Below, one piece after another: positions 1 to 49,664 of a stretch of DNA of 49,664 bases. The DNA lies in the NCBI GenBank assembly GCA_021827705.1, contig JAKAUQ010000031.1, positions 1-49,664 of the forward strand. The letters run 5' to 3'. This stretch comes from Actinomycetes bacterium. Its GTDB lineage: Bacteria > Actinomycetota > Acidimicrobiia > Acidimicrobiales > RAAP-2. Below the pieces are notes generated by a model. The model did not search any database. It was given only the letters and a program-made list of their open reading frames with translations, and had not been told where the DNA came from. Position 1 is the stretch's first letter; each line of letters begins with the position of its first letter. Made by a program: the position numbers and the translations under genes.

Positions 1-85
1 CGTTGGGCTTTTCGCGACCCACCAGTGAATGAGCCCGCCTCTTCGTGCGCCGGAATACTTCCAGCGCACGTTGAAGGGGGGGGAT

Positions 86-583
86 ATGAAGCCTGCATGG
101 AGGCGGCGCGTTGCCGTCACTTTTAGTTCGTTGCTGGTACTTGGCTCGCTGTTCGTGCTGCCGGCCGCCTCGACGGCGTCGGGCCGTACGGCTCACCTGA
201 GCGCCACCACTTGCGTGGCGACGAGCACCGGGAAACCAACGGTCAGCGAGATGCCCATCATGAAGTTCGTAGATCGGTCCTCTACGGGCCTGTGCAACGT
301 GACACTGCGTGGTCAGTGGACGCCCAACTCGACCGTGTTCATGACCGCCGACGCGAACGTCGCCTCCGTTGGCCCCGCGGGCGACTGGTCCGCGGCGGTG
401 GCGACACCCCAGCTCCGCGGAACGATCTCGGGCGTCTTGCCCGCGTCCAGCTCGGGCGGGACGGGTGCCGGATCGGGCACGGGCACGTTAGGTTCGAATT
501 CGTCCCTCGCCTGGAGCATTTCTTGCTCCTTCAGCTACCCGCCGTTCCGCTTTCACTGCATTATCCATCTCTCGGACCTCTAG
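86..583 (+). CDS. small secreted protein, unknown function
   Basis: A 165-residue protein that I cannot assign to a family. The start at 86 is chosen because a G-rich ribosome-binding site (about 73-83) precedes it; an in-frame upstream start at 29 has none. The N-terminus is a classic signal peptide: the basic stretch MKPAWRRR, a hydrophobic core to about residue 26, then an AxA-like cleavage region near residues 27-31. The mature part is rich in Ser, Thr and Gly, with a Gly/Ser-rich stretch near residues 120-135 and several cysteines, including two near the C-terminus. It is probably exported. A strong hairpin follows 30 bases after the stop. No neighbour suggests a role. Confidence 0.6.
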   Translation: MKPAWRRRVAVTFSSLLVLGSLFVLPAASTASGRTAHLSATTCVATSTGKPTVSEMPIMKFVDRSSTGLCNVTLRGQWTPNSTVFMTADANVASVGPAGDWSAAVATPQLRGTISGVLPASSSGGTGAGSGTGTLGSNSSLAWSISCSFSYPPFRFHCIIHLSDL

Positions 584-612
584 CGTTCGAGCAGATGCCG
601 CCTCCATCACCT

Positions 613-647
613 CGTCAGCTCCCGGGTCGCGTACCCGGGGGGTGACG
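613..647 (+). terminator. hairpin terminator after the secreted-protein gene
   Basis: CGTCA (613-617) and CCCGGGT (621-627) pair with ACCCGGG (633-639) and TGACG (643-647) around a 5-base loop. One extra C-G pair and a G-T wobble fall in the small internal loop. No T-run follows, as is common for actinobacterial hairpins, so the terminator role is inferred from its position 30 bases after the stop at 583. Confidence 0.55.
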
Positions 648-1139
648 GGGTGGGGCGAGGCGACTCAATGGTCATTGTGAGCGATCGCGGATCCTGTTGC
701 GTTCCAGCAGAAGTGCACGAACATAATGATGGCCTTTCGGATCAGAACGGGGTTGGGTTAACCCCAGAAGATGGTCGTGCGATCTAATTCGATCTCATTG
801 CGGCTCTCGTCGATCGAGCCGGGATCGACGAGATTGCAGGCGTGCCATCGGCCGCTGCAATTGCCTCTGGGAACGTCACGTTACTTTGGCCCCACCGTGG
901 GCATGTGCTTGGACCTGGCTCTCCGGGGAGGCGACGGGTGGGGACCGGCGTGGCTGGTGGTGGATGTCGTGTTCATGGACAGGACCGGTCCGCCTCGTGC
1001 GCTCTAGTTCACTCGTCGCAGGTATGGGACCTCCTGGGACGTCCCGGGAACGGTGAAGTTATGCAAGAAGGTAGGGAAGTGGTCGCTGGGCCGAGGCGCG
1101 CCAGGGTAGATGCGCGCTCTGACCAGGGAGGACGCCGAG
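648..1139. other. gene-less stretch with palindromes
   Basis: No convincing gene is seen between the terminator at 613-647 and tRNA-Glu. Short open frames here lack ribosome-binding sites and protein-like composition, and one runs into the tRNA. The stretch does hold a 10-base palindrome, GGGTTAACCC (755-764), an 11-bp inverted repeat at 805-833 and a GGGACGTCCC palindrome (1036-1045). The T-containing spacing sequence looks unlike the flanking coding DNA. Confidence 0.5.
805..833. repeat. perfect 11-bp inverted repeat, 7-base loop
   Basis: TCTCGTCGATC at 805-815 is the reverse complement of GATCGACGAGA at 823-833. It lies more than 200 bases from the nearest gene on either side, so it is not an obvious terminator. 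Function unknown. Confidence 0.6.
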
Positions 1140-1212
1140 CACCCCCAACGGGATTCGAACCCGTGCCGCCACCTTGAAAGGGTGGTGTCCTAGGCCGCTA
1201 GACGATGGGGGC
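1140..1212 (-). tRNA. tRNA-Glu (anticodon UUC)
   Basis: Read on the minus strand, the acceptor GCCCCCA pairs with TGGGGGT (first pair G-T) and G73 is the discriminator. The anticodon stem CCACC/GGTGG encloses the loop CTTTCAA, giving anticodon TTC. The T loop is TTCGAAT. CCA is not encoded. It lies 29 bases downstream of tRNA-Pro on the same strand, so the two are probably co-transcribed. Confidence 0.95.
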
Positions 1213-1241
1213 AATCGACCACGGCCGCACTGCCATGGTGG

Positions 1242-1316
1242 TCGGGCTGCCCGGATTTGAACCGGGGACCTCTGCGTCCCGAACGCAGCGCGCTAACCAA
1301 ACTGCGCCACAGCCCG
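1242..1316 (-). tRNA. tRNA-Pro (anticodon CGG)
   Basis: Read on the minus strand, the acceptor CGGGCTG pairs with CAGCCCG and A73 is the discriminator. The anticodon stem CTGCG/CGCAG encloses the loop TTCGGGA, giving anticodon CGG. The T arm is CCCGG-TTCAAAT-CCGGG. No CCA is encoded. A TAGGAT box at 1347-1342 on the minus strand could be the -10 of this tRNA-Pro/tRNA-Glu unit. Confidence 0.95.
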
Positions 1317-1372
1317 TAGCGGGTAGACCCGCGACTCGGCCATCCTACTCGGTCAGTCCTGGTCGACCGATC

Positions 1373-2206
1373 TCACAGCGAGCGCTCGTGGGAGGGCTCC
1401 GGCTCGTCGGGGTGGTGCTCGACGACAATCTCGCTGATGCGTCGCCGGTCCATCGACTGGACGCGGAAGCGCCACCCGTCACTCTCGTAGGTGTCGCCAG
1501 GCTGGGGAATGACGCCGGCCAGGTCGAGCACGAAGCCGGCGAGAGTCACGTAGTCACCCTCGGGGATCTCCAGGCCCAGCTCCTCGCTCACGCGGTCGAC
1601 GTGGGTCTGGCCATCGACGAGCCAGCGCCCCTCTCGGATGCGCAAGATTGCGGGCTCGTCCTCGCGGTCGAACTCGTCGCTCCAGTCGCCCACCAGCTCC
1701 TCGAGGATGTCGCGGATCGAGACCACGCCGGCCACGCCGCCGTGCTCGTCGACCACGACAGCGAAGCTCCGGTGCTGATCGCGCATCTCGCGCAGGCTCT
1801 CGAGAAGGTCGAGCGTCTCCGGCAGCAGCTGCGGACGCCGGATCTTGCGGGCGATCTCGTCGGCGTCGGGCAGTGACACCCCAATGGCGCGGCGCACCGT
1901 CGTGGAGCGGAACAGGTCGTTGACGAAGAGGACGCCGTCGATGTCGTCGAGCTCGCCGTTGACCACGGGGAAGCACGAGTGGCCCGTGTCGCGCACGGCC
2001 TCGGCCACGGCCTCGGGGGTCACCGGAATGGTGAGGAAGGCGACATCCGTGCGCGGGGTCATGACATCACGAAGCTCCCGGGTGCCCAGCTGGTCGACGC
2101 GGGCGTGGATCGCACGGGCCTCCGGGCTCGGGCTGCGGTTGTCCCGGGGATGGCGACGTGATCCTCGCAGATGCAGACCCGACCGCCGTGGCCGGTCGTC
2201 GCTCAC
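1373..2206 (-). CDS. CBS-pair / CorC_HlyC domain protein without a membrane domain
   Basis: A 277-residue protein of the hemolysin C/CorC/CNNM type. A CBS pair spans about residues 45-170, starting at VMTPRTD (48-54) with a second CBS motif at VVSIRDIL (161-168). A CorC_HlyC domain follows at about 183-265. The DUF21 transmembrane domain of CNNM transporters is absent, so this is a soluble regulator of the CorC kind. In that family the CBS pair binds adenine nucleotides and the role is often linked to Mg/Co efflux. The GTG start at 2206 overlaps the stop of the upstream receiver gene as GTGA. The first 28 residues are Arg-rich and unconserved-looking. The partner transporter is not in the window. 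Confidence 0.85.
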   Translation of the reverse strand: MSDDRPRRSGLHLRGSRRHPRDNRSPSPEARAIHARVDQLGTRELRDVMTPRTDVAFLTIPVTPEAVAEAVRDTGHSCFPVVNGELDDIDGVLFVNDLFRSTTVRRAIGVSLPDADEIARKIRRPQLLPETLDLLESLREMRDQHRSFAVVVDEHGGVAGVVSIRDILEELVGDWSDEFDREDEPAILRIREGRWLVDGQTHVDRVSEELGLEIPEGDYVTLAGFVLDLAGVIPQPGDTYESDGWRFRVQSMDRRRISEIVVEHHPDEPEPSHERSL

Positions 2207-2628
2207 TCGGATGTGCCGACCCGCACGGTTGCCGGGCGCCACGAGTCGTCCTCGTAGGTCTCGTCGCGCAGCAGTGCCCGAACGGCCTCGCGCACGCGGC
2301 GCGGGTTCAGGGGCTTGACGAGGAAGCCGTCGGCGCCAGCGCGCCGCGCCAGGAAGACGTCGGCCCGGCGATCGAGGAGCAGGAGCACCGGCACCGACTC
2401 GGCGGCTCCGTAGGACTCCTCATTGCGGATCTCCATGGTGATCGCCATGCCCCCCATGGAACCCACCTGCATGTCGGTGACGACGAGGTCGATGCCTCCC
2501 TCGCGCACGCGATCGAGGGCGGCACGTCCGGTCTCGACCTCGTCGATCTCGATCTCGGGACCCTCCAGGGTCGCGCGCAGCTCGGCGCGCAGTGCGGGCA
2601 AGTCGCTGACGACGAGGACGGTGGCCAC
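2203..2628 (-). CDS. stand-alone response-regulator receiver protein
   Basis: A 141-residue single-domain receiver (REC) with no output domain. D52 in VTDMQVG is the expected phospho-acceptor and K105 in FLVKPLN the conserved lysine; D9 is part of the acidic pocket, where the usual second acid is Ser8. No histidine kinase lies nearby. It is first in a two-gene unit with the CBS/CorC gene, sharing a GTGA overlap, so the two may act together, which is inference. The GTG start at 2628 sits 6 bases after a TACGCT box, so the transcript is probably leaderless. Confidence 0.85.
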   Translation of the reverse strand: MATVLVVSDLPALRAELRATLEGPEIEIDEVETGRAALDRVREGGIDLVVTDMQVGSMGGMAITMEIRNEESYGAAESVPVLLLLDRRADVFLARRAGADGFLVKPLNPRRVREAVRALLRDETYEDDSWRPATVRVGTSE

Positions 2629-2634
2629 GGGCTC

Positions 2635-2640
2635 AGCGTA
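2635..2640 (-). promoter_or_regulatory. -10 box of the receiver/CorC operon
   Basis: TACGCT on the minus strand, 6 bases before the GTG start at 2628. It fits the leaderless pattern seen at twelve other genes here. No good -35 is visible. Confidence 0.5.
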
Positions 2641-2660
2641 GCCCAGCCCCGGCGCGCCCC

Positions 2661-2689
2661 TTGCCCTGGACCGGTGCGCTGGCTAGTGT
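2661..2689 (+). promoter_or_regulatory. whiB promoter
   Basis: -35 TTGCCC (2661-2666), a 17-base spacer and -10 TAGTGT (2684-2689). Transcription would start near 2696, just before the G-rich ribosome-binding site. Confidence 0.65.
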
Positions 2690-2711
2690 GCCCCCTGGTG
2701 GGGGGTGGTCA

Positions 2712-2972
2712 GTGACAGTGCAAGTGGCGCCGTGGCGTCAGCTGGGGGCGTGTCGGGGAAGCGAGCAGTCGCTCTTCTTTGCTCCGGACCGGGGCGAGGC
2801 TCGTGATCAGCGCCGTTCGCGCGAGGCCGCCGCCAAGCGGATCTGCGTGGAGTGCGCGGTACGGGCAACCTGCTTGGAGAGCTCCCTGACTCAGCGGGAG
2901 AGCCACGGGATCTGGGGTGGCCTCACCGAGTCGGAGCGTCGGGGACTGCTGCGGGGTGCCGGAGCGGTCTGA
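2712..2972 (+). CDS. WhiB-family iron-sulfur transcription factor
   Basis: An 86-residue WhiB-like protein. The four cluster cysteines are C14, C45, C48 and C54 (the C-X2-C-X5-C pattern in CVECAVRATC), followed by the GIWGGLTE turn at residues 66-73 and a basic tail. Wbl proteins bind a [4Fe-4S] cluster, contact region 4 of the housekeeping sigma factor and respond to redox or NO. GTG at 2712 is preferred because it follows a G-rich Shine-Dalgarno at 2698-2708; GTG at 2718 is an alternative. The last 50 bases overlap the 3' end of the convergent VKOR gene. Which Wbl subfamily it belongs to cannot be told from the motif alone. Confidence 0.9.
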   Translation: MTVQVAPWRQLGACRGSEQSLFFAPDRGEARDQRRSREAAAKRICVECAVRATCLESSLTQRESHGIWGGLTESERRGLLRGAGAV

Positions 2973-3402
2973 AGACCATCACGATCGCGAAGAGCGCGAA
3001 CGTGATCACGTGGACCGCCGTGCACCATACGCAGATGTGCCCGATGATCAAGAGCTCGGCGGCGACCAGCCACAGGACCATGGCCATCGAGACCGTGACC
3101 AGGGCGAGGCGCGCCCCGTGGACCCAGGAGTGGGCCGAGCGCCACGCCGCGGGCGTCATCAGTGCCCCCAGGACGCCGAAGTCCACCAGGCCGAGTACGG
3201 CCACGGGGATGTCCAGCACGGAGGACTGCGGTGACGTGGTCACGACGCCGCACTCGACGAGCCCCGTGGCCGAACACGCCAGGAAGCGAGTGCCGGCGTA
3301 GTGGGTGAAGGTCAGGTAGCCCGAGACGCCGAGGCCCGCCAGGCTAAGCAGCAGTGTGGTCACCGGAACCCAACGCGCCACGGGCCCCGGATCGGCGCTC
3401 AT
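2923..3402 (-). CDS. vitamin K epoxide reductase (VKOR) family membrane protein
   Basis: A 159-residue protein with four to five membrane segments. The active-site pair is C124-V-W-C127 in GHICVWC, and the shuttle-loop cysteines are C43 and C51 in the [10 protein letters not shown] region. Bacterial VKOR replaces DsbB: it passes electrons from a periplasmic DsbA-like protein to quinone and so drives disulfide formation outside the membrane. The ATG start at 3402 overlaps the stop of the thioredoxin-like gene as ATGA, which strongly suggests they are partners. An upstream extension of the frame is Arg/Gly-rich and antisense-like and was not used. The 3' end overlaps whiB by 50 bases. Confidence 0.9.
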
Positions 3403-4322
3403 GAGATGTGCATAGCCTTCTTGGCGGCCAACACGCCCGGGCTGGTGCAGACGGTGCGCGGCTGGTCCTTGGTCAGCGAGCAGATGACCGCGGAGTCGTA
3501 GTTGGCCGACGTGACGATTGTGTCGGTGACGCTGTTGGTAGCAGTGGCCAAGCCCGCCGCGATCGTGTCTCGCGAGAGGCCCGCGAGCAACTGGGGCGTG
3601 TAGCTGGCCCCCACCATCAGGTAGCGGTTGGCGAACGAGAGGAAGGGGAAGGAGTAGTCCTGGGAGGCCGGCAAGCCCGGGACGTACTTGGAGGTGTCGT
3701 ACTTCTTGAAGTCGGCGGCCTCCTGGGCGGTGGGCTTCTGGAGCGACGAGTAGAAGCCGGTAGCACTGTCCCACACGTTGGTGTACTCCTCGACCGACGC
3801 GAAGGCGACGTAGGGAGAGCGGTAGTGCGCCCGCACGAGCGTGAAGGTCGGGGTGCCCTGGTAGGGCTCGATCGAGCGCGTCGAGCTGATCATGTCGCCC
3901 AGGCCGCTGAAGGTGCCGAAGCGGCTCAGTGCGACGATCAACGGCCAGCGCTCGGCGGCGCAGTAGGGGCAGTACTCGGCGCCAATGTAGAGGACCTTGG
4001 GCACGGTGGCACCCGTCGAGCTCTGGCCCGTGAGCTCGGGCTGGCCCTTGGTTGCGATGGGTGCCGAGACCGGCGTCCCCGAGGTGACGCCGACGGTGTT
4101 GAACACTGAGGCCGGGACCGACGCCACCTCGTGGGCGACCTGGGCGCTGGTCGGGGTGAAGGTCGGAGCCGTGGGGCCCGAGGTTCCCGACACGACCTTG
4201 ATCACGACGAGGGCGACCACCACGACGACAACGAGTCCGATGGCGAGCCAGGTGAACAGACCCGCGGGTCGTCCGGCGGCGACGGGCGCGGGTGGGCGCT
4301 TGGCGGGGGGTCTCTTAGCCAC
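3399..4322 (-). CDS. DUF929 thioredoxin-like membrane-anchored protein
   Basis: A 307-residue protein with a basic, Pro-rich N-terminus, one membrane segment at about residues 22-44 and an extracytoplasmic domain. A C118-P-Y-C121 motif sits in a thioredoxin-like context ([15 protein letters not shown]). The overall layout matches the DUF929 family. With the coupled VKOR gene it most likely forms the exported-protein disulfide system, this protein being the dithiol oxidase or isomerase and VKOR regenerating it. The GTG start at 4322 is chosen because AGAAGGAG lies 4 bases before it; a longer form from 4355 has no such site. Further cysteines near the C-terminus (about 281 and 291) are of unknown role. 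Confidence 0.85.
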
Positions 4323-4354
4323 GATGCTCCTTCTGGGCGGGGCGAATCCCCCCA

Positions 4355-4360
4355 AATGTA
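4355..4360 (-). promoter_or_regulatory. -10 box for the DUF929-VKOR operon
   Basis: TACATT on the minus strand would start transcription near 4348, leaving a leader of about 26 bases that carries the AGAAGGAG ribosome-binding site. It is divergent from the Nudix gene. Confidence 0.45.
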
Positions 4361-4397
4361 GTGCGAGACGCGAGGGCGCCGGTCATCGTCCCGGCGG

Positions 4398-4403
4398 TAG
4401 GTT
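4398..4403 (+). promoter_or_regulatory. -10 box of the Nudix gene (leaderless)
   Basis: TAGGTT ends 5 bases before the ATG at 4409. No ribosome-binding site is seen. Confidence 0.45.
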
Positions 4404-4408
4404 GGATC

Positions 4409-5170
4409 ATGTCCGACCCGATGGTGCCCCGCGCGGCCGCCACGATCTTGCCCCTGCGCGACGGACCCGGTGGGCTCGAGGTCCTCATGGTGCGTCGCAA
4501 TCCGGCCAGCGAGTTCGTCGGTGGCGCCCACGTCTTTCCCGGTGGCGCGCTGGAGGTCGAGGACGGTGGCCTCGGCTCGTTGGTGACCGGTCTCGACGAC
4601 GCCACCGCCTCGCGAATCCTCGGCGTGGCCTCGGGGGGACTGGCCTCCTTCGTGGCCGCGGCCCGCGAGCTGTTCGAAGAGGCCGGGCTGCTGCTGGTGG
4701 ACGCGGCCGCTGCCGACCCCGACGCGCTCGGGGCCTGGCAGACGGCGATGAACGAGCGCCGCAGCACCTTGGCCGAGGTCCTGGCCAGCGAGGGGCTGCG
4801 CCTCGATCTGGGCCAGATGCGCTACATCGGCCATTGGGTGACGCCGCTCGGCCAGCCTCGCCGCTACGACACGCGCTTCTTCTTGGTCCCGGCTCCGGGC
4901 GAGCAGGTGGCCGCGCACGACCGGGGCGAGACGGTGGCCCACCTCTGGGTGCGCCCCGTCGACGCGCTGGCCGCCGGGGCTCGTGGGTCGATCACCCTGA
5001 TCCTCCCGACGATCCAGACACTGCGCCAGATCGCGCTGCTGCCCGACGTGGCCGGAGCGCTCGCCTGGGCCGCGGGCCTCGGGCCAATCAGCCGGATCGA
5101 GCCGCACCTGCGCGAGCGGGCGGGGCGCGCCTGGATCACCCTGCCGGGCGAGCCCGGCTACGACGACTGA
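4409..5170 (+). CDS. Nudix hydrolase, NUDT19/NUDT7-like
   Basis: A 253-residue Nudix hydrolase. The catalytic box lies at about residues 76-96, with the REXXEEXG core as RELFEEAG (86-93) binding the metal ions. The usual spacing from the N-terminal sheet is lengthened by an insertion after HVFPGGAL, as in the NUDT19/NUDT7 (CoA diphosphatase-like) group. Substrate is not predictable; acyl-CoA or nucleotide derivatives are likely. ATG at 4409 is preferred because a TAGGTT -10 box ends 5 bases upstream; ATG at 4421 is an alternative. It stands alone and converges on the Mrp gene, with a shared terminator hairpin between. Confidence 0.85.
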   Translation: MSDPMVPRAAATILPLRDGPGGLEVLMVRRNPASEFVGGAHVFPGGALEVEDGGLGSLVTGLDDATASRILGVASGGLASFVAAARELFEEAGLLLVDAAAADPDALGAWQTAMNERRSTLAEVLASEGLRLDLGQMRYIGHWVTPLGQPRRYDTRFFLVPAPGEQVAAHDRGETVAHLWVRPVDALAAGARGSITLILPTIQTLRQIALLPDVAGALAWAAGLGPISRIEPHLRERAGRAWITLPGEPGYDD

Positions 5171-5248
5171 TCCGGCGGCCGCGGCCCTCGCCTCGAGGCG
5201 CGCAGTCCCCCGGGCGCTCCGCCACGGCGGGCACCACGACGAAGAACG

Positions 5249-5283
5249 GGGTCCTCGACCCGCGCCGTGCTGGTCGAGGACTC
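5249..5283. terminator. bidirectional hairpin terminator between Nudix and Mrp genes
   Basis: GTCCTCGACC (5251-5260) and GGTCGAGGAC (5272-5281) are perfect 10-bp arms around an 11-base loop. One G-T and one G-C pair extend the stem to 5249-5283. It sits between two convergent genes and overlaps the stop of the Mrp gene. Confidence 0.6.
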
Positions 5284-6418
5284 AGGGGGTCGCGACGGCG
5301 CGCTCCAGCGCGTCGAGCAGGCGAGCTGAGCACCCCGCGCGCCCGGGCGGCGGGGCGAGGTCGTCGCGCACCCGGCGGGCCAGAGCCAGGAAGTGGCCAT
5401 CGGCGGGCTCGTCGAGCGCCAGGGGCCGCCCCGCGTCGGCCGCCGCCGACAGCGCGGCCTGGAGGGGGATCGAGGCCAGCAGCGGGACGCCGAGCTCGTC
5501 GGCCAGGCTCTGGCCGCCACCGCTGCCGAAGGGGGCGAGAACCTCCCCGTGGACGCAGGTCAGCGGCGCCATGTTCTCGATGACGCCGAGGACCCGCAGG
5601 TGGTGGCCTCGCGCGAAGTCGGCCGTGCGCGCAGCGACCCGGCTGGCCGCGCGGCTCGGCGTCGTGACCAGCACGATGCCGAGGCGAGGCAGCAGGCGCG
5701 CCAAGGTCATGGGGATGTCCCCCGTCCCCGGGGGCGTGTCGACGACCAGGTAGTCGATCCCGCTCCAGTCGGCGTCCTCGAGGAACTGGGCGACCGCCTT
5801 TTGGACCATGAGGCCCCGCCAGGACAGGGCGCGATCGTCCTTAGCCAGGAGCCCCATCGACAAGACGCGCAGCTCACCGGCGCCGACCCGCTGGCGCACC
5901 GGGTGCATGCGACCGGCGGTGGCCTCGACGGGGCCCGTGAGCCCGAGCAGGCGCGTCAGCGAGAAGCCCCACACGTCGGCGTCGAGCACGCCGACGACGT
6001 GTCCGAGCCGCGCCAGGGACACCGCGAGGTTCGCGGCCACCGAGGACTTGCCCACGCCCCCCTTGCCCGAGGCGACGGCCAGCACCGGCACGGTGGGCGC
6101 GAGGCCGCTCAGCGTGCTGCGCGCCTGGGCCGCCGAGCGCGCGCGCTCCAGGGCGACGCGCTTGGCCGCTGGCCCCATCTCGGTGAAGTCGACCCGGACG
6201 CTGCGCACGCCCGCGACCTGGCGGGCGGTCTCGCGAACGTCGCGCGTGATCTGGGTGCGCAGGGGGCAGCCCGCCGTCGTCAGGGCCACCGACACGACGG
6301 CGTCGCCCTCGGGTCCCACGGCGATCTCGCCGATCATGCCCAACTCAACCACCGAGATCCCGAGCTCGGGATCGGGAATCTCCGCCAGGCGAGCGCGAAT
6401 GTCGTCGGGGAGTCCCAC
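5282..6418 (-). CDS. mrp: Mrp/ApbC/NBP35-family P-loop ATPase, iron-sulfur carrier
   Basis: A 378-residue protein. An N-terminal MIP18/DUF59 domain (about 1-90) has its conserved cysteine at C51 in TAGCPLRTQ. The deviant Walker A is GKGGVGKSS (118-126), followed by a MinD/ParA-type ATPase domain with DADVWG and DTPPGTGD motifs. Members carry and hand over Fe-S clusters. The CPXC cluster motif usual in Mrp is reduced to one cysteine, CVHG, in the stretch after ENMAPLT; actinobacterial members often diverge here. GTG at 6418 lies 6 bases after a TAGCGT box. It is divergent from an A-type Fe-S carrier gene, which fits a small Fe-S locus. Confidence 0.88.
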   Translation of the reverse strand: MGLPDDIRARLAEIPDPELGISVVELGMIGEIAVGPEGDAVVSVALTTAGCPLRTQITRDVRETARQVAGVRSVRVDFTEMGPAAKRVALERARSAAQARSTLSGLAPTVPVLAVASGKGGVGKSSVAANLAVSLARLGHVVGVLDADVWGFSLTRLLGLTGPVEATAGRMHPVRQRVGAGELRVLSMGLLAKDDRALSWRGLMVQKAVAQFLEDADWSGIDYLVVDTPPGTGDIPMTLARLLPRLGIVLVTTPSRAASRVAARTADFARGHHLRVLGVIENMAPLTCVHGEVLAPFGSGGGQSLADELGVPLLASIPLQAALSAAADAGRPLALDEPADGHFLALARRVRDDLAPPPGRAGCSARLLDALERAVATP

Positions 6419-6424
6419 ACCGGG

Positions 6425-6430
6425 ACGCTA
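6425..6430 (-). promoter_or_regulatory. -10 box of mrp (leaderless)
   Basis: TAGCGT on the minus strand, 6 bases before the GTG at 6418, with no Shine-Dalgarno in between. Confidence 0.5.
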
Positions 6431-6462
6431 CCGGGCGCGGCACGGCGGCGCGCCAGGCCCGG

Positions 6463-6468
6463 TACCAT
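6463..6468 (+). promoter_or_regulatory. -10 box of the ErpA-like/RidA unit
   Basis: TACCAT is placed to start transcription near 6475, ahead of the GGGAGG ribosome-binding site (about 6481-6486). Confidence 0.4.
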
Positions 6469-6490
6469 GGGCCCACACCAGGGAGGTGCC

Positions 6491-6856
6491 ATGACCGACG
6501 TCACCACGAGTCCCCAGGCCACCGTGGCCGAGCCGATCACGCTGACCGCTGCGGCGGCGGCCAAGGTCGCCGAGCTCATCGCCGCCGAGGAGTCCACCGA
6601 TCGCCTCATGCTGCGCATCGCGGTCAAGTCGGGGGGCTGCTCGGGCTTCCAGTACGACCTCTTCTTCGACTCCGAGATCGCCGACGACGACATCGTCGCG
6701 GACTTCAACGGCGTCTCGGTCGCCGTCGATGGCGCCAGCGCCGAGCTGCTCACCGGGTCGATCATGGACTTCTCCGACGGCCTCCAGGGTGCCGGCTTCC
6801 ACATCGCCAACCCCAACGCCACCCACACCTGCGGGTGCGGCAACTCCTTCAGCTAG
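6491..6856 (+). CDS. erpA: A-type iron-sulfur carrier (ErpA/IscA family)
   Basis: A 121-residue HesB/IscA-family protein. The three ligand cysteines are C50 in GGCSGFQY and C114 and C116 in TCGCGNSFS, spaced as in the family. It binds an assembled Fe-S cluster and delivers it to apo-enzymes. A GGGAGG ribosome-binding site precedes the ATG at 6491. It is divergent from mrp and followed 9 bases later by the RidA gene, so the two are likely co-transcribed. ErpA and IscA are hard to tell apart by sequence; actinobacteria usually have a single ErpA-type protein. Confidence 0.9.
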   Translation: MTDVTTSPQATVAEPITLTAAAAAKVAELIAAEESTDRLMLRIAVKSGGCSGFQYDLFFDSEIADDDIVADFNGVSVAVDGASAELLTGSIMDFSDGLQGAGFHIANPNATHTCGCGNSFS

Positions 6857-6865
6857 AGAGGCGTC

Positions 6866-7225
6866 ATGACCGTCGGCCCCTACTCTCCGTGGCGTCGCGC
6901 GGGGGACCTCGTGGTCATCTCGGGCCAGCTGGGCCTGCTGGCGGACCGCGAGGTCCGCACCATGGCCGAGGGAGGAGCCGCCGGCCAGTTGCGCCAGGCT
7001 CTGGCGAATGCCGAGCGGGTGCTCGAGGAGGCCGGAGCCACGCTGGACCAGGTGGTCAAGGCCACGATGTTCCTGGTGTCCATGGACGACTTCGACGCCT
7101 GCAACGAGGTCTGGGTCGAGACCTTCAGCGTTCCGCGCCCCACGCGCTCGGCGGTCGCGGTGGCCGAGTTGCCGCTCGGCGCGCTCGTCGAGGTCGAGCT
7201 GTGGGCCCACGCGCCCGCGCACTGA
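6866..7225 (+). CDS. ridA: RidA/YjgF-family enamine/imine deaminase
   Basis: A 119-residue RidA-family protein. The family C-terminal block is present: the substrate-binding Arg lies in RPTRSAVAV, followed by LPLGALVEVELWA. RidA hydrolyses reactive 2-aminoacrylate and related imines made by PLP enzymes; some family members have other substrates. GAGAGG precedes the ATG. It follows the ErpA-like gene by 9 bases and ends 1 base short of the convergent regulator gene on the other strand, so no independent terminator is visible. Confidence 0.9.
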   Translation: MTVGPYSPWRRAGDLVVISGQLGLLADREVRTMAEGGAAGQLRQALANAERVLEEAGATLDQVVKATMFLVSMDDFDACNEVWVETFSVPRPTRSAVAVAELPLGALVEVELWAHAPAH

Positions 7226-7226
7226 G

Positions 7227-7922
7227 CTAGTCGCCACCCTCGCGCTCGGGCACCCCGAAGCGGTAGCCCACGGAGCGCACCGTCTGGATCAGGTGGGCGT
7301 GCTCCTCGCCGAGCTTGGCTCGCAGCCGCCGCACGTGGACGTCCACGGTGCGCGCACCGCCGTAGTACTCGTAGCCCCACACCCGGCTGAGCAGCGTCTC
7401 GCGCGTGAAGACCCGCTGCGGGTTCGTGGCCAAGAAGCGCAGCAGCTCGTACTCCATGTACGTCAGGTCCATCACGCGGCCCGCGATCGTGGCCTGGTAG
7501 GTCTCCAGGTTCATCGCCAGGTCCCCGTGGACCACCCGGGCAGCCACGGACTCGTTGCCGGCGCGCCGCAGCCGGTGCCGCAGTCGCGTGGCCAGCTCGC
7601 TGACGTCGAAAGGTCCCACGACGAAGTCGTCGAACAGGTCCTCCCGGAACGTCAGGTCGTCGAGTTGGTAGTGGTCCACCAGCAAGATGATCGGGCCGAC
7701 CGGGGTGGAGCGGTGGCGCAGCTGGCGGCACAGGTTCATCGCCTCCGTGAAGGGGAAGCCGGCCGCGTTGATGACGGCCCCGGCGAACCCACCGGCGGGC
7801 TCGAGCGCGCTGACCTCGGCCAGGCGCCCCGTGCTGGCGACGGCCGGCGTCACGCCCGTCACCTCCAGTGCCTTGCGAATCGGTCCCTCGCAGGACGGCA
7901 CGCACAAGACGACGTCGATCAC
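7227..7922 (-). CDS. GlnR-like OmpR-family regulator with a pseudo-receiver domain
   Basis: A 231-residue OmpR/PhoB-type regulator. The N-terminal receiver fold (about 1-115) has lost its phosphorylation site: Asn52 stands where the phospho-Asp should be and the conserved Lys is replaced in FVVGPFD. The C-terminal winged-helix domain (about 135-225) is well kept, with RVWGYEYYGGARTVDVHVRR-type motifs in two pieces. Orphan receiver-defective regulators of this kind include GlnR, the actinobacterial nitrogen regulator. Coupling to glnA by a GTGA overlap (7919-7922) supports a nitrogen role. Whether it is a true GlnR orthologue is not certain. Confidence 0.75.
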   Translation of the reverse strand: MIDVVLCVPSCEGPIRKALEVTGVTPAVASTGRLAEVSALEPAGGFAGAVINAAGFPFTEAMNLCRQLRHRSTPVGPIILLVDHYQLDDLTFREDLFDDFVVGPFDVSELATRLRHRLRRAGNESVAARVVHGDLAMNLETYQATIAGRVMDLTYMEYELLRFLATNPQRVFTRETLLSRVWGYEYYGGARTVDVHVRRLRAKLGEEHAHLIQTVRSVGYRFGVPEREGGD

Positions 7923-9217
7923 AGGAGTGGCAGGTACCGTTCGAGCTCGAAGGGCGTCACCTGGCCACGGTAGGCGTCCCACTCCGCGCGCTTGTTGCGC
8001 AAGAACCACTCCACGAGGTGCTCGCCCAGGGTCTCGTGGAGCAGCGACGAGCCCTCCATCAGGTCCACGGCCTCGGCCAGTGACTGGGGCAGGCGGCCCA
8101 CCACCTCGCCCTCTCCGGGCAGCTCGTAGTCGCCCATCACGCCGCGCAGGCCCGCGGCCAGGATGACCGCGAAGGCCAGGTAGGGGTTGGCGGCCGGGTC
8201 CGGGGAGCGGTACTCCAGGCGCGTCGAGTCGATGCGGCCGGGCTTGACCGAGGGGATGCGCACCAGGGCCGCCCGGTCGAAGCGGGCCCAGTCGGCGTAC
8301 GAGGGGGCCTCCTGGCCCGGCACCAGGCGCTTGTAGGAGTTGACCCACTGGTTGGTGATCGCGGTGATCTCGGGGGCGTGGCGCACCAGGCCCGCTAGGA
8401 ACCGCGTGGCCACCGGGGACAGCCCGTAGGGGCCCTCGCCGATGAAGGCGTTCTCGTCGTCACGCCACAGCGACAGGTGGGTGTGCATGCCCGACCCCTG
8501 GGTCCACGACAGCGGCTTGGGCATGAAGCTGGCGAAGACGCCGGCCTGGCGGGCGAGCTCCTTGATCACGAAGCGCACCGACATGACCGTGTCGGCCATC
8601 GAGAGAGCGTCGGTGTAGCGCAGGTCGATCTCGTACTGGCCCGGGGCGTCCTCGTGCTGGGCGTGCTCGACGCCGATGCCCATCTCCTCGAGGATCAGGA
8701 CGCTGCGGCGGCGCAGCTGGCTGCCCGCGTCGTCGGGGGCCAGGTCGAAGTAGCTGCCGTTGTCGATGGGCTGGGGGGCGGCGTTCAGCGGTGGGTCGGT
8801 GAAGTAGAAGAACTCCACCTCGGGGGCCACGAAGAACGTGTAGCCCGCGTCGTGGGCCTCGCGCAGCACGCGGCGCAGCTGCTGGCGCGGGCAGCCCGCG
8901 AAGGGCGTCCCGTCCAGGTTGTGGATGTCGCAGAAGACGCGGGCGACCCCGTCGCCCTCGTGGTACCAGGGCAGCAACTGGAAGGTCGTCAGGTCGGGTC
9001 GGGCCAGGACGTCGGACTCGTTGGTGCGCGAGAAGCCGTCGATGGCGCTGCCGTCGAAGGTCATGCCCTGGTCGAGCGCGTCCTCGAGCTCGGCCGGGGT
9101 GACGTGGAACGCCTTGTGGCGCCCCAGCACGTCGGTGAACCACAACTGGACGAAGCGGACGCGCCGCTCCTCGACCGTCCGCAGCACGTACTGCGCCTGG
9201 CTCTGCACGCTGCTCAT
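7919..9217 (-). CDS. glnA: glutamine synthetase, type I (short, GSI-alpha-like)
   Basis: A 432-residue GSI that makes glutamine from glutamate, ammonia and ATP. Visible motifs are FDGSAIDGF at the N-terminal beta-grasp, EVEFFYF, GSGMHTHLSL (catalytic loop His), NSYKRLVPG and RSPDPAANPYLA. It is shorter than adenylylated GSI-beta enzymes and lacks the adenylylation-loop Tyr context. The family ARNRS stretch reads WARFDRAA, so part of the usual nucleotide/glutamate contact set differs and a glutamate-polyamine ligase-like specificity cannot be excluded. It lies 28 bases after glnII and overlaps the GlnR-like gene as GTGA. Confidence 0.88.
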   Translation of the reverse strand: MSSVQSQAQYVLRTVEERRVRFVQLWFTDVLGRHKAFHVTPAELEDALDQGMTFDGSAIDGFSRTNESDVLARPDLTTFQLLPWYHEGDGVARVFCDIHNLDGTPFAGCPRQQLRRVLREAHDAGYTFFVAPEVEFFYFTDPPLNAAPQPIDNGSYFDLAPDDAGSQLRRRSVLILEEMGIGVEHAQHEDAPGQYEIDLRYTDALSMADTVMSVRFVIKELARQAGVFASFMPKPLSWTQGSGMHTHLSLWRDDENAFIGEGPYGLSPVATRFLAGLVRHAPEITAITNQWVNSYKRLVPGQEAPSYADWARFDRAALVRIPSVKPGRIDSTRLEYRSPDPAANPYLAFAVILAAGLRGVMGDYELPGEGEVVGRLPQSLAEAVDLMEGSSLLHETLGEHLVEWFLRNKRAEWDAYRGQVTPFELERYLPLL

Positions 9218-9224
9218 TGTTGCA

Positions 9225-9240
9225 CCCCCACGCTCGGGGG
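9225..9240 (-). promoter_or_regulatory. hairpin between glnII and glnA covering the glnA ribosome-binding site
   Basis: CCCCC (minus strand, 9240-9236) pairs with GGGGG (9229-9225) around a 6-base loop. It begins 5 bases after the glnII stop, and its 3' arm is the only G-rich Shine-Dalgarno candidate for glnA (ATG at 9217). Folding could limit glnA translation or partly stop transcription. The function is inferred. Confidence 0.4.
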
Positions 9241-9245
9241 CCGCT

Positions 9246-10346
9246 CTAACGACGCGCGGCGACCTTCGCGCCCGTGGCGGCCCGGCTGGTCCGGGCGGGC
9301 GCGGCGGCCCGCACCGGTGTGGCGGCTCGGGCCCGGCGCGGCGCGGCCGCGGCCCCGCAGATGGTCTCGACCATCAGGCGCGCCACCACGTAGGGGTCGG
9401 CGTTGGCGTTGGGGCGACGGTCCTCCAGGTACCCGCGGCCGTCGCGGGCCACGGCCCCGGGGATGCGCACCGACGAGCCGCGGTCGGAGACCCCGTAGGA
9501 GAACGACGACCACGGCGCGGTCTCGTGGGCGCCGGTCAGGCGGTCCTTGATGCCCACGCCGTAGTTCTCGACGTGCTCGAGGGCCCGCGTGCTGAGGGCT
9601 TCGCAGCCCGCGATGATCGCGTCGAAGCCGCCGGGCGCGCGCATCTGCTTGGTCGAGAAGTTGGTGTGGGCGCCCGCACCGTTCCAGTCGCCCTGGACCG
9701 GCTTGGCGTCAAAGCTGACGTCCACGCCGTAGTCCTCGGCAATGCGCTGGAGCAGCCAGCGGGCCGTCCAGAGCTGGTCCCCGACGGCGACCGTGCTGAG
9801 GACCCCGACCTGGAACTCCCACTGGCCCATCATCACCTCGGCGTTGGTGCCCTCGATGGCCAGGCCCGCGCGCAGGCAGGCCAGCGTGTGGGCCTCGACG
9901 ATGTCGCGGCCGGGCAGCTTGGCCCCGCCCACGCCGCAGTAGTAGGGGCCCTGGGGGGCCGGGAAGCCCACGTCGGGCCACCCGTAGGGGCGGCCATCCT
10001 GGAAGAAGGTGTACTCCTGCTCGATCCCGAACATCGGCTCGAAGCTGGCGTACTTCTTGGCTGCCGCCACCGCCGCAGCCCGCGTGTTGGTGGGGTGCGC
10101 GGTGAGGTCGGCGTTGAGCACCTCGCACATGACCAGCACGTCGTTGGGCCCGCGCAGCGGATCCGGGCAGGTGAACACCGGCTGGAGCACGCAGTCCGAG
10201 AAGGAGCCCGTCGCCTGGTTGGTGCTGGACCCGTCGAAGCCCCACACCGGCGGCTTCTTGCCGTCGGGGACGATCTTGGTCTTGGAGCGCAGCCCGTGCG
10301 TGGGCTCGGCCCCGTCGATCCAGATGTACTCGGCCTGGTACGCCAC
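9246..10346 (-). CDS. glnII: glutamine synthetase, type II (GSII)
   Basis: A 366-residue eukaryotic-type glutamine synthetase. Diagnostic GSII blocks are EYIWIDG, VWGFDGSST, FGIEQEYT, GPYYCGVG, WEFQVG and GAGAHTNFST, with RGSSVRIP in the active site. It assimilates ammonium and in actinobacteria is often induced under nitrogen limitation. GTG at 10346 follows GGAGGAG at 6 bases. The last 30 residues (337-366) are an Ala/Arg/Pro-rich tail unlike the compact GSII C-terminus; it resembles the basic tails of nucleic-acid-binding proteins. First gene of the glnII-glnA-regulator operon, divergent from nadE. Confidence 0.92.
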   Translation of the reverse strand: MAYQAEYIWIDGAEPTHGLRSKTKIVPDGKKPPVWGFDGSSTNQATGSFSDCVLQPVFTCPDPLRGPNDVLVMCEVLNADLTAHPTNTRAAAVAAAKKYASFEPMFGIEQEYTFFQDGRPYGWPDVGFPAPQGPYYCGVGGAKLPGRDIVEAHTLACLRAGLAIEGTNAEVMMGQWEFQVGVLSTVAVGDQLWTARWLLQRIAEDYGVDVSFDAKPVQGDWNGAGAHTNFSTKQMRAPGGFDAIIAGCEALSTRALEHVENYGVGIKDRLTGAHETAPWSSFSYGVSDRGSSVRIPGAVARDGRGYLEDRRPNANADPYVVARLMVETICGAAAAPRRARAATPVRAAAPARTSRAATGAKVAARR

Positions 10347-10431
10347 CTCGGCTCCTCCAGTGCTGACGTCGGTCGCGCCGCTCGCGACCCCTCAAGTCTG
10401 GCGGTCGCGCGCGGTCCGCGCGCCGCGTTGT

Positions 10432-10449
10432 GTTAACCCCGTGTGAAAC
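10432..10449. promoter_or_regulatory. possible GlnR-type operator between glnII and nadE
   Basis: GTTAAC (10432-10437) and GTGAAAC (10443-10449) are the only A/T-rich words in this 154-base intergenic region. They resemble the gTnAC and GaAAC half-sites of GlnR boxes, but the spacing is one base longer than the published pattern. Tentative. Confidence 0.3.
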
Positions 10450-10488
10450 TCGTCCGGTCCGGTTCTGGGGGCCCCGAGGCTGCACCGG

Positions 10489-10494
10489 TAGGCT
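10489..10494 (+). promoter_or_regulatory. -10 box of nadE (leaderless)
   Basis: TAGGCT lies 6 bases before the GTG at 10501, with no ribosome-binding site. Confidence 0.5.
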
Positions 10495-10500
10495 GCGCTC

Positions 10501-12237
10501 GTGCCGGTGGTCCGCCTCGCACTTGCCCAGATGAACGCGGTGGTCGGGGGCCTGGCCGACAACGTCGCCACGATCGCCCGCCTGCGCGCGGCCGCCGCGG
10601 CCGCCGGCGCCGACCTGGTGGTGACGCCGGAGCTGGCCCTCGTGGGCTACCCGCCCGAGGACCTCTTGCTGAAGGAGGGGTTCATCGAGGCGGCCCGCGC
10701 GGCCCTGGCCGTCGTGGCCAGCGGGAGCGGGCCCGCCACCCTGGTCGGGACGGTCCTGCCCGAGGGCCGCGGGGTGGAGCTGGCCGCCTCGGGCGACAGC
10801 CGGGACGTGCCCGAGGGGCCCGACCACCCGCGGGTGGCCAACGCCCTGGTCGCGGTGGACCGCGGCGACGAGGTGGCCACGGCCACCAAGCGCCTCCTGC
10901 CCAACTACGACGTCTTCGACGAGCGGCGCTACTTCCGCCGCGGCGTGGGCCCCCACGCCATCGTCAACGTCCGCGGCGTCGCGGTCGGCCTGCTGATCTG
11001 CGAGGACGTGTGGGCCGCGAGCGGGCCGGCCGCCGAGCTGGTGGCTCAGGGCGCGACGCTGCTGGTCGTCGCCAACGCCTCGCCCTTCGCGCGCGGGCGG
11101 CGGGTGGAGCGCGAGCGCATGCTGGTCGAGCGCGCGCGGGAGATCGGCTGCCCCCTCGCGTACGTGAACCTGGTGGGTGGTCAAGACGAGCTGGTCTTTG
11201 ACGGCCAGAGCGTGGTCGTTGACGCCCGCGGCGAGGTGCTGGCGCGCGCCGCGGCCTTCGACGAGGCCCTGGTGATCGTCGACGTCGAGGCGGCGGCCTC
11301 CCCGGTCGGTGTGCCGGTCGCGACTGCGGGACCCGCGCCCGTGCCGCGGCGGGGGCTGATCGCCGAGCCGGCCGACGACGTTGCCGAGATCTACCAGGCC
11401 CTGGTGGTGGGGACGCGGGACTACCTGCGCAAGAATGGCTTCCGCTCTGTCGTCTTGGGCATGTCAGGCGGGATCGACTCGTCGCTGGTGGCCACGATCG
11501 CCGTCGACGCGGTCGGTGCCGCGGCGGTGCGCGGGGTGGCGCTGCCGAGCCGCTACTCCTCGCCGGGATCCCTGAGCGATGCCGCCGAGGTCGCCCAGCG
11601 CCTGGACATCGACCTGGCGGTGGTGGAGATCGAGCCCGTGCACGCGGCCCTGGCCGGCGTGCTGGCGCCACTGCTCGAGGGCGAGCCAACCGGCCTGACC
11701 GACGAGAACCTCCAGTCCCGGATCCGGGGCGTGATCTTGATGGCGCTGTCCAATGCCACGGGGGCCATCGTGCTCACGACCGGGAACAAGTCCGAGATGG
11801 CCACGGGGTACTCGACGCTGTACGGCGACTCGGCGGGCGGGTTCGCGGTGATCAAGGACGTGCCCAAGACCCTGGTCTACGAGCTGTGCCGCCACCGCAA
11901 CGCGCGCGCCCGGCGCGACGGCGACCCCGAGCCGATCCCCGACTCCGTGCTCGACAAGGCCCCCTCGGCCGAGTTGCGCCCGGACCAGCGCGACGACCAG
12001 TCCCTGCCCCCCTACGAGGAGCTCGACCCGCTGCTGGAGCTCTACGTCGAGCGCGACTTCACGGCCGAGGCGATGGTGGCCCTCGGCTACGACCCCGAGC
12101 TGGTGGTGCGGATCGTGCGGCTGGTCGACTCCAGCGAGTACAAGCGCCGCCAGTCACCCCCCGGCGTGCGCATCACGTCCAAGGCCTTCGGCCGGGACCG
12201 GCGCATGCCGATCACCAACGGGTTCCGCCCCGCGTGA
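10501..12237 (+). CDS. nadE: glutamine-dependent NAD+ synthetase
   Basis: A 578-residue two-domain enzyme that makes NAD from nicotinate adenine dinucleotide, ATP and glutamine. The N-terminal nitrilase-type glutaminase domain has the triad E44, K130 and C167 (LICEDVW). The C-terminal synthetase domain has the PP-loop SGGIDSS (322-328) and the TTGNKSEMATGYSTLYGD block. The GTG start is supported by the -10 box 6 bases upstream, and the N-terminus begins directly at the first nitrilase strand. It consumes glutamine and is divergent from two glutamine synthetase genes, which may be functional or coincidental. Confidence 0.95.
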   Translation: MPVVRLALAQMNAVVGGLADNVATIARLRAAAAAAGADLVVTPELALVGYPPEDLLLKEGFIEAARAALAVVASGSGPATLVGTVLPEGRGVELAASGDSRDVPEGPDHPRVANALVAVDRGDEVATATKRLLPNYDVFDERRYFRRGVGPHAIVNVRGVAVGLLICEDVWAASGPAAELVAQGATLLVVANASPFARGRRVERERMLVERAREIGCPLAYVNLVGGQDELVFDGQSVVVDARGEVLARAAAFDEALVIVDVEAAASPVGVPVATAGPAPVPRRGLIAEPADDVAEIYQALVVGTRDYLRKNGFRSVVLGMSGGIDSSLVATIAVDAVGAAAVRGVALPSRYSSPGSLSDAAEVAQRLDIDLAVVEIEPVHAALAGVLAPLLEGEPTGLTDENLQSRIRGVILMALSNATGAIVLTTGNKSEMATGYSTLYGDSAGGFAVIKDVPKTLVYELCRHRNARARRDGDPEPIPDSVLDKAPSAELRPDQRDDQSLPPYEELDPLLELYVERDFTAEAMVALGYDPELVVRIVRLVDSSEYKRRQSPPGVRITSKAFGRDRRMPITNGFRPA

Positions 12238-12264
12238 GGTGCTCGGGTGGGGGTGCGAGTCCGG

Positions 12265-12270
12265 TAGGCT
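12265..12270 (+). promoter_or_regulatory. -10 box of the sigma-factor gene
   Basis: TAGGCT followed by AAA places the transcript start near 12277. That leaves a leader of about 90 bases before the ATG at 12366, unusually long for this window. No convincing -35 is seen. Confidence 0.45.
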
Positions 12271-12365
12271 AAAGGGCCCGCTGGAGCGGTAGTCGGCGGT
12301 GCTGCCCGCAGGTTGCGCGCCTCCGTATAACCAAGATGTCTGGTGGGAACCTCGGGAAGGAAACC

Positions 12366-13319
12366 ATGGCCAAGGATCGCGTCGACCGCGACGATGAGGA
12401 CCTCGTCCGCCTGTATCTCTCGGACATCGGGCAGTACGCCCTGCTGACCAAGGACGATGAGGTCCAGCTGGCCCAGCTCATCGAGGAGGGGCGCGAGGCC
12501 CGCGGCGAGCTCGAGGCCGCCGAGGCCGACAAGAAGATCAAGGTGGCCCCCGCGCGGCGCCAGGCGCTGCGGCGCACCATTCACCGCGGCGAGCAGGCCG
12601 AGCGCGACTTCGTCCAGTCCAACCTGCGCCTGGTCGTGTCGATCGCCAAGAAGTACCAGGCCTCCGGGCTGCCGCTGCTGGACCTGATCCAGGAGGGCAA
12701 CCTGGGCCTGATGCACGCGGTCGAGAAGTTCGACTGGCGCAAGGGCTTCAAGTTCTCGACCTACGCCACCTGGTGGATTCGCCAGGCGATCACTCGCGGC
12801 ATCGCCAACACCGGGCGCACCATCCGCCTCCCGGTGCACGCGGGCGACACGCTGGCGCGCGTGCAGAAGGCCCAGTCGCGCCTGGAGCTCAAGTTCGGGC
12901 GGCCGCCCACCATCAAGGAGCTGTGCGACGAGTGCGAGATGCCCGAGGACAAGCTCATCGAGGCGCTGCGCTTCCGCTCCGAGCCGATCTCGCTGTCCGA
13001 GCCGCTGCGCGAGGATGGGGACGCCGAGCTCGGTGACGTCGTCGAGGACCGCTCGGCCGAGTCGCCCTTCGACGTGGCCGCCGTCAAGATGATGCCCGAG
13101 GCCATCGAGAAGCTTCTGGAGCCCCTCGACGACCGTGAGCGCAAGATCCTGCGCATGCGCTTCGGCCTGGATGGCGCCGGCGAGATCCGCACCTTAGAAG
13201 ACGTGGGCGCCGAGATGAACCTGACCCGTGAGCGCATCCGCCAGATCGAGGCCCGCGCCATGAGCAAGCTGCGCCACCCGTCCTCGGACACCGGGGCGCG
13301 TGACCTGCTGACGCTGTAG
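12366..13319 (+). CDS. RNA polymerase sigma-70 factor, group 1/2 (HrdB/SigB-like)
   Basis: A 317-residue sigma factor with region 1.2 (DEDLVRLYLSDIGQYALL, about 11-28), complete region 2 (NLRLVVSIAKKY, DLIQEGNLGLMHAVEKFDWRKG, YATWWIRQAI), region 3 (TIKELCDECEM) and region 4.2 (LTRERIRQIEARAMSKLR). Region 1.1 is absent, so it is either a short principal sigma or a SigB/HrdD-type group 2 factor that recognises similar -10 boxes. The ATG at 12366 follows GGAAGGAA, which supports it over the in-frame ATG at 12336. It stands alone, with a leader of about 90 bases. Its stop is 6 bases from the end of the convergent HAD gene. Confidence 0.92.
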   Translation: MAKDRVDRDDEDLVRLYLSDIGQYALLTKDDEVQLAQLIEEGREARGELEAAEADKKIKVAPARRQALRRTIHRGEQAERDFVQSNLRLVVSIAKKYQASGLPLLDLIQEGNLGLMHAVEKFDWRKGFKFSTYATWWIRQAITRGIANTGRTIRLPVHAGDTLARVQKAQSRLELKFGRPPTIKELCDECEMPEDKLIEALRFRSEPISLSEPLREDGDAELGDVVEDRSAESPFDVAAVKMMPEAIEKLLEPLDDRERKILRMRFGLDGAGEIRTLEDVGAEMNLTRERIRQIEARAMSKLRHPSSDTGARDLLTL

Positions 13320-13325
13320 GCCCCG

Positions 13326-14093
13326 CTAGGGCCGGCGCGCCCGCGAACGGCCCAGCACGGCCGCCAGGCCCAAGATGACCACGCTGACCAGGTACGGCGT
13401 GCGTGAGCGCGAGCCGCTCGCGGCGCGCACCGGGTGCGTGAAGCTCAGGATCGGCCACTGGCGGTCGTGGGCCAGGCGGGTGAGGGCCCGGTCAGGATTG
13501 ACCGCGTAGGCGTGCCCGACGGCCTCGAGCATCGGGGCGTCGGTCTCGGAGTCCGAGTAGGCGAAGGACTCGGCCAGGTCGATCCCGCGGCGCTGGGCCA
13601 GCTCGACGATGGCCACGACCTTGTTGGCGCCCTGGTTGAAGAACTCCATCTCGCCGGTGAACTTGCCCTCCTCGTCGATCCGGGCCCGTGAGGCGATGGC
13701 CCCGGTGATGTTGAGGAGGGCGGCGAAGGGCTCGACGATCTCGTTGGGCGAGCTCGACACCAGCCACACCTCGTCGCCCCGGCTGCGGTGGTAGTCGATG
13801 AGGGCGCGAGCCTCGGCGTAGACGAGGGGCTCGATCACCTCGTTAAGGGTGGAGGCGACCAGCTCGCGCACCTCGTCGCTGTCCCAGCCGCGCGTCACCT
13901 TGAGCACGGCCCGGCTCATCTTGGCCAGGCGGTCCTCGTCGGCCCCGAAGCGCAAGAACAGCATCTGGGTGACGACGGCCCGCACCAGGGTGCGCCGGTG
14001 CAGCAGGCCCCGAGCGTGGAGCTGGGGGCCCAGTGCGACCAGGGAGGACTTGGCGATCACCGTCTTGTCCAGGTCGAAGAAGGCCGCCCTCAC
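13326..14093 (-). CDS. HAD-IB family phosphatase with C-terminal membrane segment
   Basis: A 255-residue HAD-superfamily hydrolase of the SerB-like subfamily IB. Motif I is FFDLDKT (6-12), motif II is in WLVSSSP, the motif III Lys is in GANKVV and motif IV is YSDSETDAPML. The last 25 residues form a hydrophobic helix with a basic end (about 232-255), suggesting membrane attachment. Family members dephosphorylate serine phosphate or lipid-linked phosphates; the anchor favours a membrane substrate, which is inference. GTG at 14093 lies 6 bases after a TAGCAT box. Confidence 0.85.
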   Translation of the reverse strand: MRAAFFDLDKTVIAKSSLVALGPQLHARGLLHRRTLVRAVVTQMLFLRFGADEDRLAKMSRAVLKVTRGWDSDEVRELVASTLNEVIEPLVYAEARALIDYHRSRGDEVWLVSSSPNEIVEPFAALLNITGAIASRARIDEEGKFTGEMEFFNQGANKVVAIVELAQRRGIDLAESFAYSDSETDAPMLEAVGHAYAVNPDRALTRLAHDRQWPILSFTHPVRAASGSRSRTPYLVSVVILGLAAVLGRSRARRP

Positions 14094-14099
14094 GGCCCC

Positions 14100-14105
14100 A
14101 TGCTA
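14100..14105 (-). promoter_or_regulatory. -10 box of the HAD gene (leaderless)
   Basis: TAGCAT on the minus strand, 6 bases before the GTG at 14093. It lies in the 22 bases after the second trkA stop. Confidence 0.45.
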
Positions 14106-14115
14106 CGGCTGGGTC

Positions 14116-14784
14116 CTAGCCGATGAAGGGCTCGGCTCCGTCCTCGGCCGCCTCGGCGCGGGCCAGCAGGATCACGTGATCGTGCTCGTAGAAGCGCATC
14201 GAGGGCGTGGGCGTGAGGGGCTGGTCGTTGCGCACCACCGCGACGACGCGCACGGTGTCGCTCAGGCGCAGGTCGTCCAGGGTGACCTCGCTGGCCACCG
14301 CGGGCGAGTCCGAGGCCAGCGTCACCTCCATGAGGCGCATGCGCCCGTCGGCCAGGTCCAGGAGGTTGATCATCGCGCCCACCTCGACGGCCTCGTCGAC
14401 CAGGGACGTGATCAGGGCGGGCGTCGACACCGACACGTCGACACCCCAGCTCTCGTTGAAGAGCCAGGCGTTGCGCGAGTTGTTGATGCGCGCGATCACC
14501 CGGGGCACCCCGAACTCCTGCTTGGACAGCCAGCTGACCACGAGGTTGTCCTCGTCGTCCCCGGTGGCCGCGATCACCACGTCCGCGTGGCGCAGGTCGG
14601 CGGCCACCAGCGACGAGTACTCGCAGGCGTCGGCCGCCATCACGTTGACGCCCAGCAGCAGCGTCTTGAGGCGCTCGGCGACCGTCGTGACCTGCTCGAG
14701 CAGGGTCACCTCGTGGTGCCGGTCCAGGAGGTCGAGGGCGATCGCCGTGCCCACCGAGCCACCGCCGGCGATGACCACTCTCAC
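14116..14784 (-). CDS. TrkA-type potassium channel/transporter regulator (second copy)
   Basis: A 222-residue RCK protein. It begins with a Rossmann NAD-binding motif (GGGSVGTAIA, residues 6-15) and has an RCK_N domain to about residue 140 and an RCK_C domain after it. Such subunits bind NAD(H) or nucleotides and gate K+ uptake. It overlaps the first trkA gene as GTGA, so the two are made together and may form a heteromer. No TrkH/KtrB pore gene lies nearby; the divergent KimA-like permease is the plausible partner. Confidence 0.85.
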   Translation of the reverse strand: MRVVIAGGGSVGTAIALDLLDRHHEVTLLEQVTTVAERLKTLLLGVNVMAADACEYSSLVAADLRHADVVIAATGDDEDNLVVSWLSKQEFGVPRVIARINNSRNAWLFNESWGVDVSVSTPALITSLVDEAVEVGAMINLLDLADGRMRLMEVTLASDSPAVASEVTLDDLRLSDTVRVVAVVRNDQPLTPTPSMRFYEHDHVILLARAEAAEDGAEPFIG

Positions 14785-15443
14785 GGGATCCTCCGCTGCA
14801 GCAGGGCATCGAGCAGGTCGAGGCCCTCCGAGGTGACCAGGAACTCCAGCGTGTCGTCCTCTTGGGCGAAGAGCCCCTCGACGTCGATGCGACCCGAGCC
14901 GCCGCGAACCAGGCCCACGACGCGCACCTGGTCGCCCCGGTTGAACTCGCTGAGGGGCCGGCCAGCCAGGGCGTCGGGCACGATGCGCTCCACCAGGTGC
15001 AGCGTGCCCGCGCCGTCGGACCACTCGATGGAGTCGTCCGAGGGCAGCAGCCAGCGCCGCACCTGCTGGGTCGTCCAGCGCGACGTCGCCACCGTGGGGA
15101 TCCCGAGCTTCAGGTAGATCTCGGCGCGCTGGGGGTCGTAGATGCGGGCGACCACGTTCTTGATGCCGTAGGTGTCCCGCGCGATGCGCGCGCACAGGAT
15201 GTTGGTGTTGTCCCCGCTGGTCACCGCGGCCAGCGCGTCGGCGTGGCGGGCCTCGGCCTTGAAGAGGATGTCACGGTCGAAACCCGACCCCACGAGGGTC
15301 TTGCCGTGGTAGCGGGTCAGCCGGCGCAACGCGTCGCGGTTCTTGTCGACGATGACGACGGAGTGGCCCGCGTCGGCCAGCCCCATGGCCAACTCGGACC
15401 CCACACGGCCGCAGCCGACCACGATGACGTGCACGGCGACCAT
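14781..15443 (-). CDS. TrkA-type potassium channel/transporter regulator (first copy)
   Basis: A 220-residue RCK protein with GCGRVGSELA (about residues 9-18), the Asp of VIVDKNRD that binds the ribose, an RCK_N domain, and an RCK_C domain in the last 80 residues. It is the upstream member of a two-gene TrkA unit; paired trkA genes beside an APC-type permease are common in actinobacteria. ATG at 15443 was chosen as the first start after the divergent promoter region, but no clear ribosome-binding site precedes it. Confidence 0.85.
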   Translation of the reverse strand: MVAVHVIVVGCGRVGSELAMGLADAGHSVVIVDKNRDALRRLTRYHGKTLVGSGFDRDILFKAEARHADALAAVTSGDNTNILCARIARDTYGIKNVVARIYDPQRAEIYLKLGIPTVATSRWTTQQVRRWLLPSDDSIEWSDGAGTLHLVERIVPDALAGRPLSEFNRGDQVRVVGLVRGGSGRIDVEGLFAQEDDTLEFLVTSEGLDLLDALLQRRIP

Positions 15444-15490
15444 CAGACCACACGGCCCACGCGAGCCGCAACTGGGCTGGCGCGGTCGCT

Positions 15491-15496
15491 TAGTGT
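15491..15496 (+). promoter_or_regulatory. -10 box of the KimA-like gene (leaderless)
   Basis: TAGTGT ends 7 bases before the GTG at 15504. Confidence 0.5.
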
Positions 15497-15503
15497 ACTG
15501 CTG

Positions 15504-17873
15504 GTGTCCGAGGCCGACAAGCAGATCTCCAGCAGCACGCCGGTCCTCACCTCGCACGCCAACGTTTCGACCGTCTACCCCGAGACGCTGGGCTACCGCC
15601 TCAAGCGGGTGCTGCTGGGCCGCCCCCTGGTCAGCGAGCAACTGGGCGCCGAGCGGCTCGGACGTGCTGTGGCGCTCGGGGTGCTGTCGCCCGACTGCAT
15701 CTCGTCGTCGGCCTACGGCACCGAGGAGATCCTCGTCCAGATGACCCCCTTCATCGGGCTGGCCGCCTTCAGCCTGGTGGTGCCGGTGATGTTCGTCATC
15801 CTCGGGGTGCTGTTCTTCGTGACGACGTCCTACCTCGACGTGATCAAGTACTACACGACCGCCGGGGGCTCCTACGTGGTGGCGCGCGACAACTTCGGCC
15901 CGCGCGTCGCCCAGGTCGCCGCGGTGGCCCTGCTGATCGACTACATCGTCACGGTCGCCGTCCAGTGCTCGGCGGGCACGGCCGCCCTGACCAGTGCCTT
16001 CCCCTCCCTCACGGCCTACACGGTGCCCATCACGGTGGCGGTCGTCGTCATCCTCATCTTCGGCAACTTGCGCGGCCTGCGCGAGGCCGGCAGCTACTTC
16101 GCCTTCCCCACGTACTTCTACATCGCGATGCTCGGCCTCACGATCGTCGTGGGCTACGTCAAGGAGGCGCTGGGCACGCTGCACCACGTGGCCCAGCCCG
16201 CCGCGCACCTGTTGGTCGACCACCGCCTGGGCGAGCGCGGGTCGGGCCTCCTGATGGGCCTGGCCTTCCTCACCTTGCTGCGGGCCTACGCCAACGGCGG
16301 GTCGTCGCTGACGGGCCTCGAGGCCATCTCCAACGGCGTGGCGTCCTTCCGGCGCCCCGAGTCGCGCCACGCCCGCCAGGTGCTGGTCACCATGGCGACG
16401 GTCCTGGCCTTCTTGCTGCTCGGCACGACCCTGCTGGCGGCCTGGACCCACGCGCTGCCCTACGCCGCCGGCACGCCCACCGTCGTGAGCCAGGAGGTCC
16501 GCGCGGTGTTCGGCGCCTCGGGGGCTGGGCATCTGATGTTCCTGCTGGTGCAGTTCGCGACGCTGCTCATCCTCTACACCGGGGGCAACACCTCCTTCAA
16601 CGGGTTCCCCTTCCTGGCCAACTACGTCGCCACCGACCGGTACCTGCCGCGCCAGCTGACCAAGCGCGGGCACCGCCTGGCCTTCTCCAACGGGATCATC
16701 GTCCTCGGCATCGTGTCCTTGACCCTGATCCTGATCTTCCGGGCCCAGGTCAACGCGCTGATCGCCCTCTACGCCATCGGGGTCTTCACCGGGTTCACGA
16801 TGGCGGGCGCCGGGATGGTCGCCCGCCACCTGCGCGAGCGCCAGGGCCGCTGGCGCTTCGGGGTGGTCGCCAACGCGGCCTCGGCCTCGGTGACCGCCCT
16901 GGTGGTGCTGATCTTCGTGCTGGCCAAGTTCACCGAGGGCGCCTGGATCATCGTCGTGGTGGGCCCCCTCATGTACTGGGCCCTGCTGCGCTTCAACCGC
17001 CAGTACGAGCTCGAGGACCAGGCCTTCGAGACCAGCCGCGCCCGCTCACTCTCCTCGATCCGGATGAACCGAGTCGTGGTGTTCGTCGACCACTACGACC
17101 TGGTCACCGAGCGCGCGCTGCGCTACGTGTCGACGCTCAACGCCTACTCGGTGCGCGCGGTCCACTTCGACATCGACCCCATGGTGACCAGGCGCCTGGA
17201 GCAGGCCTGGGGGGCGGCCAACACGACGTCGGCGCGCATCCCCCTCGAGGTGGTCGAGTGCGAGGACCGGCGCGTGGATCGGGCGGCCCTCGAGCTGGTG
17301 GCCGACGTCGTGCGCGATCCCGACGTCTTTTGCATGGTGATCCTGCCGCGCCGCGGCTACCCCTCGCGCTTCCAGCGGCTGCTGCACGACCGCACGGCCG
17401 ACGCCATCGCCGGCGCGGTCATGCACGTGCCGCGCACGGCGGCCACGATCATCCCGTACCGCATGGCCCCGGCCCGCACCGCCGCCGGGGTCGTTCCCAA
17501 CGAGCCGGTGAGTGAGCAGGTGGTGCGCGGGGGCGTACGCGAGGACGCCCACCTGGAGGCCGACGTGCGCCTGGCCCAGCGCTCCGGCGGTGCCTTCCCC
17601 ATCGGAGCCCTGCGTCAGCGCCAGAACGCGGAGATCGCCGGGCGGGTGCGGGCGATCGCCATCAACCACGAGGGCGGCAGCCACGAGCTGCGCTGCGTGA
17701 TCGCCGACCCGTCGGGCTCGGTGACCCTGGTCTTCCAGGGCCGCAGCGCCGTGCCGGGCATCGAGCGAGGCACGCGGCTCCTGGTCCGCGGGACCGTGAC
17801 CTCGCTGCGCCGCGAGGCGGTGATCCTCAACCCGCAGTACGAGATCGTCGCGGCTCCGCCCGCCGAGGAGTAG
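15504..17873 (+). CDS. KimA-like APC-superfamily potassium permease fused to a C-terminal OB-fold
   Basis: A 789-residue membrane protein. The N-terminus (LKRVLLGRPL, then ALGVLSPDCISSSAYGTEEI) matches the start of KimA, the proton-coupled K+ importer, and about 12 membrane segments follow. A cytosolic UspA-like domain starts near MNRVVVFVDHYD, as in KimA. The last 100 or so residues add an OB-fold (AEIAGRVRAIAINH, VTLVFQGRSAVPGIERGTRL). In many actinobacteria a separate OB-fold protein gene sits near the trkA pair; here it appears fused to the permease. Divergent from two trkA genes. The GTG start is supported by the -10 box 7 bases upstream. Confidence 0.82.
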   Translation: MSEADKQISSSTPVLTSHANVSTVYPETLGYRLKRVLLGRPLVSEQLGAERLGRAVALGVLSPDCISSSAYGTEEILVQMTPFIGLAAFSLVVPVMFVILGVLFFVTTSYLDVIKYYTTAGGSYVVARDNFGPRVAQVAAVALLIDYIVTVAVQCSAGTAALTSAFPSLTAYTVPITVAVVVILIFGNLRGLREAGSYFAFPTYFYIAMLGLTIVVGYVKEALGTLHHVAQPAAHLLVDHRLGERGSGLLMGLAFLTLLRAYANGGSSLTGLEAISNGVASFRRPESRHARQVLVTMATVLAFLLLGTTLLAAWTHALPYAAGTPTVVSQEVRAVFGASGAGHLMFLLVQFATLLILYTGGNTSFNGFPFLANYVATDRYLPRQLTKRGHRLAFSNGIIVLGIVSLTLILIFRAQVNALIALYAIGVFTGFTMAGAGMVARHLRERQGRWRFGVVANAASASVTALVVLIFVLAKFTEGAWIIVVVGPLMYWALLRFNRQYELEDQAFETSRARSLSSIRMNRVVVFVDHYDLVTERALRYVSTLNAYSVRAVHFDIDPMVTRRLEQAWGAANTTSARIPLEVVECEDRRVDRAALELVADVVRDPDVFCMVILPRRGYPSRFQRLLHDRTADAIAGAVMHVPRTAATIIPYRMAPARTAAGVVPNEPVSEQVVRGGVREDAHLEADVRLAQRSGGAFPIGALRQRQNAEIAGRVRAIAINHEGGSHELRCVIADPSGSVTLVFQGRSAVPGIERGTRLLVRGTVTSLRREAVILNPQYEIVAAPPAEE

Positions 17874-17927
17874 GGTCACCCTCCCGAAGGGGTTCCCGAG
17901 GAGCCACGGCGCGGTGATGAGGTAGGG

Positions 17928-20642
17928 ATGGCGCGAGCACTGGTGATTGTCGAGTCTGTGGCCAAGGCCACGCGCATCCAGGCGATGCTCGGCGCCGACT
18001 TCGTCGTCAAGCCCTCGGTGGGCCACATCCGCGACCTGCCCCAGAGCGCCGCCGAGATCCCGGCGGCGGTCAAGTCGGAGCCCTGGGCCCGTCTCGGGAT
18101 CAACCCCGATGACCACTTCAAGCCGGTGTACGTGGTCAGCCGGGATCGCACCAAGGTGGTCTCCGAGCTGCGCGCGGCCCTCAAGGGCGTCGAGGAGGTC
18201 TACCTCGCGACCGACGAGGACCGCGAGGGCGAGGCCATCGCCTGGCACCTCCTCGAGGTCCTGCACCCCAAGGTGCCCGTGCGACGGATGGTGTTCCACG
18301 AGATCACCCCGGAGGCCATCGAGCGCGCCGTGCGCGACACGCGCGACCTGGACAGTCGCCTGGTGGACGCCCAGGAGGGGCGCCGGTTCCTCGACCGGCT
18401 CGTGGGCTACGAGGTGTCCCCCGTGCTGTGGCGAGCCGTCGACAAGGCGCGCTCGGCCGGGCGCGTGCAGTCGGTGGCGACGCGCCTGGTCTGCGAGCGC
18501 GAGCGCGAACGCATGGCCTTCGCCTCGGCCCGCTGGCACGACGTGGTCGTGGGGGCCGCCGTGGACGGCGGCACCTTCGAGGCGCGGGTCGACTCCCTGG
18601 ACGGCCGCTCGCTGGCGACCGCCAAGAGCTTCGACGCGCGCGGCCAGCTCGTCGACGAGTCGGTGGTCACCCTCGAGGGCCCCGGGGCGGCCAGCCTGGC
18701 CACGCGCCTCGTTGGGGCCCGGTGCCAGGTGATCGCGATCGCCGAGACGCCGCGGGTCCAGCGCCCCCAGCCACCCTTCATGACCTCGTCGCTCCAGATC
18801 GAGGCCAGCCGCAAGCTGCGCTTCGATCCCGAGCGCACGATGCGGGCCGCCCAGCGCCTCTACGAGCAGGGATGGATCACCTACATGCGCACCGACTCGA
18901 CGACGCTGTCCAGCGAGGCCCTGGACGCCGCGCGGCGCACGGCGACCGAGCTCTACGGGGCCGAGTACGTGGCCAGCGCGCCGCGCCGCTACGACCGCTC
19001 GGTCAAGAACGCCCAGGAGGCCCACGAGGCCATCCGTCCCGCGGGGGCGACCTTCCGCACCCTCGAGGAGGCCGAGGCCGTCTGGGGGGGGGACGAGCGC
19101 GTCCTCTACGAACTCATCTGGAAGCGCACCCTGGCCTCCCAGATGGTCGACGCCCGCCTGCGCCAGCGCCGGGTGCGCCTGGGGGCCACGCTGAGCGGCC
19201 CCGACCAGAGCGTTGAGATGGTGGCCTCGGGGCTCCAGATCGAGTTCGCGGGGTTCCGGCGGGCCTACGTGGAGGGCGCCGACGACCCGGAGGCCGAGCT
19301 GGCCGACCAGGAGCGCCTGCTGCCGCCGCTGGCCGAGGGAGACCCCGTCGCCATCGTCACCGCCGAGGCGCGTGATCACCAGACCCAGCCGCCAGACCGC
19401 TACTCGGAGGCCACGCTGATCAAGCAGCTCGAGGACCTCGGGATCGGGCGGCCCTCGACCTACGCCTCGATCATGAAGACGATCGACCGCCGGGGCTACG
19501 TGTGGAAGAAGGGCAAGGCCCTGGTGCCCACGTTCCGGGCCTTCGCGGTGGTGAACCTGCTGGAGGCCTACTTCGCGGACCTGGTGGACTACCAGTTCAC
19601 CGCCGCCATGGAGGACGACCTCGACGCCATCGCCGACGGGCACCAGGACCTCGAGCCCTGGCTGCGCCGCTTCTACTTCGGCGACCCCGCCGCCACCAGC
19701 GAGTTCGCCCGCCGGGGTCTGCACCGGGCCACGCGCGAGGCCGGTGACTTCGACTTCGCGGCCATCAACTCCATCGCCTTGGGTGTGGCCCCCGACGGGC
19801 TGCCCGTGTCGGTGCGCTCGGGCCGCTACGGCCCCTACCTGGTCCACGGCGAGGAGCGCGTCTCGATCCCCGAGGCCACCGAGCCCGACACCTTGAGCGT
19901 GGAGCGCGCCCTCGAGCTGCTCGCCGCGCCCGCGGGCGACCGGGTGGTGGGCGTGGACCCCGCCTCGGGCGAGGAGGTCCTGGTCAAGACGGGTCGCTAC
20001 GGCCCCTACGTGCAGCTCGGCGAGCCCAGCGGCAGCAAGCCCCGCACCGCGTCGCTGCTGGCGAGCATGTCGCCCGAGACGCTGAGTCTCGAGCAGGCGC
20101 TGGCCCTGCTGGCGCTGCCGCGCGAGCTGGGCCGCCACCCGGTCGACGGCGAGCCCGTGCTGGTCAACCACGGCCGCTACGGCGCCTACGTGACCTGGGG
20201 GTCCGAGACGCGCTCGCTGGCCGAGGAGGACCAGGTGCTGACAGCGACCCTGGAGGAGGCGCTGGCCCTCCTGGCCCAGCCCAAGGCGCGCGGCCGGCGC
20301 GCGGCCGCCGGGCCCCTGCGCGAGCTGGGAGAGGACCCGGTGACCCACCGGCCCGTCGTGGTGCGCACCGGGCGCTTCGGCCCCTACGTGAGCGATGGGG
20401 AGAGCAACGCGACCCTGCGCCTGGGCGACACGCCCGAGACCATCACGCTGGAGCGCGCCGGGGAGCTGCTGGCCGAGCGGCGCAACTCCGAGCCGCGGGC
20501 CCCGCGAGCCACCCGCCCCCGGGCGGCGGCGCCCCGGCCGGGCACGGCCCAGGTGGTCAAGGCCTCCCGCTCGACCGCGGCGCGCGCCGCCAAGCGCCCG
20601 GGTCGGGCCGCGACGCCGCGACGCCCGCGGAGCGCGAAGTGA
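17928..20642 (+). CDS. topA: DNA topoisomerase I (type IA)
   Basis: A 904-residue enzyme that relaxes negative supercoils. The TOPRIM domain has ATDEDREGEAIAWH with metal ligands D96, D98 and E100, and the nucleophile is Y319 in WITYMRTDST. Instead of C4 zinc ribbons, the C-terminus has four GRYGPYV/GRFGPYV-type modules (about residues 625-840), the actinobacterial arrangement, followed by a Lys/Arg/Ala/Pro-rich tail of about 60 residues that aids DNA binding and processivity in this phylum. The ATG at 17928 follows GAGGTAGGG. Its stop overlaps tmk as GTGA, giving a topA-tmk-holB operon. Confidence 0.96.
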   Translation: MARALVIVESVAKATRIQAMLGADFVVKPSVGHIRDLPQSAAEIPAAVKSEPWARLGINPDDHFKPVYVVSRDRTKVVSELRAALKGVEEVYLATDEDREGEAIAWHLLEVLHPKVPVRRMVFHEITPEAIERAVRDTRDLDSRLVDAQEGRRFLDRLVGYEVSPVLWRAVDKARSAGRVQSVATRLVCERERERMAFASARWHDVVVGAAVDGGTFEARVDSLDGRSLATAKSFDARGQLVDESVVTLEGPGAASLATRLVGARCQVIAIAETPRVQRPQPPFMTSSLQIEASRKLRFDPERTMRAAQRLYEQGWITYMRTDSTTLSSEALDAARRTATELYGAEYVASAPRRYDRSVKNAQEAHEAIRPAGATFRTLEEAEAVWGGDERVLYELIWKRTLASQMVDARLRQRRVRLGATLSGPDQSVEMVASGLQIEFAGFRRAYVEGADDPEAELADQERLLPPLAEGDPVAIVTAEARDHQTQPPDRYSEATLIKQLEDLGIGRPSTYASIMKTIDRRGYVWKKGKALVPTFRAFAVVNLLEAYFADLVDYQFTAAMEDDLDAIADGHQDLEPWLRRFYFGDPAATSEFARRGLHRATREAGDFDFAAINSIALGVAPDGLPVSVRSGRYGPYLVHGEERVSIPEATEPDTLSVERALELLAAPAGDRVVGVDPASGEEVLVKTGRYGPYVQLGEPSGSKPRTASLLASMSPETLSLEQALALLALPRELGRHPVDGEPVLVNHGRYGAYVTWGSETRSLAEEDQVLTATLEEALALLAQPKARGRRAAAGPLRELGEDPVTHRPVVVRTGRFGPYVSDGESNATLRLGDTPETITLERAGELLAERRNSEPRAPRATRPRAAAPRPGTAQVVKASRSTAARAAKRPGRAATPRRPRSAK

Positions 20643-21250
20643 GCCGGGGGCGCTTCCTGGTCTTCGAGGGCATCGACGCCTGCGGCAAGACGACCCAGGC
20701 GCGCCGGGTGGCCACGGCTCTCGGGGCTCGCTTCGCCTTCGAGCCCGGCGACAGCGACCTGGGTGCCGATCTGCGCCGGTGGCTGCTGGACGCGGCCACG
20801 CCCATGGAGCCCGCCACCGAGTCGCTCTTGATGCTCGCGGACCGGTCCCATCACGTGGCCACGGTGATCGAGCCGGCTCTCGCCGCGGGCACCACGGTCG
20901 TGGCCGACCGCTTCGCCGCCTCGACCATCGCCTACCAGGGCTACGGGCGCGGTCTCGACCTGGCCCTGGTCCAGGCGGCCACCGACCTGGCAATCGGCTC
21001 GTGCCGGGCCGACCTCACGGTGCTGCTGGACCTGGCGCCCGACGTGGCCGACGAGCGCCGCCGGCGTGACCGCCAGGACCGCTTCGAGTCGGCGGACCGG
21101 GCCTTCCACCAGCGGGTGCGCGCGGGCTACCGGGCCCTGGCAGCGGCGGACCCCGACCACTGGGTGGTGCTCGACGGGTCCGGGGACCTCGACGCGGTCA
21201 GCGCCGCGGTCGACGGCGTGCTGGCGGCCGGCGGGTGGTGGCGTGCCTGA
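20639..21250 (+). CDS. tmk: thymidylate kinase
   Basis: A 203-residue dTMP kinase. The P-loop is EGIDACGKTTQ (10-20), the DR(F) motif lies in VVADRFAASTIAYQGYGRG, and the LID region is RRRRDRQDRFE. It phosphorylates dTMP to dTDP for DNA synthesis. The GTG start overlaps the topA stop, and its own 3' end overlaps the holB start by 8 bases. Confidence 0.95.
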   Translation: MSRGRFLVFEGIDACGKTTQARRVATALGARFAFEPGDSDLGADLRRWLLDAATPMEPATESLLMLADRSHHVATVIEPALAAGTTVVADRFAASTIAYQGYGRGLDLALVQAATDLAIGSCRADLTVLLDLAPDVADERRRRDRQDRFESADRAFHQRVRAGYRALAAADPDHWVVLDGSGDLDAVSAAVDGVLAAGGWWRA

Positions 21251-22322
21251 CGTCCTGGACCGGCTGGTCGGCCAGGCGAGCGCGGCCGCGCAGGTCCGCC
21301 ATCACGTGCGCCGGCCGGTGCACGCGTACCTGCTCGTCGGGCCACCGGGCGTCGACCTGCACGAGGCGGCCACGGCCATGGCCGCGGCCCTGCAGTGCCC
21401 CGACGCGGGCTGCGGCACGTGTGAGACGTGTCGGCGCGTGCTCGAGGGCGTCGAGCCCGACGTCACCGTGATCGAGCGGGCCGGCACGACCTGGCGCGTC
21501 GACGAGCTGCGCGAGGCCGAGCGGGTGGCCCGTCGGCGCCCCCTGGGCGCGGGGTACCAGATCGTCATCATCGAGGACATCGAGTTGTCGGTCGCCGGCG
21601 GGGCCGCGACGGCGGCCACGCTGCTCAAGTCGCTCGAGGAGCCCCCCGAGCGCACCATCTTCCTGCTCACCGCCCGGGACCTGCTCGCCGAGCTCGAGAC
21701 CATCATCTCGCGCTGCGTCGTGATCCGGTGGCGGGCCCTCAGCCCGGACTCCCTGGTCGGCGCCCTGGAGGCCGAGGGTGCCGACCCGGTGGCCGCCCGG
21801 GCGGCCGCGGCCGCGGCCAACGGCGATCTGCGTCGGGCCCGGATCCTGGTGCGCGACCCGGCGCTGGCCGAGCGTCTGGAGGGCTGGCGGGGGATCCCGG
21901 CGCGCCTGCGCGGCGAGTTGAGTGCGGTGATGGGCCTGGTGGACGAGATCGAGCGGGGCCTGGATGCCGCGATGGCTCCTCTGGTCGCCTGGCAGAGCGC
22001 CGAGACCGAGCGACGACGCGCCGACGAGAAGGCGGTCGGCGCGCGAGCCACGCCGCGCCGCGAGATCGAGGCCGGTCAGCGGCGCGAGCAGCGGCGCTTC
22101 CGGGTCGAGGAGATCGCCTGGGGCCTGCGCGTGCTCGCGGAGGTCTACCGGGACCGCCTCGTCGAGGCGCTCGAGGACCCGGCCGGCTCGCGTGCCTCGG
22201 CGCGCGCCCGCTCCAGCCTGGTGGCGCTCGAGGCGGTCGCCGAGACCCACCGGCGTCTGGCGACCTCGATGGACGAGGTCCTCTTGGTGAGCGACCTGCT
22301 GATCTGCCTGGCCTCGGCCTAG
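21243..22322 (+). CDS. holB: DNA polymerase III delta-prime-like subunit
   Basis: A 359-residue AAA+-like clamp-loader protein. The Walker A position reads VGPPGVDLHEAA, so the Lys-Thr/Ser needed for ATP binding is missing, as expected for a delta-prime (non-ATPase) role. A zinc knuckle is present (CPDAGCGTCETCRR), and LKSLEEPPERTIFLL plus SRCVVIRW are the sensor/SRC-like region. It helps load the sliding clamp. The start is GTG at 21243, inside the end of tmk. The C-terminal third is Arg/Glu-rich and diverged. Confidence 0.85.
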   Translation: MPDVLDRLVGQASAAAQVRHHVRRPVHAYLLVGPPGVDLHEAATAMAAALQCPDAGCGTCETCRRVLEGVEPDVTVIERAGTTWRVDELREAERVARRRPLGAGYQIVIIEDIELSVAGGAATAATLLKSLEEPPERTIFLLTARDLLAELETIISRCVVIRWRALSPDSLVGALEAEGADPVAARAAAAAANGDLRRARILVRDPALAERLEGWRGIPARLRGELSAVMGLVDEIERGLDAAMAPLVAWQSAETERRRADEKAVGARATPRREIEAGQRREQRRFRVEEIAWGLRVLAEVYRDRLVEALEDPAGSRASARARSSLVALEAVAETHRRLATSMDEVLLVSDLLICLASA

Positions 22323-22344
22323 ACCGCTCGCGGGGCCGGTGCGG

Positions 22345-22350
22345 TAGTGT
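22345..22350 (+). promoter_or_regulatory. -10 box of tRNA-Thr
   Basis: TAGTGT ends 9 bases before the mature 5' end at 22360, so transcription would begin close to the tRNA itself. No good -35 is visible. Confidence 0.5.
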
Positions 22351-22359
22351 GTCGAGCGC

Positions 22360-22432
22360 GCCTGGGTAGCTCAGCTGGTAGAGCAGCGCATTCGTAATGC
22401 GCAGGTCAAGGGTTCGAATCCCTTCCCAGGCT
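22360..22432 (+). tRNA. tRNA-Thr (anticodon CGU)
   Basis: The acceptor GCCTGGG pairs with CCCAGGC. The D arm is GCTC/GAGC, the anticodon stem GCGCA/TGCGC encloses loop TTCGTAA (anticodon CGT), and the T arm is AAGGG-TTCGAAT-CCCTT. The discriminator is T; CCA is not encoded. Its last 27 bases overlap the 3' end of murD2 on the other strand. Confidence 0.95.
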
Positions 22433-23719
22433 CCCAGCCTCCCGCGCCGCGCGGGCGAAGTCCGCCGAGCGCTCCTCCCAGTTGCGGTAGCGGTCGAAGC
22501 TGGGCGCGGCGGGCGAGAGCAGTACCACGCCGCCCGCGGGCAGGAAGTCGCGCGACCGGACCACTGCCTGGTCCAGGTCGTCGGCCTCGACGACCATCAC
22601 GTGGGGGGCGCCGTGGCGCACCGCGGCCGCGATACGCGTACCGGCGGGCCCCGTGACGACCACCAGGGTGGGGGCGCCGCGACCCGCGAGGGCGCTGGCC
22701 AGCGGGGCGTAGTCGACGCCGCGATCGAAGCCGCCGGCGATCAGAGCGACGGGCTCGGCGGCAAAGACCGCGAGGGCGGCCACGGCCGGCAGTGGCGCGG
22801 TGGCCAACCCGTCGTCGACGTAACGCAGCCGTCCCCCCGGGCGGTCCTCGGTGGCCACCACGCTCAGGCGCCCGGGCAGGGGCACGAAGTGTGCCGCCCC
22901 CGCGGCCAGCGCGGCGGTGACGTCCGCCCGCGTCCGCCCGAGGAGCGCCGCCACGGCGGCCACGGCGACGCCGACGTTGCCGTCGTTGTGAGCGCCGGCC
23001 AGGTGCAGGGCACCGGCCAGCTCGATCGGGCCGGCCACCTCGACCGCACCGCCCAGCAGGTCGGCGCGGTCGAGCAGCTCGGGCTGGTCGGCGATCACGG
23101 TCACGTGGGGCCCGGCCGCGCGCGTCAGGGAGAGCTTGTCCGCGTGGTACTGGGCGAGCGAGCCGTGCCAGTCGAGGTGATCGGATCCGAGCGACGTGAT
23201 CGCCACCACCGCGGGAGCCCACTCGATCTCGGGGGCTTGGTAGCTGGAGACCTCGACGACCGTGTAGCCCGACCACGCGGTAAGAGCCGGGTCGTAGGGA
23301 GGCTGGCCGATGTTGCCCACGGCGCGCGCGGACTCGCCCAGGCACGCCAGGGCGTGGACGGCCAGGGCGGTGGTGGTCGACTTGCCCTTGGTGCCCGTGA
23401 CGGCGATGACGCGCGACCGGTTGGTCTCCCCGAACCAGAGGTTGAGTGCCGAGGTCACCGGGACCCGCTGGCGCAAGGACGCCACGTCGGCGCGCCGGCG
23501 CGCGATCCCGGGACCCTTCAGCACCACGTCGCAGGCGGCTAGCGCCTCCAGGCCCCCGTCGCCCGTCACCAGCACGCCGACCGCGGGATCGTCGTCGACC
23601 ACCACCACCTCGGCCCCCACGGACCGCAGCCGGGCCTCGGTGGCGTGGCCCTCGCGCCCGTAGCCGAGGACGCCCACGCGGCGCCCGGCCAGGTCAGCGA
23701 AGCCAGTGGGATGGAACAC
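22406..23719 (-). CDS. murD2: UDP-MurNAc-L-alanine--L-glutamate ligase (MurD2)
   Basis: A 437-residue Mur ligase of the MurD type. It shows the Rossmann-like start GRRVGVLGYGREG (12-24), the ATP loop TGTKGKSTTT, the SDHLDWHG block and the C-terminal LLSPAAPSFDRYRNWEER. Ordinary MurD adds D-Glu to UDP-MurNAc-L-Ala. In species with MurL, the partner MurD2 adds L-Glu instead, and the 26-base overlap with murL here makes that the likely reaction. Glutamate isomer is inferred from context. The last codons (GRDSNP) are the antisense of the tRNA-Thr T arm, so the C-terminus is unusual. Last gene of the zur operon. Confidence 0.82.
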   Translation of the reverse strand: MFHPTGFADLAGRRVGVLGYGREGHATEARLRSVGAEVVVVDDDPAVGVLVTGDGGLEALAACDVVLKGPGIARRRADVASLRQRVPVTSALNLWFGETNRSRVIAVTGTKGKSTTTALAVHALACLGESARAVGNIGQPPYDPALTAWSGYTVVEVSSYQAPEIEWAPAVVAITSLGSDHLDWHGSLAQYHADKLSLTRAAGPHVTVIADQPELLDRADLLGGAVEVAGPIELAGALHLAGAHNDGNVGVAVAAVAALLGRTRADVTAALAAGAAHFVPLPGRLSVVATEDRPGGRLRYVDDGLATAPLPAVAALAVFAAEPVALIAGGFDRGVDYAPLASALAGRGAPTLVVVTGPAGTRIAAAVRHGAPHVMVVEADDLDQAVVRSRDFLPAGGVVLLSPAAPSFDRYRNWEERSADFARAAREAGSLGRDSNP

Positions 23720-24977
23720 GGGTCTCTCCAGCGGGCTCGAGGAGGTCGGCGCCGTTATCCGGACCGAGCTCGGCGGCCAGCGCGGCCAGGTGGGTCACGG
23801 ACGCCCAGGTCGGATCGGCCGCCGCGCGCCGCAGGGCCGCCGCGCTCTCGGTGGGGTCGCCCACGCACTCGAAGGGCTTGGGCTCGTCGCCCAGCCCCAC
23901 CAGGGTGCGCAGCTGGTCGAGGCGAGCCGGATCGGCCAGGGGCTCGCTCCCGAAGATCGCGGCCAGGCGGTCGCGGGTCACGAAGGGGGCCAGCACCAGG
24001 TTGACGAACAGGCACTTGTCGCACTGGCCACACCACGTGCTCGCCCGGCGCGCGGGGTCCTGGGCGAAGGCCCGGTTGCAGCTGCGGAAGACGTCGTGGT
24101 AGCGGGTGAGGCGCGCGAAGCGCTCGGCCACCCACAGCTCGGAGCGGTCGCGCAGCAGGCTGGCCACGACCAGGCCGTCGCCCACCGACTCGGCCAGCGC
24201 CGCGGCGAGCAGCTGCTCGGCGGCCCACGACTTGCTCCACTGGTGGTTGACCGGGCGGCCCGCCCGGATCAGGTTGGGGGCCGAGGCCGAGCGCTCGTTG
24301 CTCATCACGACGCCGCCGCGCCCGCTGGCCGCCGCCGCGGTCGCGGCCAGGAGCGAGACCATGGCCGTGACCGGCACGTGGCCGCGCCACAGGCTGGGGT
24401 CGGCGACCAGAGCCGGGTCCAGGCGGCGCGAGGCACGCACGATGGGCCGGCCGGTGACGCGAGCGGTGGCCTCGAGCGCGGCGAAGGGGCCGCTGGCCGG
24501 GCTGACGACGAAGAGCGCTTGGTCGAGATCGGGGGGCAGCTCCTCCAAGGCGACGACGGAGTCGATCCCGCCGCCGAAGGGGACCAGCACCCGGCGGGGG
24601 TCGCCAGCAGCGACAGCGGGCTCCAGGGGCGCGCCGCCCGTGACGGCGAGGTCGGCCAGGTCCAGGTCGTTGCGCACGGCGAACTCGCCTAGCCCGTCGC
24701 GGATGGCCGCCGCCAGCAGGGCGCGGCCCGCCGGGCCGACCGGCGTCTTCGCCAGGTCGACGTGGCGCGCCGCCCCGGCCTTCAGGTACGACAGGCCGGC
24801 CACCAGGTACCACAGCGTGGCCACGGCCGCGGGCGCCGGGGCCCGCAGGTCCCCGGCGCCGGTGACGACGACCTCCTCGACGAAGGCGCGACCGTCCAGG
24901 TCGTAGTGGGCGCGCAGGACCTCGGCCTCGACCTCCAGGCCGCGGTACGCGAAGACCTCGGCGCGCGGGCGGCTCAC
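23694..24977 (-). CDS. murL: UDP-MurNAc-L-alanyl-L-glutamate epimerase (MurL)
   Basis: A 427-residue MurL-family protein. It contains a PP-loop-like FGGGIDSVVAL motif, the STWCGQCDKCLF cysteine cluster and the MSNERSASAPNL and VNHQWSKSW blocks. MurL uses ATP, releasing AMP and PPi, to invert the terminal L-Glu of UDP-MurNAc-L-Ala-L-Glu to D-Glu, replacing glutamate racemase in peptidoglycan synthesis; it was described in Xanthomonas. Adjacent murD2 supports the call. The GTG at 24977 overlaps the pgeF stop as GTGA. Being in a zur operon is unexpected. The family assignment is from remembered motifs, not from an alignment. Confidence 0.82.
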   Translation of the reverse strand: MSRPRAEVFAYRGLEVEAEVLRAHYDLDGRAFVEEVVVTGAGDLRAPAPAAVATLWYLVAGLSYLKAGAARHVDLAKTPVGPAGRALLAAAIRDGLGEFAVRNDLDLADLAVTGGAPLEPAVAAGDPRRVLVPFGGGIDSVVALEELPPDLDQALFVVSPASGPFAALEATARVTGRPIVRASRRLDPALVADPSLWRGHVPVTAMVSLLAATAAAASGRGGVVMSNERSASAPNLIRAGRPVNHQWSKSWAAEQLLAAALAESVGDGLVVASLLRDRSELWVAERFARLTRYHDVFRSCNRAFAQDPARRASTWCGQCDKCLFVNLVLAPFVTRDRLAAIFGSEPLADPARLDQLRTLVGLGDEPKPFECVGDPTESAAALRRAAADPTWASVTHLAALAAELGPDNGADLLEPAGETRVPSHWLR

Positions 24978-25720
24978 GAGGGCCCCCCATCGCGTCGCGC
25001 CACCAGGGCGACACGCCCCGTGGGGGCGCCGGCACGGTGCGAGAAGAAGAGCGCGCTGTCGTCGGTGACCGCGTCGAGCCGGTGGACCTGGGCGGGGTCC
25101 AGGCCCAGCTGGTGGAGCTGGGCGACCGCCACGGCCACCAGGTCCAGGCGCGAGCGGTCGCCCTCGTCGGGCGTGAGAGCGCCCGGGACGTCGGCGAAGC
25201 GCGCCGCGACCTCGGGGCCCACCGGGTAGCGCGCCGGCGAGATGCCCGGCCCGATCGCGGCGACCACGCGCCGGGGCGAAGCGAAGTGGGCGAGGGTCGC
25301 GGCCAGCACGCCGACGTCGAGCCCGCGCCACCCCGCGTGCACCACGGCGAAGCGGGGGGACTCCGGGTCGCACAGCACGATCGGCAGACAGTCGGCCACC
25401 AGCACCGCGAGGGCCAGGTCCTCGCGCTCGCACAGGAGGGCGTCGGCCGGGGCGGGGGCGCCCGGGGCGGCCCAGGCGACCTCGCGGCCGTGGCACTGGG
25501 CCATGGTGATCAGGGAGACCGGGGTCACGCGAGCCGCGGCCGCGACGCGGCGCCGGTTCTCGGCCACGCACGCGGGGTCGTCGCCCACGTGGTCGCCGAG
25601 GTTGAGCGTGTCGAAGGGGGCCGCACTGACGCCGCCGGCGCGGGTGGTGACGAAGGCACGCACCCCCGGCGTCCAGGCCGCCGGCAGGTCCAGCACGGGC
25701 AGCGCGCCCGAGGTGCTCAC
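24974..25720 (-). CDS. pgeF: laccase-domain protein PgeF (YfiH/YlmD family)
   Basis: A 248-residue multicopper-oxidase-like family protein that actually binds zinc. The metal ligands are the His of QCHGREV, the Cys of VADCLPIVLCDP and the His of VVHAGWRGLD. Family members act as purine nucleoside phosphorylase/adenosine deaminase and as an editing factor that removes wrongly made muropeptides with L-Ser at position 1, which fits the murL-murD2 genes downstream. The usual CCYEVG motif reads ARYPVG. The start is GTG at 25720, which overlaps the zur stop as GTGA; GTG at 25732 is an alternative. Confidence 0.85.
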   Translation of the reverse strand: MSTSGALPVLDLPAAWTPGVRAFVTTRAGGVSAAPFDTLNLGDHVGDDPACVAENRRRVAAAARVTPVSLITMAQCHGREVAWAAPGAPAPADALLCEREDLALAVLVADCLPIVLCDPESPRFAVVHAGWRGLDVGVLAATLAHFASPRRVVAAIGPGISPARYPVGPEVAARFADVPGALTPDEGDRSRLDLVAVAVAQLHQLGLDPAQVHRLDAVTDDSALFFSHRAGAPTGRVALVARRDGGPS

Positions 25721-26109
25721 CGGGCTCGACACGCGGGGCACCGCCCGGTCAGCTCGAGGACGTGGGCGAGGTCGTCGTAGCCGGTGCGCTCGCCCAGCTC
25801 GGCGGTGAAGCGCTCCAGGAACGGGGCATCGATGTCGACGGTCGCCCCGCACTCCCGGCACGAGAGGTGGTGATGGTGGGCGTCGGTCGTGCAGCGCCGA
25901 AAGAGGCTCTCGCCGCGCTCGGTCATGACGACGTCGACCTGGCCGGCCGCCGCCAGGCGGCGCAGCTGGGCGTAGACCGTGGCCAGCGACACGGGAGTGC
26001 CCTCGCGCACGACGACGCTGTGCAGGTCTCGCGCGCTGATGAAGCCCGCCGTGCGGGCCAACCCGTCGAGGATCGCGCGCCGCTGGGCGGTGTTGCGCTC
26101 GGTGGCCAC
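25717..26109 (-). CDS. zur: Fur-family repressor, probably Zur
   Basis: A 130-residue Fur-family regulator: a winged helix in the first 80 residues, then the metal-binding AHHHHLSCRECG motif and a second CPAC pair, giving the structural C4 zinc site. Zur represses zinc uptake when zinc is plentiful. It is divergent from znuACB, and two palindromes lie between them. The GTG at 26109 sits 6 bases after TACACT, predicting a leaderless mRNA. It heads a four-gene operon with pgeF, murL and murD2. Fur or Mur identity is less likely because the adjacent transporter ATPase has a His-rich tail. Confidence 0.88.
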   Translation of the reverse strand: MATERNTAQRRAILDGLARTAGFISARDLHSVVVREGTPVSLATVYAQLRRLAAAGQVDVVMTERGESLFRRCTTDAHHHHLSCRECGATVDIDAPFLERFTAELGERTGYDDLAHVLELTGRCPACRAR

Positions 26110-26115
26110 GAGGTC

Positions 26116-26121
26116 AGTGTA
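26116..26121 (-). promoter_or_regulatory. -10 box of the zur operon (leaderless)
   Basis: TACACT on the minus strand, 6 bases before the GTG at 26109. The first Zur-like palindrome (26141-26153) would cover the -35 region, so the operon may repress itself. Confidence 0.5.
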
Positions 26122-26132
26122 TCCCCGCGCGG

Positions 26133-26161
26133 TTGCAATACAGAACGATTCCAGATAACAT
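26133..26161 (+). promoter_or_regulatory. znuACB promoter
   Basis: -35 TTGCAA (26133-26138), a 17-base spacer and -10 TAACAT (26156-26161). The ATG of znuA at 26169 is 7 bases further on, so the mRNA is leaderless. Zur-like sites flank the -10. Confidence 0.7.
26141..26153. promoter_or_regulatory. degenerate Zur box
   Basis: It matches the perfect palindrome at 26165-26177 at 10 of 13 positions and lies exactly 24 bases upstream, in the znuA promoter spacer and over the zur -35 region. Confidence 0.5.
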
Positions 26162-26164
26162 ACG

Positions 26165-26177
26165 TGGAATGATTCCA
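26165..26177. promoter_or_regulatory. Zur box overlapping the znuA start codon
   Basis: TGGAATGATTCCA is a perfect 13-base palindrome about its central G, resembling the actinobacterial Zur consensus of the form TGaaAATcATTttCA. The znuA ATG lies inside it, just downstream of the -10, so bound repressor would block initiation. Confidence 0.65.
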
Positions 26178-27107
26178 GTCTGGAGACGCGGGGCGGCGCT
26201 GGCCGCGGCGGGGGCCCTGACCCTGGCCGCCGCGGGGGCCCTGACCCTGGCCGCCAGATCCGGGTCCGGCTCCGGGGTGCCGTCCGGGCCTAGTCGTCGC
26301 GTCCCGGCACGCCCGCTCATCGTGGCGGGTGTCTCGGAGTGGGCGGCGCTGGCCCGCGCGGTCGCGGGGCCCGACGCGAGGGTGGTGTCTCTCTTGAGCG
26401 ACCCCAACGCCGACCCCCACAACCACGAGGCGACGCCGGCCGACGCCGCGCACGTGGCCCAGGCGACGCTCATCATCGAGAACGGTGCCGGCTACGACGC
26501 CTGGCTGTCCCAGCTGGTAGCGGCGCGGTCCCAGCCCGTCGCGGTGATCGACGTGGCCCACCTGATGCACGTGACGACGGGCGAGAACCCCCATCTGTTC
26601 TACGACCTGACCGCGACGCGCCGCCTGGTCGCCGCGCTGGCCGCGCGCCTGCGGTCGCTCCCGAGCGGCCCGGCGATCGTCCGGCGCGCCCGGCGCGTCT
26701 CGGGCGAGCTGGCGGGCCTGGCGGCCCAGGTCCGGGCCATTCGGCGAGGCTGCGCGGGCGTGCCCGTGGCCGCTACCGAGGACGTGGCCACCTACCTGCT
26801 CTTGGCGATGGGGCTGCACATCGTGACGCCCGAGCCGCTGCGCCTGGCGATCGGCAACTCGGTCGACCCCTCGATTCACGACCTGGCACTGGCCCTGGTG
26901 CAGCTGACCCACCACCCGGCCCTGCTCATCGACAACGTGCAGACGGCGACGCCGCTGACCCAGGAGATGGTCCACGTGGCCCAGGTCCACCAGGTGCCGG
27001 TGGTCCGCATCACCGAGACATTGATCGGCACCAGCGACGTGGCCCAGCTGCGCCACGTGATCGGCGAGCTGCGCCACGCACTGCACAAGGAGGGATGCGC
27101 ACCATGA
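26169..27107 (+). CDS. znuA: zinc ABC transporter substrate-binding protein
   Basis: A 312-residue cluster A-I binding protein that captures zinc outside the membrane. Likely ligands are His in DPHNHEA, His in GENPHLFYD and the acidic residues further on. It has a signal peptide but no lipobox cysteine, so anchoring is unclear. The signal core is a perfect 24-bp tandem duplication. ATG at 26169 is placed by the promoter; an upstream in-frame ATG at 26133 lies in the -35. It is coupled to znuC by an ATGA overlap. Confidence 0.88.
   Translation: MIPVWRRGAALAAAGALTLAAAGALTLAARSGSGSGVPSGPSRRVPARPLIVAGVSEWAALARAVAGPDARVVSLLSDPNADPHNHEATPADAAHVAQATLIIENGAGYDAWLSQLVAARSQPVAVIDVAHLMHVTTGENPHLFYDLTATRRLVAALAARLRSLPSGPAIVRRARRVSGELAGLAAQVRAIRRGCAGVPVAATEDVATYLLLAMGLHIVTPEPLRLAIGNSVDPSIHDLALALVQLTHHPALLIDNVQTATPLTQEMVHVAQVHQVPVVRITETLIGTSDVAQLRHVIGELRHALHKEGCAP
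26208..26255 (+). repeat. 24-bp perfect tandem repeat in the znuA signal sequence
   Basis: 26208-26231 and 26232-26255 are identical and in frame, doubling AGALTLAA in the hydrophobic core. It is probably a slippage product and lengthens the core by 8 residues. Confidence 0.85.
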
Positions 27108-27955
27108 GCGTTCTCGAGCTTCACGACGCTGCTGTCACGCTGGATCGCCGCGTGATCTGGCGGGAGGCGTCGTTCCGCCTGGAGCGCGGCGCGGTCGCCG
27201 CGGTTCTGGGCCCCAACGGGGCCGGCAAGTCCACGCTGCTGCGCGCCGTGGTGGGCCTGGTGCCCCTGAGCGCGGGCACGGTGACGGTCTTTGGGGCGGC
27301 GCCGCACCGGGGCGACCCGCGGGTCGGCTACGTGGCCCAGTCGCGGGCGGCCGACACCCTGTCCACCATGACCGGCCGGGACTACGTGGGCCTCGGCTAC
27401 GACGGGCCGACGGTGGGATGGCGCCGGGACCGCGCGCGCGCCGAGATCGTGACGCGGGCCCTGGCCCTGACGGGGACGACCACCTTCGCCGACCGACCGA
27501 TGCACACGCTGTCGGGCGGGCAGCACCAGCGCATCGCCATCGCCCACGCCACCGTCTTTCGTCCCGAGCTGCTGCTGCTCGACGAGCCCCTGGCCGGGCT
27601 GGATCTCGCCGCCCAGGCCGAGGTCGTCGACCTGATCAACCTGGTGCGCGACCAGACGGGTGCGGCGGTGTTGGTCGTGGCCCACGACCTCAACCCGCTG
27701 GCGCCCATCGTCGACCGGGTGGTGTGGATCGCGCGCGGCCACGTCCGCTGCGGCAACCCCGACGACGTGGTGAACGAGGCGACGCTGAGCGAGCTCTACG
27801 GTCATCCCATCGAGATCGTCCACACGGCGCGCGGGCGCCGGGTGATCGTGGGCCTGGACGAGGAGTTCGCCCACCCGCACCCCCACGGGCACGTCCACGA
27901 GAACGAGGACCCCCACACCCACCTGGCCGAGGTCTACGACGAGGTGACGCGATGA
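27104..27955 (+). CDS. znuC: zinc ABC transporter ATP-binding protein
   Basis: A 283-residue ABC ATPase. Walker A is GPNGAGKST, the signature is LSGGQ, Walker B is LLLLDEP and the H-loop is VVAHDL. The C-terminus has a His-rich stretch (HPHPHGHVH, then HTH), typical of zinc systems and probably a zinc sensor or store. The ATG at 27104 follows AAGGAGG at 9 bases and overlaps the znuA stop; an ATG at 27095 is too close to that site. The 3' end overlaps znuB as ATGA. Confidence 0.93.
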   Translation: MSVLELHDAAVTLDRRVIWREASFRLERGAVAAVLGPNGAGKSTLLRAVVGLVPLSAGTVTVFGAAPHRGDPRVGYVAQSRAADTLSTMTGRDYVGLGYDGPTVGWRRDRARAEIVTRALALTGTTTFADRPMHTLSGGQHQRIAIAHATVFRPELLLLDEPLAGLDLAAQAEVVDLINLVRDQTGAAVLVVAHDLNPLAPIVDRVVWIARGHVRCGNPDDVVNEATLSELYGHPIEIVHTARGRRVIVGLDEEFAHPHPHGHVHENEDPHTHLAEVYDEVTR

Positions 27956-28782
27956 GCCTGACGACCCTGCTGGGCTTCTCCTTCGTCCAAAACGCCATCT
28001 ACGCGGTTACCGCGGTGGCCCTGGCCGCCGGGGCGGTGGGCTACTTCGTGGTGCTGCGGCGCCAGGCCTTCGCCGCCCACGCCATTGGCCATATCGGCTT
28101 CGCCGGGGCCGCCGGGGCCGTCCTGCTGGGCCTGGCCCCCGTCGTGGGGCTGCTCGTCTTCTGCCTCGGCGCGGGACTGGTTATCGGCCTGGCGGGCGCC
28201 ACCCTGGACGACCGCGACGCGGTCGTCGGAGTGACCCTGACGGCCGCCTTGGGTCTCGGCGTGCTGTTCATCTCCCTGTACAGCGGCTACGCCAACGCGA
28301 CGTACTCGATCCTGTTCGGCCAGATCCTCGGCGTCACGACCGGCGACGTCTGGCTGGTGGCCGGCCTGTCGGCCGCCGTGCTGCTCACGGTCTCCCTGGT
28401 CTACCGACCCTTGCTGTTCGTGTCGGTTGACGCCCAGTCGGCCGCCGTGCGGGGCGTCTCGCCGATGTCCTACTCGGTGCTGTTCATGGGGCTGCTGGCC
28501 CTGACCACGGTCGTCGCCATCCAGATCGTGGGCGTTCTGCTGGTCTTCGCCCTGCTCGTGGCGCCGGCGGCCACCGCGGCGGCGCTCACGGGCCGACCGG
28601 CCCGCGCGATGCTCCTGGCGATGGCTCTGGCCCTGGCCAGCTCCTGGATCGGCCTGGCGCTGGCCATCTGGATCGGGGGGCCGACCAGCTTCTGGATCAC
28701 GGCGCTGGCGTCGCTGGGCTACCTGGGGGCCCGAGTCCGCCTGCGCGTCGGCCAGGCCCACGGCCAGCGCGTCGCGGCCTAG
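27952..28782 (+). CDS. znuB: zinc ABC transporter permease
   Basis: A 276-residue integral membrane protein of the ABC-3 family with about eight hydrophobic segments. It forms the zinc channel with znuA and znuC products. The family cytoplasmic loop motif that meets the ATPase lies around [11 protein letters not shown]. It ends with TAG at 28780-28782, and that stop codon is also the first half of the tilS -10 box. Confidence 0.92.
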
Positions 28783-28785
28783 CCT
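28780..28785 (+). promoter_or_regulatory. -10 box of tilS, overlapping the znuB stop (leaderless)
   Basis: TAGCCT contains the znuB TAG stop and ends 6 bases before the tilS GTG at 28792. Confidence 0.5.
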
Positions 28786-28791
28786 GGCCCC

Positions 28792-29676
28792 GTGGGCGAC
28801 CCCGCCGAGGCGCTGCTGGCGCTGTGCCGCTTCCCGCCGGCGGGCACGGCGGTCGACCTGGCCGTGTCGGGCGGGCCGGACTCGGTCGGGCTGTGGCTGC
28901 TGGCCCGGGCGGCGCGCCTGGAGGTGCGCGTGCACCACGTCGACCACGGCCTGCGCCCGGCCAGCGCCGACGACGCCGCCCTGGTCGAGGAGCTCGGGAG
29001 GCGCCTCGGCGCGCCGGTGCGGGTCCATCGGATCACGGTGGCGCCGGGCCCGAATCTGGAGGCCCGGGCGCGCTCGGCCCGGCGCGGGCTGCTGCCTGCG
29101 GGAGCGCTGACCGGGCACACCATGGACGACCTGGCCGAGACCGTGCTGGTGAACCTGCTGCGCGGGGCGGGCCTGGACGGTCTGAGCCCGCTCGTCGGGG
29201 ACCCGACCAAGCCGCTGATCGGGCTGCGGCGTGCGGCGCTGCACGCCTTCGTCGAGGGGGCCGGCGTCCCGGTGGCCCACGACGAGTCCAACGACGACCT
29301 GCGCTTCGTGCGCAATCGGGTGCGCCACCAGGTGGTGCCGCTGCTGGCCGCGGTAGCCGAACGCGACATCGTGCCGCTCCTCGCGCGCCAGGCCGCCCTG
29401 ATCGCCGAGGAGCGCGACTGGCTCGACGAGGTCGCCGCCGACCCGCGCGCCCTGAGCGAGGTGGACTGCCGCGAGCTGGCCACCTGGCCGCGGGCCCGCC
29501 TGCGGCGCTGGCTGCGGTCTCACCTGCGCCTGGACGCCGAGCGCCATCCGCCCTCGGCGGCCGAGGTCGAGCGGGCCATCGCCGTCGTCGAGGGGCGCGC
29601 CCGGGCCGCCCAGCTGACCGGTGGGCGCCGGCTTGGTCACTCGCGGCGCCACCTGCACCTCGGCGAGGGAGGATAA
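28792..29676 (+). CDS. tilS: tRNA(Ile)-lysidine synthetase
   Basis: A 294-residue enzyme that converts C34 of the CAU-anticodon tRNA-Ile to lysidine so that it reads AUA. The PP-loop is SGGPDS (26-31), followed by VHHVDHGLR and [12 protein letters not shown]. The short length with a reduced C-terminal domain is usual in actinobacteria. The [12 protein letters not shown] motif ends the catalytic part. Followed by hpt, as in most actinobacteria. Confidence 0.92.
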
Positions 29677-29689
29677 GGAACTCCTCCGC

Positions 29690-29695
29690 TACGCT
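29690..29695 (+). promoter_or_regulatory. -10 box of hpt-folate operon
   Basis: TACGCT ends 8 bases before the ATG of hpt at 29704. No ribosome-binding site precedes that ATG. Confidence 0.45.
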
Positions 29696-29703
29696 GGGCC
29701 GAC

Positions 29704-30273
29704 ATGAACTCCCCTGCGGATGCGGCCGTGGATGCGCACTGGGCGGCGCACGATCTGGGGGAGGTCGTGGTGTCGGCGTCCGACTTGGCCCAGCGCGTGA
29801 GCGAGCTGGGTGCGCAGATCACGCGGGACTACGCGGGCCGGCCCCCGCTGCTCGTGGGCGTGCTCAAGGGGGCCGTCAACTTCATGTCGGACCTGATGCG
29901 CGCGATCGAGCTGCCCGTCGAGGTCGACTTCATGGCCGTCTCGAGCTACGGGGCGGCGACCAAGACGAGCGGCGTGGTGCGCATCGTCAAGGACCTCGAC
30001 GTCGACCTGGTGGGACGCGACGTCCTGGTGATCGAGGACGTCGTGGACTCGGGCCTGACGCTCAACTACCTGCGCCAGTACCTGGGGGCGCGCGAGCCGC
30101 GCAGCCTCGAGGTCTGCACGCTGCTGCTCAAGGAGGGCGAGCAGCGCGTCGAGCAGGACTTGCGCTACGTCGGCTTCTCGATCGGCCCGTCCTTCGTCGT
30201 GGGCTACGGACTCGATGTCGCCGAGCGCTACCGGAACCTGGACGCGATCTACACCTACGTGGGCGCCATCTAG
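29704..30273 (+). CDS. hpt: hypoxanthine phosphoribosyltransferase
   Basis: A 189-residue type I phosphoribosyltransferase for purine salvage. The PRPP loop is [14 protein letters not shown] with the paired acidic residues, and a flexible-loop Ser-Tyr occurs at [11 protein letters not shown]. It usually sits between tilS and ftsH; here ftsH is missing and the TAG stop overlaps the folE start by one base. It is the first gene of the folate run. Confidence 0.94.
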
Positions 30274-30854
30274 TGGTGGACCGGCCGCGCGTCGAGCGCC
30301 TGGTGCGCGAGCTGCTGGCGGCGATCGGCGAGGACCCCGAGCGCGAGGGCGTGGTCGACACGCCGCGGCGCGTGGCCGAGATGTACGTCGAGCTGTTCGG
30401 TGGCATCGAGGCGGACCCCGGCGAGCACCTGCGCGTGACCTTCGAGGCCGGCCACGACGAGATGGTCATGGTGCGCGACATCGCCTTCACGTCGCTGTGC
30501 GAGCACCACCTGCTGCCCTTCGTGGGTCAGGCCCACGTCGCCTACCTGCCCGGGCCCGATGGCCGCATCACCGGGCTGTCCAAGATGGCCCGGCTGGTCG
30601 AGGGCTACGCGCGCCGGCTGCAGGTCCAAGAGCGCATGACCACCCAGATCGTCGAGGCGCTCGAGCGCGAGCTGCATCCGCGGGGTTCCATCGTCGTGCT
30701 CGAGGCCGAGCACTTCTGCATGTCCATGCGCGGGGTCAAGAAGCCCGGAGCCACCACCGTCACCTCGGCGGTGCGCGGAATCTTCCGCGACGACCCGGCC
30801 TATCGCGCCGAGGCGCTCCAGTACATCCACCAGAGGCGCTCCCCGTGGCGCTGA
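30273..30854 (+). CDS. folE: GTP cyclohydrolase I
   Basis: A 193-residue enzyme that makes 7,8-dihydroneopterin triphosphate from GTP, the first folate step. The zinc ligands are in [10 protein letters not shown] and HFCMSMRGV, and the VNHRAL-like region is [12 protein letters not shown]. The start is GTG at 30273, overlapping the hpt stop by 1 base, or GTG at 30276. The 3' end overlaps folP by 10 bases. Confidence 0.95.
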
Positions 30855-31642
30855 GCCCCCGGGTGATGGGGATCGTCAACGTCACGCCCGACTCGTTCTT
30901 CCCCGACTCGCGTACCCCGACGACGATCGCGGCCATCGATCGTGGTCGCTCGCTGCGCCGGGCCGGGGCCGACGTCATCGACGTCGGGGGAGAGTCGACG
31001 CGACCGGGGGCGACCCTGGTGAGCGCCGACGAGGAGATCGCGCGGGTGGTGCCGGTGGTGGTCGGGCTGGCCGGCGAGGTCGCCGTCTCGGTGGACACCT
31101 CCAAGCCCGAGGTGGCGCGCGCCACGGTGGCCGCGGGGGCCACGATCATCAACGACGTGACCGGCGAGCTGGTCGAGCTGGCCGGGCAGATCGGCGTGGG
31201 GATCGTCGCCATGCACAGCCGGGGCCTGCCCGCCACCACGCCCGAGGTGCCGACCTCCTCCGACATCGTCGGCGAGGTGGTGGCGTTCCTGGAGGAGCGC
31301 GCGCGCCGGGCGCGCGCGGCCGGCGTACCCCGGCTGTGGCTGGATCCGGGCATCGGGTTCTCCAAGACCGCCGACGAGAACTGGGCCCTGCTCGGGCACC
31401 TGGGCGACATCGTGAGCCTGGCGCGCGACTACGGGGCGGGCGTCCTGGTGGGCACGAGCCGCAAGCGGTTCCTCGACGCGCTGGCCCACACGGCCAGCGT
31501 CACCGAGCGCCTGGAGGGGTCGCTGGCCACCGCCACGTGGGCCATGGCCTGCGGGGTGGACCTGGTGCGCGTGCACGACGTCGCAGCCACCGCTCAGGCG
31601 CGCGACCTGCTGGTCGGGCGTCGCTCCGAGGAGGTCGCGTGA
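30845..31642 (+). CDS. folP: dihydropteroate synthase
   Basis: A 265-residue TIM-barrel enzyme that joins p-aminobenzoate to dihydropterin diphosphate; it is the sulfonamide target. [30 protein letters not shown] and the TSRKRF loop are all present. GTG at 30845 is inside the end of folE. The stop overlaps the next gene as GTGA. Confidence 0.95.
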
Positions 31643-32133
31643 AGTCGAAGTGGTCCGTCGGGATCGAGCCGCGGGGCTTCACCTGGGTGTACCGGGGGCG
31701 CCTGGCGGTCGCCGAGCGGCCCGGTGGCTCGACGGCTGTCCACCGGCGGGTCCGTCGCGACGAGGAGCTCCTCTGGCTCCAGCACCAGGGGTTCACCCGG
31801 ATCATCTCGCTGCTGCCGATGTGGCCCAGCGCGGCCGCCTACGAGGCCCACGGGATGACCAGCGTCCACTACGGCCTGCGCGCCGGATCGAGCCAGCGCG
31901 ACGTGCTGGCTGCCTGCTACCGCGACCTGGCAGCGTCGGGCGCGTCGGGCCAGGTGTCGCTCCTGCACGGGGACGACGTCTCGGACCGGATTCTCGGGGT
32001 GGTCGCGGGTTACCTCGTCTGGAGCGGCACGGTGGCCGTGCCCCCCGCCATCGCCCTGATCGAGAGGCTCTTTCGGCGTTCGCTGGGCCCCGAGGGCCGC
32101 GCGATGCTCGCCGATCTGCCCGAGGCACCATGA
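31639..32133 (+). CDS. degenerate dual-specificity-phosphatase-like protein in the folate operon
   Basis: A 164-residue protein. The order WLQHQGFTRIISLLP (46-60), a YGLRAGSS turn, then VSLLHGDDVSDR (106-117) and a helical tail resembles a cysteine-dependent phosphatase. The catalytic loop HCX5R reads H110-G111-DDVSD-R117, so the nucleophilic Cys is Gly, and the general-acid Asp position reads LRAG. It would bind rather than cleave phosphate. It is coupled to folP by a GTGA overlap and followed by folB after 13 bases, so it is co-made with folate enzymes. The domain call is by eye; the gene is real but its role is unknown. Confidence 0.6.
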   Translation: MKSKWSVGIEPRGFTWVYRGRLAVAERPGGSTAVHRRVRRDEELLWLQHQGFTRIISLLPMWPSAAAYEAHGMTSVHYGLRAGSSQRDVLAACYRDLAASGASGQVSLLHGDDVSDRILGVVAGYLVWSGTVAVPPAIALIERLFRRSLGPEGRAMLADLPEAP

Positions 32134-32146
32134 ACGCGACGCCACG

Positions 32147-32509
32147 ATGAGCGACCGCATCGAGCTGCGGGGACTGCGGGTGTCGGTGGTCGTGGGCGTC
32201 TTGGAGCACGAGCGCCACCGCGAGCAGCCCATCGAGATGGACCTCGATCTGGAGCGCCCCCTGGATCGCGCGGCCCAACTCGACGACGTCGCGGCCACGA
32301 CGGACTACGGCGCGACCTTGGCCCTGGCCGCCCGGGTGGCGCGCGAGGGCCGCTTCCAGCTGCTCGAGGCACTGGCCGACCACGTGGCGCGCGCTGTGCT
32401 GGCCAGCGATGGCGCGCTCGAGGCCGTGACGGTGGCGGTGCGCAAGCTGCGGCCCCCGGTCGCCCAGGACGTCGCGACCGTCGGCGTGCGGCGCCGCGTG
32501 CAGCGGTGA
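32147..32509 (+). CDS. folB: dihydroneopterin aldolase
   Basis: A 120-residue enzyme that splits 7,8-dihydroneopterin to 6-hydroxymethyl-dihydropterin and glycolaldehyde. The substrate Glu lies in VVGVLEHER-type N-terminal strand and the catalytic Lys in VRKLRPP. The octameric tunnel-fold pattern is complete. The stop overlaps folK as GTGA. Confidence 0.92.
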   Translation: MSDRIELRGLRVSVVVGVLEHERHREQPIEMDLDLERPLDRAAQLDDVAATTDYGATLALAARVAREGRFQLLEALADHVARAVLASDGALEAVTVAVRKLRPPVAQDVATVGVRRRVQR

Positions 32510-32973
32510 GGCGGGCGTTCTTCTCCTTGGGGTCGAACCTGGGGGACCGGCGCGCGCACCTGGCGGCTGGCGTCGCGGCGGTCGGGGCGGGCGAGCCGGT
32601 GCGGGTCTCGCGGGTCTACGTGACCGCGCCGGTGGGCGGCGTCGCCCAGCCGGACTTCTGGAACCTGGTCGTCGAGGTGCTGACCGCGGCCTCACCGGCC
32701 GAGTTGCTCGAGCGCGCCCGGCGCGCCGAGGACGCGGCGGGCCGCGAGCGCACGGTGCGCTGGGGCCCGCGGACGCTCGACGTCGACGTGATCTGGATCG
32801 ACGGCTACGCCAGCGACGATCCCGAGCTCACCGTCCCGCACCCGCGCGCCTTCGAGCGCGCCTTCGTGCTGGCGCCCTGGCGCGAGCTGGCCGAGGACCT
32901 GGTCTCGCCGGTCGCCCGCGCCGCCGCGAGCGGGGAGGTCGCGGTCCTGGGTACACTCGACGATGTGGAGTGA
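32506..32973 (+). CDS. folK: 6-hydroxymethyl-dihydropterin pyrophosphokinase
   Basis: A 155-residue HPPK. SLGSNLGDR (7-15), WNLVVEV, the RTVRWGPRTLDVDVIW block with the ATP/Mg motif, and VPHPRAFERAFVLAPW are all present. It transfers pyrophosphate from ATP to the pterin ahead of FolP. The start is GTG at 32506. It is the last gene of the folate run. The DUF2520 gene begins 36 bases later from its own promoter-like box. Confidence 0.94.
   Translation: MRRAFFSLGSNLGDRRAHLAAGVAAVGAGEPVRVSRVYVTAPVGGVAQPDFWNLVVEVLTAASPAELLERARRAEDAAGRERTVRWGPRTLDVDVIWIDGYASDDPELTVPHPRAFERAFVLAPWRELAEDLVSPVARAAASGEVAVLGTLDDVE
32952..32957 (+). promoter_or_regulatory. -10 box for the DUF2520-panC-coaX-lysS unit
   Basis: TACACT inside the folK 3' end; transcription would begin near 32965, giving a leader of about 45 bases. 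Confidence 0.4.
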
Positions 32974-33009
32974 CCGAACGGCACCTTCGGGGCCGGAACG
33001 GGGGGAGCC

Positions 33010-33723
33010 ATGGAGATCGCCATCATCGGAGCCGGACGTGCCGGCCAGTCCTTTGCGCGTGCCCTGAGCGCCCAGGGGCACCGGGTGCGCCTGGTGCACC
33101 ACGACCAGATCGACGCGGTGGGTCGGGCGCACCTCGTGCTGGTGACCACACCCGACGGCGCGGTCGCCGAGACCGCGGCGCGCCTGGCGCCCGACGCCCG
33201 ACGCGTCGTGGCCCATGTCGCGGGCTCGCTGACGCTGGCCCCGCTGGCCGCCCATCCGCGCGCGGCCTCGCTGCACCCGCTAGCCGTGCTCTCCTCGCCG
33301 CGCGTGGGGGCGCGCCGCCTGGTCGGGGCGACCTACGCGGTGGCCGGCGATGACCTCATCACCCAGATCGTCTCCTCGCTCCAGGGTCGCGCGATCCGCG
33401 TGCCCGACGAGCGCCGGGCCCTCTACCACGCGACCGCCGTCGTCGCCGCCAACCACCTGGTGGCCCTGATGGGTCAGGTGGATCGACTGGCGCGCCAGAG
33501 CGGGCTCGAGCTGAGCGACTTTCTCGACCTGTCGCGCCAGGCCCTGGACGATCTGGCCACGCGGGGGCCCCGCGCCGCCTTGACGGGCCCGGCGTCTCGG
33601 GGCGACATGGCGACCATCGACGCGCACCTGGCCGCGCTGCCGCCCGAGGAGCGCGACACCTACGTGGCCCTGGCCCGTGAGGCTCTGGCGCTGGGAGAGC
33701 GCCGCGTGTCCCAGTCGGCCTGA
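33010..33723 (+). CDS. Rossmann-fold DUF2520 protein, possible ketopantoate reductase-like enzyme
   Basis: A 237-residue protein with an N-terminal NAD(P)-binding fold (IGAGRAG, residues 6-12; VLVTTPDGAV) and a helical DUF2520 C-terminal domain resembling that of ProC/6PGDH-type reductases. DUF2520 genes often sit just before panC. Ketopantoate reductase is the reduction step that feeds PanC, and no panE is seen here, so this may be the reductase; that is inference. GGGGGGAG precedes the ATG. The stop and the panC ATG share one base (TGATG). Confidence 0.75.
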   Translation: MEIAIIGAGRAGQSFARALSAQGHRVRLVHHDQIDAVGRAHLVLVTTPDGAVAETAARLAPDARRVVAHVAGSLTLAPLAAHPRAASLHPLAVLSSPRVGARRLVGATYAVAGDDLITQIVSSLQGRAIRVPDERRALYHATAVVAANHLVALMGQVDRLARQSGLELSDFLDLSRQALDDLATRGPRAALTGPASRGDMATIDAHLAALPPEERDTYVALAREALALGERRVSQSA

Positions 33724-34574
33724 TGGAGGTGGTCAGCGACCTCGACGCGTGGCGTCGAGCGGCCGCGGCGGCGCGCCAGCGGGGCCGCACCGTCGGGCTG
33801 GTGCCTACCATGGGGGCCTTGCACGCGGGCCACGACTCGCTGGTGCGGGCCGCCCAGGACCGCGGTGACTACGTCATCGTGACCATCTTCGTCAATCCGC
33901 GCCAGTTCAACGACCCCGCCGACCTGCGGGCCTACCCGCGCACGCCCGAGGCCGATCGGGCGCGGGCCGCCGCGCTCGGCGTGGACCTGCTGGTCGAGCC
34001 CGCGCTCGAGCAGATGTGGCCGGCCTACCCCGCACCCGTCACCACCACGGTGCACGTCGCCGGCCTGACCGAGGACCTCGAGGGCGCCGATCGTCCGGGC
34101 CACTTCGACGGCGTGGCGAGCGTCGTCGCCAAGCTCTTCGCCCTCACCGGCCCGGCGCGGGCGTACTTCGGCGAGAAGGACTTCCAGCAGCTGGCCATGG
34201 TGCGCCAGATGGTCGTCGACCTCGGGTTCGCCGTCGAGGTCACGGCCTGCCCGATCGTGCGCGAGGATGACGGCCTGGCCCTGTCGAGCCGCAACGTGCG
34301 CCTCAGCGCCGCCGGTCGCCAGCGGGCCCTCAGCCTGTCGCGGGCCGTGGCCGCCGCGGCGGCCCAGCCGGCCACGGCCTCGGCACTGCGCCAGCGCATG
34401 CGCGCCGTGCTCGAGGAGGCTGGCGTCGAGGTGGCCTACGCCGAGGTCGTGGACCCGGTGACGCTGCGCCCGAGCCGGGACGTCGAGTCGGGGCGGCGCC
34501 GAGCCCTGGTGGCCGGTCGCATCGACGGCGTCCGGCTGATCGACAACGCGGACGTCGAGATCAAGGGGGAGTGA
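33723..34574 (+). CDS. panC: pantothenate synthetase
   Basis: A 283-residue enzyme that joins pantoate and beta-alanine with ATP. PTMGALHAGH (HIGH-like loop), VTIFVNPRQF, GHFDGVASVVAKLF, YFGEKDFQQLAMV and LSSRN are all present. The pantothenate pathway continues with coaX next door. Confidence 0.96.
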   Translation: MEVVSDLDAWRRAAAAARQRGRTVGLVPTMGALHAGHDSLVRAAQDRGDYVIVTIFVNPRQFNDPADLRAYPRTPEADRARAAALGVDLLVEPALEQMWPAYPAPVTTTVHVAGLTEDLEGADRPGHFDGVASVVAKLFALTGPARAYFGEKDFQQLAMVRQMVVDLGFAVEVTACPIVREDDGLALSSRNVRLSAAGRQRALSLSRAVAAAAAQPATASALRQRMRAVLEEAGVEVAYAEVVDPVTLRPSRDVESGRRRALVAGRIDGVRLIDNADVEIKGE

Positions 34575-35407
34575 TGCTGCTGGCCATCGACGTGGGCAAC
34601 ACCGAGACAGTGATCGGGCTCTTCGGCGACGCGCCGCCCGACGACCCCGGCGCGATGGGTTTCGCCCGCGCCGGCGACGAGCACGGGCTGGCCTTCCACT
34701 GGCGCCTCTCGACGGTCGCCGAGCGCACGCCCGACGAGCACGCCATGTTCCTGACCCAGCTGCTCGATCTCGAGGGCCTCGACCTGCGCACCGTGGTCAG
34801 CGCCATCGCGATCTCCTCCTCGGTCCCCAGCGCGTCCACCCAGCTGCGCCGGATGGCCAACCGGTGGTTCCGCGACCTCCCCCTGACGGTGCTGGGCCCC
34901 GGGACGCGGACGGGGATGCCGATCCTCTACGAGAACCCGCGCGAGGTCGGTCCCGACCGGGTGGCCAACGCCGTGGGGGCCTTCGACCTCTACCCGGGCG
35001 CCTCGATCGTCGTGGACCTGGGCACGGCGACCACGTTCGACGTGATCAGCGCGCGCGGCGAGTACCTGGGTGGGGCGATCGCTCCGGGCGTCGCGATCTC
35101 CCTCGAGGCGCTCTACGCGCACGCTGCGGCCCTGCGCTCGGTCGAGCTGGTCGAGCCGCACTCGGTGGTGGGCCGCTCGACCGTTGAGTCCATCCAAGCC
35201 GGTGTCCTGTACGGGTTCTCCGCCCAGGTCGACGGCGTGAGCGCCCGGATCCTCGACGAGGTCGGCCCGGCCACCGTGATCGCCACCGGCGGGCTGGCCG
35301 GGCTGATCGTTCCGCACACCCGGCTCGTCGAGCACACCGAGCCGTGGCTCACCTTGCACGGATTGCGTATCGTGCATGAGCGGAACCACGCAGGAGCAAC
35401 TTTGTGA
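34574..35407 (+). CDS. coaX: type III pantothenate kinase
   Basis: A 277-residue ASKHA-fold kinase that phosphorylates pantothenate as the first step to CoA. The nucleotide-binding DVGNTET is at residues 6-12, followed by GPDRVANAVGA and VVDLGTATTFD. The ATG at 34574 is preferred: it follows AAGGGGGA closely and shares one base with the panC stop; GTG at 34571 would give GTGA. The 3' end overlaps lysS as GTGA. Confidence 0.93.
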   Translation: MLLAIDVGNTETVIGLFGDAPPDDPGAMGFARAGDEHGLAFHWRLSTVAERTPDEHAMFLTQLLDLEGLDLRTVVSAIAISSSVPSASTQLRRMANRWFRDLPLTVLGPGTRTGMPILYENPREVGPDRVANAVGAFDLYPGASIVVDLGTATTFDVISARGEYLGGAIAPGVAISLEALYAHAAALRSVELVEPHSVVGRSTVESIQAGVLYGFSAQVDGVSARILDEVGPATVIATGGLAGLIVPHTRLVEHTEPWLTLHGLRIVHERNHAGATL

Positions 35408-36816
35408 CCACACCGTACGCGTTCTCCCAGTCGGCCTTCGCCGGCGAGGTCCAGCAGCGCTGGGACCACCTCCAAGACGGTGAGGAGTCCGGGGTCGTCG
35501 TCCGGGTCGCGGGCCGCGTCATGCTCCTGCGCGCCCAGGGCAAGCTGGCCTTCGCCACCATGCGTGATTCAACCGGTGAGCTCCAGCTGTTCGCCCTGGC
35601 CGAGGTGACCGAGTCCTTCGCCGAGTTCACGCACCTGCACCTGGGCGACTGGGTCGGCGTGACCGGCGAGGTGGTGCGTACCAAGCGCGGCGAGCTCTCG
35701 GTCAAGGTGGCCAGCTGGGTGCGCCTGGCCGAGGCCCAGCACAACTTCGGCGACAAGTGGGCCGGCATTGCCGACTTCGACCTGCGCTACCGCCACCGCG
35801 AGGCCGACCTGTGGGCCAATGAGAAGTCCCGCACGACCCTGGCGCGGCGCAGCGCGGTCCTCCAGGCCGTGCGCCAGCGCTGCTGGGCTGACGGGTTCCT
35901 CGAGGTCGAGACGCCGATCCTGAACGCCATCCCGACCGGTGCGGCAGCCCGCCCCTTCGTCACCTACCACCACGCCTTGGACACCGAGTTCTACCTGCGT
36001 ATCGCGCCCGAGCTGTGGCTGAAGCGGCTGGTGGTGGGAGGCTTCGAGCGCGTCTTCGAGCTGGGCCGGGTGTTTCGCAACGAGGGCATCAGCCCGCGCC
36101 ATAACCCCGAGTTCACGATGCTGGAGCTCTACCGCGCCTACTGGGACTACCAGGACATGATGGCCTTCACCGAGGAGCTGGTGGCCGGCGTGGCGCTCGA
36201 CGTGCTGGGCACGACCGAGATCCAGTACCAGGGGCGCGACCTGTCGCTGGCGACGCCCTGGCCGCGCCACACCATGGCCGAGCTGGCCAGTGCGAGCCTG
36301 GGAGAGGAGGTCTCGGTGCACACGCCCCGCGCACGCCTGGCCTCCCTGGCGGCCGAGCGTGGGGTCGAGGTGTCCGCGGCCTGGGGGCCGGGGCGGCTCC
36401 TGGCCGAACTCTTCGAGGTCACCGCCGAGGCCGACCTGTGGGAGCCCGCCTTCGTGACCGAGCACCCCGTCGAGGTGTCCCCGCTGGCGCGCCGCCACCG
36501 CCGCGACCCGGAGCTGACCGAGCGCTTCGAGTCCTACGTCGTGGGCCGCGAGCTGTCCAACGGCTTCAGCGAGCTGAACGACCCGGTCGACCAGCGCCGT
36601 CGCTTCGAGGAGCAGGCGCGCCTGGGCGCGGCCGGCGACGAGGAGGCCATGCGTCTCGACGAGGACTACCTGCGCGCCCTGGAGTGGGGGCTGCCGCCCA
36701 CGGCGGGGCTCGGCGTGGGGATCGACCGCCTGGTCATGGTCCTGGCCGACGAGGCCAACATCCGCGAGGTCATCGCCTTCCCGACCCTGAAGCCCCTGAC
36801 CGAGGGCCGCGACTAG
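35404..36816 (+). CDS. lysS: lysyl-tRNA synthetase (class II)
   Basis: A 470-residue class II synthetase. It has an N-terminal OB-fold for the anticodon (about 30-115), motif 2 as FRNEGISPRHNPEFTMLE and motif 3 as GLGVGIDRLVM. The GTG start overlaps the coaX stop; AGGAG lies 8-12 bases upstream. It ends in TAG within a CTAG that also supplies the stop of the convergent prenyl synthase gene. Confidence 0.95.
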   Translation: MTTPYAFSQSAFAGEVQQRWDHLQDGEESGVVVRVAGRVMLLRAQGKLAFATMRDSTGELQLFALAEVTESFAEFTHLHLGDWVGVTGEVVRTKRGELSVKVASWVRLAEAQHNFGDKWAGIADFDLRYRHREADLWANEKSRTTLARRSAVLQAVRQRCWADGFLEVETPILNAIPTGAAARPFVTYHHALDTEFYLRIAPELWLKRLVVGGFERVFELGRVFRNEGISPRHNPEFTMLELYRAYWDYQDMMAFTEELVAGVALDVLGTTEIQYQGRDLSLATPWPRHTMAELASASLGEEVSVHTPRARLASLAAERGVEVSAAWGPGRLLAELFEVTAEADLWEPAFVTEHPVEVSPLARRHRRDPELTERFESYVVGRELSNGFSELNDPVDQRRRFEEQARLGAAGDEEAMRLDEDYLRALEWGLPPTAGLGVGIDRLVMVLADEANIREVIAFPTLKPLTEGRD

Positions 36817-37790
36817 GCCGTCGGCAGGTCCGCGAGCAGCGAGTCGATCAGCCGCCCGAAGCCCTCGCGCAGCTCGCGCGCGGGTACGACGGACAGGGCG
36901 GTGGTGGCCGCGTGACGGTAGCTGTGGGCCATCTGCAAGGTGCGCTCGACCCCGTCGGTCGCCACCACCAGCTTGCGGGCGCGCTCGCGGTCGGCGTCCG
37001 ACAGCGGTGCCCCCAGCAGGCCCCGCAGCTCGTCGCCGACGGTCGGGTCGGCCAGGGCGACCAGCGTCGGCAGCGTGTAGATCCCCTCGGCCAGGTCCTG
37101 GCCGGCCGGCTTGCCCAGCTCGTTGTCCACGTCGACCAGGTCCAAGATGTCGTCGCGCAGCTGGTAGACGATGCCGAAGCAGCGGCCGAACTCGGTGAGG
37201 GCCGCAGTCACGGCGCTCGCGTGCGCGGCCGTCAGGGCGCCGACCCGGCAGCTGGCCGCCATCAGCGAGCCGGTCTTGCCCTCGATGGTGCGCAGGTACT
37301 CCTCCTCGGTGCGCTCGACCGAGAAGGCCGTGCGCACCTCGGAGACCTGGCCCCGCGTCAGCCAGGCCAGCGTGTGGGCCATCAGGCTGGCGACCTCGGT
37401 CCCGAGGTCAGCAGCGATGCCGGCCGAGCGCGCCATGAGGAAGTCTCCGGCCACGATCGCCACCAGGTTGCCGTAGCGGGCGTTGACGCTGTCGACGTTG
37501 CGGCGCACGTCGGCCTCGTCCATGACGTCGTCGTGGTAGAGGGAGGCCAGGTGCATCAGCTCGGCCGAAACCCCGCCCATCAGGTCCTCGAGGCTGGCCG
37601 CGCGCTCACCCAGCGTGGCGGCCGCGATCGTCAGGAGGGGGCGCAGGCGCTTGCCGCCAGCGTAGATCAGGTGGGTGGTGACGCTGTCGAGATAGGCGTC
37701 TCCGACGATCACCGAGTCCGCCAGGAGCTCCTCGAGGCGCTTGAGGTCCTGCTCCACCAGCGGAAGGCGCAGGCGCTCGTGCGGGTTCAC
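36813..37790 (-). CDS. all-trans polyprenyl diphosphate synthase
   Basis: A 325-residue trans-prenyltransferase. The first Asp-rich motif is HDDVMDEAD and the second QLRDDILDLVDV, with GGKRLRP for substrate binding and GKTGSLMAASCRVGAL. The small residues before the first motif suggest a long-chain product for menaquinone, but chain length is a guess. GTG at 37790 is preferred because a TAGTGT box ends 6 bases upstream; GTG at 37796 would lie on it. Divergent from clpC. Confidence 0.9.
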   Translation of the reverse strand: MNPHERLRLPLVEQDLKRLEELLADSVIVGDAYLDSVTTHLIYAGGKRLRPLLTIAAATLGERAASLEDLMGGVSAELMHLASLYHDDVMDEADVRRNVDSVNARYGNLVAIVAGDFLMARSAGIAADLGTEVASLMAHTLAWLTRGQVSEVRTAFSVERTEEEYLRTIEGKTGSLMAASCRVGALTAAHASAVTAALTEFGRCFGIVYQLRDDILDLVDVDNELGKPAGQDLAEGIYTLPTLVALADPTVGDELRGLLGAPLSDADRERARKLVVATDGVERTLQMAHSYRHAATTALSVVPARELREGFGRLIDSLLADLPTA

Positions 37791-37796
37791 GCCCAC

Positions 37797-37802
37797 ACAC
37801 TA
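37797..37802 (-). promoter_or_regulatory. -10 box of the prenyl synthase gene (leaderless)
   Basis: TAGTGT on the minus strand, 6 bases before the GTG at 37790. Confidence 0.5.
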
Positions 37803-37858
37803 GATGAGGACGCCAACCCGCTCCCTGAGACGCGGACCTGACGGCGCGCTCCCACCGG

Positions 37859-37864
37859 TACACT
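37859..37864 (+). promoter_or_regulatory. -10 box of clpC
   Basis: TACACT gives a start near 37871 and a short leader with AGAAGGA (about 37879-37885) before the TTG start. Confidence 0.5.
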
Positions 37865-37892
37865 GCTAGCAACAGCGCGAGAAGGATGAACG

Positions 37893-40397
37893 TTGTTCGA
37901 ACGATTTACTGACCGAGCCCGCCGAGTCCTGGTCCTGGCCCAGGAGGAAGCCCGTGAGTTGAACCACGCGTTCATCGGGACCGAGCACATCTTGCTGGGC
38001 CTGATTCGCGAGGGTGACGGCGTGGCGGCCAAGGCGCTCGACGCGCTCGGGGTGACCTTCGAGATCGTGCGCGAGAAGGTCGAAGAGGCGATCGGGACCA
38101 ACACCAACCCGTCGCCCAGCTCGCCCCCCTTCACCCCGCGGGCCAAGAAGGTCCTGGAGCTCTCCTTGCGCGAGGCCCTCCAGCTGGGCCACTCCTACAT
38201 CGGGACCGAGCACATGCTGCTCGGCCTGGTGCGCGAGGGCGACGGCGTGGCGGCCCAGGTGCTCAACGACCTGGGGGCCGACACCGCCCGGGTGCGGGCC
38301 CAGGTGATGCAGATGATGTCGGGCCAGTCGGGACGGGAGGCCGGGGCCACGGTGTCGTCGTCGGGCCAGAAGAGCGACGGCGAGCCCGCCGGCGGCTCGG
38401 CCGTCCTCGACCAGTTCGGACGCAACCTGACCCAGTACGCCCGCGAGGGCAAGCTTGACCCCCTGGTGGGCCGGGAGCGCGAGATCGAGCGCGTCATGCA
38501 GGTCCTGTCGCGGCGCACCAAGAACAACCCGGTCCTCATCGGCGAGCCCGGCGTGGGCAAGACGGCCATCGTCGAGGGCCTGGCCCAGCGAATCGTGGCC
38601 AGCCAGGTCCCGGTGACCCTGACCGACAAGCAGCTCTACACCCTGGACCTGGGAGCCCTGGTGGCGGGCAGCCGCTACCGGGGAGACTTCGAGGAGCGCC
38701 TGAAGAAGGTCCTCAAGGAGATCCGCACCCGCGGCGACATCATCTTGTTCATCGACGAGATCCACACCCTGGTCGGTGCCGGCGCGGCCGAGGGGGCCAT
38801 CGACGCCGCCTCGATCCTCAAGCCGATGCTGGCGCGCGGCGAGCTCCAGACCGTGGGCGCGACCACCATCGACGAGTACCGCAAGCACATCGAGAAGGAC
38901 GCCGCCCTGGAGCGGCGCTTCCAGCCAGTCAAGGTGGAGCAGCCCTCGGTCGCCATGACCATCGAGATCCTGAAGGGCCTGCGCGACGTCTACGAGGAGT
39001 TCCACGCGGTCAAGATCACCGATCAGGCGCTGGTCGCGGCGGCCAACCTGGCCGACCGCTACATCTCGGACCGATTCTTGCCCGACAAGGCCATCGACCT
39101 CATCGACGAGGCGGGCAGCCGCCTGCGCATCCGGCGCATGGACGACTCGCCGGCTCTCAAGAAGATCGACGAGGACCTGCTGCGCCTGCGCGCCGAGAAG
39201 GACGCGGCCATGAACCGGGGCGCCCTCGAGCAGGCCAAGGCCATCGACGAGCAAGAGCAGGTCCTCCAGGCCAAGCGCGACGAGCTGGCCCCGCAGGATG
39301 CCGTCGCCGCCGGCCGCCGCGATGACATCGTCGACGAGGACATCATCGCCGAGGTGCTGGCCAACTGGACCGGGATCCCCGTGTACCGCCTCACCGAGGA
39401 GGAGACCAGCAAGCTCCTGCGCATGGAGGACGAGCTGCACAAGCGCGTCATCGGCCAGGGGGAGGCCATCACCGCGCTCAGCCGCGCGATCCGGCGCACC
39501 CGCGCGGGCCTGAAGGACCCCAAGCGCCCCGGTGGCTCGTTCATCTTCCTTGGGCCCACCGGCGTGGGCAAGACCGAGCTCGCCAAGACTCTGGCCGAGT
39601 TCCTCTTCGACGACGAGGATGCCCTCATCCAGCTGGACATGTCCGAGTACATGGAGAAGCACTCGGTGAGCCGCCTGGTCGGCTCGCCCCCGGGCTACGT
39701 GGGCTACGACGAGGGTGGCCAGCTCACCGAGGCCGTGCGCCGCAAGCCGTTCTCGGTGGTGCTCTTCGACGAGGTTGAGAAGGCCCACCCCGACGTGTTC
39801 AACACGCTGCTGCAGATCCTCGAAGACGGGCGCCTGACCGACTCCCAGGGCCGCGTGGTCGACTTCAAGAACACCATCTTGATCATGACCTCGAACCTGG
39901 GGACCGCCGACCTGCGCCGGGCCGCCATCGGCTTCGCCAAGGGCGGGGACCTGGCCAGCCACGAGCGCATGAAGGAGAAGGTCAACCAGGCGCTGAAGGC
40001 CCACTTCCGTCCCGAGTTCCTCAACCGGATAGACGAGACGATCGTCTTCCACGAGCTGACCAAGGACGAGGTGATCGCGATCGCTGACCTGTTCATCGGG
40101 CGCCTGCGCGAGCAGCTGGCCGTACAGGGGCTCGGCCTGGAGCTGTCGGCGGCGGCCCAGAGCTACCTGGCCGAGAAGGGGTACGACCCCGAGCTGGGAG
40201 CCCGACCGCTGCGTCGGGCGGTCCAGCAGTACGTCGAGGACGTCTTGAGCGAGAAGATCCTCTTCAAGGAGTTCCGCGCGGGCCAGACCATCGTCGTGGA
40301 CATGGTCGAGGGACCCGAGGGTCCGTCGCTCTCCTTCGAGGGCGTCGAGGGCCTGCCGCCGTCGGTCGACTTCGAGGACCTCACGCCGAAGGCGTGA
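37893..40397 (+). CDS. clpC: ClpC-type AAA+ unfoldase
   Basis: An 834-residue Hsp100 protein that unfolds proteins for ClpP. It has two N-terminal Clp_N repeats ([18 protein letters not shown] and [17 protein letters not shown]), AAA domain 1 with GEPGVGKT, a short middle coiled coil with a UVR-like segment, and AAA domain 2 with GPTGVGKT and [14 protein letters not shown]. The start is an uncommon TTG at 37893 after AGAAGGATGAACG. A ClpP-binding loop is expected in the D2 domain. It stands alone, followed by radA after 24 bases. Confidence 0.96.
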
Positions 40398-40408
40398 CAG
40401 CGTCCGCC

Positions 40409-40414
40409 TAGCGT
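40409..40414 (+). promoter_or_regulatory. -10 box of radA (leaderless)
   Basis: TAGCGT ends 7 bases before the GTG at 40422. Confidence 0.5.
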
Positions 40415-40421
40415 GGCGGGG

Positions 40422-41774
40422 GTGAGAGGCCCCCAGTACGCGTGCGGATCGTGCGGGGCCCTGGCCCCCAAGTGGACGGGCCAATGCGCGACGTGTCGGG
40501 CCTGGAACACGGTGACTGAGTTGCCGGCGGTGCGTTCGGCGCCTAGCGCGGTGACGCGCTTGGGCGACGCCGATCTCGAGGACGGGCCACTGTGCCCCAC
40601 CGAGATCCCCGAGCTGGACCGGGTCCTGGGCGGGGGGCTAGTCGCGGGCTCGACGACCCTGCTGTTCGGCGAGCCCGGCGTCGGCAAGTCGACGCTGGCC
40701 CTCGCGGTCCTGAGCAACCTCGCCCGGGCGCACCGCGACGTGCTGCTCGTGGCCTCCGAGGAGTCCGCCGGGCAGGTGGCCCGCCGGGCTCGCCGCGTCG
40801 GGGCGGCCGCCGGCGACATCGGCATCGTGGCCACCACGGAGGCCGCCCTCGCCGAGGAGTCGATCCACCGCACCCACCCGGCACTGGTGGTGGTCGACTC
40901 GGTGTCGGCGCTGCGCGACGATGGCGTCAGCGGGTCGGCCGGCTCGCCCACCCAGGTACGGGCCATCGCCGAGCGCCTCTGCCAGGCGGCCAAGCGCACC
41001 GGGAGCCCGCTGGTGCTGGTCGGCCACGTCACCAAGGACGGCGAGCTGGCCGGGCCGCGCGCCCTCGAGCACCTGGTCGATACCGTCGTGCGGGTCGAGG
41101 GCGACCGCCACGGGACGCTCCGGGTCGTGCGGGCGCTCAAGCACCGGTTCGGGCCCACCGGCGAGGTCGGCCTCTTCGACCTCACGGACCAGGGACTCGT
41201 CGAGCTGCCCGACGCGGGCGTGCCGGCCAGCGACCTCGCGGTGCCGGGCGTCGTGTGGGGCGCAGCGAGCGACGGCTCACGAGCCCTGGCCGTCGAGCTC
41301 CAGGTGCTGGTCGCGGCGGCGGCGGGCGCCGCGCCGCGCCGCGTCGCCCATCAGCTGTCGGCCCAGCGCCTGGCCCTGATGCTCGCCGTGCTGGAGGCCC
41401 GCTGCGGCTGGGACCTGCGGGGCCTCGACGTGTTCGCCGCCTCGGCGGGCGGCTTGCCGGCCGGTGAGCCGGGTGTGGACGCGGCCCTGGCCCTGGCCCT
41501 GGCCTCGGCCGCCGGGGGCTTCGTCGTGCCGCGCGACGTCGCGGTGGTCGGCGAGGTCGGCCTGGCCGGGGAGCTGCGGGTGGTGGGCGGGATCGGTCGG
41601 CGGGTGAGCGAGCTGCGCCGCCGCGGGGTGACGACCGTCTACGTCCCGGCCGGTGACGTCACCGACGATGCCGGCGTGCGCACGGTCGGGGTCCGGCGCC
41701 TGGCCGATCTGCTGGCCGACTTCGCCCCGGACGCGAGTGGGCCCGGGTCTGGTAGAATAGTGAGTCCCCATTGA
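40422..41774 (+). CDS. radA: DNA repair protein RadA (Sms)
   Basis: A 450-residue RecA-like helicase that processes recombination intermediates. An N-terminal C4 zinc finger uses C8, C11, C22 and C25; Walker A is GEPGVGKST (83-91); and a Lon-like domain occupies the last 170 residues. The RadA signature KNRFG reads KHRFG (in ALKHRFGPTGE), a change at a residue linked to DNA translocation in RadA. GTG at 40422 fits the leaderless pattern; GTG at 40413 is inside the -10 box. The carD promoter lies in its 3' end. Confidence 0.93.
   Translation: MRGPQYACGSCGALAPKWTGQCATCRAWNTVTELPAVRSAPSAVTRLGDADLEDGPLCPTEIPELDRVLGGGLVAGSTTLLFGEPGVGKSTLALAVLSNLARAHRDVLLVASEESAGQVARRARRVGAAAGDIGIVATTEAALAEESIHRTHPALVVVDSVSALRDDGVSGSAGSPTQVRAIAERLCQAAKRTGSPLVLVGHVTKDGELAGPRALEHLVDTVVRVEGDRHGTLRVVRALKHRFGPTGEVGLFDLTDQGLVELPDAGVPASDLAVPGVVWGAASDGSRALAVELQVLVAAAAGAAPRRVAHQLSAQRLALMLAVLEARCGWDLRGLDVFAASAGGLPAGEPGVDAALALALASAAGGFVVPRDVAVVGEVGLAGELRVVGGIGRRVSELRRRGVTTVYVPAGDVTDDAGVRTVGVRRLADLLADFAPDASGPGSGRIVSPH
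41753..41758 (+). promoter_or_regulatory. -10 box of carD within the radA 3' end
   Basis: TAGAAT would start transcription near 41765, with GAGGAG upstream of the ATG at 41801. Confidence 0.5.
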
Positions 41775-41800
41775 CGCCGCCTGGAGCGGCGAGGAGCGCT

Positions 41801-42289
41801 ATGACGGTGCGAAAGTACAAGAAGGGCGACAGACTCGTGTACCCCCACCACGGGGCGTGCACGGTGGAGAAGGTGGAGAAGATCACTGCCTTCAATGTGC
41901 GCCAGGACTACCTGAAGCTCAAGGTTGCCTATTCCGATCTCGTGTTGATGGTCCCGGTGGCGAACGCCGAGACCGTGGGCCTGCGCGACGTGATCAACGA
42001 CGAGGAGGTCGAGGAGGTCTTCGCGGTCCTTCGCAAGAAGGAGGCGCGCATGCCGACCAACTGGTCACGCCGCTTCAAGAACCACTCCGAGAAGCTGCGC
42101 TCCGGCGACATCTACCAGGTGGCCGAGGTGGTGCGGAACCTCTCGATCCGTGACAAAGACAAGGGCCTCTCGGCGGGCGAGAAGCGCATGCTGACGCGGG
42201 CGCGCCAGATCCTGGTCTCCGAGCTCACCTTTGCGCTCAACGTCGATACGTCAGAGGCCGAGGAGAAGCTCACGTCGGTCCTGCCCTGA
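41801..42289 (+). CDS. carD: CarD-family RNA polymerase-binding transcription factor
   Basis: A 162-residue CarD/CdnL protein. The N-terminal RNAP-interaction domain starts at YKKGDRLVYPHHG; the C-terminal helical domain holds the conserved Trp in PTNWSRRFK, which wedges into the promoter -10 edge. CarD stabilises open complexes at rRNA and other promoters and is essential in mycobacteria. GAGGAG lies 5 bases before the ATG. Followed by ispDF, the common actinobacterial order. Confidence 0.95.
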   Translation: MTVRKYKKGDRLVYPHHGACTVEKVEKITAFNVRQDYLKLKVAYSDLVLMVPVANAETVGLRDVINDEEVEEVFAVLRKKEARMPTNWSRRFKNHSEKLRSGDIYQVAEVVRNLSIRDKDKGLSAGEKRMLTRARQILVSELTFALNVDTSEAEEKLTSVLP

Positions 42290-42291
42290 CC

Positions 42292-43395
42292 GTGACGGTC
42301 GCGGCCATCGTGGTGGCGGGGGGTCGCGGGGTTCGCTTCGGCGGGCTCAAGCAGTTCGCTCCTTTGGGTTCCCGCACGGTGGCCGCGCACAGCGTCGCCG
42401 CCGCGCGCGCGGTGGCCGACACGGTCATCCTGGTCGCGCCCCCTCACTACGACGGCACCGGCGAGGGGGCCGACCTCGTCGTCGAGGGCGGCGACTCGCG
42501 CGCAGAATCTGTCCGCGCGGGCCTGGCGCACTGTGGTGACGCCGAGATCGTGGTCGTTCATGACGCGGCGCGGCCGTGGGCGAGCGCGAGACTCTTCCAC
42601 GCCGTGGTCGAGGCGGTGCGCACGGGCGCTGATGGCGCGATCCCCGGGCTCCCGATCACTGACACCGTCAAGCGGGTATCGGTCGCCGGTGGTGAAAGCG
42701 TCGTGGTGGGCACGGAGGATCGTGACGTCTTGGTCGTCGTCCAGACGCCGCAGGCGTTTCGGCGCGAGGTGCTCGAGCGGGGGCACGCACACCGGGACGA
42801 CGCCACCGACGACGCCTCGCTGGTCGAGGCGGTGGGTGGGCGAGTCGTCGTAGTGGCGGGTGAGGCGCGTAACGTCAAGATCACTGTGGTTGACGACCTG
42901 AACGAGCAGAGCGCGAGCCGCGGGCTCCGCATCGGCCACGGCTTCGACGTCCACCGATTCGGTGACGACCCCAGCCGAGAGTTCTGGCTCGGACTCGTGC
43001 TGATCCCCGGTGCGACGGGCCTGCTCGGCCACTCCGACGCCGACGTGATCGCTCACGCGGTGGCCGATGCCCTCCTGGGCGCAGCCAGCCTCGGAGACCT
43101 TGGTCGCCACTTCCCCGATGCGGACCCCGCGACACTCGGCATCGCCTCGGCCCAGCTTTTGGAGGCCGTCCGGAGCCAGGTCGACGCCGCGGGCTACCGA
43201 CCCGTGTCGGTCGACGTCACCGTGGTGGCCGAGTATCCCCGCCTCGCCCCCCACATGGACGCGATGGTCGCCGCCCTGAGCGCCGCGGTGGGTGCTCCCG
43301 TCTCGGTCAAGGCCACGACCCCAGAGCGGCTCGGGGCGATCGGGCGGGGTGAGGGCATCTCGGCCACCGCTGTCGCTCTGGTCGAGGCGACGTGA
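42292..43395 (+). CDS. ispDF: bifunctional IspD/IspF isoprenoid enzyme
   Basis: A 367-residue fusion. Residues 1-205 are IspD (MEP cytidylyltransferase: AGGRGVRFGGLKQF, VVVHDAARP, TDTVK). Residues 212-367 are IspF (MECDP synthase: GHGFDVHRF with metal ligands D219 and H221, then GHSDADVIAHAVADALLGAA). The two act at non-consecutive steps of the MEP pathway; IspE is not in the window. GTG at 42292 is 2 bases after the carD stop. The stop overlaps rlmB as GTGA. Confidence 0.95.
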   Translation: MTVAAIVVAGGRGVRFGGLKQFAPLGSRTVAAHSVAAARAVADTVILVAPPHYDGTGEGADLVVEGGDSRAESVRAGLAHCGDAEIVVVHDAARPWASARLFHAVVEAVRTGADGAIPGLPITDTVKRVSVAGGESVVVGTEDRDVLVVVQTPQAFRREVLERGHAHRDDATDDASLVEAVGGRVVVVAGEARNVKITVVDDLNEQSASRGLRIGHGFDVHRFGDDPSREFWLGLVLIPGATGLLGHSDADVIAHAVADALLGAASLGDLGRHFPDADPATLGIASAQLLEAVRSQVDAAGYRPVSVDVTVVAEYPRLAPHMDAMVAALSAAVGAPVSVKATTPERLGAIGRGEGISATAVALVEAT

Positions 43396-44234
43396 CGCCC
43401 CGACCTCCTCGCCGCACGACCAGCCGGCCTAGCGGGGCGTCGCGGCCCCCGCGGCGTGACGTTCGCCCGCACCGGGAGACGCGCCACGACGGCGTAGGCG
43501 GCGAGCAGGTTGAGGGACGTCAGGCGGTTCTTGAATTGCTGCGCGCCCAGCGTCGTCGCGTCGAGCGCATCTTCGTCGCGGACGGTCAGGATCCCTCTGA
43601 GATCCTGGACCTCATCGAGCGGGAGGCCGCGCGCCGGCGAGTGCCCCTGCAACTGGTCTCGATGTCACGGCTCGACCGTGAGGCCCGCACCGAAGGCCAC
43701 CAAGGCGTGGTGGCGATGGCGGCGCCGCTGCCCACCGAGAACCTGGAGTCTCTCCTCGCCGGGCCCTCGCCGTTCCTTCTGGTCGCCGATGGCGTGACTG
43801 ACCCCCGCAACCTGGGGGCGATGCTCCGCAGCGCCGACGGGGCCGGTGTTACCGGCGTCGTGCTGCCACGGCACCGCTCGGCTCGGGTCACCGCGACGGC
43901 CGCCAAGACGGCGGTCGGCGCGATCGAGTACCTCCGCTTCTGCGACGTGCCGGGTATCCCCAACGCCCTGCTCGAGATGCAGCATCACGGGGTTCGGGTC
44001 GTGGGGTTGGCGAGCGAGTCTCGATCATCGCTCTACGATCTCGAACTGTCGCAGGGCCCCGTAGCGCTCGTCGTGGGCGGCGAGGAGCGCGGTTTGGCGG
44101 CGCTGACGCGCAAGCGCTGCAGCGACATCGTGTCGATTCCCCAGTCTGGTCGCATCAGCTCGCTCAACGCCGGGGTCGCGGTGTCGATCGCGGCTTTCGA
44201 GATTGCGCGACAGCGATTGCGCAAATCGACGTAA
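43392..44234 (+). CDS. rlmB: 23S rRNA 2'-O-methyltransferase, RlmB/TrmH family
   Basis: A 280-residue SPOUT methyltransferase. After a basic, low-complexity N-terminus of about 35 residues comes the substrate-binding domain (VEGRQAVLELL), then the trefoil-knot motifs VADGVTDPRNLGAMLRSA, VGGEERGL and IPQSGRISSLNAGVAVSI. RlmB methylates G2251 of 23S rRNA; other family members methylate other sites, so exact target is not certain. Last gene of carD-ispDF-rlmB; a hairpin follows 22 bases later. Confidence 0.92.
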   Translation: MTPRPPRRTTSRPSGASRPPRRDVRPHRETRHDGVGGEQVEGRQAVLELLRAQRRRVERIFVADGQDPSEILDLIEREAARRRVPLQLVSMSRLDREARTEGHQGVVAMAAPLPTENLESLLAGPSPFLLVADGVTDPRNLGAMLRSADGAGVTGVVLPRHRSARVTATAAKTAVGAIEYLRFCDVPGIPNALLEMQHHGVRVVGLASESRSSLYDLELSQGPVALVVGGEERGLAALTRKRCSDIVSIPQSGRISSLNAGVAVSIAAFEIARQRLRKST

Positions 44235-44256
44235 GACGGGAAACGCAAGGAAACTG

Positions 44257-44283
44257 GGGCTGTCCATCTCAATGGGATAGCCC
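44257..44283 (+). terminator. hairpin after rlmB
   Basis: GGGCT (44257-44261) pairs with AGCCC (44279-44283), and CCAT (44264-44267) with ATGG (44272-44275), around a 4-base loop with a small internal loop. It lacks a T-run. The position 22 bases after the stop supports a terminator role. Confidence 0.5.
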
Positions 44284-44757
44284 TGGTGTGAGGGGCGCTG
44301 TGGCGCCGTGGGCAGCATTTCAGATCAACCGTTGGCGCCGGACCTCGCATCTTGCCCACTGAGTTGAGATGGGCGACCCAACGTTCGTCGATGTCCGTCT
44401 GGGAGTTCACGCCTTCAAGGCATCGATTCGCCAAATGGCTGCACGCGGATGATCTCGTCGTCGATACTGGATAACACGTATCGGAGACGGGATAGACCGA
44501 TCGAAAGACGTGATCATCGGATAGCCCAAGATTCAGTTCTATCAGCTGAACGTAGGTTCAAGGGGTGAACATTTCACGGTCCAGTAAATAACACTGTCCT
44601 GTCCCCAGAATTGGATACTTCTTATAAAGCGTCAGAAATGAAATCAATTGACGGAAGTAGACGGTACCTCGTTTTAGACTGACAACATCAGTGGGTAAGA
44701 GGCGCGATCAGCGGCCCCTTCTTAGCTACACAATAAATACGAGATTGGTAGTGAGCT
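44284..44757. other. AT-rich gene-less stretch before the InlB-type gene
   Basis: No gene or tRNA is seen. By hand count 44521-44700 has 76 G+C in 180 bases (42%), against about 70% around it. It contains small GTTC/GAAC inverted repeats (for example 44556-44570 and the TCAGCTGA palindrome 44542-44549) and a TTGACG (44648-44653) plus TAGACT (44675-44680) with a 21-base gap, too wide for a standard promoter. It looks like the remains of a foreign insertion together with the regulatory region of the next gene. Confidence 0.5.
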
Positions 44758-46794
44758 ATGTGCACACGTCGAATTAAAGTCATCAGCAGAGCAGTTAAGC
44801 GAGGGCTATTAGTGGCTTGCATCATGGCTGCCCCTTTGGGATTAGTTGTAAGCGCAGGCGCGGCAGTTACAGTAGTCACGTTTGTCGAAAATGACACTTC
44901 TACAGATGGTGTGTATGCAACACAAGGCGGCACGACAGCAGCACCCCTCACACTTTTCGCAAACCTCTCCCCTACTTTCAGCGATGTGGGGTTTCACTTC
45001 GTTGACTGGAATACCAGCGCGGATGGTACGGGCACTGCATATCAGGATGGGGCAGAATACGACTTCACCCTAGGGAACCTGACTCTGTATGCGCAGTGGG
45101 CACCAAACACTGTCACGTTCTACGAGAACGACTCCGGATCTGACACGATCCACTCGGTCGAGAGCGATTCCGTTGCCGCACCACTCACTCTTTTTGCGGA
45201 TTTAGCTCCAGCGTTCGCGAACCCTGGGTACGCCTTCGCGGGGTGGTCAACTTCTGCGAACGGTGGAGGAACGTCGTACGCGAATGGCGCCACCTACGAC
45301 TTCACTCTGGGCAACTTGGACCTCTACGCCCAGTGGACGGCGAACACCTACACCGTGGCGTTCGACGCCGGGGGTGGCACCGTCGCCACGTCGTCGGCTA
45401 CCTACACCACGGGCTCGGCACCACTCACGTTGCCCAGTCCGACTCAGCAGGGGTTCTCCTTTGACGGTTGGTTCAGCGCGCCCACGGGCGGGACCCTGAT
45501 CGGCTTGGCCGGGGCTTCCTTCACGCCCACCGCCTCGACCACCCTCTACGCCCAGTGGACGGCGAACACCTACACCGTGGCGTTCGACGCCGGGGGTGGC
45601 ACCGTCGCCACGTCGTCGGCTACCTACACCACGGGCTCGGCACCACTCACGTTGCCCAGTCCGACTCAGCAGGGGTTCTCCTTTGACGGTTGGTTCAGCG
45701 CGCCCACGGGCGGGACCCCGATCGGCTTGGCCGGGGCTTCCTTCACACCCACCGCCTCGACCACCCTCTACGCCCAGTGGACGGCGAACACCTACACCGT
45801 GGCTTTCGACGCCGGGGGTGGCACCGTCGCCACGTCGTCGGCTACCTACACCACGGGCTCGGCACCACTCACGTTGCCCAGTCCGACTCAGCAGGGGTTC
45901 TCCTTTGACGGTTGGTTCAGCGCGCCCACGGGCGGGACCCCGATCGGCTTGGCCGGGGCTTCCTTCACACCCACCGCCTCGACCACCCTCTACGCCCAGT
46001 GGACGGCGCTGCCCGTATGGCAGATGTCCTTTGGCGCTAACGGAGCAACAGGGACGATGCCGACGCTCCAAGCCCAGCAGGACACGTTGATCACCGTGCC
46101 CTCGGGAGCCGACCTGACGCGGCCTGGCTTCTCCTTCGTGGGGTGGAACACGGCACCCGACGGTTCGGGAGCGAGCTACGCCGCTGGCCAGTCGGTTGCC
46201 CTGACAGCACCCGTCGAGCTCTATGCCCAGTGGCGTGCCCTGCCTACCGTGAGCGTGCAGTTCCGTCTGGGGACCTCGTCAGCGCTACTGGCACCGATAT
46301 CGACCTATGTGGGAGGCAGCATCACCCTGCCCACTCCCCCCGCAAGAAGCCATCCGGGATACCTGTTCGCTGACTGGAGCACGGCAGCGTCAGGGGCGGG
46401 AACGCGTTGGCGGTCGGGGTCACAATTCAAGGTCACCGGCACGTTGACTCTCTACGCGCAGTGGCGAAGCAATCGAGATGCGGTGATGCTGCCACCAGTG
46501 GGACCGTTCGCCCGAATGTCGGCGCGTCTGCCCCTCGGCCTCATAGCCCAGATCCGTCGCCTCGCAGTCACCGTCGAGTCGAGCGCCCACCGCACGGTCG
46601 TCCTCTACGGTCTGGCCCGACGTCGCACGACCGCAGCGGCTGCTGTGCGGCTGGCGCAGGCCCGGGCAGTGGCCGTGTCGCAGATCCTGCGAGCCGACCT
46701 GCGTCGCCTGCGTGACAGCTCCGTCCGTCTAGTCGTGACTCGACAGGTCGTCGGAGGCGCCCGGACCGACGTCGTCGAGGTCGTTGCGCGCTGA
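44758..46794 (+). CDS. secreted InlB B-repeat (Listeria-Bacteroides repeat) protein with OmpA-like C-terminus
   Basis: A 678-residue exported protein. The signal peptide is about residues 1-36 (basic start, hydrophobic core, SAGA end). About seven InlB B-repeat/Flg_new units follow, each ending LYAQW; three (coding 45331-45996) are almost identical. The last 100 residues (LGLIAQIRRLAVTVES, VRLAQARAVAVSQIL) look like a worn OmpA-type peptidoglycan-binding domain. No LPXTG or membrane anchor is seen. Likely cell-surface adhesion. No clear ribosome-binding site precedes the ATG. The first third is poorer in G+C than the rest, so the gene looks mosaic. Confidence 0.75.
   Translation: MCTRRIKVISRAVKRGLLVACIMAAPLGLVVSAGAAVTVVTFVENDTSTDGVYATQGGTTAAPLTLFANLSPTFSDVGFHFVDWNTSADGTGTAYQDGAEYDFTLGNLTLYAQWAPNTVTFYENDSGSDTIHSVESDSVAAPLTLFADLAPAFANPGYAFAGWSTSANGGGTSYANGATYDFTLGNLDLYAQWTANTYTVAFDAGGGTVATSSATYTTGSAPLTLPSPTQQGFSFDGWFSAPTGGTLIGLAGASFTPTASTTLYAQWTANTYTVAFDAGGGTVATSSATYTTGSAPLTLPSPTQQGFSFDGWFSAPTGGTPIGLAGASFTPTASTTLYAQWTANTYTVAFDAGGGTVATSSATYTTGSAPLTLPSPTQQGFSFDGWFSAPTGGTPIGLAGASFTPTASTTLYAQWTALPVWQMSFGANGATGTMPTLQAQQDTLITVPSGADLTRPGFSFVGWNTAPDGSGASYAAGQSVALTAPVELYAQWRALPTVSVQFRLGTSSALLAPISTYVGGSITLPTPPARSHPGYLFADWSTAASGAGTRWRSGSQFKVTGTLTLYAQWRSNRDAVMLPPVGPFARMSARLPLGLIAQIRRLAVTVESSAHRTVVLYGLARRRTTAAAAVRLAQARAVAVSQILRADLRRLRDSSVRLVVTRQVVGGARTDVVEVVAR
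45331..45996 (+). repeat. three 222-bp tandem repeats in the InlB-type gene
   Basis: Units at 45331-45552, 45553-45774 and 45775-45996 differ at only a few bases (a T/C near 45499, a G/A in TTCACGCCC against TTCACACCC, and a G/T in the third). Each codes 74 residues. The near identity points to recent duplication or gene conversion, and copy number may vary between strains. Confidence 0.9.
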
Positions 46795-46799
46795 GCACG

Positions 46800-48014
46800 T
46801 CACGCCGGCTCCGGCGTACGGTCGGCGCGGCTGACGATGGCGATCACGGCACTGATGGCGAGGACGATGGCGAAGATCGAGACCGCCGCCCGGGCGCTGA
46901 GGTGCTCCAGCGCCATCCCGGCCGCGAGCGGCGAGAGTACCGCCAGGGCCATCGCGACCTGCGTCACGGCGTTGGTGGCACGCCCGCGCATCTCATCGGG
47001 CGTGCGTCGAAGGAGCTCGCCAAACAGGGCGGCATTGGCGGTCGGAGCCAGGACGGCGGAGGCCCCCACCGGCAGGGCCATCCACGGCGTGGGTGCGAGC
47101 ACAGCCGAGATGGCGAACAGTACCGTGCCGATGATTGTGAAGAGCGCTACCACCTGGTGGATGGTGAGATGCCCGCGGAGACGGGGTGCCAGGAGCGCTC
47201 CGAGTAGCCCGCCAATCATGATGCCGGCCTGGGTCAGGCCGATCAGGCCGGCCGAGTAGCCGTACTTGCGCATCGCGAAGACGACCGAGATGATCATGCC
47301 GTTGAACGCGAAGTTGATCAGCGGGGCCTGGGTGATGACAATACGAGAGACGCGATCGTTCCACAGATGACGGAGGCTGTCGATGGACTCGCGCCACAGG
47401 CCGTGGTGCTCGGTCTGGGCAGGTCGAAAGTTCCCGGTGAGGCGGAGTGAGGTCACCGTGGAGATCCCGTAACTGACGCTGTCGGCCAGGAAGGGGATGG
47501 CCCGCGCCGCACTGAATAGGGCGCCGCCGAGGGCCGGACCGATCATGCTCGCTGCGTACTGGCGTCCCTCGTTGGCGGCGACCGCGCCCTCGAACTGAGA
47601 GTCCTCGATGATGGCGGGGAGGATCGCCGTCGAGGTCGGGGAGAAGATCGTGTCGCCGAGTCGGTCGATGATGGCGACGACCAAGACGATGGGCCAGGAA
47701 ACGTGGTGCGTGACTACTGCCACGAAGAGAGCCAGCAGCACCACTGCGCGGACGGCGTCGGTGATCACCATCGTGCGGCGGCGGTCCACGCGGTCGGCCA
47801 GGGAGCCGGCGGGGAGGCGAACGACGAATGCGGCCAGCGAGGCGAGCGTCGCCACGATGCCCGCCAGCGCCGTGGAGTGGGTCAGGTCGAGGAGGAGGAG
47901 CGGGTAGGCGAGGACACCCATGGCCGAACCGAGGTCGGAGAGGAACTGGCCGACCCAGAGGTTCTGGAAGTTTCGATTACGCCTCAGTAGCGGGGCCGGG
48001 GCGGGCGAACCCAT
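46800..48014 (-). CDS. MFS transporter (exporter type)
   Basis: A 404-residue major facilitator with about 12 membrane segments. The loop 2-3 motif GSLADRVDRRR is the MFS signature A; the whole resembles the EntS/DHA3-like drug or siderophore exporters. The substrate cannot be predicted. ATG at 48014 lies 6 bases after TAGCGT. It converges on the InlB-type gene, 5 bases apart, with no visible terminator between. Confidence 0.88.
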   Translation of the reverse strand: MGSPAPAPLLRRNRNFQNLWVGQFLSDLGSAMGVLAYPLLLLDLTHSTALAGIVATLASLAAFVVRLPAGSLADRVDRRRTMVITDAVRAVVLLALFVAVVTHHVSWPIVLVVAIIDRLGDTIFSPTSTAILPAIIEDSQFEGAVAANEGRQYAASMIGPALGGALFSAARAIPFLADSVSYGISTVTSLRLTGNFRPAQTEHHGLWRESIDSLRHLWNDRVSRIVITQAPLINFAFNGMIISVVFAMRKYGYSAGLIGLTQAGIMIGGLLGALLAPRLRGHLTIHQVVALFTIIGTVLFAISAVLAPTPWMALPVGASAVLAPTANAALFGELLRRTPDEMRGRATNAVTQVAMALAVLSPLAAGMALEHLSARAAVSIFAIVLAISAVIAIVSRADRTPEPA

Positions 48015-48302
48015 TGGCCTACGCTACTGAGGTCGCGCCGTATGAGACGCTATTTTCCGAGCGCGGCTTGGGGTCCATCACGAAGAGTGGGGCAGTCCCC
48101 ACTGCCCCGAGGGCCGCTGACCAAGCCAGCGTCCAAGGAGTTGGACCCTTTTGGGGGTCGTGACCGGCCACGCCCAGTGCCTCTCGTTGCGTTTTGGTGG
48201 TTGCGGATTGCTGGCTCCACTGCTCCGGCGTCCTCGGATCGTCGAGGGCTGCGCGCTCGATGGCTGCACCTGGGACACGAAGCCTCCCGTGCCGGTCCAG
48301 CG
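48015..48302. other. gene-less stretch between MFS and lipoprotein genes
   Basis: No supported gene. It contains the MFS -10 box at its left end. Open frames here are antisense-like and lack start signals. Confidence 0.5.
48021..48026 (-). promoter_or_regulatory. -10 box of the MFS gene (leaderless)
   Basis: TAGCGT on the minus strand, 6 bases before the ATG at 48014. Confidence 0.5.
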
Positions 48303-48325
48303 GGTACGGGATCTTTGCCCGTACC
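48303..48325 (-). terminator. hairpin terminator of the DUF4232 lipoprotein gene
   Basis: GGTACGGG (48303-48310) and CCCGTACC (48318-48325) form a perfect 8-bp stem with a 7-base loop, starting 8 bases after the stop at 48334. Confidence 0.6.
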
Positions 48326-48333
48326 GGAGCGAC

Positions 48334-49545
48334 TCAAGGAATGCCCTTCACCAGCGGGTAGGGCGTGGAGGCCGTTACCGGCGAGACCCAGACGTGCCCC
48401 TCGCACGGTGCGATGTCCGTCGCGACCACCAGTTGGTTGTAGGCCCCCGGTGGGGTGATCTCGATGGCGGAGGCCGTTGGACACACTGCCGGGGAGCCGC
48501 CGCCGAGGGTGTCTGAGTACATGTAGTAGAAGCGAGCCTGGGCGCCGGGGGAGAGCGTCACGGCCCGCTCGGGCACCGCATCGACAACCTCGTACTGGCC
48601 CCGGATCACTGTCGTAGGGAGTGGTACGCCGGGCAGGGGGTGACCTTCGGTGCCCAGGAGCTGCATGCCGGGGTAGCCAAAGAGCGTGCAGGCAGCCCGG
48701 CCGCGGTTGGTGAGACCGAACGCGCCACCCCACGATCCGGCCGCGCCGCCGCCCGCTAGAGCGAACGATTGCGCCACCAGGGCCGAGGTGCGGCAGCGTC
48801 CGGGTAGTTGGGTCGTCCCCGAGCAGGGTGAGGAGAAGCTATGAAGCGTGCCCTTCGTGGGTCCGCTCGTGACGGTGTACCAGAGGTGATCGAAGACGAG
48901 AACCGGCTCGGACTGCTGGGCTCCAGTGAAGGGATCCCTGAAGGTCACGGTGCAGGTCTCGGGTCGAGCAGCGCGAAACGTAACCGTTCCTTCGAGCGCC
49001 GCAGGGCAGTTCGCGGCGGACCCCCTGCAGGACGGGTTGGCAAAGAGCGTGCCGCCGCCCGAGGCGCTCTGGGGACTGGCCGACCACGTGATCCCCGAGA
49101 TCCGAGAATCGCCTTCCAGCTCGATCATCGCCGGGAATCCCGGCCAAGTGAAGAGCTCACGACGAGAAGCAACCGCAGCGCTCGAGACGAACAGATCGGG
49201 AATCGCCGAGGCGCTAGTCGGTGCCGGCGAAGGCGCTACCGGCGTGGGCGCCGACGACGAGTGGCTGATCTCCGTAGATGTCGTGGTGGCCGAGTGCGTC
49301 TTCGACCTTGATCCTGGTGACTTGCCGCCGCACGCTGCGAGGAGAAGTCCGGCCAACAAGACCACGAGCATCCCGCCGACGGGCCGCAACTTCGGTGTCG
49401 GTTGCAGTCCCCGGTGCCTGTCGCGAACTCGCGGCGGTGGAGTTGGTGCTGACCGCTCCAGTGGACTCCTCACCTCCCTGGTGGCCAAGCCGTCTCTCCT
49501 CGTCTGTCGAGGGCGGACGGGGCGAAAGACACCTGGGCGCTTCAT
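48334..49545 (-). CDS. DUF4232-type lipoprotein
   Basis: A 403-residue protein. The ATG at 49545 has a strong GGAG site (AAAGGAG) 6 bases upstream. A 57-residue basic N-terminus precedes one hydrophobic segment ending in LLLAAC (C72), which looks like a lipobox. A Ser/Thr/Pro linker follows (about 83-115), then a beta-rich domain with paired cysteines. The C-terminal 150 residues match the DUF4232 pattern (AGSWGGAFGLTNRGRAACTLFGYPG). DUF4232 proteins are exported and of unknown function. The long N-terminus is odd for a lipoprotein; either it is a signal-anchor or translation begins later. Confidence 0.75.
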   Translation of the reverse strand: MKRPGVFRPVRPRQTRRDGLATREVRSPLERSAPTPPPRVRDRHRGLQPTPKLRPVGGMLVVLLAGLLLAACGGKSPGSRSKTHSATTTSTEISHSSSAPTPVAPSPAPTSASAIPDLFVSSAAVASRRELFTWPGFPAMIELEGDSRISGITWSASPQSASGGGTLFANPSCRGSAANCPAALEGTVTFRAARPETCTVTFRDPFTGAQQSEPVLVFDHLWYTVTSGPTKGTLHSFSSPCSGTTQLPGRCRTSALVAQSFALAGGGAAGSWGGAFGLTNRGRAACTLFGYPGMQLLGTEGHPLPGVPLPTTVIRGQYEVVDAVPERAVTLSPGAQARFYYMYSDTLGGGSPAVCPTASAIEITPPGAYNQLVVATDIAPCEGHVWVSPVTASTPYPLVKGIP

Positions 49546-49664
49546 CTCAGGCTCCTTTCCCGCAGTGCCAACCGCGGTCTGGCTCGTAGCCGCAGCGCCA
49601 TGCCGAGGTGGCTACGTGATCTGTCTGGCGACGAGACGTGACGAGTCCGGTGGGCGGCCCGACG
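49546..49664. other. upstream region of the lipoprotein gene at the window end
   Basis: It holds the AAAGGAG ribosome-binding site at 49552-49558 on the minus strand. No clear promoter or second gene is seen in the 119 bases available. Confidence 0.4.

Follow-up and report, generated by a model that had tools for sequence, protein, structure and literature searches.

Among the systems closest to the locus considered here, the MurD2-MurL pair of Xanthomonas oryzae (XOO_1320/XOO_1319) has been assayed, as have the Micromonospora and Salinispora versions. In terms of ligase specificity, E. coli MurD bearing the K319T replacement accepts L-Glu, and changes at Pro433 or Phe435 left the specificity of MurD2 unaltered (PMC8788868). 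In YfiH, Q69, H71, D89, C107, H124 and R235 serve as catalytic and recognition residues (PMC8844914), and in QatC, residues C334/C354/C357/C360 form a Zn2+ site (PMC13279940). Further sources behind the comparisons made below are PMC5808125, PMC13329287, PMC2823685 and PMC5472717, with each of these papers being drawn upon in part.

The window, namely, the whole 49,664-nucleotide stretch of DNA that was analyzed, contains a string of four minus-strand genes, with znuABC diverging from this string on the plus strand. The identities of these genes and their tight overlaps, as proposed in a first-pass annotation, were borne out by coordinates and profile matches, as follows:

zur, 25717..26109, minus strand: Fur-family zinc uptake regulator, 130 aa (PF01475, 5.7e-24)
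pgeF, 24974..25720, minus strand: YfiH-type peptidoglycan-precursor editing amidase, 248 aa (PF02578, 5.6e-60)
murL, 23694..24977, minus strand: MurL (NCBIfam NF041275, 5.4e-87 over residues 12-422; 292 bits, under the curated cut-off of 700)
murD2, 22406..23719, minus strand: MurD-like ligase of 437 aa, with L-Glu as its predicted substrate (NCBIfam MurD TIGR01087, 1.7e-67, over the model cut-off)
znuA, 26169..27107, plus strand: zinc-binding protein of an uptake ABC transporter (PF01297, 8.7e-28; start codon at 26169 chosen manually)
znuC, 27104..27955, plus strand: ATPase with a His-rich C-terminal tail (PF00005, 4.1e-26)
znuB, 27952..28782, plus strand: permease (PF00950, 1.7e-50; AztB, 1.5e-38, under the AztB cut-off)
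tRNA-Thr(CGT), 22360..22434, plus strand: predicted by ARAGORN, convergent with murD2

The zur/pgeF and pgeF/murL junctions each comprise a 4 nt overlap (GTGA), while murL and murD2 share 26 nt; the figure of 26 bases originally given for this last junction was correct, yet describes an overlap and not a gap. Separately, the 3' end of murD2 overlaps the tRNA-Thr(CGT) gene on the opposite strand by 29 nt. Taken together with the evidence presented below, zur-pgeF-murL-murD2 is probably a translationally coupled operon under Zur control that offers what is apparently the sole route to D-Glu, with MurL as the likely zinc step. The four genes would be co-transcribed. A scan of positions 22300-26400 for promoters and terminators returned none, a result that says little, since shuffled sequences likewise yielded means of 0.0 and 0.4.

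The proposal that MurL and MurD2 replace MurI and MurD was considered in the genome from which the window comes, which is 97% complete. In agreement with this proposal, neither MurI (PF01177), nor a Dat-like D-amino-acid transaminase, nor a second MurD was found in that genome. The sole class-IV transaminase present is IlvE-like and adjoins a leuB-like frame, and the Mur ligases found were MurC, MurE, MurF, MurD2, MurT and FolC, with MurD2 being the only one of the MurD type. Moreover, murD is missing from the mraY-ftsW interval and pgeF from the ftsZ-yggS interval; ftsZ precedes pgeF within 1.5 kb in all 29 other loci of the class that were read. Judging from gene content, MurL and MurD2 would thus apparently be the organism's only D-Glu route for peptidoglycan, and the best reading of pgeF-murL-murD2 is that of a relocated MurL route, apparently the organism's sole one, placed under Zur control. 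Sampling of the class revealed murL in 11/11 genomes of the family as opposed to 2/137 others, and PF01177 in 3/11 family genomes as opposed to 102/137 others. PF01177 proteins occur in five of 27 genus genomes; the four that were scanned are of the aspartate/amino-acid racemase type, with one showing a weak glutamate racemase match (2.3e-07), and the fifth protein belongs to G226. Elsewhere in the family, five further matches exceed the cut-off (G149, G156, G164, G166 and G198). The description of the route as rare requires qualification, given that murL is present in 92 of 100 sampled family genomes and that a scan of named genomes returned at least 593 pattern matches, at least 583 of which proved to be relatives.

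The specificity of MurD2 was addressed by comparison with characterized ligases. Leu305 of MurD2 occupies the position of E. coli Lys319, and this position is Leu, Ile or Phe in 120/120 MurL-linked MurD2s. Loss of the Lys319 equivalent is newly proposed as a family mark of L-Glu-adding MurD2, and the MurD2 of the window would be expected to use L-Glu. Arg333, Pro406 and Phe408 correspond to Arg358, Pro433 and Phe435 of X. oryzae MurD2. Where characterized MurD2 presents Glu197 (X. oryzae numbering), Asp180 is found instead; among 120 aligned MurL-linked ligases, this position is Asp in 81, Glu in 38 and Cys in one, and is Asp in 45/45 aligned rows of the window's family. E. coli MurD likewise has Asp here, and the Arg333 equivalent is found as well in S. 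mutans MurD, a D-Glu user (PMC8788868, in the portion drawn upon), both as would be expected were murD2 to encode an ordinary D-Glu-adding MurD, with D-Glu coming from an unrecognized enzyme and MurL fulfilling some other role. Such a scenario is nonetheless very unlikely, given the uniform replacement at the position where K319T lets E. coli MurD take L-Glu, the agreement of Pro406 and Phe408 with X. oryzae MurD2, the lack of any MurI, Dat or other MurD found in the genome, and the pairing of murL with murD2. Indeed, murD2 adjoins murL in 88/88 whole-genome loci, that of the window included, and in 77/80 named-genome loci, the misses being two contig ends and L147.

MurL was next considered in terms of predicted structure and residue conservation. 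The NF041275 model is named after Xanthomonadales, and the alignment of 128 MurLs took in Xanthomonadales and Micromonospora sequences. The relevant elements are:

PP-loop GGGIDS, residues 135-140, 24558..24575, minus strand
Predicted zinc site C300 x15 C316 xx C319 xx C322, 24012..24080, minus strand
C371, 23865..23867, minus strand: fifth invariant cysteine, Cys in 127 rows and a gap in one

The predicted model of MurL (pLDDT 96) was matched by QatC (Z 18.8 over 314 residues), QueC (13.6 and 13.5) and Cap9 (13.3), with the next match scoring 9.6. In the PP-loop, G135, G137, D139 and S140 are found in 128/128 MurLs and G136 in 123; the SGGxDS loop of the QueC family is here GGGIDS, with Gly replacing the first Ser in 128/128. 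C300, C316, C319 and C322 are each Cys in 128/128 MurLs, arranged as C(x)15CxxCxxC as opposed to the C(x)8CxxCxxC of QueC, from which the longer spacing of QatC also departs. The predicted model suggests that MurL is an adenylating enzyme of the PP-loop type, similar to QueC and QatC, in which four cysteines make up a zinc site; C371 could possibly act as acid/base. Since sequence searches found no match, kinship with QueC and QatC is drawn from the predicted fold alone: a single query and a 47-row profile run against PDB sequences returned nothing useful and no QueC-type chain; PF06508 was absent from the 11 Pfam families that any of these 47 sequences matched when E values as high as 5 were allowed, a range in which HMMER filters remove most matches above 0.1; and PADLOC, given three MurLs, reported no QueC or QatC match. 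The first-pass annotation considered the zinc-dependent step not to be evident. Given the QueC/QatC-like fold and the invariant zinc-type site, this can now be sharpened to MurL, with epimerization being the likely zinc-dependent step and the site presumably being occupied by zinc. The portions of two pathway reviews drawn upon do not mention zinc in connection with MurL.

PgeF scores 126.8 bits against TIGR00726, under the cut-off of 141, and retains the residues aligned with the six YfiH residues listed above. PgeF had also been a candidate for the zinc-dependent step, yet was dropped, as the word 'metal' has no occurrence in the portion of the YfiH structure paper drawn upon (PMC8844914).

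To place these genes in context, murL neighborhoods were compared across relatives, with the upstream sequence being short at some loci (e.g., L051 and L194). The source of the window is an uncultivated actinobacterium; the named loci nearest to its own come from MAGs labeled Acidimicrobiaceae, Acidimicrobiales, Actinomycetes or actinobacterium, and an assignment to Acidimicrobiia would be one of kinship. In the genus, zur lies directly before pgeF-murL-murD2 in 21 of 24 assessable genomes, while in the remaining three zinc genes are not found beside murL. As such, the link to zur holds in the genus, where neither murI nor canonical murD was found in the window's genome and zur is kept beside the module. 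The order pgeF-murL-murD2 is seen in 16/21 genus groups sampled in the family and, like the constant pairing of murL with murD2, exceeds what chance would produce. Beyond the genus, the link to zinc genes is weaker: of 61 family loci outside the genus, 23 present pgeF-murL-murD2 without zinc genes and 19 present neither pgeF nor zinc genes. In the locus comparison, a ZnuC-query match (27-35% identity) that stood alone, with neither znuA nor znuB nearby, was assigned to some other ABC ATPase and did not enter the zinc-gene counts (L053, L058, L067, L175, L190, L195, L196, L200, L205, L206 and L207). In six relatives within the genus, a ZIP-type transporter (PF02535, in the one of six scanned) replaces znuABC and heads the operon, such that ZIP-zur stands in front of the module and is itself preceded by a canonical Zur box; on the tree, this arrangement requires four changes, at least three of them on starred branches. 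In five genomes of another genus, a Zur box lies between znuA and pgeF.

The solved chains closest to the zur product are S. coelicolor Zur (3mwm, 1.1e-30) and M. tuberculosis FurB (2o03, 2.5e-28), with the next Fur-type chain at 7.1e-12. Were the regulator to sense manganese or iron, the operon would be linked to metal but not to zinc; the NCBIfam Fur-type equivalog scores, all weak and far under cut-off, do place Fur and PerR above the E. coli-type Zur model. Still, with two actinobacterial Zur structures ahead by some 16 orders of magnitude and a ZIP transporter standing in for znuABC in relatives with published Zur boxes, sensing of another metal is highly improbable. Two palindromes are found between zur and znuABC:

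Zur-box-like palindrome 2, 26142..26152: zur proximal
Zur-box-like palindrome 1, 26166..26176: covers the likely znuA start codon

Tandem palindromes exactly 24 bp apart occur in 15/15 genus loci with znuABC and in 0.58% of random stretches, a rate that serves as a guide and not as a clean test, since both form and spacing were set after the sequences had been inspected. The genus operator, GGAATCATTCC, is without the outer TGA/TCA. The published S. coelicolor Zur box matches the window operator at no more than 5/11 positions, amounting to no match, and is found at 10/11 or better in only 1/23 znuABC/zur loci; the tandem genus form appears in 0/8 znuABC/zur loci outside the genus. By contrast, the published box is present in 6/6 ZIP-led operons and in 5/5 znuA/pgeF divergent loci, as compared to 0.46% of random stretches, where the motif was taken from print but boxes had already been noticed in some of these loci. 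In loci without local zinc genes, it was found in 0/26 and 0/21. A wider Zur regulon in the genome was considered but not adopted, as GGAATNRTTCY recurs at only two further sites, the first lying close to a contig end and the second inside an open frame, with no zinc gene recognized in the listed frames. The palindromes of the window are putative Zur-binding sites. The earlier description of a zinc-responsive operon is strengthened by operators conserved in the genus and weakened by the difference between the window operator and the published box.

The same comparisons bear on whether the wall and zinc genes are merely neighbors, i.e., whether relocation from the division/cell-wall cluster simply brought the module to a position behind zur, with zinc being irrelevant to wall synthesis. 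The overlaps would then reflect ordinary compaction in a genome that is indeed small and compact, Zur would regulate itself and znuABC, and weak repression or promoters inside zur would supply enough murL-murD2 transcript. The 26 assessed pgeF-bearing family loci (three in the genus, 23 outside) with neither zinc genes nor a published Zur box fit such a view, as does the expectation that a cell could not survive complete repression of an essential route. On the other hand, the module is repeatedly accompanied by zinc genes, and this in several different layouts (divergent znuABC-zur, ZIP-zur in front, znuA with its operon divergent from pgeF, and znu genes in front), the Zur boxes of the ZIP and znuA/pgeF types are positioned to act on the module, and MurL contains a conserved zinc-type site. 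Mere proximity is considered a possible explanation, though a less likely one.

In the preferred reading, that of a Zur-controlled operon, MurC would generate UDP-MurNAc-L-Ala, PgeF would remove the wrong L-Ser product, MurD2 would add L-Glu, and MurL would activate the alpha-carboxylate with ATP before inversion to D-Glu. Zn-loaded Zur, bound to the two palindromes, would repress both sides; as zinc falls, the uptake genes and zur-pgeF-murL-murD2 would go up together, and this joint rise would keep enough zinc-requiring MurL working. The direction and size of this regulation are presumed, and because full shut-off of an essential gene in zinc-rich medium is impossible, murL must either be regulated only mildly or receive further transcript from promoters located within zur. 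With the apparently sole D-Glu genes sharing a string with a zinc sensor, and with MurL itself resembling a zinc enzyme, there may be a direct link between the supply of zinc and the building of the wall, and zinc may tune wall synthesis. It is more tentatively suggested that zinc status directly gates a cytoplasmic precursor step, with MurL being the sole D-Glu-forming zinc enzyme, of QueC/QatC ancestry and encoded in a Zur-repressed operon. If so, MurL supply would follow zinc need, and MurL and QatC would put a shared two-domain adenylating scaffold to different uses, namely, peptide-residue inversion and phage defense, respectively. Placement with QueC/QatC also offers a testable mechanism for MurL (PP-loop adenylation, a zinc ion with a structural or active-site role, and possible acid/base action by Cys371), provides a structural frame for inhibitor work and raises the testable question of whether zinc limits wall precursor supply in bacteria without MurI. 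A limited open-license literature search returned no prior paper describing MurL as QueC-like or murL together with zur, and the words 'peptidoglycan' and 'epimerase' are absent from the main text, as drawn upon, of a 2026 survey of the QueC family.

When compared to known systems, the window resembles the X. oryzae MurD2-MurL system in that murL lies beside a MurD-like ligase, no MurI or Dat was found, the MurL residues invariant over 128 rows are shared, and equivalents of Arg358/Pro433/Phe435 are present while that of Lys319 is absent. It differs in presenting Asp in place of Glu197 and in that murL is preceded by pgeF and zur, the reviews, in the portions drawn upon, giving no zinc link for the pathway. 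QatC (of the qatABCD defense system), QueC and Cap9 share with MurL the predicted fold, a PP-loop and a four-cysteine site with two CxxC steps; in the case of QatC, the match extends over the N-terminal part of MurL as well. Nonetheless, no sequence relationship was detected in the Pfam, PADLOC and PDB searches, the loop begins GGG and not SGG, the cysteine spacing differs, and MurL is an epimerase, whereas QueC-like enzymes perform nitrile or deazaguanine chemistry. The window shares with the actinobacterial Zur regulon (S. coelicolor, C. glutamicum and M. tuberculosis) the Zur sequence, a znuABC target and a palindromic operator with a 1-bp center, as well as, in the S. coelicolor account drawn upon, two boxes at znuA; it differs in that the operon holds wall-precursor genes that should be essential. 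Finally, Vibrio cholerae ShyB offers a parallel in which a zinc-starvation regulator acts over a cell-wall gene, but whereas ShyB is described, in the portion drawn upon, as an EDTA-resistant wall hydrolase (PMC6381278), the genes of the window would make precursor and include one predicted zinc protein.

Four genes on the reverse strand of the window are tightly packed, with successive overlaps of 4, 4 and 26 bases:

26109..25717, minus strand, zur (Pfam FUR)
25720..24974, minus strand, pgeF (Pfam Cu-oxidase_4, NCBIfam PgeF)
24977..23694, minus strand, murL (NCBIfam MurL)
23719..22406, minus strand, murD2 (NCBIfam MurD)

The MurL and PgeF scores lie under the curated cut-offs of their NCBIfam models. 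Across a 59-base gap from zur, znuA, znuC and znuB are oppositely oriented, with tilS behind them, and topA (named from its frame), tmk, holB and tRNA-Thr(CGT) converge on murD2 from the far side. The final 29 bases of murD2 (22406-22434) lie on the strand opposite tRNA-Thr(CGT), such that antisense sequence of the tRNA gene encodes the end of the MurD2 protein. ZnuC (27104-27955) bears a histidine-rich C-terminal tail, HPHPHGHVHENEDPHTH, to our knowledge unusual for an ATPase subunit of this type. A pattern scan of 22300-26400 returned no promoter-like or terminator-like sites, with shuffled sequence also giving nearly none.

To what extent this module serves as the D-Glu route was considered at the level of genome, family and class. 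In the genome containing the window (1.78 Mb, 97% complete), no match to the Asp/Glu racemase family (PF01177) was found. The single class-IV transaminase (309 aa) is IlvE-like and adjoins a leuB-like frame, both being named from reading frames, and the Mur ligases found were MurE, MurC, MurF, MurT, FolC and MurD2. Of 148 genomes sampled across the class, 11/11 members of the same family carried murL versus 2/137 others, and PF01177 was present in 3/11 versus 102/137. Family-wide, murL was found in 92 of 100 genomes (68 of the 69 of good quality) and PF01177 scored above its cut-off in 10 of 100; five carriers belong to the genus, and the four scanned were aspartate-type amino-acid racemases rather than MurI. 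In G141, a relative from the same order, neither murL nor PF01177 was matched. Eight genomes at least 90% complete from f15, another family of the class with genomes of ~1 Mb (G005, G011, G017, G025, G029, G033, G037 and G041), gave no PF01177 or MurL match; PF01177 is present in the less complete f15 genomes G097, G116, G132 and G147.

The division and cell wall cluster of the window's genome (contig C11, L235 5843-14724) comprises rsmH, an ftsI-type PBP gene, murE, mraY, ftsW and murG, followed by murC, murB, ftsQ, ftsZ, a yggS-type gene and sepF. murD is absent from the mraY-ftsW interval and pgeF from the ftsZ-yggS interval, where the ftsZ and yggS frames overlap at the place held by pgeF in other class members. 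pgeF, single-copy in this genome and present in 38 of 45 sampled class genomes, was preceded by ftsZ within 1.5 kb in all 29 class loci considered (loci were available for 30 of the 38 genomes, the window's own being excluded) and followed by yggS in 28, the exception being a contig end. As such, both functions missing from the wall cluster adjoin murL.

At four positions near the Glu site, MurD2 of the window presents Asp180, Arg333, Pro406 and Phe408, where the X. oryzae enzyme is described as having Glu, Arg, Pro and Phe (PMC8788868). Because E197D and R358K are each reported to alter X. oryzae MurD2 specificity (PMC8788868), Asp180 argues against simple transfer of function. By contrast, E. 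coli MurD is reported to allow L-Glu upon replacement of Lys319 by Thr (PMC8788868), and the equivalent position is Leu, Ile or Phe in 120/120 MurL-linked ligases, a loss that would speak in favor of such transfer. Asp with Arg is the rule among MurD2 proteins of the family (Asp in 45/45 aligned rows), and Glu with Arg is usual in the aligned Xanthomonadales and Micromonospora rows. In L027 of genome G009 (8454-10883, minus strand), murL and murD2 share one 810-codon open frame with no stop, an apparent natural fusion with Cys at the Glu197/Asp180 position. In L147, from a Xanthomonas sp. MAG, murL is an exception to the pairing, as murD2 was not found within ~6 kb on either side.

The zinc ARRANGEMENTS survey covered 87 whole-genome loci and the window, 86 of the 88 being from the family (25 from the genus, 61 from the rest) and L026 and L027 from other families; isolated ZnuC-like matches at 27-35% were excluded from zinc genes. 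In the genus, 15/25 loci show divergent znuABC with zur before pgeF, 6/25 are led by a co-directional ZIP transporter and zur (one of the six was Pfam-scanned, giving PF02535), 3/25 are without zinc genes and 1/25 is too short to judge. Two of those three have two Fur-family genes elsewhere and the third has a short piece of one, so all three may still encode Zur. In the remainder of the family, znuABC/zur are arranged as in the window in 8/61 loci (one with a ~1.4 kb gap before pgeF), znuA and its operon diverge from pgeF with no intervening zur in 5/61 (three also show znuC, znuB and zur; two stop at contig ends), and znu genes are upstream and co-directional in 3/61. Another 23/61 have pgeF without zinc genes, 19/61 have neither pgeF nor a zinc locus and 3/61 are too short to judge.

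On a quickly built, unrooted tree of 88 concatenated MurL-MurD2 rows, zinc linkage among pgeF-bearing rows requires seven changes and the ZIP type four, each of which may be a gain or a loss. In L019, L021, L022, L080, L082 and L083, a ZIP-type zinc transporter substitutes for znuABC at the head of zip-zur-pgeF-murL-murD2, in each case with a Zur box of the published type; the tree calls for at least two changes to this arrangement. The family also contains a second, deep MurL-MurD2 lineage (L051, L053, L061, L066, L067, L193-L197 and L199-L207) that lacks pgeF and any recognized zinc locus, with Pro replacing Phe at the Phe408 position in all five members aligned. In other actinobacteria, pgeF adjoins murL-murD2 in L106 (Kineosporia babensis) and L132 (Solirubrobacter phytolaccae), preceding murL in one and following murD2 in the other, so the pairing extends beyond the zinc link.

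Candidate operators were sought with the Zur box given for S. coelicolor, tGaNNatSatNNtCa (PMC5472717), scored over 11 positions with a threshold of 10 or 11. Such scores were reached in 6/6 ZIP-led operons and 5/5 loci where znuA and pgeF diverge, versus 0/26 pgeF loci without zinc genes, 0/21 pgeF-less loci and 0.46% of random stretches from the same loci; for the co-directional znu arrangement, the two loci scored out of three gave 6 and 7. Only 1/23 znuABC/zur loci scored 10, so the published box is not a feature of the arrangement seen in the window. The window instead contains two GGAATCATTCC-like palindromes spaced by exactly 24 bp, one covering the likely znuA start codon; among exact GGAATNRTTCY matches in the genome, these form the only neighboring pair. 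Paired palindromes matching at least 12/14 positions occur in 15/15 genus loci, 0/8 znuABC/zur loci outside the genus and 0.58% of random stretches.

From this comparative record, transcription of pgeF-murL-murD2 is likely under Zur control in most members of the genus; it is plausible that MurL has a zinc requirement and that such control matters for this reason. Two facts weigh most heavily against this: many relatives run the same module without a nearby zinc gene, and an essential route must not be shut off under zinc-rich conditions. Both are compatible with a mild, autoregulated operon as well as with a purposeful link. On balance, we somewhat favor a Zur-governed operon that includes a zinc enzyme; the full claim, in which zinc gates the supply of wall precursor, is a minority prospect, holding perhaps one time in three.

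We infer that MurL holds zinc. Its AlphaFold2 model (pLDDT 96, pTM 0.94) best matched QatC upon VIA-align comparison (Z 18.8, 314 aligned, rmsd 3.8), followed by QueC (13.6 and 13.5), Cap9 (13.3) and, as the next family, argininosuccinate synthase (9.6); QatC was also the sole Foldseek match under 0.001. An alignment of 128 MurL rows (the window, 47 other whole-genome loci and 80 named-genome loci, some genomes being duplicated) shows no variation at G135, G137, D139, S140, C300, C316, C319 or C322; the cysteine at C371 is retained in 127 rows, the remaining row having a gap. The Zn2+ site described for QatC consists of C334, C354, C357 and C360 (PMC13279940), and QueC function is reported to require zinc (PMC13329287). 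The reaction published for MurL, converting ATP to AMP with proposed activation of the alpha-carboxylate (PMC8788868), fits a PP-loop adenylating fold.
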